Below are positions 1 through 35,246 of a stretch of DNA of 35,246 bases, piece by piece. Origin of the DNA: a virus; the IMG/VR virus record IMGVR_UViG_3300048589_001600, positions 1-35,246 of that record. One strand, given 5' to 3'. The position numbers were made by a program, and so were the translations under genes. Position 1 is the first letter of the stretch. Each line of letters opens with the position of its first letter. The notes under the pieces are model-generated. The model was not told the origin of the DNA, did no database searches, and saw only the letters and a list, made by a program, of their open reading frames with translations.

Positions 1-606
1 ATGATAGCTTGGCATTTTGTGGGCGAAACACTGAGAGACGGGCGACCCGTGCCACCCGATGGCGAGTGGCTGGAGCATGACGGGCCGCTGGTGTTGTGCG
101 AGTCCGGCTTGCACGCCAGCGAACGCATCATCGACGCGTTGAAATACGCGCCGGGCACCACCATCTGCCGGGTAGAACTCGGCGCAGAAATTAAAAGGGG
201 CACCGACAAGGTTGTCGCCCGGCGCCGCCGCATCGTGTGGCGCGTTGACGGCGAGGAAGTTTTACAGGCGTTTGCCCGGCGCGTGGCGTTGGACGTGGCG
301 CACCTGTGGTGTATACCCGATGTGGTGCGCGAGTACCTGGAAACGGGCGACGAGTCAAAACGGGACGCCGCATGGGCCGCCGCAGCCGCCGCAGGGGCCG
401 CCGCATGGGCCGCCGCAGGGGCCGCCGCAGGGGCCGCCGCATGGGCCGCCGCATGGGCCGCCGCAGGGGCCGCAGGGGCCGCCGCATGGGCCGCCGCATG
501 GGCCGCCGCAGGGGCCGCCGCAGCCGCCGCAGGGGCCGCCGCATGGGAAAAATACAACACATGGCTAGAGGAAATGGTGATGGCCGAGAGGGAGATGCAA
601 TCATGA
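1..606 (+). CDS. Phage hypothetical protein with Ala/Trp/Gly repeat tail
   Basis: This 201-residue protein has two parts. Residues 1-120 look globular, with a WHF motif near the start and a C-x-SGLHAS segment followed by ALKYAPG. I associate that pattern with a domain of unknown function common in phage proteins (possibly DUF7666; not verified). Residues about 122-184 are almost only Ala with Trp or Gly every fourth residue, and a short charged tail follows. The function is unknown. The repeat probably forms a long helix or a surface-interaction rod. The ATG is the first base of the window, so an upstream start cannot be excluded. It overlaps the next gene by ATGA, which suggests an operon. 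Confidence 0.7.
   Translation: MIAWHFVGETLRDGRPVPPDGEWLEHDGPLVLCESGLHASERIIDALKYAPGTTICRVELGAEIKRGTDKVVARRRRIVWRVDGEEVLQAFARRVALDVAHLWCIPDVVREYLETGDESKRDAAWAAAAAAGAAAWAAAGAAAGAAAWAAAWAAAGAAGAAAWAAAWAAAGAAAAAAGAAAWEKYNTWLEEMVMAEREMQS
367..548 (+). repeat. 12-bp GC-rich tandem repeat inside the first gene
   Basis: Units of the type GGGCCGCCGCAT or GGGCCGCCGCAG follow one another, with a few 9-bp and longer variants. Each unit encodes Trp-Ala-Ala-Ala or Gly-Ala-Ala-Ala. The unit length is a multiple of three, so copy-number change by replication slippage would keep the reading frame. The low complexity keeps other frames open as well, giving Pro-His-Gly and Arg-rich shadow translations that are not genes. 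Confidence 0.85.
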
Positions 607-836
607 CGACACTAGCATCTATCGCCGCTATCGCCGTCGCCATCTGCGGCGGCATAGTCGCCCTGGCCGTCCTGGCCCTGTGGGCGGCCATTATGGAGGC
701 GGCCAGAACCGCCGATGAGGACGGCCGCGCGCGATATGAACCAGCGCCGGGCGTGCCCACGCCGCCGAAACCAAACACGACAGAGATAAGGGAGGGGGGC
801 GGGCGACGAATAAAGAAGAGAGGGGCGCACCGATGA
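603..836 (+). CDS. Small single-pass membrane protein
   Basis: This 77-residue protein starts at an ATG that overlaps the preceding stop (ATGA). Residues about 3-32 form one hydrophobic segment rich in Ala, Ile, Val and Leu. A hydrophilic tail follows, with a Pro-rich stretch and a basic end (GGGRRIKKRG). The expected location is the membrane, with the tail in the cytoplasm by the positive-inside rule. No family is recognised. It sits between two other small genes in an overlapped operon, so a co-expressed accessory role is likely but unspecified. Confidence 0.65.
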   Translation: MTTLASIAAIAVAICGGIVALAVLALWAAIMEAARTADEDGRARYEPAPGVPTPPKPNTTEIREGGGRRIKKRGAHR

Positions 837-874
837 CCGACCAAATCTACCTATATTTCTTGGAGATACAATGA
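833..874 (+). CDS. 13-residue coupling mini-ORF
   Basis: An ATG at 833 overlaps the previous stop (ATGA). The frame reads MTDQIYLYFLEIQ and ends in a TGA that overlaps the ATG of the next gene at 871. Its start resembles that of the gene at 1293 (MNHKIYLPY). It may be a translational-coupling bridge or the remnant of a duplicated gene start. There is no evidence that the peptide has a function of its own. Confidence 0.3.
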   Translation: MTDQIYLYFLEIQ

Positions 875-1296
875 GCAATTTGGAGAACGACCATTACGAT
901 CTGTACGCCGCGCTAACCTACAATTATCTCGATGACGAACTTGCGCGAGTTGTGGCCGTGCTTGCTTTCATTGAGGGAGAACGTGATGGGGCCGAATATC
1001 ACTGGATTGTCCAGCTTGATCGGCCCGATGTGTTCGCCTACATAAACGGCGCATGCGATTACACCGGCTGGGATTGTTGGTCGTGGTGCAATGTTCAGAC
1101 GGGCGAAACAATAGCCGACGTTCTGTCGTTTGCTGCCAAGAAAGGAGGCGACATCGCGGCGGGGCTGGCCAAGCAGGTTGACACCGGCAAGGTACGAGAA
1201 TCGTGGCGCGAATCCGCCCTATTGAACAACCCCGATTTCAATGTGCCTATCGTCGATCTGATCGCCAAGAACAAAGGGGCGGGAGGCGAGTCATGA
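871..1296 (+). CDS. Hypothetical phage protein, acidic, Trp/Cys-rich centre
   Basis: This is a 141-residue soluble protein with no signal peptide or membrane segment. The middle (residues about 50-80) is rich in aromatic residues and contains a Cys/Trp cluster (DYTGWDCWSWCNVQTGE). The C-terminal third is helical and more polar. An SD-like TTGGAG lies just before the start, and the stop overlaps the next ATG. I do not recognise a family. Its place in a chain of small overlapped plus-strand genes suggests an early or accessory gene. Confidence 0.6.
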   Translation: MSNLENDHYDLYAALTYNYLDDELARVVAVLAFIEGERDGAEYHWIVQLDRPDVFAYINGACDYTGWDCWSWCNVQTGETIADVLSFAAKKGGDIAAGLAKQVDTGKVRESWRESALLNNPDFNVPIVDLIAKNKGAGGES

Positions 1297-1976
1297 ACCA
1301 CAAAATCTACCTACCCTACATCGGCTCCGGCCGCCCCGCCATCACCCCGTGGGACATGCTGCCCTATATGCGCGGCGACGGGCGAATCTACGAGGTCGTG
1401 CTGTTCGACAAAGACGGCAACCAGCATCAGGCGCGCCACCAGACGTTAGTCGATTATAACCTGCCGCGTTGGTCGGAGTGGTACCAAACCAAAAACCACG
1501 AGTGGGAAGAGCTGGCCGCCGATGGCGAGTTCATCTATCGCGGCATCGATACGTCCCCCGGCAACGGCGAATACTACGACCTGAGGGATGACGACCGCGA
1601 AATCTATAGCCGCTGGTGCCCGCGCTTCTGGGCGCCGGGCGACATCTACGAACGCAACCCGCGCATGACGTTCTTCCGCAAGTCTGACTGCTACCCGTTA
1701 CGCAGCGTCAAACATCACACCTGGCTCAGCTTCACCTACCAGTTCCCGTCCTGGCCCACACCGTTGGGCGACATCGAAGACGTGATCCAACTGGACTGGC
1801 TGCTCTCCCCCGATGATAAGCAATCCGAAGAGACGTACTGGTACGCCCGCGGCTGGGGCTTAGTCGGCTGGGCCAGCCGCGGGCACTACGCCGTGCCGGT
1901 CGAGCTGCATCAGCCCGGCGCACGGCCGGACAACGTTAGGGAGGTGATACCGTGCCTAGAGAACGCCGCCCGATAA
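1293..1976 (+). CDS. Hypothetical protein rich in Trp and Tyr
   Basis: This 227-residue soluble protein is unusually rich in Trp, Tyr, Asp and Arg. The ATG at 1293 overlaps the preceding stop and is preferred over an upstream in-frame start at 1203, which would lie wholly inside the previous gene. No catalytic motif or family is recognised. The 3' end overlaps the next gene by 25 nt, and that gene's SD (GGGAGGTG) is embedded in this coding sequence. Confidence 0.6.
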   Translation: MNHKIYLPYIGSGRPAITPWDMLPYMRGDGRIYEVVLFDKDGNQHQARHQTLVDYNLPRWSEWYQTKNHEWEELAADGEFIYRGIDTSPGNGEYYDLRDDDREIYSRWCPRFWAPGDIYERNPRMTFFRKSDCYPLRSVKHHTWLSFTYQFPSWPTPLGDIEDVIQLDWLLSPDDKQSEETYWYARGWGLVGWASRGHYAVPVELHQPGARPDNVREVIPCLENAAR

Positions 1977-2524
1977 CCGACGCCGAAGCCGCGGTCATGC
2001 GCCGGATGTACGAAGACGGCCACATGCTAAAAGACATTGCCCGCGAACTCGGCCGCAACGAGTCGAGCGTCCGGCAATACCTGATTGACGCCGGTCTCCA
2101 CGCCCCTAAGCGGCGGCAGGCCATGACTGACAAAGACCGCCGTGCCATCGTCGAGATGTACAGTCAAGGCGCATCGATAGCCGCAATCCGCGAGAAAACC
2201 GGATACGCGTACAATACCATTTACAAGTGCATTGATGCTCAGGGCGTGCCGCGCCGAAAGCCGAAAGTGGCCGGCAGCAAGGCACGCCGGCCGGCAAAGC
2301 GAATCAAGTGGCCTGATCCCCTTCCCCCGCATGAGATCGCCCCGGCCGATGTCCGGCGACTGGCGATCAACATTCTCAAAGTCGCGGCCGAAGACGCGTG
2401 CGACCGGCAGCACCGCGACGATGCGCTGGAGTTCTTCGGGTCGCGCTGGTACCGCCACATCCTGACTGCGCTGGATCTGCCGCCCACCCTGCTGCCGAAA
2501 GGCGTGCGGCTGGAGGCGGCATGA
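1952..2524 (+). CDS. Two-HTH DNA-binding protein, probable regulator
   Basis: This 190-residue protein starts at GTG with a good SD (GGGAGGTG, about 5 nt upstream). Residues about 8-45 (ITDAEAAVMRRMYEDG, then IARELGRNESSVRQYL) form a resolvase/homeodomain-like helix-turn-helix. Residues about 57-95 (MTDKDRRAIVEMYSQG, then IREKTGYAYNTIYKCI) form a second one. A basic linker (RRKPKVAGSKARRPAKR) and a C-terminal helical domain ending near FFGSRWYRHILTALDL follow. Paired HTH units of this sort bind DNA in transposase-like and phage regulatory proteins. There is no catalytic domain, so regulation is more likely than recombination. The target site is unknown; the inverted motif array at 3527-3680 is a speculative candidate. 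Confidence 0.65.
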   Translation: MPRERRPITDAEAAVMRRMYEDGHMLKDIARELGRNESSVRQYLIDAGLHAPKRRQAMTDKDRRAIVEMYSQGASIAAIREKTGYAYNTIYKCIDAQGVPRRKPKVAGSKARRPAKRIKWPDPLPPHEIAPADVRRLAINILKVAAEDACDRQHRDDALEFFGSRWYRHILTALDLPPTLLPKGVRLEAA

Positions 2525-2748
2525 GCAACATCATCCCCTACCTCGTCGACAACGCGGCCATCATCGGCCGCGTGTGGCTCATGATGTTCTTGGCCGGGTT
2601 CCCGCTCAACCTCGGCCTCGGTCGTTACGGCCTGCCGCCGATGTCTTATGGCGTGTTCCTGCGGCGGCTGACTGTCATAAGCGCCTTCGTCGCCACCGTG
2701 ATCACCGGCGTGCTTGTCGCCGCCGCTTATACGCTCGATCTGATTTAA
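2521..2748 (+). CDS. Small two-helix membrane protein
   Basis: This 75-residue protein has two hydrophobic segments, at residues about 12-32 and 48-72, joined by a short loop with basic residues. Its ATG overlaps the stop of the HTH gene. The architecture fits a small inner-membrane protein of the holin size class. The real holin candidate is elsewhere, next to the endolysin, and no family is recognised here. The next gene starts 9 nt downstream and also encodes a membrane protein, so the two may act together. Confidence 0.6.
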   Translation: MSNIIPYLVDNAAIIGRVWLMMFLAGFPLNLGLGRYGLPPMSYGVFLRRLTVISAFVATVITGVLVAAAYTLDLI

Positions 2749-2757
2749 GGAGATACT

Positions 2758-3474
2758 GTGAACCGTACTATCGCTAAAGGTGTGTTCTATTTCGTGGCTA
2801 CCGTCCTGTTCATCTGGACCAGCAGCCTCACCTATTCGTTCCTCAGTATGGCCCTGCCCAACTCATTCTGGGCCGTGCCCCTGCTCGGCCTGGTCATCTT
2901 CGACGTGGGCATGATCGCCTGGCTCATGGTCTTTCTCGGCCACGCCACGGGCAACATCCAGCGCGCCGTCGCTATCAGCCTGACCATGATCAACTTCGTG
3001 GGCGTCGGCCTGATGGCGATTGCCGACATCCTGCTCGACGGGCAGCAGCTCGTCGAAGCCCCCGCCATGCTGGGCGAGGTCGCCATCTGGGGCATTGGCG
3101 CATGGACAATCATGAACGTGCTGGGCGTGCTGGTGTTTCACCTGGGCGACCCCGCGGCCCGCAAGGAAATGGCGATGCAATCCGAACGCGACGCCGTGTT
3201 TGAGGCAGCGCTAAAGAACCTCAGCCAACAGCGCACCACGATTCAAGAGCAGCTTGCCCGCGAGTTGGGCAGCGCCATGCTCGATGACCTTGTGCGCGAA
3301 GTCCGCGCCGACGCCGATCGCGACGGCACGCCCGACATCCTTCAGCGCGGGCGACAACGCAGCGCCAATGACGCACCGCGTCAAGAAACACCCGCGCCGC
3401 CACGCGAACCGGCGGGGCAGGGGCAGCAGCCCAGCGCCAACGGGCACGGGCGAGGTGACACAAATTTTCGTTAG
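2758..3474 (+). CDS. Four-helix membrane protein with coiled-coil tail
   Basis: This 238-residue protein starts at GTG with an AAGGAG SD about 6 nt upstream. It has four transmembrane segments (residues about 8-28, 38-60, 68-92 and 103-127). A polar helix follows (residues 135-172, EAALKNLSQQRTTIQEQLARELG), and then a disordered Pro/Gln/Arg-rich tail. The stop at 3472-3474 comes two codons after a slippery AAATTTT in the right phase. The -1 frame is open from 3459 to 3872, so a longer fusion of about 371 residues may also be made. Function is unknown; it may be a membrane anchor for a cytoplasmic domain. Confidence 0.65.
   Translation: MNRTIAKGVFYFVATVLFIWTSSLTYSFLSMALPNSFWAVPLLGLVIFDVGMIAWLMVFLGHATGNIQRAVAISLTMINFVGVGLMAIADILLDGQQLVEAPAMLGEVAIWGIGAWTIMNVLGVLVFHLGDPAARKEMAMQSERDAVFEAALKNLSQQRTTIQEQLARELGSAMLDDLVREVRADADRDGTPDILQRGRQRSANDAPRQETPAPPREPAGQGQQPSANGHGRGDTNFR
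3462..3468 (+). other. Candidate -1 ribosomal frameshift site
   Basis: The heptamer AAATTTT is phased as A-AAT-TTT in the membrane-protein frame, which fits the X-XXY-YYZ rule. Two zero-frame codons later comes TAG. A -1 slip enters the downstream frame and reads SLAAEGPPEIREDV before the GTG at 3507. A small GC hairpin (GCGGC, 6-nt loop, GCCGC; 3474-3489) begins 5 nt after the heptamer. Heptamer, phasing and open frame are visible; use in the cell is inference. Confidence 0.45.
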
Positions 3475-3506
3475 CGGCTGAAGGGCCGCCGGAGATACGC
3501 GAGGAT

Positions 3507-3872
3507 GTGCCACCATCGCCGGAACGTGTAGTGGCACCGCCTGAACCTGTAGTGGCATCTGTAGTGGCACAGACGGGGCGCGCGCTGCCGTCTGTAGTGG
3601 CATCTGTAGTGGCACGCGCCACTCATGCCACTACAGACCGTGCCACTACAACCGACCATGCCACTACACGTGCCACTACAGACCGCGCCGGGCTGGTGTG
3701 GCGCATCGAGATCAACCGCCGCAAGCGCGCCGGTGGTGGCTACAGTTACCATTGGCTGTACAGGTTCGGCTCAGGCAAGGACCGCCGCGCCGTCTATGGT
3801 GGCACAGTGGACAGCCTGATCGAACTGAACCCCACACGTTGGGATAGTTATGTAAACAACTCGGAGGAATGA
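3507..3872 (+). CDS. Basic C-terminal domain ORF carrying VVA/ATT repeats
   Basis: If translated alone from the GTG at 3507, this is a 121-residue protein, but no well-spaced SD supports that start. The open frame extends upstream to 3459, and its upstream codons read as plausible protein, so it may instead be the -1 frameshift extension of the preceding membrane gene. Residues 9-60 contain five Val-Val-Ala and four Ala-Thr-Thr units, encoded by exact copies of one 10-bp motif and its reverse complement. Residues 61-121 form a compact basic domain (WRIEINRRKRAGG, YHWLYRFGSGKDRRAVYGGT) that looks beta-rich. No family is assigned. Confidence 0.5.
   Translation: MPPSPERVVAPPEPVVASVVAQTGRALPSVVASVVARATHATTDRATTTDHATTRATTDRAGLVWRIEINRRKRAGGGYSYHWLYRFGSGKDRRAVYGGTVDSLIELNPTRWDSYVNNSEE
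3527..3680 (+). repeat. Nine-copy inverted 10-bp motif array (TGTAGTGGCA)
   Basis: TGTAGTGGCA occurs at 3527, 3548, 3560, 3593 and 3605. Its reverse complement TGCCACTACA occurs at 3626, 3641, 3659 and 3671. All copies are exact. Spacings are 21, 12, 33, 12, 21, 15, 18 and 12 nt, all multiples of three. The two innermost copies, extended by two bases, form a 12-bp inverted repeat with an 11-nt loop. The array lies in a coding frame but looks like a set of binding sites (iterons or operators) or a cruciform-forming element. Confidence 0.85.
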
Positions 3873-4093
3873 TGGCAGCGAAAACGAAACCCGACATGCC
3901 GCCGGAAGTGTGGCTCATGACCGCCACCGATGGGCTGGGGCGCTGGGCCGCCGCCGGTCAGCCCGTGACCGTGGCCGACATCACAGACGATGAGGGGCAG
4001 CCCGCGCTGGTGATTGTGCTGCATGGTATCACCAGCGCCGACCCGCGCGTCAACGAACGGCTGGCCGCGCTTGTGGCAGTGGTGGCCGCATGA
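3872..4093 (+). CDS. Small hypothetical protein
   Basis: This 73-residue soluble acidic protein has no recognised motif. There are two adjacent ATGs, at 3869 and 3872. The SD GGAGG at 3863-3867 is too close to the first, so 3872 is preferred; the gene then begins at the last base of the preceding stop. The C-terminal half (VLHGITSADPRVNERLAALVAVVAA) is helical and hydrophobic, but too short and interrupted for a clear membrane segment. The stop overlaps the next start by ATGA. Confidence 0.55.
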   Translation: MAAKTKPDMPPEVWLMTATDGLGRWAAAGQPVTVADITDDEGQPALVIVLHGITSADPRVNERLAALVAVVAA

Positions 4094-4515
4094 CCCCGCG
4101 CCCCCTCAGCCAAATTCCCAACGGCGAGATCGTCGCCGCGCTGCAGGCCGCCGAAGGCGTGACCTACCGCGCGGCCGAAGCCCTCGGCGTAGACGTTAGC
4201 AACCTGACCAAGCGCATCCGCTACACGCCCATGCTGGCCGCCGAACGCAAGTATCTACAGAGTATCTACGGCCGGTCCACACGCGGCCGCAGGCCCGGCG
4301 CCGAGTTCATCGCCACGCCCGACCAGTGCCCCCGGTGCGGCCTGCGCTATCGATACGGCGCGCAGATAGTGGTAGACGACCGGCCCATGTGCTGCTGGTG
4401 TGCGGCCGAGAGACGCGCCGCAGCAGCCCGCCACACGCGGCAGGATGCTTCAGGCGGGGCGCAGCGCGATTGGTGTTTGTGGACGTTGCTAACGAAGGAG
4501 ACTAACGATGATTGA
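4090..4515 (+). CDS. HTH plus zinc-ribbon DNA-binding protein
   Basis: This 141-residue protein starts with an ATGA overlap. Residues about 10-45 (EIVAALQAAEGVTYRAAEAL, then DVSNLTKRIRYTP) resemble a Fis-type helix-turn-helix. A Cys4 zinc-binding ribbon follows, with CPRCGLRY and CCWC pairs about 20 residues apart (residues about 80-104), inside a basic region. The combination suggests a small nucleic-acid-binding protein, perhaps a regulator of this operon or of host genes. The exact family is not recognised. Confidence 0.6.
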   Translation: MTPRPLSQIPNGEIVAALQAAEGVTYRAAEALGVDVSNLTKRIRYTPMLAAERKYLQSIYGRSTRGRRPGAEFIATPDQCPRCGLRYRYGAQIVVDDRPMCCWCAAERRAAAARHTRQDASGGAQRDWCLWTLLTKETNDD

Positions 4516-4717
4516 AACGACGATTAAGTACGTCTGGCAGTGGGCGCGCCTTCGTGGTGAATGGCACATCAAGCCGGAACGCGGCTCCCCGTCACGCTGG
4601 ATTTTTGAGCAAAGCCGCCTAAAGACGCCGGACGATTTTAGGTATTACGCGTTTGCCAAGTCGCCGGGCGGTTACAACGAATATGATGTCATGCTGTACT
4701 ACGAACCGCTATGGTGA
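4508..4717 (+). CDS. Small aromatic-rich hypothetical protein
   Basis: This 69-residue protein overlaps the previous gene by 8 nt and has its own SD (AAGGAG, 7 nt upstream). It is rich in Trp, Tyr and Arg, with no membrane segment. No family is recognised. It is the last convincing gene of the plus-strand operon before the convergent junction. Confidence 0.55.
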   Translation: MIETTIKYVWQWARLRGEWHIKPERGSPSRWIFEQSRLKTPDDFRYYAFAKSPGGYNEYDVMLYYEPLW

Positions 4718-4800
4718 CTGACCCCGAAGGAGAATGGCCGATGTCGAACACATAACCCACTGGTGCGAGTTGCCGAAGCCGCCAGGGGCGTAACACAACA

Positions 4801-4823
4801 GGGGCGGGTGATAAGCCCGCCCC
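4801..4823. terminator. GC hairpin at convergent junction
   Basis: GGGGCGGG and CCCGCCCC form a perfect 8-bp stem around a 7-nt loop (TGATAAG). It lies between the plus-strand operon ending at 4717 and the minus-strand operon ending at 4940. Neither side has a clear T-tract, so this is terminator-like but not a canonical intrinsic terminator. The rest of 4718-4939 holds only very short unsupported ORFs. Confidence 0.45.
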
Positions 4824-4939
4824 GCACCCATCGACCGAAGCCTCAGGGGGAGCAACGACCGACTCCGCACGGGTGGCCTGCCCGTCATCACCGCCAGTCG
4901 TGAGTGTAATATACCACGAAAAATTACACTCGCCGCGCC

Positions 4940-5173
4940 TCAGTTGTAATCCACTACAATCGGCGGCTCCACCATGACCAGCTTCGCCCGGCCCGCGGCC
5001 GCCTCCACGCCCCACGGCTGGACCATCGCCAGCACCGGCACCAGCGCCAGGTACGCCTCGGCCAAGTGCCGCGGCCCGGCGCACAGGTCCAGCGCCCCGT
5101 CATATCGTGGGGCGATACCATCGGGCAGATAGGGCCACACGTCACGCGGCCAGAGGCGCACGGCCCAGGTCAC
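4940..5173 (-). CDS. Small hypothetical protein at end of minus operon
   Basis: This 77-residue protein starts at GTG, overlapping the preceding stop (GTGA). It has a Trp-rich N-terminus, a DLCAGPRHLAEAYLALVPVLAMV segment, and ends in VMVEPPIVVDYN. No family is assigned. It is the last gene of the leftward operon and faces the plus-strand operon across a 220-nt gap. Confidence 0.5.
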   Translation of the reverse strand: MTWAVRLWPRDVWPYLPDGIAPRYDGALDLCAGPRHLAEAYLALVPVLAMVQPWGVEAAAGRAKLVMVEPPIVVDYN

Positions 5174-5391
5174 GCGCCTTCCCCATCATCCGGCATGGGC
5201 AACCCGTAGCTCAGCGCCATGAGCGCCCGGTGTAGCTCGGTCATCGACTGGATGTCGCGAGGCGTCTGCATCTCCAGCGGGAACCGCGCTTGAAAGCCGT
5301 CCAGTATGCCGTGCATATCGAAGATGATATTCGTTCGTACTTCGCTGTAGCGCTTTTGCATGAGCGCCGTTGTCTCAGGTGTTAGGTTCAT
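5170..5391 (-). CDS. Small hypothetical helical protein
   Basis: The 73-residue form starting MNLTPETTALMQKRYSEV is preferred because its ATG overlaps the stop of the metallophosphoesterase gene by ATGA. The longer in-frame form would lie inside that gene. It is predicted to be helical and soluble. The coupling suggests co-expression with the phosphoesterase, but no function is visible. Confidence 0.55.
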   Translation of the reverse strand: MNLTPETTALMQKRYSEVRTNIIFDMHGILDGFQARFPLEMQTPRDIQSMTELHRALMALSYGLPMPDDGEGA

Positions 5392-6275
5392 GTCCACCCC
5401 AGAGGGATCGGCGTCACCGCTATCGGCGGCACGCCGTCTTGATAGTGCTGGTACTCCAGATGCAACCAGCACGCGCCGGTCATGTTCGGCCCGAAGCCCT
5501 TTTCCACCGCCCAGCCCGCGCTGCCGTCGGCCCAATCATCCTTGTAACCCGGCAAGCTAATGTGAATCTGCGGCATACTGGTAATGACGCCCAGCTTGTT
5601 GACGTGCTCTCGCGGGTGCGCCGTTACCCAACCGTTGTGAATGTGGCCCGTAACCACAATGTCTGCGTCGGGATACATCACCGCCCGGCGTTGGGCACCG
5701 ATCACACCTTTCGTCACGGGGGAGCTGCCGCCGTGCCCGTGGTGGTACTTCACCTTGACCGTGTACTTGACCGTGCTCTGAATAGCGAACTGAAGGAACA
5801 CATAGCCGCCATAGCCGCCCACCTGCGCTATGTCTTCACGCGTGGCCGCCCGTTTCAGCGACCGGCTCAGGCTGTGCGTTAGGTTCATCTGGTGATGCTT
5901 CAGGACGCTTGTCTCATGGTTGCCCGCGCCTAGCAGCGCGATGTGATCGGCATACGGGCTATAGAACTCGGCCGCGTCATCCAGCACCGCGTCGAAGTAG
6001 TGGTCCACCTTGTGCCGCGCCTTGACGCCGCTCTCCATCTTGCGCGGGTCGAACTTGCCGCCCATGACATCGAACAAATCGCCAAAGTCCAGCACCGGCG
6101 CGCCGCGCTCTTTGGCTGCCTCCAAGTGGGCGCGTTCCTTGGCCTCATTGTTGGCCGGGCTATCGTGATGAGCGTCGCTTCTAAGCAACACCCACCCCTC
6201 CCAGCCCGACCGCACGTCATCGAACGTAATCCGCAGCACGTTGCGCGCTAACGGCTCTGCCGTCCATGTGGACAA
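5388..6275 (-). CDS. Calcineurin-like metallophosphoesterase
   Basis: This 295-residue protein has all the metal-binding blocks of the calcineurin-like phosphoesterase family: SDAHHD (Asp34, His36), GDLFD (Asp66), GNHE (Asn119, His120), the HHGHGG block (His178, His179, His181) and GHIH (His211, His213). Such enzymes hydrolyse phosphomonoesters or phosphodiesters with two metal ions. Phage copies are thought to act on nucleotides or nucleic-acid ends, but the substrate cannot be read from sequence. The start is TTG with a GGGGGTG SD; an in-frame stop directly upstream rules out a longer form. It lies downstream of the lysis genes and is coupled to the small gene after it. Confidence 0.85.
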   Translation of the reverse strand: MSTWTAEPLARNVLRITFDDVRSGWEGWVLLRSDAHHDSPANNEAKERAHLEAAKERGAPVLDFGDLFDVMGGKFDPRKMESGVKARHKVDHYFDAVLDDAAEFYSPYADHIALLGAGNHETSVLKHHQMNLTHSLSRSLKRAATREDIAQVGGYGGYVFLQFAIQSTVKYTVKVKYHHGHGGSSPVTKGVIGAQRRAVMYPDADIVVTGHIHNGWVTAHPREHVNKLGVITSMPQIHISLPGYKDDWADGSAGWAVEKGFGPNMTGACWLHLEYQHYQDGVPPIAVTPIPLGWT

Positions 6276-6318
6276 TTGTCACCCCCAATCCCGTCGAATT
6301 CGATGGGATAAGCAAATC

Positions 6319-6348
6319 GGGGCGGGGCAGCCACCACCACCCCGCCCC
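6319..6348 (-). terminator. GC hairpin after holin gene
   Basis: GGGGCGGGG and CCCCGCCCC form a perfect 9-bp stem with a 12-nt loop, six bases beyond the holin stop. In the minus direction it is followed by GATTTGCTTATC, a weak T-rich stretch. It probably ends or attenuates late transcription between the lysis genes and the phosphoesterase operon. Confidence 0.5.
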
Positions 6349-6354
6349 TCGTAT

Positions 6355-6612
6355 CTAGAACCTCTGAATGGATTCTATGTTGCCGGTCCTCATCGCCTCA
6401 GTGACGACGGCCGCCCTGTTGTCATTGTAGTTGCGGCCGATGAGCGCCGGTGCGACCGAACCCAGCGCGCCCAGCAGGGCCACGGCCAGGGCCACCCATA
6501 GCTCGCTCTCTTCCTGCGACAGCAGCCCGTAGGCCACCAGCAGCGCCGCAATCGGCGCGATCACCGCGCTCAGCACCGAGATCACCGTTACCAGAGTTGA
6601 TTTGCCTTCCAT
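6355..6612 (-). CDS. Holin-like two-helix membrane protein
   Basis: This 85-residue protein has two transmembrane segments (residues about 6-31 and 38-58) separated by a short acidic turn (LSQEESEL) and followed by a polar C-terminal tail. The ATG at 6612 is chosen because a strong SD (AGGAGGTG) lies about 8 nt upstream; the longer in-frame ORF overlaps the endolysin. Size, topology and position right after the endolysin fit a phage holin, which makes pores in the cytoplasmic membrane to time lysis. The family-level assignment rests on context and topology, not on a diagnostic motif. Confidence 0.7.
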   Translation of the reverse strand: MEGKSTLVTVISVLSAVIAPIAALLVAYGLLSQEESELWVALAVALLGALGSVAPALIGRNYNDNRAAVVTEAMRTGNIESIQRF

Positions 6613-6650
6613 CGTTCGTGCACCTCCTAGTGCGTTAAAAACACTTCCTA

Positions 6651-9515
6651 TTACCACCCCAAAGGGATGCAACCCGGCTTCTTGTAAGCCTTGTCGGGTC
6701 GCCCCTCCAGGTCACCGATAAACCAGAACGTGCGGTCTGCATCACGAAACGCAACGCAGCCGCGGCCGACCGCGAAGTCATATTGCTCGCCGCCTGACCA
6801 CTCGATAGTGATGACATCCTGTAATGTCACACCGCTTTGAGGATAGGTGACCGATCGAGGACCGGCCATCACCCGCAGTTTGTCTACCACATCCCCGCCG
6901 TCCTGCTTGGCACAACCGGCTTTCAGGTAATGCTGAACAAACTTAGATGTCGTGTACCACTCGCCAACGGTCGCATAACGCGGCAACCAGGGCGCTCCGA
7001 TTGGCCCGCCGTTTGGCAGGTAGTGGGCATAGAACCGCGTCGGGGATTCGCTCGTGTCATCGAAGCGAAAGATCCACTCCTTACCCTGAAACGGCCGTAA
7101 CCCCAGCCGCTCGTATTCGCCGCCTTCGCCCTTGATGTAAAGCCAGTTGGCTGCATCCAAGTGCCATACCTGGACCGTTTGCGTGCCGCCGCCTTTGACG
7201 TTGTGGCCCATATCAAACTGTCGCTTGTGATCACCCTTAAGGTATGGCAGCAAGTCGATGGTGGTTGTCGCCGCCACCGGATACAACGGCAGCGCCGCCC
7301 CGCTGGGGATGTACGGCGCCGGGTCCACCACGTCGGCCACGACGTAGCCGCCCAGCCCGTAGCCGGGCACTTCGAGGTTGATATGCACGTGTTCGCCCGT
7401 GACGTTGCCGGTGGTCCCCACCTCGCCCAGCGCGTCCCCCTGCTTCACCCACTGTCCGGCTTCTACATAGCGTTTGTCCAAATGGGCATAGCGGGTATAG
7501 AACACGTGGCCGTTGCGATCATGCTTGACGCGGACGTAGGAGCCATAGCCGCCGGTCGTGTCCAGCGACCGGTCAACCGTGCCGTCATAGAGGCACAGCA
7601 CGTCGGCCGCGTTATCGGCCGCGCCGCCCACAACGTCGTAGTCCGCGCCCTCGTGCTTGCCGTAGCTGCGGCCCGCGTCGAAGGCGCTGGTCAGCACGTA
7701 GCGCCAGGCAAACGGCCGCCCCAACCGCAAGCCGTCCAGCGGTCCTGCGTCCAACTCCGGCACATGCTCCCAGCGGTAGCCGAGATCGTCGACCAGTTGC
7801 CCGCTCTCCTCCTGCCGCCCGGCCCAGGCCAGCTTCACGTAGCTGTCGGCGTTGCCGCCCTGTAGCAGCGTAGCCATATCATCATGACTGGCCGTCATCG
7901 TGTGCCGGAACCGGAAGGCGTAGGCCGCGGCCGCCAGCCATTCGCTCAGGGCCACGTCCTGGGGAACTTTCAGGATGATTGCCTTATGCTTGCCCGGCTC
8001 AGGTGTGGGCGGCTTCGGCGGCTCAGGCGGCGGCGCGACCGCCACCCGCTCCAGTGCCCAGCCGTCAAGCCACAGGTTGTTTGAGATCGCCCAGTTGCAG
8101 CGAAAGTGAACGGCAATATCGGCCGCCCCGCCCGCGTGGTCGAAGTCAATGCCCGGAGTGTTCTTTCGCCCGGCGACCAGCGGCACCCACTCGGCCAGGG
8201 CCGCGCCGTTGACCTTCACCTGCCACTCGGTCTGGCGCGGGTCAACGTCATAATCCTTGCCGCCATCCCATTTGTATGTGTCAACCCAGACCGGCGTACT
8301 CAGCCGGTAGCGTCCGGCGGGTAGCTCCAATGTCTGTTTGAGCCGCGCCCAAAACGACCGGCCCCCGGCGAATACCTTCAGGGTCCAGTTGCCATCCCAG
8401 ATGAACACATCGCGTTCGGCGGCGGGCAATAGCGCCTTGCTCTTGTGGACGCATTCGCCCAGCTCGTAGGGCTGCCCGCCATACGGATTGACGAACGCCG
8501 CGCCGTTATTCCATTCCACGGTCCAGTGGCGCGGGTTCTGCGTCGTGCTGTAGCCGGTGCTATCGGTCCAGCCGTCTTCAAAGCTGCCGTTTTTCAGTAA
8601 GTTGTTACTCATAGGTATAGGTTTATCCGGGTCAGGCGGCGGCACAACCACGGGCGGCGGATCCACATCGGGGAACCGCGTCGTGATGCTGTACTCAGTC
8701 AACCAGGGCATGAGCGCGTTTAGTTCGGCGGCCAGCGTCTTCTTGTCCCCGCCGCCGATGATCGACCAGAGAAACGCCGCTTTGACGGTGGGGTAGTGGG
8801 CATACAGTGTCGCCAGTTCCGCAATGTCGGCCTTCGCCTTGTTGGTCGTGGGCAAGTCGTTATGCGTCCAGCCCGCCTCAGTCACAAACACCGTGGGATG
8901 GCCTATCCCGTGGGCGTCGCACGCCTCGAAGAGAAACCGCACGCGGTCGACAAGCCAGGGCGACGTTTCCATGATCTCATCGGCGCTGAGGCTGTACTCA
9001 TGCACCGTCACGGCCAGCCGGTCGGGACGCGCCGCGCATAGCCGCAGATAGGCCAGCCAGCCCGGCGTCTGCCAGTGCTCCGGCTCCGGTTCGCCCGTGG
9101 CCCAGCCCGGCCCGCAGATACGCCACCCGCTTGCCGCCGCTTGCCCGGCCAGCTCGACATAGTACCAGCCCAGCCAGTCAGCCCGCTGTTTGTCCTGCTC
9201 GTTGCCGATCTCGATCCATAGCCGGTCTTTCAGCGCCACGAGTTCCGGCGGCATTCTGGCGATGGTTGTCGCCCAGGCCCGCGCCGCCGCCTCAGCCGGG
9301 GACAGATGGTACTCGGCCACATCCGTCGCCAGCATCCGGTAGATGAGCGTTTCGGCCTTGCGATAACGCGCCGCTTCCACCAGCAGCCCGGCGCCCTCGA
9401 CGCTGTACACGCCGAACGGCACGCCCGCCGCGTCTAACTGTCGCCACATGTCGCCAATGCCGGGGCAGCCGTTACACGGCGCGCCCGCGTGATACCAGAC
9501 TTTGTTGTAGGCCAC
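6651..9515 (-). CDS. Modular endolysin: glycosidase, jelly-roll and M23 peptidase
   Basis: The start is set at GTG 9515, which overlaps the preceding stop by one base and has an SD (GGAGGTGG) 6 nt upstream. A start at 9548 would add 11 residues. The protein has 954 residues. Residues 1-285 resemble a clan-A TIM-barrel glycoside hydrolase, with candidate acid/base Glu106 (EIGNEQ) and nucleophile Glu213 (FVTEAGW). Pro-rich linkers flank a carbohydrate-binding-like jelly roll (about 303-492, NGSFEDGW). Residues about 605-740 are an M23/LytM metallopeptidase with His621 and Asp625 (HEGAD), His678, and HVH (His709, His711). The last 200 residues have no assigned fold. It probably cuts both glycan and peptide bonds of peptidoglycan. 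There is no signal peptide, so holin dependence is likely. Confidence 0.85.
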   Translation of the reverse strand: MAYNKVWYHAGAPCNGCPGIGDMWRQLDAAGVPFGVYSVEGAGLLVEAARYRKAETLIYRMLATDVAEYHLSPAEAAARAWATTIARMPPELVALKDRLWIEIGNEQDKQRADWLGWYYVELAGQAAASGWRICGPGWATGEPEPEHWQTPGWLAYLRLCAARPDRLAVTVHEYSLSADEIMETSPWLVDRVRFLFEACDAHGIGHPTVFVTEAGWTHNDLPTTNKAKADIAELATLYAHYPTVKAAFLWSIIGGGDKKTLAAELNALMPWLTEYSITTRFPDVDPPPVVVPPPDPDKPIPMSNNLLKNGSFEDGWTDSTGYSTTQNPRHWTVEWNNGAAFVNPYGGQPYELGECVHKSKALLPAAERDVFIWDGNWTLKVFAGGRSFWARLKQTLELPAGRYRLSTPVWVDTYKWDGGKDYDVDPRQTEWQVKVNGAALAEWVPLVAGRKNTPGIDFDHAGGAADIAVHFRCNWAISNNLWLDGWALERVAVAPPPEPPKPPTPEPGKHKAIILKVPQDVALSEWLAAAAYAFRFRHTMTASHDDMATLLQGGNADSYVKLAWAGRQEESGQLVDDLGYRWEHVPELDAGPLDGLRLGRPFAWRYVLTSAFDAGRSYGKHEGADYDVVGGAADNAADVLCLYDGTVDRSLDTTGGYGSYVRVKHDRNGHVFYTRYAHLDKRYVEAGQWVKQGDALGEVGTTGNVTGEHVHINLEVPGYGLGGYVVADVVDPAPYIPSGAALPLYPVAATTTIDLLPYLKGDHKRQFDMGHNVKGGGTQTVQVWHLDAANWLYIKGEGGEYERLGLRPFQGKEWIFRFDDTSESPTRFYAHYLPNGGPIGAPWLPRYATVGEWYTTSKFVQHYLKAGCAKQDGGDVVDKLRVMAGPRSVTYPQSGVTLQDVITIEWSGGEQYDFAVGRGCVAFRDADRTFWFIGDLEGRPDKAYKKPGCIPLGW

Positions 9516-10024
9516 TAAAAGCCACCTCCCGGCCTGAGCTTGCGGCACAACGATGTCAGCGCGTCTAGCTTGTCGCGGCGCTTGGCGGCACTAACCAGAT
9601 CGCGCGCCCGTGCGCCGTCGGTCTCCGCGTGCGATTCCGGCAAGCCAAGTTGAAACGCCAGGTCATCTATCTCTTCGCTGTTAAATCGCTCGGCGATGTT
9701 TTGCCACAGGGTGACAAGCCGATCCGTCTCGGCGGCCTGTCCGCGTAACGGCCCGATGATCGGCACGGCTTCCGGCGTCCACTCAGGCTGCATCCCCGCC
9801 CGTCGCACTTGCGCTGACAGGATAGAGACGCCGCGCCGCAGTTCGTTGACCTCGTTGTGCATCCGGCTTATCTCAGCCGCGTCTAACAGGCGCAACGATT
9901 CCAGATCGTCGATGCGCTCCGATAGCCCGCGCTGGTAGTACCACAGCCCGATCAATCCCGGCCCGGCGGCCAGCATGAATAACAAGAACCCGGATAGGAT
10001 GATGGTCGTCTGTGATACAGCCAT
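9515..10024 (-). CDS. Membrane-anchored protein with effector-associated-type domain
   Basis: This 169-residue protein starts at ATG 10024; the longer ORF start lies inside the preceding gene. Residues 7-30 form one transmembrane helix and residues 31-75 a coiled coil (ERIDDLESLRLLDAAEI, MHNEVNELRRGV). Residues about 101-165 form a compact helical domain: LVTLWQNIAERFNSEEIDDL, FQLGLPE, ARARDLVSAAKRRDKLDAL, ending in RKLRP. That pattern, with FN-x-EEL-like, LGL, RARDLV and RR-x-KLDAL, resembles death-like/effector-associated domains (EAD type) of bacterial conflict systems. The gene is translationally coupled to the endolysin. Roles could be lysis, anti-defence decoy or superinfection control; the domain call is from pattern only. 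Confidence 0.65.
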   Translation of the reverse strand: MAVSQTTIILSGFLLFMLAAGPGLIGLWYYQRGLSERIDDLESLRLLDAAEISRMHNEVNELRRGVSILSAQVRRAGMQPEWTPEAVPIIGPLRGQAAETDRLVTLWQNIAERFNSEEIDDLAFQLGLPESHAETDGARARDLVSAAKRRDKLDALTSLCRKLRPGGGF

Positions 10025-10041
10025 GAGTGAATACCTTACCC

Positions 10042-10359
10042 CTACAATGCCGCCACGACCGTCCACGCCTCTTTCAGCGTGCGGTCCTTCGTCATGTCGC
10101 CAAACGTGGCCGTGAACTGGACGATGTACTCGCCCGCCTCAGCCACGTCCGCCGCGCCGTATGTCCAGTCGAACACACCGTCCAGCGCACTCACGATGTC
10201 CAGCTCCCCGGCGATGTCCACGACGCCCCCGCCGTTAATCGCCCGGATGCGCCCGGACAGGACGGCCCCGGTGAGGTTCACCGGGTCGCCGTCCGTATCA
10301 GACCACGTGATGCGCTGCGGCGTGTGGGTCGCCCCCTGTACTGCGTTTGCCAGCGCCAT
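10042..10359 (-). CDS. Baseplate/fibre-associated beta-sandwich protein (BppU-like)
   Basis: This is a 105-residue protein starting MALANAVQGATHTPQRITW. The pattern (ITWSDTDGDPVNLTGAVLSGRI, DGVFDWTYGAADVAEAGEYIVQFTATF) fits the BppU-type N-terminal or Ig-like beta-sandwich found in phage baseplate proteins. It is expected to be virion-associated, linking or decorating fibres. The upstream in-frame extension overlaps the previous gene and is not used. Confidence 0.6.
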   Translation of the reverse strand: MALANAVQGATHTPQRITWSDTDGDPVNLTGAVLSGRIRAINGGGVVDIAGELDIVSALDGVFDWTYGAADVAEAGEYIVQFTATFGDMTKDRTLKEAWTVVAAL

Positions 10360-10370
10360 GCTGCGCCCCC

Positions 10371-10760
10371 TTAGTCCAGGCTGACCGTCAGAGTGCCCAC
10401 GGCAAAGCTGGCCGTGTCGCCGCTGCCGATGGTCTTGCTGGTAGTCAACGCGCCCCAATAGAGCAGATTGCCCGCTGACGATGCGTCAAACACGCCGAAG
10501 TGCGTCACCGTGCCCCACGAGGCCGTCGCCGCCGGGAACGTCACCGCCCCATCGTTCGCCATGCTCGTGCCCGACGCCGAACCGAACAGCGCGTTGGCGT
10601 TGACGCGGGCGTAGCTGCCGCCGCTGACCTCAGTGCCGCCACCGGCGTCGGTCGGCGCCGCCGTGTACAGCCCGACATAGGGCGTCGGCGCGGTGTAGCT
10701 GCTGTTGCCGCCGATATGATCCAGAACCTTCTGTTGCAAATACGTGCTGAAACCTGCCAT
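10371..10760 (-). CDS. Phage tail fibre-associated protein
   Basis: This 129-residue protein starts at ATG with the SD AGGAGAG. The segment VGLYTAAPTDAGGGTEVSGG, followed by SYARV, the Ala/Gly/Ser-rich middle (GTVTHFGVFDASSAGNLLYWGAL) and the ending FAVGTLTVSLD are typical of a small beta-rich protein found among phage tail fibre genes. The N-terminal AGFSTYLQQKVLDHI is a helix likely to dock on a neighbour. Its exact role in the fibre is unknown. Confidence 0.65.
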   Translation of the reverse strand: MAGFSTYLQQKVLDHIGGNSSYTAPTPYVGLYTAAPTDAGGGTEVSGGSYARVNANALFGSASGTSMANDGAVTFPAATASWGTVTHFGVFDASSAGNLLYWGALTTSKTIGSGDTASFAVGTLTVSLD

Positions 10761-10771
10761 CTTAAACTCTC

Positions 10772-12349
10772 CTATGTGATGTCGCCGGACGTGCGAACGC
10801 TGCCCGTTCGCCCCGGTCCATGAATTGCGCCGCTACCCGACGGGCTTTCCACAGCCCCGCGTGCGGCATACGATTGCACCGCGCCCACAAACAGCAGCGC
10901 CGTCATGAGCGATAGCCGCGCCGAGGCCGCCGTTGCCGCCGTCGCCTCAGCGCTCAGATACCAGGCCACGGTCAACCCGGCGTTAGCGCCGCTCGTGGCC
11001 GTGATCGTGCCGGATAGCTCGACCAGGACGACCGCCGTCTCTAGCGTGCCCGTGGCCCCGCTGACCGCCGCGCTGGTGGCAACCAGAGCGCGATTGACGG
11101 CCACGGCTCCACCTGCGCCGGAGATGACCGGCGTTTGCCCGGCCAGCCCCGCCGCCAGTCGCAGTGCGCCGCTTGCGCCACTCGCCGCCGCGCTGGTGCC
11201 TTCCAGCGCGATCTGCCCGGCCACGGCCAGCGCGCCGGTGGCCGAACTGATAGCCGCCGCAACACCGGCCAGCGCCCGCCCCACGGCCACCGTGCCGCTT
11301 GCGCCGGTTGCCGCTGCCGTGCTGCCCGATAGCGCCGCCGCCAGTCTCGCCGCGCCACTTGCCCCGGATGTCGCCGCAACCGTGCCGGACAGACTGACCT
11401 GCCCCTCGGTGAACAGCTCACCGCTTGCGCTCGATGTCGCCGCCGCCGTGCCGCTCAGGGCCACGGCCAGCCGCGCCGCGCCGGTGGCGTTCGATGTGGC
11501 CGCGGTGCTGCCGGATAGTGGCCGCGCTACGGCGAGTGCGCCCGTGGCCGATGCTGACGCCGCCGATGTGCCGGTTAGCGCCGCCGCCAGTCGCAAGGTG
11601 CCGGTAGCCGTAGCTGTCGCCGCCGCCGTGCCGGACAAGGCGCGTGTAACGCCCAGCGCCCCCGTAGCCGTAGCCGTGGCCGCGCTGGTGCCACTCAGCC
11701 CGCGTGCAACCGTCAACGCGCCGCTGACACTGGTGCTACTGCTTGACGACCCCGCCAGCCCCCGCGTGATGCTCAGTGCGCCCGTGACGCTTGCGGTGGC
11801 CGTTGACGACCCCCCTAGCGCGTGTGACGTGCCCGCCGTATACGTGATCTCAATCTTCGGCGCTTCGCTGGGCGTGTTGTTGTACTCGCGGATGCGGAAG
11901 GCGCTGCTGCTGCTGTTGCCTTTAATGACAATGACTAGCGCATTGCCCGACGCCCAGCCGCCTCGGTTAATCACCTCCTGAACGGCCGAGGCCAGGTTGG
12001 GCGAGTTAGCAAATCCCGTGCCGATTCCCGTCGCCGTCCACGTGACCGTGTTGCTCGTCGCCGTGCGCCCGCTAATGTCGTTGGTCGTATTCGAGAACGT
12101 GCTCGCGTCATCGGCTGCCTGCGCCCAGATCGTCACGTCTGGGTCGTCATAAGCCGCCGACACCATGTAGGGCTGGAGGATGACCGACGAGACCGTGGCC
12201 CCCTGCGGGATGGTGACGTTGGTGAACCGCAACCCGATGTACTGGGTGGCGCTGTTGGCGTTGTTGGAAAATCCGGCAATATCGATGGTGCCGCTGGACT
12301 GCTGTGCATCGTCGCTGTTCGCCGTGACCTGTCCGTTAAACGTCGTCAT
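10772..12349 (-). CDS. Fibre-like protein with about fourteen 20-residue repeats
   Basis: This 525-residue protein has an ATG with an AGGAG SD about 7 nt upstream. Residues 1-175 look like a beta-sandwich carbohydrate-binding or DNRLRE-type module (FNGQVTANSDDA, LRFTNVTIPQGATVSSVIL, AFRIREYNNTPSEAPKIEITY). Residues 176-480 are about fourteen imperfect 20-residue repeats of the form ALSGTAAATATATGALGVTR. The regular spacing of Ser/Thr/Ala and small residues suggests an elongated beta fibre. It is probably a host-recognition or decoration fibre of the tail. The repeats could recombine. Confidence 0.65.
   Translation of the reverse strand: MTTFNGQVTANSDDAQQSSGTIDIAGFSNNANSATQYIGLRFTNVTIPQGATVSSVILQPYMVSAAYDDPDVTIWAQAADDASTFSNTTNDISGRTATSNTVTWTATGIGTGFANSPNLASAVQEVINRGGWASGNALVIVIKGNSSSSAFRIREYNNTPSEAPKIEITYTAGTSHALGGSSTATASVTGALSITRGLAGSSSSSTSVSGALTVARGLSGTSAATATATGALGVTRALSGTAAATATATGTLRLAAALTGTSAASASATGALAVARPLSGSTAATSNATGAARLAVALSGTAAATSSASGELFTEGQVSLSGTVAATSGASGAARLAAALSGSTAAATGASGTVAVGRALAGVAAAISSATGALAVAGQIALEGTSAAASGASGALRLAAGLAGQTPVISGAGGAVAVNRALVATSAAVSGATGTLETAVVLVELSGTITATSGANAGLTVAWYLSAEATAATAASARLSLMTALLFVGAVQSYAARGAVESPSGSGAIHGPGRTGSVRTSGDIT
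10900..11825 (-). repeat. 60-bp degenerate coding repeats in fibre gene
   Basis: About fourteen imperfect 60-bp units encode the 20-residue Ser/Thr/Ala/Gly repeat of the fibre protein. Frame is kept throughout. The GC-rich low complexity also creates a long open frame on the opposite strand (10905-11981), which is a shadow. Confidence 0.7.
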
Positions 12350-12358
12350 CCCGTGCTC

Positions 12359-14005
12359 CTAGACCGTGGCCTCCAGCGCCGCTATCACCTCGCCCTCGCG
12401 AAGCAGCACCAGCGCTACCCGCTCACCCGCCCGAAACGGCCCCGTGACGCTGACCACATAATCCGGCTCCGGGTCCGGGTCCGTAGGCGGGCCAGGCTCA
12501 GTCGGCGGCGACGGCTCCTTAACCGTCTGCACCGCGCCCCGGTCGGCAGTCGCGCCGCGCCGCGTGCCCACGATGTCGCTCTCTGCGGCGGGGGGGGACT
12601 TGCCCCAAACCGCGCTATCCCGCGCCGGAGACCCCTCAGCCAGGGCCACAATCGCGGGCCAATCCGGGCTATCCTTGATGCTGACCACCGGCACATCATC
12701 GGCCCGCCGGTGATACGGGATACCCGGCAGCCGCACGCCGGCCACCAGTGGCCCCCCTACCGTATCCTTGACCCCCCGCGCCGTCGGGTGGGGCGCGTGG
12801 CTGTAGCTGTTGGCCCGCCAGATAGCGTCGCTGCCCGTCGGGTCCTGGACGTAATCCGCGGGCGGGTTGACGCCCGGCTGTGTCATGATTACATTGTTCT
12901 CAATGACGCCGCCGTGCGGCCCATCCGCGCCCGGCTGGGTTATCTGGATCGCCTTGCGGGTGAACCCATCCCCGATGATCGTGTTGAACGCGATGCACAA
13001 ATCCTTGATCGTGGTCCGGTAGTTGTGGGCGTTCGTCCGCGTGGCGATGCCCACATCCCCGCCGATGATCACGTTGTTGACCACGGTCGCCTTTCGCGTG
13101 CGGATACCGTAGCGCTTGACGATGCCCTCCTCATCCCCGATCACGATGTTGTCCGGCGGGATGCCGTTGGTCATGAAGTCCTTGCCGTTCACCGTGTCGT
13201 ACCACATCACATTGCCGTCGATCACCGCCCCGTCGCCGCAGATGTTGTAAAGCTGCACATGGTTGTGCGTCGTGGACTCGCAGCCGATGATGCGCATGTT
13301 GCGCGTGCCGCCGGTCGTGAATCCTTCGCCGCCCGACAGCGAGCAGTAGCAGTTGATGATCGCATGGTCGTCCCCGCGCAACGTCCACGCGGTTGGTACG
13401 CCCTGCGCGGCGTTGGCGGCATACCCGTCGGCCACATACGTCTTCTTCCGATCCGGGTCGAAGAACTGCACGCCGCTGCGGATGTTGGCGCAGCTCTCCA
13501 TGACGATGTGCCGCCCTTCGCCCCGTATGGCACCCTGATAGCTGAACTGGCACATGACATCCCTGACTGTGATGTCATCGCCCAGCAGCACCAGCAGCCG
13601 TCCCCAACTGTTGCGTATCTGCCAGCCGTAGCCCGACACGCCGTCCAGCGTCACCCGGTCGGCGCGGATGGTCAACGCCGCCGTGTACGGCCCGCGCTGC
13701 TTGCGCGCCATCACCGCATCCCACGGCCCCGGCATGGTCCAGTCCTTGGCGTGCGTCAGGTTCTCGAACACAATGCTCGGCTTGTACAGCAGGTCAATGA
13801 CCACCGGCTCACTGCCGTCGCCGTCCACCATCCACGTTGTGTCCGGCGTGTCGATGACCACCACCTCCGAATAGACCCCCGGCGCAACCCGCACCGTGTC
13901 CCCCGGTCGCACCGTAGAAGCCGCCTTGCCGATGGTCTTCCACGGCTCAGCCGCGCTGCCCACATTGCCGTTGTTCCCGGCCCCGTTGACGTAGTAGACC
14001 GTCAT
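12359..14005 (-). CDS. Right-handed beta-helix tail spike-like protein
   Basis: This 548-residue protein begins with a hallmark of parallel beta-helix proteins: YYVNGAGNNGNVGSAAEPWK, followed by TIGKAAS, then GDTVRVAPGVYSEVV (DUF1565/pectate-lyase-like start). Many short strand-turn repeats follow, with NV, IIGC and VVNNVIIGGDVGI motifs. The C-terminal part has Pro-rich linkers (PSPPTEPGPPTDPDPEP) and a small beta domain. Phage proteins of this fold bind or cleave surface polysaccharide. No catalytic triad is assigned. Its start overlaps the preceding small gene by ATGA. Confidence 0.75.
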   Translation of the reverse strand: MTVYYVNGAGNNGNVGSAAEPWKTIGKAASTVRPGDTVRVAPGVYSEVVVIDTPDTTWMVDGDGSEPVVIDLLYKPSIVFENLTHAKDWTMPGPWDAVMARKQRGPYTAALTIRADRVTLDGVSGYGWQIRNSWGRLLVLLGDDITVRDVMCQFSYQGAIRGEGRHIVMESCANIRSGVQFFDPDRKKTYVADGYAANAAQGVPTAWTLRGDDHAIINCYCSLSGGEGFTTGGTRNMRIIGCESTTHNHVQLYNICGDGAVIDGNVMWYDTVNGKDFMTNGIPPDNIVIGDEEGIVKRYGIRTRKATVVNNVIIGGDVGIATRTNAHNYRTTIKDLCIAFNTIIGDGFTRKAIQITQPGADGPHGGVIENNVIMTQPGVNPPADYVQDPTGSDAIWRANSYSHAPHPTARGVKDTVGGPLVAGVRLPGIPYHRRADDVPVVSIKDSPDWPAIVALAEGSPARDSAVWGKSPPAAESDIVGTRRGATADRGAVQTVKEPSPPTEPGPPTDPDPEPDYVVSVTGPFRAGERVALVLLREGEVIAALEATV

Positions 14006-14166
14006 TCCCCGTCCCCTTCGTCAGTTGCCTCCATGTCGGCAATCAACTGCTCCAGCATGGCAATCGCGCCGTTTTCCGCCGCTAACTGCCGGTTGACCTG
14101 CTCCACAAACGCGTCACGGTTGCGAATGGCCTCAGCCAACTTGTCCTTTAACTGGTCAATCGTCAT
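14002..14166 (-). CDS. Small coiled-coil protein
   Basis: This 54-residue protein starts MTIDQLKDKLAEAIRNRDAF. It is nearly all helix with heptad-like hydrophobics and an acidic end (DMEATDEGDGE). Its ATG overlaps the stop of the large hub/fibre gene, and its stop overlaps the next ATG. It may be a trimerisation or chaperone element for the neighbouring fibres. No family is recognised. Confidence 0.6.
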   Translation of the reverse strand: MTIDQLKDKLAEAIRNRDAFVEQVNRQLAAENGAIAMLEQLIADMEATDEGDGE

Positions 14167-17100
14167 GATGCTACTTGCTCCTCTAGTCGTGCTAATCTCT
14201 CGTGTAACTGCCACAGGGTGCCTGCCAGCAGCCGGTCCAGCCGCGCCCCGTTGACCATGTGGCCGCCATCATCGTCATAAGTCACAATCCCCGCGCCCTC
14301 CACGGCGGCCCGGTTGTAGCCCAGCCACTGCTCCCACTGCCGGTCCAGCCGCCCCGCCAAACTCAGGTCCGCGGCCCGCAGCAGCTTGATGTCGTCGTAG
14401 TCGTCGTAGGCCGCGCCGGTCCCGTCGTAGTGGAAGTTGCCGTTGCCCTTGACGATAAACCGCGTCGTGCCGTTGTTGCGGATGGCGAACAGGTTGTCGC
14501 CCGCCGCCATATCTCCTACACCCGTGCCGGACTTCTTGGCGGCCACCACCATGACCGCCGCCCGCGATGTGTTTGCCGTTGTCGTGTCGCCGTTGGTCAC
14601 GTGGCCCCGCAACAACATGCCAATGTTGTCCTCGGTGAATCCGCTCAGGTCCACGCCGCCGTTCACGGCCTTGCCCAGCGTGCCGTAGGTAGCCGTGTTG
14701 ACGATGCTGGTCATGCCATGGGCCACGTCTAGGGTTGACAGCAAAACGATGGCGTTCCAGTCATTGCCGTTCAGGTCGGAGACAAACTGCCCCTGGTTTG
14801 GTGCAAAGTATGCGCCGGCACTGATACCGTCATTTACGCGCAGATCGCCGTTTTCTACCCATACATCGCCGCCGCCCAGCCGGATATTTGTGCCATAGGC
14901 TATCGAGTCATTTAGCCGAACATAGGTGCTGCCATTCTGCAATAGCAGACGCTTTTCCGTGTTGCCTGCATAGCGGTAAGTCTGCATTTCCAGCGTGGCC
15001 CGTTCGGTCGTGCTCACCCATGCCTCGTTAAGCGACAATTTCAGGTGCGCGTACTCCGGCGTGCTGGCCGAGTACTTCGCGTCGATACTGGCTACGTTGT
15101 AGCCCGATGCGTTGACAAAGCGTATTTCCTGCGATGAGCTGGAAAAGGCCGAAGCCGTCAGAATGCGCGCCCCGTTCGCGTCAAGCTGGAAGTTGCCCCC
15201 ACCCGCCAACAGCCGCCCCGTCGTGTCCGTATACACCTGCGCCGTGCCGCTGTTGTACGTGGCAAACCGCCCAATGCCGCTGTCCTCCCAAATCCTGACC
15301 CCGGTGAAAGGCGGCGACGGGATGAAGTTCCCTGTGCCCAGCCGCAACTCCCCGCCGCTGCCGATGCCCAGCACGCCGGTGAACTGCGCGTTGCCGCTGC
15401 TGTCCAGCGTGATCACCGGGCTGTTGCTACTGTTCCGCACCGTCAGATTGGAGCCGCTCCAGTACACGCTCGGCCCGCTGCTCGGCCCCACCCGCAACGT
15501 GCCCGTGGACGATACAAATTCCAGCGTCGTCGTCGCCCCGCTGCTGACGTTCGTCCCCAGCTTGAGGTTGCCGTTGCTGTTCAGGTCCACCGTCTGCGAC
15601 GCGCCGTTATAGATGTCCAGGTCGATGTTGTGTAGCCGTATCTGCTGGTCACTCGCCACAAAATACCGCGCCGCCGTGGACGTATCGCTCAGGTCCGTCC
15701 CCGCCGCAATGCCCCACTGCGTGCTCAGCCCCAGCACCCCCGCCAGATTGCCAACCCGCACGCGGGGCGTCAGGAACGTGCTGTCGCTCGGTGACGCCGC
15801 AATCCACTGCGCCTGCGTTCGCGTGGCGTCAATCGTGTAGATGTCAATATACGGCGAGTTGGGCAGGTCGGCTGTCAGGCGCATCCCACCCGTAAATCCG
15901 GCGTCATTTGCCCGCGCCCACTTCACGACCGCCGTGCCGGTCGGGATGACCGTCGTCGCCTCGCCCCCGCCCAGCCAGCGCACAGTCAGGGCATAGTAGC
16001 CGTACTGCCCCGCCGGGATATTGCGCTCGGTCAGCGTGCCCGCGTTGGTCACTTGCAAAAAGATGTTGCGTAGCCCGATCACAGCCCCGCCGATGTTCAC
16101 CCGCAGAAACTTGCAACGGATGACATCGTTCACCGCAAAGTAGTTCAAGCCGGGGTCAACCTCAGCCGCCTGAACGTTCAGCGTGAAGGTGCTGTTCGTC
16201 GTCGCCGGTAGCTTGTTATCGTTGGCCCCCACCGGCGCGACGACTTTGGTCGCCGTGTGTAGCGCCAGCGTGCCCCCCGTGGCGTGCATCTCATCAGCCA
16301 CAAACACCGACGCATGGAACTCCCCCCGCGCCGTGATGTTGTTGAACTCGGCGTCGCCGTTCTTGGCGATCTGCCAGCCGGTCAGCCCCGATACAAACCC
16401 CACCGCCCCGGACTCGATATTGCCGACCGCCGTCACCTTCAGATAAGGCGACCCGCCGTAGCTGCTGAACTCCACCAGATTCGCGCTCTGGCTGCTATGC
16501 GCTTGCACCTTCAACCCGACATCCGTCGCCGCCTGATTCAGCGTCTTCAGCGTCGTGTTGCTCAAACTGGCCTTGGCGTCACCCACCGCCAGCTTCCTCA
16601 CCGACAACTGCCCCGCCGCCCCCACGCCGATAAGCTGGTTGTAATTGACCACCGCCTCATCCGTCCACGTCACCGCGTGGCTGTGCCCGTTACCCGCCAC
16701 GCTGTTAGTAGATGTCTGGCTAACGCTTGTCGGCGTCCCCAGCTTCAGCGTGTTGCTGCCCAGCGTCAGCCCGCTGTTGGCCGGGTCCAGATTGACGCGC
16801 AATGTGTTAGACACCACCGCCAGCCCCGCGTCACTGTGCAAATTCAACCCGACAAGCTGGCCCGTCAGCGAAACCGGCGCCGTCACCGTCACCGGCGCGT
16901 GGTGGGCCGCCGGGTCAGCGGCATGGGCGCTCACGTCTACCCCGTCCACCGTTAGGCCCGCCCCCATGCCGATGTTGCCGGTCATGGTGCCGCCGGTGAG
17001 GGGTAGGTAGGTTCCCGCCGGGGGCGGGGTGCCCCCGCCGGTGCCGCCTCCGGTGCCGACCGAAACGGCAGTCATGGCCGGACGCGGCGTGCCGATCTGG

Positions 17101-18863
17101 ACCATGGCCCGCTCGACCGCTTTCAGCCGTCGCCCGATCTCCTGCCCGCCCGTCGCGTGCGGTTGCGGCGACGGCGACAGCACCAAGTCGGTGATGACCA
17201 CGCCCGCCAGTTCGCCGTTGTTGCTAACCCGGCGCGTGACTTCCATAACGACCAGGGCGTTGCCGCCGGTGTAGTCCAGCGTGTACTCCCCTGTCGGCGG
17301 CACGTAGTACAGCTCTACCAAGTCGCCGGGCCGGATACCGATGGGCGATACACAACTAACGCGGATGCTCTTGGCCGTGGTGACGTGCGACTTTAGGTAG
17401 TCAATGCTCAGTTTCAGCATCTTGTCGGCGGCCTCGGTCAAACTAACCGCGTTATCGCCCTCTACCGTCACCTCGGAGAACGTCACCCGCCGCTGGCTGG
17501 TGCCCAGCGATGCTTGCAAGCTGTTGTTGACCACGTAGGGCGGCGCGTACAGCCCCAGCCCGGTCGTGACGACCGAGAAGCCCGCCGCCGTTGCCGCCGC
17601 GAGTGCCGTCGCACTGCATCCGAACAGGGTGATGCGCGGGTCAGACGGAACCGGGATAACCTGCGTTACCGGGTCATACTGGCCCTCGTGTTCCGGGCGG
17701 CTTAGCAAAATAGCCCGGTTCTTGGCCGCTGAATCTGTCGCCATCGCCCCTTGCGCCGGTTCCACCAGCCGCACGATCCCGGCCACGCCCACGCCCGCGC
17801 CAACGTATGACCGATTCCAGCGCACCGTCCGCTTCGGCCCGGCGGGTGACGCCTCAGCCGACTTGATGCGGAAGTACTCGCCCGTTTCGTCGCTGATCGT
17901 CCGCAAGATGTCATAGACCGTATCGCCGCCGCCACCGTAGCGCGTGCCCGCCGCCGTGCCGTTGCCGGTCTCGAATTCCGTAGACCATCCGGCGGCGTAG
18001 CCCATGACCTGGGTCACGTCGTTAGTCGCCTTCTGCGAGTAGTCCTTGCTTGTGACCGCCGCCCCGTTGACGGCGCTGTAGGGTATGCCGTCGCGCAACG
18101 TCACAATGTCGCCGTCCGGCGCCTCATCGACCAGGGTGATGAACGTGCCGTTGGTCGTGGTTAGATGCACTTCCACGCCCTCGGCAAATGACGCCGATTG
18201 CGCCACCTGAATGCGCCGGTCGCGTACCTGCACCGCGTTGCCCGCCGCCGCGTTGGATGGGTAGCGGTCGCGCAAGTCATAGTACCAACGGCTATTCCAG
18301 TACAGCCGCTCCAGGATGGTGCTGACAAACGTGTTGCCGTTGTCCAGTGTTACGCGCACTTCCCGCCCGGCGTCTTCTACGTCGCTGGCCGTGGGCGACA
18401 TGCTCTTGTTATTGCGCGGCGCGCCATAGAGCAGGGTGGTATTGAACGGCGCCCGCACGGCGGCCGTGAGCGTCGTGTTGACGACGGTCTCCAACCCCAG
18501 CGGCCGGTAGATGGTGAACCGCTTCAGGTCGGTCAACAGGTCCGGCCCTTCGATGACAATGAGATCCGTGCCGGGGATGGTCCGGCGCGAACGGATGACG
18601 AACGGCTCGGCAAAGACCATGCCGCTGGGCAAGTCATCCCGCACGGCATCGGTGTAGGTGGCATAGGCGATATTGCCCACGGCGGCCAGGGTGTTGAGCG
18701 CCGTGTCGTTGACGAACGTCACCGAGCCGCGCCCCTCGGCCGAGTAGAACTCTGACGCGGCCCCGTCCACCGGCGTCTTGGTCGTCACCCCGCCGACATT
18801 GAGCGGTGTGCTCAGGTTGCCCGGCGCGTAGAATTTGTAAGTGACCGGCCCAAAGCGTCCCAT
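14163..18863 (-). CDS. Large tail hub and fibre protein
   Basis: This protein has 1566 residues. The N-terminal 560 residues (MGRFGPVTYKFYAPGNL, EPFVIRSRRTIPGTDLIVIEGP) resemble siphovirus baseplate hub/tail-lysin N-termini of the ReqiPepy6 gp37-like type. A Gly/Pro hinge near residues 600-620 leads into a fibre start (LPLTGGTMTGNIG, VDGVDVSAHAADPAAHH). Repeated thin beta segments follow (NTLRVNLDPANSGLTLGSNT, DSSGNAQFTGVLGIGS). The end is helical (LWQLHERLARLEEQVAS), fitting a trimeric coiled coil. It is probably the central fibre that first contacts the cell. The start lies one base from the preceding stop. Confidence 0.75.
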   Translation of the reverse strand: MGRFGPVTYKFYAPGNLSTPLNVGGVTTKTPVDGAASEFYSAEGRGSVTFVNDTALNTLAAVGNIAYATYTDAVRDDLPSGMVFAEPFVIRSRRTIPGTDLIVIEGPDLLTDLKRFTIYRPLGLETVVNTTLTAAVRAPFNTTLLYGAPRNNKSMSPTASDVEDAGREVRVTLDNGNTFVSTILERLYWNSRWYYDLRDRYPSNAAAGNAVQVRDRRIQVAQSASFAEGVEVHLTTTNGTFITLVDEAPDGDIVTLRDGIPYSAVNGAAVTSKDYSQKATNDVTQVMGYAAGWSTEFETGNGTAAGTRYGGGGDTVYDILRTISDETGEYFRIKSAEASPAGPKRTVRWNRSYVGAGVGVAGIVRLVEPAQGAMATDSAAKNRAILLSRPEHEGQYDPVTQVIPVPSDPRITLFGCSATALAAATAAGFSVVTTGLGLYAPPYVVNNSLQASLGTSQRRVTFSEVTVEGDNAVSLTEAADKMLKLSIDYLKSHVTTAKSIRVSCVSPIGIRPGDLVELYYVPPTGEYTLDYTGGNALVVMEVTRRVSNNGELAGVVITDLVLSPSPQPHATGGQEIGRRLKAVERAMVQIGTPRPAMTAVSVGTGGGTGGGTPPPAGTYLPLTGGTMTGNIGMGAGLTVDGVDVSAHAADPAAHHAPVTVTAPVSLTGQLVGLNLHSDAGLAVVSNTLRVNLDPANSGLTLGSNTLKLGTPTSVSQTSTNSVAGNGHSHAVTWTDEAVVNYNQLIGVGAAGQLSVRKLAVGDAKASLSNTTLKTLNQAATDVGLKVQAHSSQSANLVEFSSYGGSPYLKVTAVGNIESGAVGFVSGLTGWQIAKNGDAEFNNITARGEFHASVFVADEMHATGGTLALHTATKVVAPVGANDNKLPATTNSTFTLNVQAAEVDPGLNYFAVNDVIRCKFLRVNIGGAVIGLRNIFLQVTNAGTLTERNIPAGQYGYYALTVRWLGGGEATTVIPTGTAVVKWARANDAGFTGGMRLTADLPNSPYIDIYTIDATRTQAQWIAASPSDSTFLTPRVRVGNLAGVLGLSTQWGIAAGTDLSDTSTAARYFVASDQQIRLHNIDLDIYNGASQTVDLNSNGNLKLGTNVSSGATTTLEFVSSTGTLRVGPSSGPSVYWSGSNLTVRNSSNSPVITLDSSGNAQFTGVLGIGSGGELRLGTGNFIPSPPFTGVRIWEDSGIGRFATYNSGTAQVYTDTTGRLLAGGGNFQLDANGARILTASAFSSSSQEIRFVNASGYNVASIDAKYSASTPEYAHLKLSLNEAWVSTTERATLEMQTYRYAGNTEKRLLLQNGSTYVRLNDSIAYGTNIRLGGGDVWVENGDLRVNDGISAGAYFAPNQGQFVSDLNGNDWNAIVLLSTLDVAHGMTSIVNTATYGTLGKAVNGGVDLSGFTEDNIGMLLRGHVTNGDTTTANTSRAAVMVVAAKKSGTGVGDMAAGDNLFAIRNNGTTRFIVKGNGNFHYDGTGAAYDDYDDIKLLRAADLSLAGRLDRQWEQWLGYNRAAVEGAGIVTYDDDGGHMVNGARLDRLLAGTLWQLHERLARLEEQVAS

Positions 18864-18864
18864 G

Positions 18865-19305
18865 CTATGCCCACTCCGTTAGCTTTTCCCAGACCATCGT
18901 AAACATCACCCGTTGGCGGCGGCTGCCTGATAGCGGCGGGTCGGTGAGCATGACCTCTTCACTAATGGCCGAAAGACACCGCGCCGTGCATGTGCGCGTG
19001 GTTGTGCTGCTCGGCCCGTACTGCTTGCCGGTCAACGTGCCGCGCTTGCCCAGCAGCCCGGCCAACGACGCCACGGCGGTATCGAGTAGAATCATGCCGT
19101 TCCCGGCGGGCACAATCTGATAGCGGGCCGTGACTTGCCCCAGCACCAGATCGGCGTCGGCTGTGCCGTCCGCGTCAAACTTGGCGCCGTTCTCCAGCCG
19201 CACAATGCGCGAGATGGCCTCCTTCGTGTCGGTCATCGCCACCTGCTTGACCGTCTCCGAGACGATGGTCGTCCCGGCAAATGCGGTGATGTCATAGTAG
19301 GCCAT
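18865..19305 (-). CDS. Minor tail protein (distal tail position)
   Basis: This is a 146-residue, beta-rich, soluble protein. Its place between tape measure and hub gene is where siphoviruses encode the distal tail protein. I see no diagnostic motif of the Dit family, so the call rests on position. It begins directly after the tape measure stop and ends one base before the hub start, so expression is tightly coupled. Confidence 0.55.
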   Translation of the reverse strand: MAYYDITAFAGTTIVSETVKQVAMTDTKEAISRIVRLENGAKFDADGTADADLVLGQVTARYQIVPAGNGMILLDTAVASLAGLLGKRGTLTGKQYGPSSTTTRTCTARCLSAISEEVMLTDPPLSGSRRQRVMFTMVWEKLTEWA

Positions 19306-21468
19306 TTACCACGCCACCCCTTCCCGCTGAATCTCGCGGATGAGTTCGGCCACCGATGACGTGCCCTTGCCGCCGCCGCCGCGCGGTGTCGATGTCGGCG
19401 CGCCACCACCGCCGCCTCCCGCTGGTGCCCCGGTTGGCGCGCCGGTCGGCACGTAGTCCACATAGATGGTCACGCGGGTGCGGTTCAGGTCATTGATCTT
19501 CTGGTCTACCTGATAGGCTTCCGGCACGAACGTCACCGTGCCCGGTATCTCCGGGATAGCTACGGTGATCTCGTCGATGACATCAAACACCTCTTCGGCT
19601 TCCGGGGTGAAGGTGACGATCTTCTCGTCGTTGTCGGGCACGCCGTCAATCAGGTCCAGGGCTTCCCGTAGCGCCTCATCGGCTACGGTGATCTCCAGAC
19701 CGGCGTTTTTGATCAGCCCCTCTTGCGCCGCGTCAGGCAGCCAGTCCATATTGCGGATGTCGTCGATGCTCTCTTGCCGTGCTTTCAGGTCCACTTGCAG
19801 CTCGACAACCGTGTTATTTTCCAGATTGGTGATTAGCTCATCGACCGCCGTCGTGAACTGCGTCGGGTCAATCGCGCCGCTTGCCAACTGGCCCAGTAGC
19901 ACCTGCATGGCGCCCTGGAATAGCGCCGCCTTGCCCGCAGCTTCGGCCGTCTTTTCGTCGATAACGCCCATCTGGACGCCGATGTCGGCCAGCACCGGCG
20001 CAGTCAAGCCGAACGCCTCAGCCATACCGAACGCCGCGTCCCTCATCGCGTCGGCGTTGCCGAAGTCGGGCATACCGCCGTCCTGGAGCGCCGCGCTAAA
20101 TGCGCCGGACATCGCCAGGGCTGCGTCGCGGTAGTGTTGGGTTAGTTCTTCCAGCGCTTGCCGCTGCTTTTCAGCCGCTTCTTCTTGCTGCTTGGCGACC
20201 TCTTCGGCGGTTACGCCCATCTGGGCCAGTTCGTAGACCGTGTAGCCGGTTTCCTCGGCTATCTGACGGTTGACGTTGGCCGCCCGGTCGCCGATGACGT
20301 AATAGGCGTCTAGCTGCTGTGTGACTTCCCGCGTGGCGTCGCCAATGCGGGTGTAGGCTGCGGCTACGTATTCGGCCTGTTCCTTGACTTTCGACATGTC
20401 AAGGAACTTGAGTTCCGGGTTTTCGTGGGCTATACGATCAAGGATGTGGTCAATGTAGCCGCTTACTCTCTCTATCACCTCGGCCTCGGCCTCTAAGTCG
20501 CCAAACCAGCCTGTCATACTGGCTTTGAACATATCGGCTTGCAGGTCGTTGGCAACGGACATCGACCCGCCCAGCACCAGGAACTGGTCAACCAGCTTGT
20601 TGAATTGCGACTGTTGGCCGAATGACGCTATCTGGTTAAGGGCTGCCCCAATCGGCCCGGCGGCAAACTCAGCCGCCGCCCCCGCCGCCGCTTGTAACCC
20701 CTCGCCCAGCGCGTCGGCATTGCCAGCCGCCAGCCCCAGGTCGTCGGCCAGCTCTTCAACAAACGACCGGCTGAACTCATCACGCGCGTTCTGCCACTGT
20801 GTGATGAGCATCTTTATCTGCCCGGCGGTGGTATCAGCCGCGCTGCCTACCAGCTTAATCTTCGCTTCACCGGCCTCGATGACGGCCAGGTCAAACGCCT
20901 GATCCATGCTCATTCCGGCTTCTTGCAGTTTCTTGGCCCGGTCGGTTACGTCTTCCACCGACAACCCCAGCGCGTCCAGGCGCATCTTGGAGTTGTTCGC
21001 CATCGTCAGGATGACCTGCTGCATGTCCCAGCCCAGCTCACCGACAACCGTCGCCAGCCGGACCACGCCGTCTTCGGTCTTCGCCAGGCCCAGGGACATA
21101 ATGCCCGCCGCCGATTCCATCAGCGCGGCGTCGCTCATCATGCCGCCCGTCGCCTCGCGCAGCTTGCCCAGCATCGCCTCGGCGGTGCTGTCGATGGATC
21201 GGGCCAGGTTGTCGAATTGATCAGCCGTGCGGCTCAGTTGCGCGCCGCGCTCTAGTTCGGCCCATGCCAACTTTGCCGCGCCTGCGACCGCGCCCAGGGC
21301 GACACCGACACCGACAAGGGCCGCGCCCATCATCGCCCCGGCCGCGCGGAACCCACCGGCGGCCTTTTGGGTCCCGCCCTCTAGGGCGTCAACGTCCCGC
21401 TTGGCCTTGCCTAGCTGGTCCTGCCCGGTGTACTTCCCGGCGACTATGATGTCAATTAGCTTAGCCAT
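19306..21468 (-). CDS. Tape measure protein
   Basis: This 720-residue protein follows the tail chaperone frameshift pair, as in nearly all siphoviruses. It starts with a beta segment and a GGTQKAAGGFRAAGAMMG linker. It has a hydrophobic patch at residues about 45-68 (GAALVGVGVALGAVAGAAK) and long amphipathic helices with LGL-x-x-EDV, TAGQIK and QAFDLAV motifs typical of phage TMPs. A Gly/Pro-rich stretch precedes the C-terminus. Tape measure length sets tail length; at about 0.15 nm per residue this suggests a tail near 110 nm. The start overlaps the chaperone T-part stop by 8 nt. Confidence 0.85.
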   Translation of the reverse strand: MAKLIDIIVAGKYTGQDQLGKAKRDVDALEGGTQKAAGGFRAAGAMMGAALVGVGVALGAVAGAAKLAWAELERGAQLSRTADQFDNLARSIDSTAEAMLGKLREATGGMMSDAALMESAAGIMSLGLAKTEDGVVRLATVVGELGWDMQQVILTMANNSKMRLDALGLSVEDVTDRAKKLQEAGMSMDQAFDLAVIEAGEAKIKLVGSAADTTAGQIKMLITQWQNARDEFSRSFVEELADDLGLAAGNADALGEGLQAAAGAAAEFAAGPIGAALNQIASFGQQSQFNKLVDQFLVLGGSMSVANDLQADMFKASMTGWFGDLEAEAEVIERVSGYIDHILDRIAHENPELKFLDMSKVKEQAEYVAAAYTRIGDATREVTQQLDAYYVIGDRAANVNRQIAEETGYTVYELAQMGVTAEEVAKQQEEAAEKQRQALEELTQHYRDAALAMSGAFSAALQDGGMPDFGNADAMRDAAFGMAEAFGLTAPVLADIGVQMGVIDEKTAEAAGKAALFQGAMQVLLGQLASGAIDPTQFTTAVDELITNLENNTVVELQVDLKARQESIDDIRNMDWLPDAAQEGLIKNAGLEITVADEALREALDLIDGVPDNDEKIVTFTPEAEEVFDVIDEITVAIPEIPGTVTFVPEAYQVDQKINDLNRTRVTIYVDYVPTGAPTGAPAGGGGGGAPTSTPRGGGGKGTSSVAELIREIQREGVAW

Positions 21469-21766
21469 TGTCGGTGTCGCCCTCGTCTAGCAATGCCTCT
21501 ATCTCCAGCGCCCGCTTGACCATCTTGGCGTTGTCGCGTTGCCACTCCTCTAGCCGCTCGCCTTCCAGCCGGGTCATGGCCCGGTTGACCTCCGTCAAGG
21601 CGGTGTAGGCGTCTTCGGCCGTCTCGGTGTCAATCAGCCACCGCACCGGCCAGGACATCCACCCGCCTCCCCACGGCGCCCCGTAGCGCCGCAACCGGAT
21701 CGCATTCGTCAGCGACCGGGGCATTGGACCGTCACCCGATACGTACCGGGCGACGGCCCTTAGGAG
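21461..21766 (-). CDS. Tail assembly chaperone GT: frameshift-only part
   Basis: These codons are read only after a -1 slip at CCCAAAC. The frame is open from 21772 and adds 101 residues to the first 132 residues of the upstream chaperone, giving a GT-type protein of about 233 residues. There is also an internal ATG at 21724 (87 residues), but no good SD supports it. The T part is charged and helical (TETAEDAYTALTEVNRAMTR, LEEWQRDNAKMVKRALEIEA). By analogy with lambda gpGT it would recruit tail tube subunits to the tape measure protein during tail assembly. Confidence 0.75.
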   Translation of the reverse strand, partial: LLRAVARYVSGDGPMPRSLTNAIRLRRYGAPWGGGWMSWPVRWLIDTETAEDAYTALTEVNRAMTRLEGERLEEWQRDNAKMVKRALEIEALLDEGDTDNG

Positions 21767-21772
21767 TTTGGG
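21726..21772 (-). promoter_or_regulatory. Programmed -1 frameshift signal: slippery site and hairpin
   Basis: In the minus-strand mRNA, CCCAAAC (21766-21772) is phased C-CCA-AAC in the upstream chaperone frame. A 6-nt spacer follows (TCCTAA, which contains the zero-frame stop), and then a 34-nt hairpin (21726-21759). The hairpin has 14 pairs, including three G-U, around the loop UACGUA. All three non-Watson-Crick positions are G-U on the mRNA sense, which shows selection for RNA pairing. This has the canonical geometry of a -1 frameshift signal. Confidence 0.9.
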
Positions 21773-22161
21773 TCAGCCACCGTCTGCCGGGTGTAGTAGG
21801 CGTCGATGGCGTTCTTGAGCAGCGTGGCCTCACGCGGCTTTAGTTCTGCCACCGCGTCCGGCGTGACTCCCACCGGCGCAGTGACCCACCCGGCGGCAAT
21901 CGCCGCCCGGATAGCCCGCCCGCGCTGGTGCCAAGCCCCGCCGTCGCCCTCGGCCTCGTAGACCTTGAAATACTTCTCAAGGTCGCCCAGCGTCAGGTCG
22001 TCTTTCAGCGCCCAGCCGTCCGGCAACCCCTCGGCGGTGTACGACTGGTGGAACGTGGCAATCAGCCGCTCGACAATTTGCCCCGGTGCCTTCCAGCCGA
22101 ACCCCGCGCCTATCTCGGCTATCTGTTCGATGGCCTTGGCCGATAGCGTGACAGTCGGCAT
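21760..22161 (-). CDS. Tail assembly chaperone G
   Basis: This 133-residue helical protein lies between tail tube and tape measure genes, the usual place of the G/GT chaperones. It begins MPTVTLSAKAIEQIAEIGAG and contains LTLGDLEKYFKVYEAEGDG and a basic helix (QRGRAIRAAIAAGWV). Its last codons (ACC-PNS-stop region) hold a slippery heptamer in frame, so part of the product continues as GT. The zero-frame protein is expected in excess, as in lambda. Confidence 0.8.
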   Translation of the reverse strand: MPTVTLSAKAIEQIAEIGAGFGWKAPGQIVERLIATFHQSYTAEGLPDGWALKDDLTLGDLEKYFKVYEAEGDGGAWHQRGRAIRAAIAAGWVTAPVGVTPDAVAELKPREATLLKNAIDAYYTRQTVADPNS

Positions 22162-22162
22162 A

Positions 22163-22627
22163 TTAGACGGTGCCCCAGGCCGGTTGCGCCGCGCCGAAAG
22201 CGGGCTTCAATTCGGCCGTCCAGGTCAGGTTTTGCAAGTCACCGCTCAGCGTGTAGCTGAGACAAGTGAACTCGCCGCTGAACTTCGGATCGCCGGTGGT
22301 CGGTGCCGCCCGCACGCCAAAGGCAATCGTCAGCGTCGCCGCCGTGTTCGCCCCGTTCAGGCTCGACAGAACCGGATGGGCGCCGGACTCATTCGGCGCG
22401 GCCGCAACCGGGGTGTTGTTGAACTGCCCCGATAGCGAAATGGCCGCGTCGCCCCGGCCCGCCAGATACTGCTTCACCGCGTCGGCCAGCGTGGTTACGT
22501 CCACTTGGTCAAACGCCAGGCCAATGCCGCCGATGCTGGTCACGCTGTTGGTGATGTTGCGCGGCGTGCCCGCCGAATCGTCCAGCGTGATCGTCATGTA
22601 CCGACTTGTGGTTTTTCCAACCGCCAT
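22163..22627 (-). CDS. Major tail (tube) protein, second paralogue
   Basis: This 154-residue protein starts at ATG 22627 with the SD AGGAGAG about 7 nt upstream. It shares GKTTSRY near the N-terminus, GIGLAFDQVDVT, then DAVKQYLAG with the upstream gene product, so the two are paralogues. Size, beta-rich content and position just before the tail chaperones fit a siphovirus tail tube protein. As the shorter copy next to the chaperones, this is the better candidate for the main tube subunit. Confidence 0.7.
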   Translation of the reverse strand: MAVGKTTSRYMTITLDDSAGTPRNITNSVTSIGGIGLAFDQVDVTTLADAVKQYLAGRGDAAISLSGQFNNTPVAAAPNESGAHPVLSSLNGANTAATLTIAFGVRAAPTTGDPKFSGEFTCLSYTLSGDLQNLTWTAELKPAFGAAQPAWGTV

Positions 22628-22638
22628 GATTAACTCTC

Positions 22639-23412
22639 CTATAACCTGATGATCGTGGCCCATACGCGGGCCGTGCCTGCCGTGCGCGTGCCGACAAGTC
22701 GAGTGTATCGGTTGACCGTGCCGTTACCGCTCAGGCGGTCGGCAACCAGGGCGCTACCGTTGGCGCTGAATGTCCCCAACGTGCTCCAGGTGCTATCGTT
22801 GGCGCTGTGTTCAATCTTGAATGACCAGTTGTTGGACGCTTGCGCCGCGGCCGTCTGGGTCACATGCAGAAAGGCGATGTAACCGTTGCTCGTGGCCGCG
22901 CCGCCGTCCACACTGACGCCGTTGGTCGTGCTGCTCCAGGTCGCGCCGGTCGCCAACGCCTTGCCCCAAACGTAGGTTGACAAAGGCAGCACCGCGCTAC
23001 CGTAAAACGAGGCGTCTACGGCCACCGCGTCCGAAATGGACGGGCTGGTCGTGTAGCCCCCTTGCTCAAAGGCCGCGCTGAATGTGTCATCCCCCACGCC
23101 CGGCGCACCGCGCACGCCAAGGAAGATGCTCACGTATTGGCTGCCCAGGTCGGACAAAGCGACATGGCTACCGGCGTCCAGTCCGTTGCCCGTCGGCTCA
23201 TTGCTGAATAGCGCCTGAAAGCCGTCGATCATGACGCCGCCGCTACCACTGAGGTATTGTTTGGCTTCGTCGCACCAGGCGGTCACTTCGGTCTGGTCAT
23301 AAGCCACGCCAAACCCGCTCACCGCCCGCATGTCACAGGACAGGTTGTAGCCCCCGGCCAACAAGCGGAGATAGCGGCTCGTGGTCTTGCCCGTGTTAGG
23401 GTTAGCGGCCAT
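22639..23412 (-). CDS. Tail tube paralogue with C-terminal decoration domain
   Basis: This 257-residue protein's N-terminal half shares GKTTSRY, GFGVAYDQTEVT, then DEAKQYLSG with the next gene. The C-terminal half (residues about 150-257) is a beta-sandwich with WSFKIEHSANDSTWSTLG and VNRYTRLVGTRTAGTARVW, of the kind that decorates the outside of tail tubes or binds glycans. It may be a second tube subunit or a tube-end protein. It overlaps the gene before it by 11 nt. Confidence 0.65.
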   Translation of the reverse strand: MAANPNTGKTTSRYLRLLAGGYNLSCDMRAVSGFGVAYDQTEVTAWCDEAKQYLSGSGGVMIDGFQALFSNEPTGNGLDAGSHVALSDLGSQYVSIFLGVRGAPGVGDDTFSAAFEQGGYTTSPSISDAVAVDASFYGSAVLPLSTYVWGKALATGATWSSTTNGVSVDGGAATSNGYIAFLHVTQTAAAQASNNWSFKIEHSANDSTWSTLGTFSANGSALVADRLSGNGTVNRYTRLVGTRTAGTARVWATIIRL

Positions 23413-23557
23413 TGTCCACCTCCAGTACCGGCGGATCGGCTTTTACCCAGGCGTCAATGACCGACTGCGGAAAGTCCTTAGCCGTCACGGTATCACCGGG
23501 GGCAAACGCCGCGCCGGTCTTGTCATCCCGGCACTCGATAAGCACGGTGTAGCTCAT
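23402..23557 (-). CDS. Small tail-region protein
   Basis: This 51-residue protein starts MSYTVLIECRDDKTG. Its ATG overlaps the preceding stop by ATGA. It is a compact acidic protein with a GDTVTAKDFPQSVIDAWVKADPPVLEV segment, which resembles small proteins encoded beside capsid or tail genes in tailed phages (often DUF-type head or tail accessory proteins). The function is unknown. Confidence 0.55.
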   Translation of the reverse strand: MSYTVLIECRDDKTGAAFAPGDTVTAKDFPQSVIDAWVKADPPVLEVDNGR

Positions 23558-23949
23558 GTCAGATCGGCCAGCGTTACCGCCGCCACTACCCCGCGATACT
23601 CCCGACTTCCCACGGGCAGCCGGGGTGCGGTCTGAATCGTCACTTCGTAAATCGTCTCTCTTGCCCATGCTTCTATCCCTGCGGCCATTGTCAGCATGGC
23701 CGCCCGCTGGTCGCCCGGCAGCCCTTCCGTAACCGGACTGACGGCCACGAATAGCTGAGCGCTGTAGCTAACACCCGACTCGGCAAATGTGCCGTAGATG
23801 TCGCCCGGCCTAACCGTTGCCGACGGCATGTCAACCCAACTGGCGGGCAACTCGCGGTCGGTTAGCTCCTTCGGCAAATCCGGGTAAACCGTCTTCACGC
23901 CGGGAAGCTGCACCGCCGCCAGGTCGTTGGCAAAGTCGCGGATGCTCAT
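23554..23949 (-). CDS. Tail terminator-like protein
   Basis: This 131-residue protein starts MSIRDFANDLAAVQLPGVKT with an ATGA overlap; the longer ORF start is inside the previous gene. Order (connector, HK97 gp10-like, this gene, tail tube) and size match the siphovirus tail terminator, which caps the tube and fixes its length. The mixed alpha/beta pattern fits. No motif is diagnostic, so confidence comes from synteny. Confidence 0.6.
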   Translation of the reverse strand: MSIRDFANDLAAVQLPGVKTVYPDLPKELTDRELPASWVDMPSATVRPGDIYGTFAESGVSYSAQLFVAVSPVTEGLPGDQRAAMLTMAAGIEAWARETIYEVTIQTAPRLPVGSREYRGVVAAVTLADLT

Positions 23950-24347
23950 AGCACGTCCACCTTGCGCTCTATCTTCTCGACCAGCTTGTCCGTCCGGTCG
24001 CTGATGCGCTTGTAGGCGATCCACCAGCGCCCGGCGTGGATGGCCGCCTGCCCACCGCCGTCATTACCGCCGACCACATACCCGGCGTAAGGCGTCGCGT
24101 TGGTGAACGCGACACTGAGCTTACCGGCACGCCGCAGCCCCCAGTTGGCCCCTAGCCGTCCGGTGCGAACATATGTGCTATTGGGCGGGGGCGGCGCGTA
24201 GTTCTGCGTGCCGTACAAGTCGCCGTCGAGCGTCTCGGTGGCCCACTCGGTCAGGGCGTCGTCGATGATCCGTTCCATGACGGCGAACGTCGGGATGGCC
24301 CGCTTAGCCGGTTCCGCGCGGTTGATGTGGACGGTGAACTCAATCAT
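23946..24347 (-). CDS. HK97 gp10-like head-tail / minor tail protein
   Basis: This 133-residue protein starts MIEFTVHINRAEPAKRAIPT at ATG 24347, which overlaps the connector stop by 8 nt; the longer ORF lies inside the connector gene. It contains YVRTGRLGANWGLRR and NATPYAGYV, with a C-terminal basic helix. The pattern of T-G-x-L followed by AFTN-x-x-x-YAGYV is characteristic of the HK97 gp10/phage minor tail family at the neck. Confidence 0.7.
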   Translation of the reverse strand: MIEFTVHINRAEPAKRAIPTFAVMERIIDDALTEWATETLDGDLYGTQNYAPPPPNSTYVRTGRLGANWGLRRAGKLSVAFTNATPYAGYVVGGNDGGGQAAIHAGRWWIAYKRISDRTDKLVEKIERKVDVL

Positions 24348-24753
24348 GGATGTACACCCCATCCGTGCTGTACTCGGTGCGGCTGTCGGTGTAGCCGTCA
24401 ACCCGTTTGACCGCAATGAAGCGGGCCACGGGCACAACGGCCGGCTGAGCATCGGCACAACGGCCGGCCCAGTACGCCGCCGCCCGTTCGTGCTGGGCGG
24501 CTACGTTGGCATGGGTGGTTGACAGTTCGCCGGGGCCGAAGACGGGCCGGACGGCCCAGGCCGCGTGAAGCGCCCGAAACGCCGCCGCCGTTGCGCACGG
24601 CCAGTTACCGTACTCGGCCAGCAGCGCGTCCAGCTCCTCATTGCTGAAGTTGCCGTTGTCAGGTCGCGGCCCGTGACCGTGTACGGTATCGCCAATGGCA
24701 AACCGTACACGGTCCCTGTCTGTGCCGTGGCCTTCGTCGTATGTGAATTCCAC
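24340..24753 (-). CDS. Head-tail connector (gp6-like)
   Basis: This 137-residue protein begins with RDRVRFAIGDT, continues with NFSNEELDALLAEYGNW, and has AAAFRALHAAWAV. That is the usual N-terminus of gp6-type adaptor proteins that bind below the portal. It lies right after the capsid genes, as expected. It is helical and soluble. Confidence 0.75.
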   Translation of the reverse strand: MEFTYDEGHGTDRDRVRFAIGDTVHGHGPRPDNGNFSNEELDALLAEYGNWPCATAAAFRALHAAWAVRPVFGPGELSTTHANVAAQHERAAAYWAGRCADAQPAVVPVARFIAVKRVDGYTDSRTEYSTDGVYIHD

Positions 24754-24768
24754 GGCGGCCTCCTGTGC

Positions 24769-24942
24769 CTACTTCTTGCCGGTCGGCTTCTTGTCCTCAG
24801 CCTTCGCTTTCGTGACCGGCTTCTCGGCTTCGGGCTGGTCTAGAGACCATTTGCCCGACGCCAGAAGCTCGGCCAGGTGCGCCGCGCCGTGGACAATGAG
24901 CGCCGTGCCGTCAGTGCCATAGACGGTGATGGGTTCGCCCAT
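24769..24942 (-). CDS. Small Lys-rich capsid-adjacent protein
   Basis: This 57-residue protein starts MGEPITVYGTDGTALIVHGA at ATG 24942, four bases after the capsid stop. The N-terminal part is compact, and the C-terminal third is a Lys/Ala/Glu-rich tail (AEKPVTKAKAEDKKPTGKK). Short proteins of this type lie between capsid and connector genes in many siphoviruses. It may be a small head protein, but no function is known. Confidence 0.6.
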   Translation of the reverse strand: MGEPITVYGTDGTALIVHGAAHLAELLASGKWSLDQPEAEKPVTKAKAEDKKPTGKK

Positions 24943-24946
24943 AACC

Positions 24947-26062
24947 TTAAGCCGCCGTCCCGTCAGCCCAGTTCGCATTGTTGACGTAGCGAGGCGTGCC
25001 GTTCGTCCGGTCGCCCACACCCACCCCAAAGTTCAACTGAGTCATCAGGTTCTGGATCGCGTAGATGCCCGGATTGTTGTGGTCGCGGTACATCATCAGG
25101 CGCGGGGCGGTGAAGCCCTGCGGCAGTCGAACCACCAGCGGATTGCGCATGCTGTTGCGGCCGTAGCTCTTCCACCCGAAGCCGTAGTACTGCGGCACGC
25201 CCGGCACGACCCAGACCCGGAAGCCTTCGATGGCGCCGATGGGCCGCTTGCCCATGATGGCCTGCCCCGTGAAGGTGGCCGTGGCCGAGGTGATCGCCTG
25301 GTTGATGAGCGCCTCGTTGACGGGCACAAAGCCGGTCAAGCCGCTGACCGTCGATTCGTCGGACGGGCCGATGATGAACTCGAACGGCGGCTCGTGGCCG
25401 TGCTCCTGCAACTCCGCTTTGGCGTCGGTGAAGACGGCCGCCGTGAACGCGCCACCGGCGATGGCCACGTAGTGCTCGTGGTCGCTGGTGAACGTGGTCC
25501 CGCCGTAGGAGGGCGGCACGAAGTCCACGCCGGTCGAAGCCGCAGCCGTGGCGAAGCCGGGCGAGAGGCCCGTGGTGCTCAGACCGTTGGCCGCGCCGCT
25601 GTCATCGCCGCGCTTGAACAGGCGGCCCAGCAGCGACATGCGCCAGCGGTTGGCGGCCGCCTCGATGGCGTTCGCCAGGTCGGCCTCGATGTCGGGCATC
25701 CGCGCCTCTTCGAGATAGTCGGCCGTCCAGCCCAGCATGTGGTCCCACTTCTTCAGGGGCAGCATGTGCCCGGCGCGCTCGGCGCGTACCGGGTCGGGCC
25801 GGCCGTACTCCGTGTGCGCGACCATGCTGGCCGAGCTGCCGACGGTGTACGTCATCTCCGGCCGGTCGGTGTAGGACACCAGATTCGACCAGAAGGGGTC
25901 ATTCAGCAAGCCGCCGTTGAAGCCGGACAGTACGCTGTTGGCCAGGGCCACGACCTGCTCATAGGTCGTGCCGTCAGCCAGGCGGTACTTGTCCAGCAAC
26001 GCGGCGTCAATGCCGGTTAGAACAACGTTGTCGCGGGTATCGCGATTGCCTAAGATTGCCAT
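24947..26062 (-). CDS. Major capsid protein (HK97 fold)
   Basis: This 371-residue protein follows scaffold and decoration genes and precedes the connectors. It has an N-terminal helix (TYEQVVALANSVLSGFNGG), a spine-like helical region (MPDIEADLANAIEAAANRW), and C-terminal P-domain features (FRVWVVPGVP, RNPLVVRLPQGFTAPRLMMY). The length and layout fit an HK97-fold shell protein without an N-terminal delta domain, since the scaffold is a separate gene. It is the most abundant virion protein expected. Confidence 0.85.
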   Translation of the reverse strand: MAILGNRDTRDNVVLTGIDAALLDKYRLADGTTYEQVVALANSVLSGFNGGLLNDPFWSNLVSYTDRPEMTYTVGSSASMVAHTEYGRPDPVRAERAGHMLPLKKWDHMLGWTADYLEEARMPDIEADLANAIEAAANRWRMSLLGRLFKRGDDSGAANGLSTTGLSPGFATAAASTGVDFVPPSYGGTTFTSDHEHYVAIAGGAFTAAVFTDAKAELQEHGHEPPFEFIIGPSDESTVSGLTGFVPVNEALINQAITSATATFTGQAIMGKRPIGAIEGFRVWVVPGVPQYYGFGWKSYGRNSMRNPLVVRLPQGFTAPRLMMYRDHNNPGIYAIQNLMTQLNFGVGVGDRTNGTPRYVNNANWADGTAA

Positions 26063-26082
26063 TGTCTCATGCTCCTATCGCG

Positions 26083-26478
26083 CTAGCTCAGCGACACTAC
26101 CTGCGGCCGGACGAACAGGATCGTCGCCGTCTCCGCATAGCCGATAATGGTCGTCTTCGTGCCCGCAGTCTCGGCCGGTTCCCCGGCGGTGTCGCTGACG
26201 TAGATCAGCCCGCCGATGGTCGCCCCGGTCATGCACTCCACCGGGCCATAGGTCACGATGTCAATCGCGTCCCCGTCCCCGCCGGACTGGACGGCAATGC
26301 CGACCGTCTTCACGACGCCGGTCGCAATCGCCGGGTCCCACTTCCCGTCAGACTGCAAGGCCACGACCTCGCCCGCCTCGGTCGTGGCGCCCAGCGTGCC
26401 CTTGCGGACGAACGCCTTATTGTCACCACTCCCCAAAGGGCGAATCAGGGCCAGATTAGTTGGTCTCCCAAGTGCCAT
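26083..26478 (-). CDS. Capsid decoration-like protein
   Basis: This is a 131-residue, beta-rich, Gly/Thr/Ala-rich protein (VRKGTLGATTEAGEVVAL, GATIGGLIYVSDTAGEP). The pattern fits DUF2190 or head-decoration proteins that bind the capsid exterior. It sits between scaffold and major capsid genes, a common position. It starts at ATG 26478, six bases after the scaffold stop. Confidence 0.65.
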   Translation of the reverse strand: MALGRPTNLALIRPLGSGDNKAFVRKGTLGATTEAGEVVALQSDGKWDPAIATGVVKTVGIAVQSGGDGDAIDIVTYGPVECMTGATIGGLIYVSDTAGEPAETAGTKTTIIGYAETATILFVRPQVVSLS

Positions 26479-26484
26479 GTGTGT

Positions 26485-27090
26485 TTACCTCTTGTACGCC
26501 TTCGCCAGCGTGGCCCGGTCAACATACTCGACCGGAACGCCCATCCGCGTGGCGAACGCCTGAACCTCATCATCTGTTACGGTGACAGTGCCACCACCAT
26601 GCCCACCGGCCGCGCCGTCCAGCTTGGGCGGCGGGGTCTTCTGAAACACAGCGGCATTGGCATCAAGCCAGGCCGCCACTTTCAGCGGGTCGTCATACTC
26701 AGGGACCAGTGAGCGCATCGTCTCCGGGATCGCCTTAATGCGGGCCTCGTTCGTCGCCTGGACCTGCGAGATCACCGCCTCATAGCGTTCCCTGAGCGGC
26801 TCCACTTCGGCCAGCCGGGACTGAGTGGACTCGTACAGTTCCTTGTACTTGCCCTGCTCGGCCATCCGCTCGGCGTCGGCCTTCTCTTGCGCCTTCAGCG
26901 CGTCGGCCCGTTCCTTGCGGTACTTGGCCGCCTCAGCCCGCAGCGCCTTGATCTCGGCCGCGGCCGCTTCCGGCGTCCATGTGGTCGCCGGTGGCTCCTG
27001 GGTATGTGGTTGTTCCGGTACTGTCTGCTCTTGCTGACCGTCGCCCGCCTGGGGTTCGGGGGTGGGCACCTGGCCCGTATCGTCTGTCAT
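26485..27090 (-). CDS. Capsid scaffold protein
   Basis: The 201-residue form starts MTDDTGQVPTPEPQAGDG at ATG 27090, which has GGAG six bases upstream; in-frame starts at 27102 and 27108 are possible. A disordered Pro/Gln/Glu region is followed by a long coiled coil (residues about 42-110, EIKALRAEAAKYRKERADAL, YKELYESTQSRLAEV). A C-terminal Gly hinge and a small basic helical domain (VEYVDRATLAKAYKR) likely bind the capsid. This is the usual scaffold design. It is preceded by a strong terminator, so its expression may differ from the portal genes. Confidence 0.8.
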   Translation of the reverse strand: MTDDTGQVPTPEPQAGDGQQEQTVPEQPHTQEPPATTWTPEAAAAEIKALRAEAAKYRKERADALKAQEKADAERMAEQGKYKELYESTQSRLAEVEPLRERYEAVISQVQATNEARIKAIPETMRSLVPEYDDPLKVAAWLDANAAVFQKTPPPKLDGAAGGHGGGTVTVTDDEVQAFATRMGVPVEYVDRATLAKAYKR

Positions 27091-27118
27091 CGCATTCTCC
27101 ATCGGCACCTGGCCGGAA

Positions 27119-27169
27119 AATCAAAACGGCCCGCCGGTCAGGGTTATGGTCCTGACCGGCGGGCCGTTT
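27119..27169 (-). terminator. Strong intrinsic terminator inside late operon
   Basis: A perfect 19-bp stem (arms 27124-27142 and 27151-27169) has an 8-nt loop. On the minus strand it is followed by TTTTGATTTTCC. This is a canonical Rho-independent terminator for leftward transcription. It stands after the small gene 27278-27478 and just before the scaffold start, so it would split or attenuate the late operon. Confidence 0.85.
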
Positions 27170-27277
27170 CACGGGTTCGCCCCGCTTGCGTTTCGCTCGC
27201 CGTTGCCGGGTGTGATGGCCCGGCCGGTTCATTCGATTGGCGCTATTGTACACCGAACATGCGTGCTATGGCAAGCA

Positions 27278-27478
27278 TCAACCGCTGCCCAACCGCTCCA
27301 CCGGGCCGGGCTGGGATACCGTTAGCAGCCACTCCCCATCGAGCATGATCACCTGTATCTCGACGCGCCCACGGCCGCGACACTCCGCTTCCAGTTGCAA
27401 CAGCCGCCGCGCTAGATTCTGCGCCCGGCGAGGGATGTCGATGGCAGGAACAGTGTACACCGGCGCGGGTTCGGTCAT
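27278..27478 (-). CDS. Small hypothetical protein after head morphogenesis gene
   Basis: This is a 66-residue protein whose ATG overlaps the Mu gpF-like stop (ATGA). It has a basic helix (RRAQNLARRLLQLEAECRGR) followed by a strand segment (VEIQVIMLDGEWLLTVS). No family is recognised. It is the last gene before the terminator at 27119-27169. Confidence 0.55.
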   Translation of the reverse strand: MTEPAPVYTVPAIDIPRRAQNLARRLLQLEAECRGRGRVEIQVIMLDGEWLLTVSQPGPVERLGSG

Positions 27479-28122
27479 ATCATCTCCACGGGTTCAATCT
27501 CGCGGCCGTCCGGCGTCATGCGGCCCAGCTCCTCGCTGCACCGGCAATTGCTCAGACAGATGCGCTGCCCCGGCAACTTGTAGGCCGGGTCGCCGATACG
27601 GAACCACTTCCCATCTAGCGCAACACACTCGCTGCAACTGTCGCGGGCGTTGCGCCGGCTGCGGACCATATCGATCCCGGCGGCGCGGTTGGCGTGCTTG
27701 GACTGGTAGAAGCTGGTACGCGCCGCCTGGGTGTAGAGCTGCGCCCGGCGCGGAAACGTGCCGTCAAGCCGTTGCCGGCCACTGGCGATGTCGGCGGCGA
27801 AGTTCTTCAGGTAGGCGTACTGCTGCCGGATGATCTGCCCGGCCCGGCCGTAGTCTGACGGCCGCATGTTGGCCCAGCCGCCGCGCTCAAGGGCGATGGC
27901 GTTCAGGTGCACGTTCTTGATGTGCCGCCGCATGGCAAGCTCCCAATCTGCCAGGGAGATAGACCGGCCGCGCAGGGCGTCGGCCAGCGCCTTGGCCGGG
28001 TCGTCGGCGTCAAGATAGCGATCCAGCTCCCGCCGCACTGACGCGCCGGACACATAGCGCCCGGTGGCCGTGTCCCGGTAGCGCCCGGATACCCCGCTGA
28101 GCGGTTCCCAGCGGTAGGGCAT
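27475..28122 (-). CDS. Mu gpF-like head morphogenesis protein
   Basis: This 215-residue protein's C-terminal half has the Phage_Mu_F/SPP1 gp7-like pattern: RTSFYQSKHANRAAGIDMVR, then DSCSECVALDGKWFRIGD and a Cys-rich end (CLSNCRC) that fits a zinc site. The N-terminal half is helical. Such proteins are minor capsid components that bind the portal. It follows the portal with a small gene between, and all are coupled by 1-4-nt overlaps. Confidence 0.8.
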   Translation of the reverse strand: MPYRWEPLSGVSGRYRDTATGRYVSGASVRRELDRYLDADDPAKALADALRGRSISLADWELAMRRHIKNVHLNAIALERGGWANMRPSDYGRAGQIIRQQYAYLKNFAADIASGRQRLDGTFPRRAQLYTQAARTSFYQSKHANRAAGIDMVRSRRNARDSCSECVALDGKWFRIGDPAYKLPGQRICLSNCRCSEELGRMTPDGREIEPVEMI

Positions 28123-28322
28123 TAGGCGGCCTCCTCCGGCGGTTGCGGCAGGTCTTCGGCGCGTTCGGCCGTCATGAGCGCCCGGCCGCGCCGGGTCATG
28201 CGCGCCGCCGCGTCCGCCTTGGCTAGTTCGATGTCCTCCGGCGTGATGAGCGCCAGAAGATCCAGCTCCTCATCCGGCGTATCCAGCGCCGGGCCTAGCG
28301 GGATCGTCTTGCGCTTGGTCAC
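28122..28322 (-). CDS. Small protein between portal and gpF-like gene
   Basis: This 66-residue protein overlaps the portal stop (ATGA) and the gpF-like start (TAATG). It is helical, with ITPEDIELAKADAAARMTRR and an acidic end. Its role is unknown. The tight coupling makes co-expression with portal likely. Confidence 0.6.
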   Translation of the reverse strand: MTKRKTIPLGPALDTPDEELDLLALITPEDIELAKADAAARMTRRGRALMTAERAEDLPQPPEEAA

Positions 28323-29722
28323 TGCGTTACCCCGTCTACCAGGTCGCCCCGGATAAGCACCGCCACCTCTTCCTCGGTGTACCCGGCGATCATGGCCGCG
28401 CCCTCGATGCTGGCCCCGGCCGCGACCAGCGTCTGCACGACCTCCGCGCGCCGTCCCTCATTGGCGATACGGTCCACCCGCTCGAAGTCGGCCCAGACCG
28501 TTTCGATGTTCTGCCCGCGCGCCAGGTCGCGGCCGTCGCCGTATTCCTGATTCAGCTTCAGGGCGATGTACATGACATCCTCCCAGGCATTGCCCAGGGC
28601 CACGGCTTCGGCGGCAACTTTGGCGACTAGCTGGCTGTCATCGGCCGCCTGTGTCGCTGCGGAAGCGATGGCCCCCGTCACCTGGAAGTATTGCAACGGG
28701 ATGTGCGACAGTTGGGCGATACGGATGATGTAGTCGTTAATCCGCTCTCGGAGTTGGCTCAGGTCGCCCGGCGGAATGACAACGACATCGGCCCGCGCCC
28801 CGCCCGGCCCGGCGGGGATGTTCATAATGCTGTTGACACGGAATGAAATGTCGGTGCTCATGTCCAGGGTGATGCCGTTGATGACCATCTTGCGCAGTGC
28901 CTCGCTGTCGGCTGCTTCGGCCTCATCAAGCACCGCCTTGTTGATCATCTCCTGAACCGGCACCAGCGGCTCCAGTTCGCTCTCGCCCCAGTTGCCGCCG
29001 TCGTCGCGCCAGCGGAAATGCACCACTGGGATGATGCCGATAGGCCACGGGATGGGCCACGCTTCATCCGGCGTCTCACGATACGGCGCCCAGCCGCGGC
29101 CGCTGTTGATGTACTTTTCCACGCGGTCGGGCAAGTAGAGATTCAGGCGCTGCACCGTCTGGACGCGGCCGCCGTCGTCAAACCACGATTCGGCCCAGAC
29201 CTTGGACGCCATGGTCATCTCGCGCTTGAGGTTGCTCAGGTAGTGGACCTTCATGCCCTCCGTGCCGTCAAACGCCGGTTCGTGGCTGAATACCGGGCGG
29301 CCGTCTTCGGCGTCCCACTCGACCAGGACGTAGGTGTCGCCGTCGCGCACGGCGGCCCGGTGGACCTGCCCCTGGACACTGTCCATGCGGCCCGATGCCC
29401 ACCACTCGTCGATCAGCCCGGCGTCGCCGCCGATACCGTCCGGCCCGTCGAATGCCTCAACCGTCAGCCGTTCAACGGCGAGATCAACGGGCAGGCGCAA
29501 ATAGTTGATTGCCCAGTCGAAGTCGTCTGTCTCCAGGTACTCCGCTTGCCGGTCGGTTAGCGGCACGCGGTGCTGCCCGTTATACCAGGCCCGCAAGCGG
29601 GCGTAATGGCGCTGTTGCGCCTCGTAGTCCATAGCCAGCCAGCGCAGAAATGCGATGGTGGCCGGGTTGGCGTCGCCGCGGCCGTTAGCGCCGGGAAGCA
29701 CCCGCGATATTGCGTTGAGCAT
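28319..29722 (-). CDS. Portal protein (SPP1 gp6-like)
   Basis: This 467-residue protein has the SPP1/phage_prot_Gp6 portal layout. The N-terminus has LRAWYNGQHRVPLTDRQ and INYLRLPVDLAVERLTVEAF. A beta-rich clip/stem region follows, then the long crown helix region (ITGAIASAATQAADDSQLV, EAVALGNAWEDVMYIAL). The ATG at 29722 has AAGGGG about 8 nt upstream and overlaps the terminase stop. Portals form the dodecameric DNA channel at one capsid vertex. Confidence 0.85.
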   Translation of the reverse strand: MLNAISRVLPGANGRGDANPATIAFLRWLAMDYEAQQRHYARLRAWYNGQHRVPLTDRQAEYLETDDFDWAINYLRLPVDLAVERLTVEAFDGPDGIGGDAGLIDEWWASGRMDSVQGQVHRAAVRDGDTYVLVEWDAEDGRPVFSHEPAFDGTEGMKVHYLSNLKREMTMASKVWAESWFDDGGRVQTVQRLNLYLPDRVEKYINSGRGWAPYRETPDEAWPIPWPIGIIPVVHFRWRDDGGNWGESELEPLVPVQEMINKAVLDEAEAADSEALRKMVINGITLDMSTDISFRVNSIMNIPAGPGGARADVVVIPPGDLSQLRERINDYIIRIAQLSHIPLQYFQVTGAIASAATQAADDSQLVAKVAAEAVALGNAWEDVMYIALKLNQEYGDGRDLARGQNIETVWADFERVDRIANEGRRAEVVQTLVAAGASIEGAAMIAGYTEEEVAVLIRGDLVDGVTQ

Positions 29723-30953
29723 AATTGAACCCCTTTACTGAAACCGGCTTTTGGCCGGCAGCCTCTCCTGCCGCGCGAATCATCATAGCCCGCGCCATCA
29801 CTGTGTCGTCATTCACCCCGGCCGGGGCGCTATAAGTACTTCGCCCTGTGTGCGGCGAAACCCGTTGCTCGTATGCTTCCAGTTCGCCTGTTGCCACAGG
29901 CACGTCAAGGAACTGCCATTCGATTGCTTCCAGGGCGAGCTTTAGATTCTCGATCAGCGGTGGCTTGCTTTGAGCCGTTGTCGCGAATCCATGGACCGGT
30001 AGAGCGGCAGCCTGTAGCAGTTCCAGATTCGGCTCACCCATCGCGTTCGTCTCAGCCAGCGCGTATGACACCCCCCACCGGCTGAACAGTTGCTCCGTCC
30101 GCTCTCGCTGATAGACGTAATCAACTAACTTCTCGCGGTATAGCTCCAGCTCCACCCGGCACGTGGCGCAGCCAATCGATGTGGCATGGTAGTCCTGATG
30201 CTTGCCCCAGTCCGTTCCCGCCACAATGGTGTGTGCACCGTGGTCGGCCGGGGTGGCGTCGAGCGGCGCATTGACGCACGCCGCAATGTTCCTAAAGACC
30301 GCGCCTTCGTTGTCGAGGAATTGAGCCATGATCTCCTGACGGTAGGCATCTTCGGTCATGTCGGCCGTGATTTCGTCCAACGCCTCCTGGCTCAGATGAG
30401 GGTTGTCGTGGCTGGTAAAGTGCCACGCGCTCCAACGGCCGGTTGTGTCGCCCATCGCGCGGACGTAGTGGGCATGAGCGTGGTTCTTGCGCTTGGGTGT
30501 AAAGATGAATACCGCGTCGCCGTTGTTGTCCAGCAACATCGGCACACCGACCTCGTTCCAGGCGTCCGGGGCCATGAGGCTGTACTCGTCGAGAATGAGC
30601 AGGTCAGCATAGTCGCCGCGCAAGCTGTCCGCATCCCAGGCCGTCTTGGTCTTAATGCGGCCGCCGTGGGCCATTTCGAGGATGCGGCGGGATTCGTTCT
30701 TGTAGACCGTCTTGGTCGCAATAAGAGCCGCCATCGACCTGGCACACGTCTCCCAAAAGGCGTCGGTCTGGTCGGCCGTGGGCGCGGCCTCCAGCACGCG
30801 GCGGCCGTTGAGCATGGCTTCAACTGCGAGCGTGGCCGCGCCGGTCGTCTTGCCGCCGCGCCGCCCGGCAACAATGACCTTACGCTTGGCCGGGCTGCGC
30901 ATAAAGGCCGCTTGCTTGGCGTGCGGCCTGGGCAGACTAACCGTCAGTTCCAT
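29685..30953 (-). CDS. Terminase large subunit
   Basis: This is a 422-residue protein with the start MELTVSLPRPHAKQAAF chosen at 30953; the longer ORF overlaps the small subunit further. It has a Walker A-like GRRGGKT (residues 30-36), Walker B LLILDE (Asp122, Glu123), the coupling segment FIFTPKRKNHAHAHY, and an RNase H-like nuclease start (GTDWGKHQDYH). It is the ATPase motor and nuclease that packages phage DNA into the prohead. It overlaps the small subunit stop by 17 nt. Confidence 0.9.
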   Translation of the reverse strand: MELTVSLPRPHAKQAAFMRSPAKRKVIVAGRRGGKTTGAATLAVEAMLNGRRVLEAAPTADQTDAFWETCARSMAALIATKTVYKNESRRILEMAHGGRIKTKTAWDADSLRGDYADLLILDEYSLMAPDAWNEVGVPMLLDNNGDAVFIFTPKRKNHAHAHYVRAMGDTTGRWSAWHFTSHDNPHLSQEALDEITADMTEDAYRQEIMAQFLDNEGAVFRNIAACVNAPLDATPADHGAHTIVAGTDWGKHQDYHATSIGCATCRVELELYREKLVDYVYQRERTEQLFSRWGVSYALAETNAMGEPNLELLQAAALPVHGFATTAQSKPPLIENLKLALEAIEWQFLDVPVATGELEAYEQRVSPHTGRSTYSAPAGVNDDTVMARAMMIRAAGEAAGQKPVSVKGFNYAQRNIAGASRR

Positions 30954-31293
30954 CGTCCCCGTAGATGACGCGGATGGTGACATCGTTCCCATCGGCCCCG
31001 GTTAGCTCCTGGCGCTCGACATAGCCCCTATCCTTCATCTGCGTTTTGGCGTAGAAGATGATGGCCGCGATGTTGCCGTTTTCAATTGCGTCCATGAGTT
31101 TGCTCTCAACGAAGTCGTGGCGGTCCTCACGCAAGTCCTCCAGAGCGACGGCTACCGTTTTCCAGCGTGCCTTGTAGTTGCGAAGGGTCCGTGGCCGCAC
31201 CCCCAACACAGTCGCGATCTGGGCGTAGGTTGCTTTCGGACCGGCATTCTCAATGGCGGCGATAATCTGATCTGGATTGACTTTAGTCCCCAT
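30937..31293 (-). CDS. Terminase small subunit
   Basis: The 118-residue form starts MGTKVNPDQIIAAIENAG. An in-frame TTG at 31329 would add 12 residues; neither start has a clear SD. A helix-turn-helix (TYAQIATVLGVRPRTLRNYKARW) is followed by a helical oligomerisation region (VESKLMDAIENGNIAAIIFYAK, GYVERQELTGADG). It recognises the packaging site and hands DNA to the large subunit. Confidence 0.8.
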   Translation of the reverse strand: MGTKVNPDQIIAAIENAGPKATYAQIATVLGVRPRTLRNYKARWKTVAVALEDLREDRHDFVESKLMDAIENGNIAAIIFYAKTQMKDRGYVERQELTGADGNDVTIRVIYGDDGTDG

Positions 31294-31384
31294 TTTTATA
31301 GACCGGAAAACCGGCAAGACCGGCGGCAAATGTGTCGGTCGCCCCGCGCCAATGACGTTTCAAAATGAAACGCCAACAATCGCC

Positions 31385-31414
31385 ATTATAGCACAGGCGT
31401 TCGATTGACGTAAA
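31385..31414 (-). promoter_or_regulatory. Probable late promoter
   Basis: On the minus strand a TATAAT (31385-31390) preceded by TGC (extended -10) lies 18 bp after a TTTACG (-35, 31409-31414). The start of transcription would be near 31378, giving an 85-nt leader before terminase. An inverted repeat CGTTTCA-AAA-TGAAACG (31356-31372) lies in the leader just after the start and could be an operator. Confidence 0.55.
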
Positions 31415-31427
31415 GGGGAACGGGTTA

Positions 31428-31462
31428 GACGGGGGCGGTCTGGCGACCGCCCTTGCCCCGTC
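31428..31462. terminator. Two-part GC hairpin upstream of late promoter
   Basis: The inner stem is GGGCGGTC/GACCGCCC (loop TGGC), and outer arms GACGGGG and CCCCGTC flank it. It lies between the lipoprotein gene (ends 31510) and the late promoter. It is probably a terminator or insulator, but there is no T-tract. A decamer TATAGCACAG occurs on both sides, at 31387 and 31485. Confidence 0.45.
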
Positions 31463-31509
31463 ATGAGAAGCGAGATGCAGCTAGTATAGCACAGATGGTC
31501 TAGGGCGGG

Positions 31510-31947
31510 CTAGGGGGTTGGCGTCAACACGAAACCGGCCATAATTGCGTCGCGGCCGGTCTTGAAGCTGTGGGAGTAGAATTCGCTCAGCTCCAGGGCG
31601 ACGTTGACCAATTCAGGATCGCCGTCGGACAGAAAGCTCAACACTCCCAACACCACCGGCTCAATTGACGCCAGCAGCCGCTTGTGCAGTTCGGCGGCGC
31701 AGTCGGGAACGTCCATGGCTTCGGCTTCCCGCTGGATGGCCTGCATCTCGGCTATCACCGGACCCAGGGCGATCCGGGGCGTGCTGCCGGCCAGTGCCAC
31801 TGCATCAAGCCAGCGCTCGTTCAGGGCGTCGGCTGCTTCGAGGTAGTCTGCCGCCGTGTCGCGGCACAACTCCGGCCCAGCCGGGGCAGAACACGCCGCC
31901 AGGCTCAACAGCACAACCACTAGCACCACTAAACGCCGTCCAGACAT
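31510..31947 (-). CDS. Phage-encoded lipoprotein
   Basis: This 145-residue protein has a signal peptide with a lipobox (residues 1-19: SGRRLVVLVVVLLSLAAC), cleaved before Cys19 for lipid attachment. The mature part is helical with two more Cys (LCRDT, VPDCAAEL) that could form a disulfide. The SD GGAGG is 6 nt before ATG. Lipoproteins encoded next to phage integration genes sometimes block superinfection, or modify the host surface. It lies outside the structural operon, near the repressor-type gene, so it may be expressed from the prophage. Confidence 0.75.
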   Translation of the reverse strand: MSGRRLVVLVVVLLSLAACSAPAGPELCRDTAADYLEAADALNERWLDAVALAGSTPRIALGPVIAEMQAIQREAEAMDVPDCAAELHKRLLASIEPVVLGVLSFLSDGDPELVNVALELSEFYSHSFKTGRDAIMAGFVLTPTP

Positions 31948-31976
31948 GGTATACCTCCACCCCCTATCCTACCCCC

Positions 31977-32008
31977 AACATGCCTAGTCAAACCATAGAA
32001 AGCATGTT
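31977..32008. promoter_or_regulatory. Inverted repeat upstream of lipoprotein gene
   Basis: AACATGC (31977-31983) and GCATGTT (32002-32008) form a perfect 7-bp inverted repeat with an 18-nt spacer, 30 nt before the lipoprotein start. It could be an operator for its promoter. No convincing -35/-10 pair for that gene is visible. Confidence 0.4.
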
Positions 32009-32052
32009 CTAATTGCGGTGCAATGTTGCTCCCATGACTTCGCCCCGTTTGC

Positions 32053-32081
32053 TTGACTGCTGACATCTGTTAACTTATAAT
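32053..32081 (+). promoter_or_regulatory. Near-consensus sigma-70 promoter for RHH gene
   Basis: TTGACT (-35, 32053-32058) and TATAAT (-10, 32076-32081) are separated by 17 bp, the ideal spacing. Transcription would start near 32088 and reach the ribbon-helix-helix gene at 32126 after about 38 nt. Confidence 0.8.
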
Positions 32082-32106
32082 CTAGGTAGGGATTTGTCTA
32101 ACCTAG
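32082..32106 (+). promoter_or_regulatory. Candidate operator at the RHH promoter
   Basis: CTAGGT (32082-32087) and ACCTAG (32101-32106) form an inverted repeat with a 13-nt spacer, starting at the base after the -10 box and spanning the start site. This position suits autorepression by the small DNA-binding protein encoded downstream. Confidence 0.5.
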
Positions 32107-32125
32107 TAAGCAAGTGGAGGTGCGG

Positions 32126-32368
32126 ATGGGAAAGAACTCAGGCAGCGGGCGCGTCCTTTTGGGCGTTAGGCTGCCGCAAGACCTGATCGACCGGCTCAAA
32201 GCGTCGGCAGAGGTCAACGGCAGAACGATTCAAGCTGAGATGGAGATGGCACTAGAACGCTCACTTGGAGACCAGGATGGCGGCGCCGTTCTATCGGATG
32301 AAGTGGAGCGGGCCATTGAAACCAAAGTCAGGAAGTATCTGGACCGGCTAGCCGCTGGCCGAGGATAG
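32126..32368 (+). CDS. Ribbon-helix-helix (Arc-like) regulator
   Basis: This is an 80-residue protein. ATG 32126 is chosen because GGAGG ends 5 nt upstream; the GTG at 32114 overlaps that SD. It has a beta strand (RVLLGVRLP) followed by two helices (QDLIDRLKASAEVNGRTIQA, EMEMALERSL), the Arc/CopG pattern, and a C-terminal helix. Such proteins bind DNA as dimers and often repress their own promoter. It may control the lysogeny or late switch, as it lies between att/int and the late promoter. Confidence 0.75.
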   Translation: MGKNSGSGRVLLGVRLPQDLIDRLKASAEVNGRTIQAEMEMALERSLGDQDGGAVLSDEVERAIETKVRKYLDRLAAGRG

Positions 32369-32381
32369 CGGCAAAGAAAGC

Positions 32382-32417
32382 GGCGGACGCGCTCACCTGC
32401 AAGTAACCGCGCCCGCC
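32382..32417. terminator. GC hairpin after RHH gene
   Basis: GGCGGACGCG (32382-32391) and CGCGCCCGCC (32408-32417) pair at nine of ten positions with a 16-nt loop, 14 nt after the RHH stop. No T-tract follows. It may end the short RHH transcript before the att site. Confidence 0.35.
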
Positions 32418-32488
32418 AACGAAGACGCACCTTAACAGCCGAATAGCGAAGCGAGAGCTAACACACTTCGACCGTCGCGGATTGTCTG

Positions 32489-32530
32489 TGGTGCCAGATG
32501 GATTTGAACCATCGACCTAGGGCTTATGAG
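32489..32530 (-). other. attP-like core: 3' half of a tRNA-Met (CAU)
   Basis: On the minus strand 32530-32489 reads as a tRNA from the anticodon loop to CCA: loop CTCATAA with anticodon CAT, 3' anticodon stem GCCCT, variable AGGTC, T-arm GATGG-TTCAAAT-CCATC, acceptor strand TGGCACC, then ACCA overlap. Upstream, the 5' half (acceptor GGTGCCA, D-arm) is absent: TAGGA does not pair with GCCCT. Tyrosine integrases often use the anticodon loop as crossover, and int lies 72 nt away. Phage genes flank both sides, so this is best read as attP. Confidence 0.7.
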
Positions 32531-32560
32531 TCCTACGCGCCCTAGACCACATGTTCTATC

Positions 32561-32600
32561 GTCCCCGGCGCTCATGAGCGTGGGACTGTCTGTCCCCGGC
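32561..32600. repeat. Direct repeats and palindrome beside att core
   Basis: GTCCCCGGC occurs at 32561-32569 and 32592-32600. Between them is a 12-bp palindrome CGCTCATGAGCG (32569-32580). These are possible integrase arm-type or accessory-factor sites, or an int transcript end. Confidence 0.4.
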
Positions 32601-32601
32601 T

Positions 32602-33480
32602 TCACTTCTGTGTTTGGTTCGCCAGTGGGCTATATCGTTCATGGTACTCCTGTAACTCCCGATCATCCCACACCGCGTAATACTTGGCCGTGACCGGGCT
32701 GCCCGGCGCATGACCGAGTATCCGGCCCAGCGCCGCAAGGTTGCCGCCGTTGCGAAGGAATGACCGGGCGAACGCGTGCCGGAAGCTGTGGGCGTTACAC
32801 CGTCCCTTGACCCCGGCCCGCTTGCCGACCCGCTCCAGCATCAGCCGCACGCCGTTGGTTGTCAGCGCCGCGCCGGACTGAGACAGGAACAGCGCCGGAC
32901 ACGAACCCGCCGGCCGCACGGCCAGATAGAGGCCCAGCGTATCGGATGTCAGGTCGGTGAAGTACACCCGACGCCCGCGCTGCCCTTTCTCGATGACCGT
33001 GGCGCAACGGTTAGCAAGGTCCACCGCATCCAGCGTCAAGCTACACAAGCCACCGACCCGGCAGCCCGTGTCGGCCAGTAGCAGGATGATGGCCCGGTCC
33101 CTGACGCTCTCATGCGGCAGACGGTCTAGCAGCCGGTCCAGGTCGTCGTCGGTTAATGCCTTGGGCGCTTGATGCGGCAGTTTGACCAGCGGCACGTCAC
33201 GGGCGACGTTGCGATCTACCAGCCCCTCATCGAGCAGCCAAGAGAACAAGCGACGGATAGCCCGCTGGTAGCCGTGGACTGAGTGGGGCGACATGCCCCG
33301 GTCAACGAGCTGGGCACGGTACGCCCGTAGCAGCGCCGGTGTCACGTCATCCAGGTCAACCGGCCCGGCGAACGTGGCGAAGTCAAGCAAGCGCCGGTGA
33401 TACCACTGGCGTGTAGCCTTAGACACCTCTCCCGCCTGTCCCACCAGGAACCCCTCGACGGCGGCTTGTAGCTTATTCAT
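32602..33480 (-). CDS. int: Tyrosine integrase (XerC/D-like)
   Basis: This 292-residue protein has an N-terminal SAM-like core-binding domain (residues 1-90) and a catalytic domain with Arg141 (TGCRVGG), Lys165 (IEKGQRGR), His231 and Arg234 (HSFRH), His257 (LGHAPG) and nucleophile Tyr267 (VTAKYY). There is no arm-binding extension, so it is a short, Xer-like integrase. It would catalyse recombination between attP and a host tRNA-Met gene; the half-tRNA lies 72 nt after its stop. The SD is weak (GAGAG). Confidence 0.9.
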   Translation of the reverse strand: MNKLQAAVEGFLVGQAGEVSKATRQWYHRRLLDFATFAGPVDLDDVTPALLRAYRAQLVDRGMSPHSVHGYQRAIRRLFSWLLDEGLVDRNVARDVPLVKLPHQAPKALTDDDLDRLLDRLPHESVRDRAIILLLADTGCRVGGLCSLTLDAVDLANRCATVIEKGQRGRRVYFTDLTSDTLGLYLAVRPAGSCPALFLSQSGAALTTNGVRLMLERVGKRAGVKGRCNAHSFRHAFARSFLRNGGNLAALGRILGHAPGSPVTAKYYAVWDDRELQEYHERYSPLANQTQK

Positions 33481-33558
33481 TTGTGCTCTCTCGCTTCACT
33501 ATTCGGTGCGAACTGGCGTTAGCACCGGCCGCCGTGTTGCAGTCACGGCGACACAAAC

Positions 33559-33587
33559 AGGATAGCAGAACATGCGAGAGATCACAA
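33559..33587 (-). promoter_or_regulatory. Candidate int promoter
   Basis: On the minus strand TTGTGA (33582-33587) and TATCCT (33559-33564) are 17 bp apart, and TGC precedes the -10. Each hexamer matches four of six consensus bases. It would give a 70-80-nt leader before int. The -35 lies inside one copy of the GAGATCACAA motif. Confidence 0.4.
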
Positions 33588-33651
33588 CATCGAAACCGTA
33601 TACCAGCAGCAGCCATCACCGGCGGTCCTCCTCCGCCGCCGTTATGGGTTC

Positions 33652-33713
33652 CCCGCCCGCGCCGACCTCCACCTTCCCATTCCTTCCCACAGGGGGCAAC
33701 GCGCGCGGGCGGG
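33652..33713 (+). terminator. GC-rich inverted repeat in leader of replication gene
   Basis: CCCGCCCGCGC (33652-33662) and GCGCGGGCGGG (33703-33713) form a perfect 11-bp stem with a 40-nt loop, 25 nt before the replication-like gene. It is followed by TCATTTCTG. It could be an attenuator or protein-binding structure; it is not a standard terminator. Confidence 0.35.
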
Positions 33714-33737
33714 TCATTTCTGCATGGGGAGATCACA

Positions 33738-34478
33738 ATGCCTAAGTACCGGAAGCTGCCCGTAACCGTCATAGACAGTCTGGATGTGGCCGAGATGCCC
33801 GATGACTTTACCCGCTTGACGTGGCTCCTCCTACCGCTGGTCGTCTGCCGCGAAGGGCGGGCGTTTGACTTACCGCAGTGGCTCATGTCCAAGCTATACC
33901 CAGCCCGCACCGACGTAGACGCGGATATGGTTGCCGCGGCGCTGGACTGGTTTGCCGGGCGGGACATGATACGCCGGTACACCGTCAACGGGCGCGCCTA
34001 CTTCTACATGACCAACTGGACTAAGCACCAAGGCGACACGCGCAAGGAAGCTGAATCACCTTATCCGGCGCCGGGCGACGCCATTGACTGCGCTAGTCCA
34101 GAGTTAGTCCAGAGTTACTCCGGACCTACTCCGGAGCTAGTCCAGACTAACTCCGCGCCAATGCAAAGCAAAGGCAAAAGCAAAAGCAAAAGCAGTAGCA
34201 ATGCAGTAGCAAGTAGCAACGGCGCAAGCGCCAAAGACGCTGCTGCTGCTGCCTATCTCAGACAGTTCGGCTTGTCTTACAACGCCAAGACCGCGCCGAT
34301 AGCGCGGCTGCCTGAAGACTACATCCGCGGCCACGTGGCCTATGCCCAGCAGCACGGCGACAAGCCCGGCCTGGCGATCACGCGGATGCTAGACGGCGAC
34401 CCCATCCCCGGCCAGCGGGCCAGCCCGGACCTGACGCGCCAAATACCGGCCGAGCTTGCCGACATCATTCAGCGATAG
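33738..34478 (+). CDS. Replication-initiation-like (DnaD/lambda O-type) protein
   Basis: This 246-residue protein starts MPKYRKLPVTVIDSLDVAEM at ATG 33738 with GGGGAG about 6 nt upstream; the longer ORF has no supported start. Residues 1-105 look like the winged-helix N-domain of phage replisome organisers (FTRLTWLLLPLVVCREGRAF, VAAALDWFAGRDMIRRYTVN). A low-complexity linker (residues about 125-175, Gln/Ser/Lys-rich with KGKSKSKSSS) leads to a C-terminal helical part (PEDYIRGHVAYAQQHGDKPG). It likely binds the phage origin and recruits host helicase. The remainder of the replication module is outside the window. Confidence 0.65.
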   Translation: MPKYRKLPVTVIDSLDVAEMPDDFTRLTWLLLPLVVCREGRAFDLPQWLMSKLYPARTDVDADMVAAALDWFAGRDMIRRYTVNGRAYFYMTNWTKHQGDTRKEAESPYPAPGDAIDCASPELVQSYSGPTPELVQTNSAPMQSKGKSKSKSSSNAVASSNGASAKDAAAAAYLRQFGLSYNAKTAPIARLPEDYIRGHVAYAQQHGDKPGLAITRMLDGDPIPGQRASPDLTRQIPAELADIIQR

Positions 34479-34486
34479 GAGGAACC

Positions 34487-34663
34487 ATGACCAAACTAAA
34501 ACCCCGCGTCCACCTGAAGTACACTCGCGGCGTCATGTACGCCGTCATCCAGCGCGGCGACGTGACGATCATGCGCCCGCTGTACCGGCACCTGCGTAGA
34601 CACAATGTATCACTGCGACGGCCGCACGCCGCGGCCGTTGCCCAGGAAGGAGCGACCTCATGA
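34487..34663 (+). CDS. Small basic hypothetical protein
   Basis: This 58-residue ORF has the SD AGGAGG about 4 nt before ATG 34487, and its stop overlaps the next start (ATGA). It reads MTKLKPRVHLKYTRGVMYAV, continues with QRGDVTIMRPLYRHLRRHNV, and is strongly basic. It could bind nucleic acid, but no family is recognised. The SD and coupling make it a real gene despite its size. Confidence 0.65.
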   Translation: MTKLKPRVHLKYTRGVMYAVIQRGDVTIMRPLYRHLRRHNVSLRRPHAAAVAQEGATS

Positions 34664-34947
34664 ACGACGGACCCGAGACGGGCGACCAAGTGGCGGCCTA
34701 CTACATCCCTTGCCAATGCGGCGAGGTGGCGCACTTCCTGCACCTGTACTACTGGCGCGTCAAACCGGTCCGCGAGTTGTGCATCTCGGTGGGATCGGTC
34801 TACGGCGTCGCGCCGCCGCTTCGCGAACGGATCGCCGCCGCGTGGAAGATGCTGCGCGGCCGTCGCCACTTCTTCAACGAGGCTGTTGTGCTTGAAAGCT
34901 CTCTCAAGGACGCGTTGGCGACCCTGGAGAAGGAGGGTGGAGCGTGA
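34660..34947 (+). CDS. Hypothetical phage protein
   Basis: This 95-residue soluble protein has an ATGA overlap with the previous gene. It has an N-terminal CQCGEVAHFLHLYYWRVK segment (a CxC pair) and a basic helical middle (LRERIAAAWKMLRGRRHFF), ending acidic. The combination of a short strand and two helices is common in small phage proteins. The function is not recognised. Confidence 0.6.
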   Translation: MNDGPETGDQVAAYYIPCQCGEVAHFLHLYYWRVKPVRELCISVGSVYGVAPPLRERIAAAWKMLRGRRHFFNEAVVLESSLKDALATLEKEGGA

Positions 34948-35246
34948 TGTTCTACATCTTGGAAGGCGAGAAGGTGGCCCCATGCCCCGATATCCGCGCC
35001 TGGGGCGAGTGGATGGGAAAGTCAGAGGAACGGTTACTATGGCGAACGGAAACGGCCGATGCGCTGGTTTCGACCGTGTTTCTCGGGAGCGATCATCGCT
35101 ATACGGGTGGCGGCCCGCCAATAGTCTTCGAGACGATGGTGTTCGGCGGCGAGTTCGATCAGGCGATGGAGCGCTATGCCACTTACGCCGAGGCGCAGGC
35201 CGGACACGAGCGATGGGTGACGCAGGTCTTCGGGGGTCAGGTGTGA
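34944..35246 (+). CDS. Conserved phage protein (VSTVFLG-FETM-FGG type)
   Basis: This 100-residue protein can start at GTG 34944 or ATG 34947, both overlapping the previous stop. The segment DALVSTVFLGSDHRYTGGGP, then FETMVFGGEFDQ, MERYATYAEAQAGHERWV is one I recognise as a widespread small phage protein without known function. The stop is the last codon of the window, so the gene is complete. Confidence 0.7.
   Translation: MMFYILEGEKVAPCPDIRAWGEWMGKSEERLLWRTETADALVSTVFLGSDHRYTGGGPPIVFETMVFGGEFDQAMERYATYAEAQAGHERWVTQVFGGQV

Follow-up and report, generated by a model that had tools for sequence, protein, structure and literature searches.

An in-gene repeat array at a predicted -1 frameshift gene of a phage: a possible docking site for a membrane-tethered domain that the gene itself encodes

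The window analysed here is a phage sequence of 35,246 bases. At 3527-3680 it carries nine exact copies of the 10-mer TGTAGTGGCA, five direct and four inverted, and there is no copy elsewhere in the window; the shuffled expectation was 0.01 copies, and none of 100 shuffles reached nine. All nine copies lie in one codon phase, with inter-copy spacings that are all multiples of three, and the Val-Val-Ala (VVA) and Ala-Thr-Thr (ATT) units that they encode use identical codons throughout. These codon triplets were used by none of the nine other VVA and none of the eight other ATT cases in the phage, and the probability of finding them in all of the five VVA and four ATT units, given the phage's own codon usage, is ~10^-22.5. 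The nine-copy array is beyond chance or codon usage. An initial annotation had described the number, orientation, spacing and fixed codons of the copies, all of which we confirm, and had argued that protein selection alone is insufficient to account for the codon choice, as the above probability bears out. IMG/VR record G001 (43 kb), which is 99.97% identical over the window, has the same array in the same order; because of this conserved order, and because the integrase of the window is 29 kb away, we rejected a shufflon or invertible array. Helical phasing of the copies was also considered and dropped, as the direct spacings of 12, 21 and 33 fit one face of the helix but the inverted spacings of 15 and 18 do not.

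What the initial annotation missed is that the frame bearing the array is predicted from the sequence to be a -1 extension of the membrane-protein ORF immediately upstream, and not a separate gene (Table 1). The junction has the X_XXY_YYZ slip site and downstream hairpin of known programmed -1 frameshift genes, of which there are phage tail-chaperone examples (PMC3711429). Unlike those genes, the one in the window would yield a product in which a small DNA-binding-like domain is attached to a four-helix membrane protein. The stability of the window hairpin is unremarkable (60-nt z of -0.2).

Table 1. Array and predicted gene features in the window
Feature	Position	Strand	Remarks
Membrane-protein ORF (zero frame of the frameshift gene)	2758..3474	+	238 aa, ~4 hydrophobic segments, disordered tail; layout also in relatives
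Slippery heptamer A_AAT_TTT	3462..3468	+	in phase, one codon ahead of stop TAG (3472-3474)
Stem-loop GCGGCT-GAAG-GGCCGC	3474..3489	+	5-nt spacer after heptamer; candidate frameshift stimulator, from folding
-1 frame extension	3468..3872	+	array-bearing linker plus C-terminal domain (mechanical ORF GTG 3507-3872)
Motif copy 1, TGTAGTGGCA	3527..3536	+	exact match
Motif copy 2, TGTAGTGGCA	3548..3557	+	exact match
Motif copy 3, TGTAGTGGCA	3560..3569	+	exact match
Motif copy 4, TGTAGTGGCA	3593..3602	+	exact match
Motif copy 5, TGTAGTGGCA	3605..3614	+	exact match
Motif copy 6, TGTAGTGGCA, inverted	3626..3635	-	exact match
Motif copy 7, TGTAGTGGCA, inverted	3641..3650	-	exact match
Motif copy 8, TGTAGTGGCA, inverted	3659..3668	-	exact match
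Motif copy 9, TGTAGTGGCA, inverted	3671..3680	-	exact match
C-terminal domain, WR.E...W..R.GSG..R...YGG	3687..3869	+	predicted three-stranded sheet and two helices; putative motif reader
Small downstream ORF	3872..4093	+	73 aa, start codon overlapping stop of extension; 40% identical counterpart in G002

A profile of the C-terminal domain identified ~20 loci in Chloroflexota phages and genomes, the relatives coming from genomes that we take to be Herpetosiphon-like, from other Chloroflexota genomes and from IMG/VR. An initial profile made from only two sequences had given no match in genome contigs, and GenBank phages and PLSDB plasmids yielded no convincing relative. An in-phase X_XXY_YYZ heptamer was present in the ORF overlap at 13 of 13 first-set loci, against 0.56 expected in total. 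In a second set of seven, gathered by the domain profile alone, it was found by script at six loci and by eye at the seventh, L231, where C_CCA_AAA stands one codon ahead of the stop. The joint probabilities, 1.9e-16 for the first set minus near-identical copies and 5e-8 for the six second-set loci, are rough, since they assume independence and draw the background from the same ORFs. All loci studied have an in-phase heptamer at the junction of the membrane ORF and the domain ORF. The 60-nt hairpin z was -2.4 to -5.3 in the 11 first-set loci other than the window and a second phage, G002 (-1.2). Frameshifting at A_AAT_TTT in the window is a strongly supported prediction. At L231 (1312-1749 of the reverse complement of the locus) eight TGACACACA copies and the domain are intact, and the upstream membrane ORF is seemingly broken, with a G-run nearby; this looks like decay or an assembly error.

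The motif search in related genomes that the initial annotation had suggested found the same 10-mer in G002 (IMG/VR 2757320697_000003, 32.9 kb), which has seven exact copies, five of them direct and two inverted. G002 shares few proteins with the window phage: an integrase that is distantly related, some proteins of the tail region, the product of the small downstream ORF and the C-terminal part of the motif ORF. This last ORF is again in frame -1 relative to the membrane ORF that precedes it, with an in-phase C_CCA_AAC, a stop one codon later and a stem that begins 5 nt past the heptamer. Relatives keeping the peptide repeats with freely varying codons had been named as evidence that would count against a DNA-level constraint; G002, whose terminase is different and whose membrane half is unrelated, retains both the 10-mer and its codons, with different spacings and intervening sequence. 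G002 sits in a Chloroflexota chromosome (G375, a 5-Mb genome) where the 10-mer occurs in that array alone (7/7 copies). With 1-3 copies expected outside the array, their absence does not amount to significant depletion, and we did not retain that idea. The absence does make a host regulator acting at many places in the chromosome unlikely.

Arrays were scored by comparing the commonest 8-mer in 900 bp with shuffles (300 for the first set, 200 for the second). It beat all 300 shuffles at 10 of the 11 first-set loci tested, and all 200 at four of the seven second-set loci. Among the 18 non-duplicate loci (11, plus L217, plus seven, minus one because L192 and L194 are near-identical), 13 have a significant array in or around the domain gene. 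Arrays were weak or absent at L198, L217, L228, L229 and L230, four of which were viewed as 2-3 kb stretches only; at L198 the density of TGCCA is raised (11.1 vs 3.7 per kb). The motifs are lineage-specific, with a common start of TGCCA, TGACA or TGCCG: TGCCACTACA in the window and G002, TGCCACCA in L196 and L193, TGACACYA in L192 and L194, TGACACACA in L231, TGCCATTAA or TGCCATTA in L197, L199, L201 and L221, TGCCAGCA in L200, TGCCAGTAA in L232 and TGCCGATA in L227. The copies in relatives are mostly spread over both strands, occupy more than one codon phase per locus, encode differing peptides and in some cases lie in the next gene; in distant relatives the DNA motif and the peptide change together. 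Such a spread over strands and codon phases indicates selection on DNA rather than on peptide, and a purely protein-level repeat is ruled out by the different phases and peptides and by the copies in the next gene. That the repeats serve as recognition sites in double-stranded DNA, within a coding linker, is a strongly supported prediction, and to this extent the initial view of iterons, a partition site, an operator array or a cruciform that also encodes a linker holds, although its cruciform and replication-origin variants are not supported (see below).

Which part of the gene goes with the motif is indicated by three comparisons. Within one genome, L196 and L192 have membrane halves 84% identical, domains 70% identical and different motifs. 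L196 and L193 have membrane halves only 22% identical, domains 91% identical and the same motif. Likewise, the membrane halves of the window and G002 are unlike (6%) except for similar tails, the domains are 73% identical and the motif is the same. The sequences therefore strongly support motif identity tracking the C-terminal domain rather than the membrane half, although the independent contrasts are few and shared descent of the domain and adjoining linker could yield part of the pairing. In both lineages with a TGACAC motif, the domain has a Y-R/K-P loop between strands 2 and 3, which is present in none of the 11 TGCC-type members (Fisher p 0.013, post hoc). A first structure model of the whole motif ORF was poor; the domain modelled as three strands and two helices with a mean pLDDT of 76 (core ~85). 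Searches with the domain gave no PHROG match, no significant structural match in the PDB or with Foldseek, and in Pfam only non-significant best values of 0.011 (DUF7081) and 0.093 (Arm-DNA-bind_3), for one member each. At L198 (5391-5954), adjoining the frameshift cassette, a GIY-YIG-type (T5orf172/MUG113) nuclease domain is fused to the same C-terminal domain. From the tracking of motif with domain, the TGACAC loop, the predicted fold and this fusion, we infer that the domain is likely to be the reader of the motif. The conserved small downstream protein is a second candidate, and a host protein could also serve.

We consider there to be about an even chance that the C-terminal domain of the same gene, made by frameshifting and tethered to the membrane, docks on the array and so anchors phage DNA at the membrane. 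Weighing against this reading are the five loci with no clear array, the lack of a significant match between the domain and any known fold or family, and L231, where the array persists beside a seemingly broken membrane half. Most ribosomes would produce the four-helix membrane protein alone, and the fraction that slips at A_AAT_TTT would add the linker and small C-terminal domain. The domain would then bind the repeats located in its own gene, and the frameshift product would keep the DNA of its own phage at the cell membrane. The tether is hypothetical, as is its purpose, which is probably to organize how the phage genome is replicated, controlled in copy number or segregated. We propose it because cassettes lie near replication or ParB-like genes at L199, L200 and L201, and because there are two precedents. 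In phage phi29, the integral membrane protein p16.7 binds DNA and recruits that of the phage to the membrane (PMC4974454); we use it as an analogy of function only and claim no homology, and the portion of that account drawn on here reports neither a frameshift nor an in-gene site array for p16.7. AlpA of the Corynebacterium prophage CGP3 binds DNA repeats (alpS) beside its own operon, with phage DNA at the membrane (PMC4446434). AlpA/alpS resembles the proposed system in being a prophage adaptor with repeats near its own gene and DNA at the membrane, but it acts via an actin-like filament (AlpC) and its repeats are in a promoter region rather than in coding sequence.

The docking reading has to be weighed against a partition site or operator array read by a separate protein: the RHH protein encoded at 32114-32368, an HTH protein (1952-2524 or 4090-4515), the product of the small ORF at 3872, or a host protein. 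Sites of ~10 bp in both orientations are reminiscent of operator and partition arrays, the PHROG matched by the RHH protein carries a partition annotation, and a ParB-like gene lies near the L199 cassette; no Par NTPase was seen among the profiled neighbours, which comprise part of the phage ORFs. However, G002 keeps the motif with no counterpart of the RHH or either HTH protein, which disfavours operators of these proteins, including the two HTH binders that the initial annotation had put forward. In addition, the motif is absent elsewhere in the host genome, and it tracks the domain across loci, although the small downstream protein is shared and stays a candidate. We regard a separate reader as unlikely, while giving it appreciable weight.

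An iteron-type replication origin or copy-control site, as in lambda ori within gene O, appears improbable. The likeness is that in lambda the iterons lie in the middle of gene O and encode the linker of the protein presumed to bind them (PMC7466680), as the short repeats in the window encode a linker of their candidate reader; replication genes are also near the cassettes of some relatives. In lambda-type origins, though, the repeats are in the initiator gene, whereas the initiator-like gene of the window (33483-34478) is not the array gene and has its own repeats, five 11-bp tandem units of the CTAGTCCAGAG / TTACTCCGGAC type at 34082-34155, likely themselves a lambda-O-like origin. The G002 initiator gene similarly has 21-bp repeats (L158:1955-2074), L200 has a separate GTTACAGA array at 2635-2820, and the domain has no initiator similarity. 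These separate repeats in the initiator genes disfavour a lambda-type origin, one of the roles first suggested for the array. The array further differs from that of lambda O in that its product would be a frameshift-made membrane protein and its sites are on both strands with irregular spacing.

An RNA-level element, in which hairpins of direct and inverted copies steer frameshifting or translation, would be consistent with the array region folding better than shuffles (z of -5.8 and -4.9) and with L196, where motif-like copies make up the hairpin after the slip site. Against this, three direct copies in G002 are unpaired, L192 and L194 have direct copies only, some outside the gene, and the window array starts 58 nt past a slip site that has its own hairpin. 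RNA structure is possible in part, but it leaves the all-direct and extra-genic copies unexplained, and as the main function it seems to us very improbable. Unpaired or all-direct copies in relatives likewise speak against the cruciform. That the array is a peptide repeat, or arose by neutral tandem duplication within a low-complexity linker, is barely credible even though duplication often expands linkers and the nine window copies share one phase, given the reverse-complement copies with exact codons, the other spacings of the 10-mer in G002 and the different peptides that one motif encodes in different phases in relatives.

Returning to the docking reading, we tentatively suggest, at somewhat less than even probability, that these loci represent an undescribed class of phage and mobile-element protein that combines a membrane anchor, a -1 frameshift, a new DNA-reading domain and lineage-specific in-gene arrays, such that each element would tether its own DNA but not the DNA of its relatives, even where they share a cell. 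The literature searched contained nothing similar, and in particular no frameshift gene whose two parts are a four-helix membrane protein and a small DNA-binding-like domain. The combination has, so far as tested, no known counterpart, although its parts have analogues, and its novelty depends on the function proposed. If correct, one short gene would supply a membrane anchor, a DNA-binding tip whose dose is tunable by frameshifting, and its own DNA address. The family would also offer a natural series of diverged domain-site pairs for decoding new DNA recognition, and a testable answer to how Chloroflexota phages position their DNA within the cell. Should there be no tether, a family-wide frameshift overlooked by ORF callers, with overlapping site arrays, would still be noteworthy.

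Several other repeats were met in the course of the analysis. Paired copies of the 10-mer in public genomes belonged to REP-like repeats, Synergistales repeats or repetitive coding sequence and were judged coincidental, and 21 of 23 viral pattern matches were protein repeats or isolated pairs. TGTAGTGGCAAATGTAGTGGCA occurs with varying flanks in two Synergistales genomes (L037 and many other loci), and is probably a dispersed repeat or operator of their own, unrelated to the window array. In Desantisbacteria (L045, L046, L125 and others) there is a REP-like TGTAGTGGCAGAGTTTACTCTGC with a GTAG head and hairpin, and similar units are present in Poribacteria, Verrucomicrobia and others. The window array itself was rejected as a REP element linked to a RAYT transposase, there being one cluster per genome and a unit without a hairpin. 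A long GGGCCGCCGCAT tandem repeat at 338-580 of the window encodes an Ala/Gly/Trp repeat in ORF 1-606. Finally, a Herpetosiphon-like locus (L191:6273-7214, minus strand) encodes, near the cassette, a membrane protein with no Pfam match and a winged-helix-like soluble C-terminal part.
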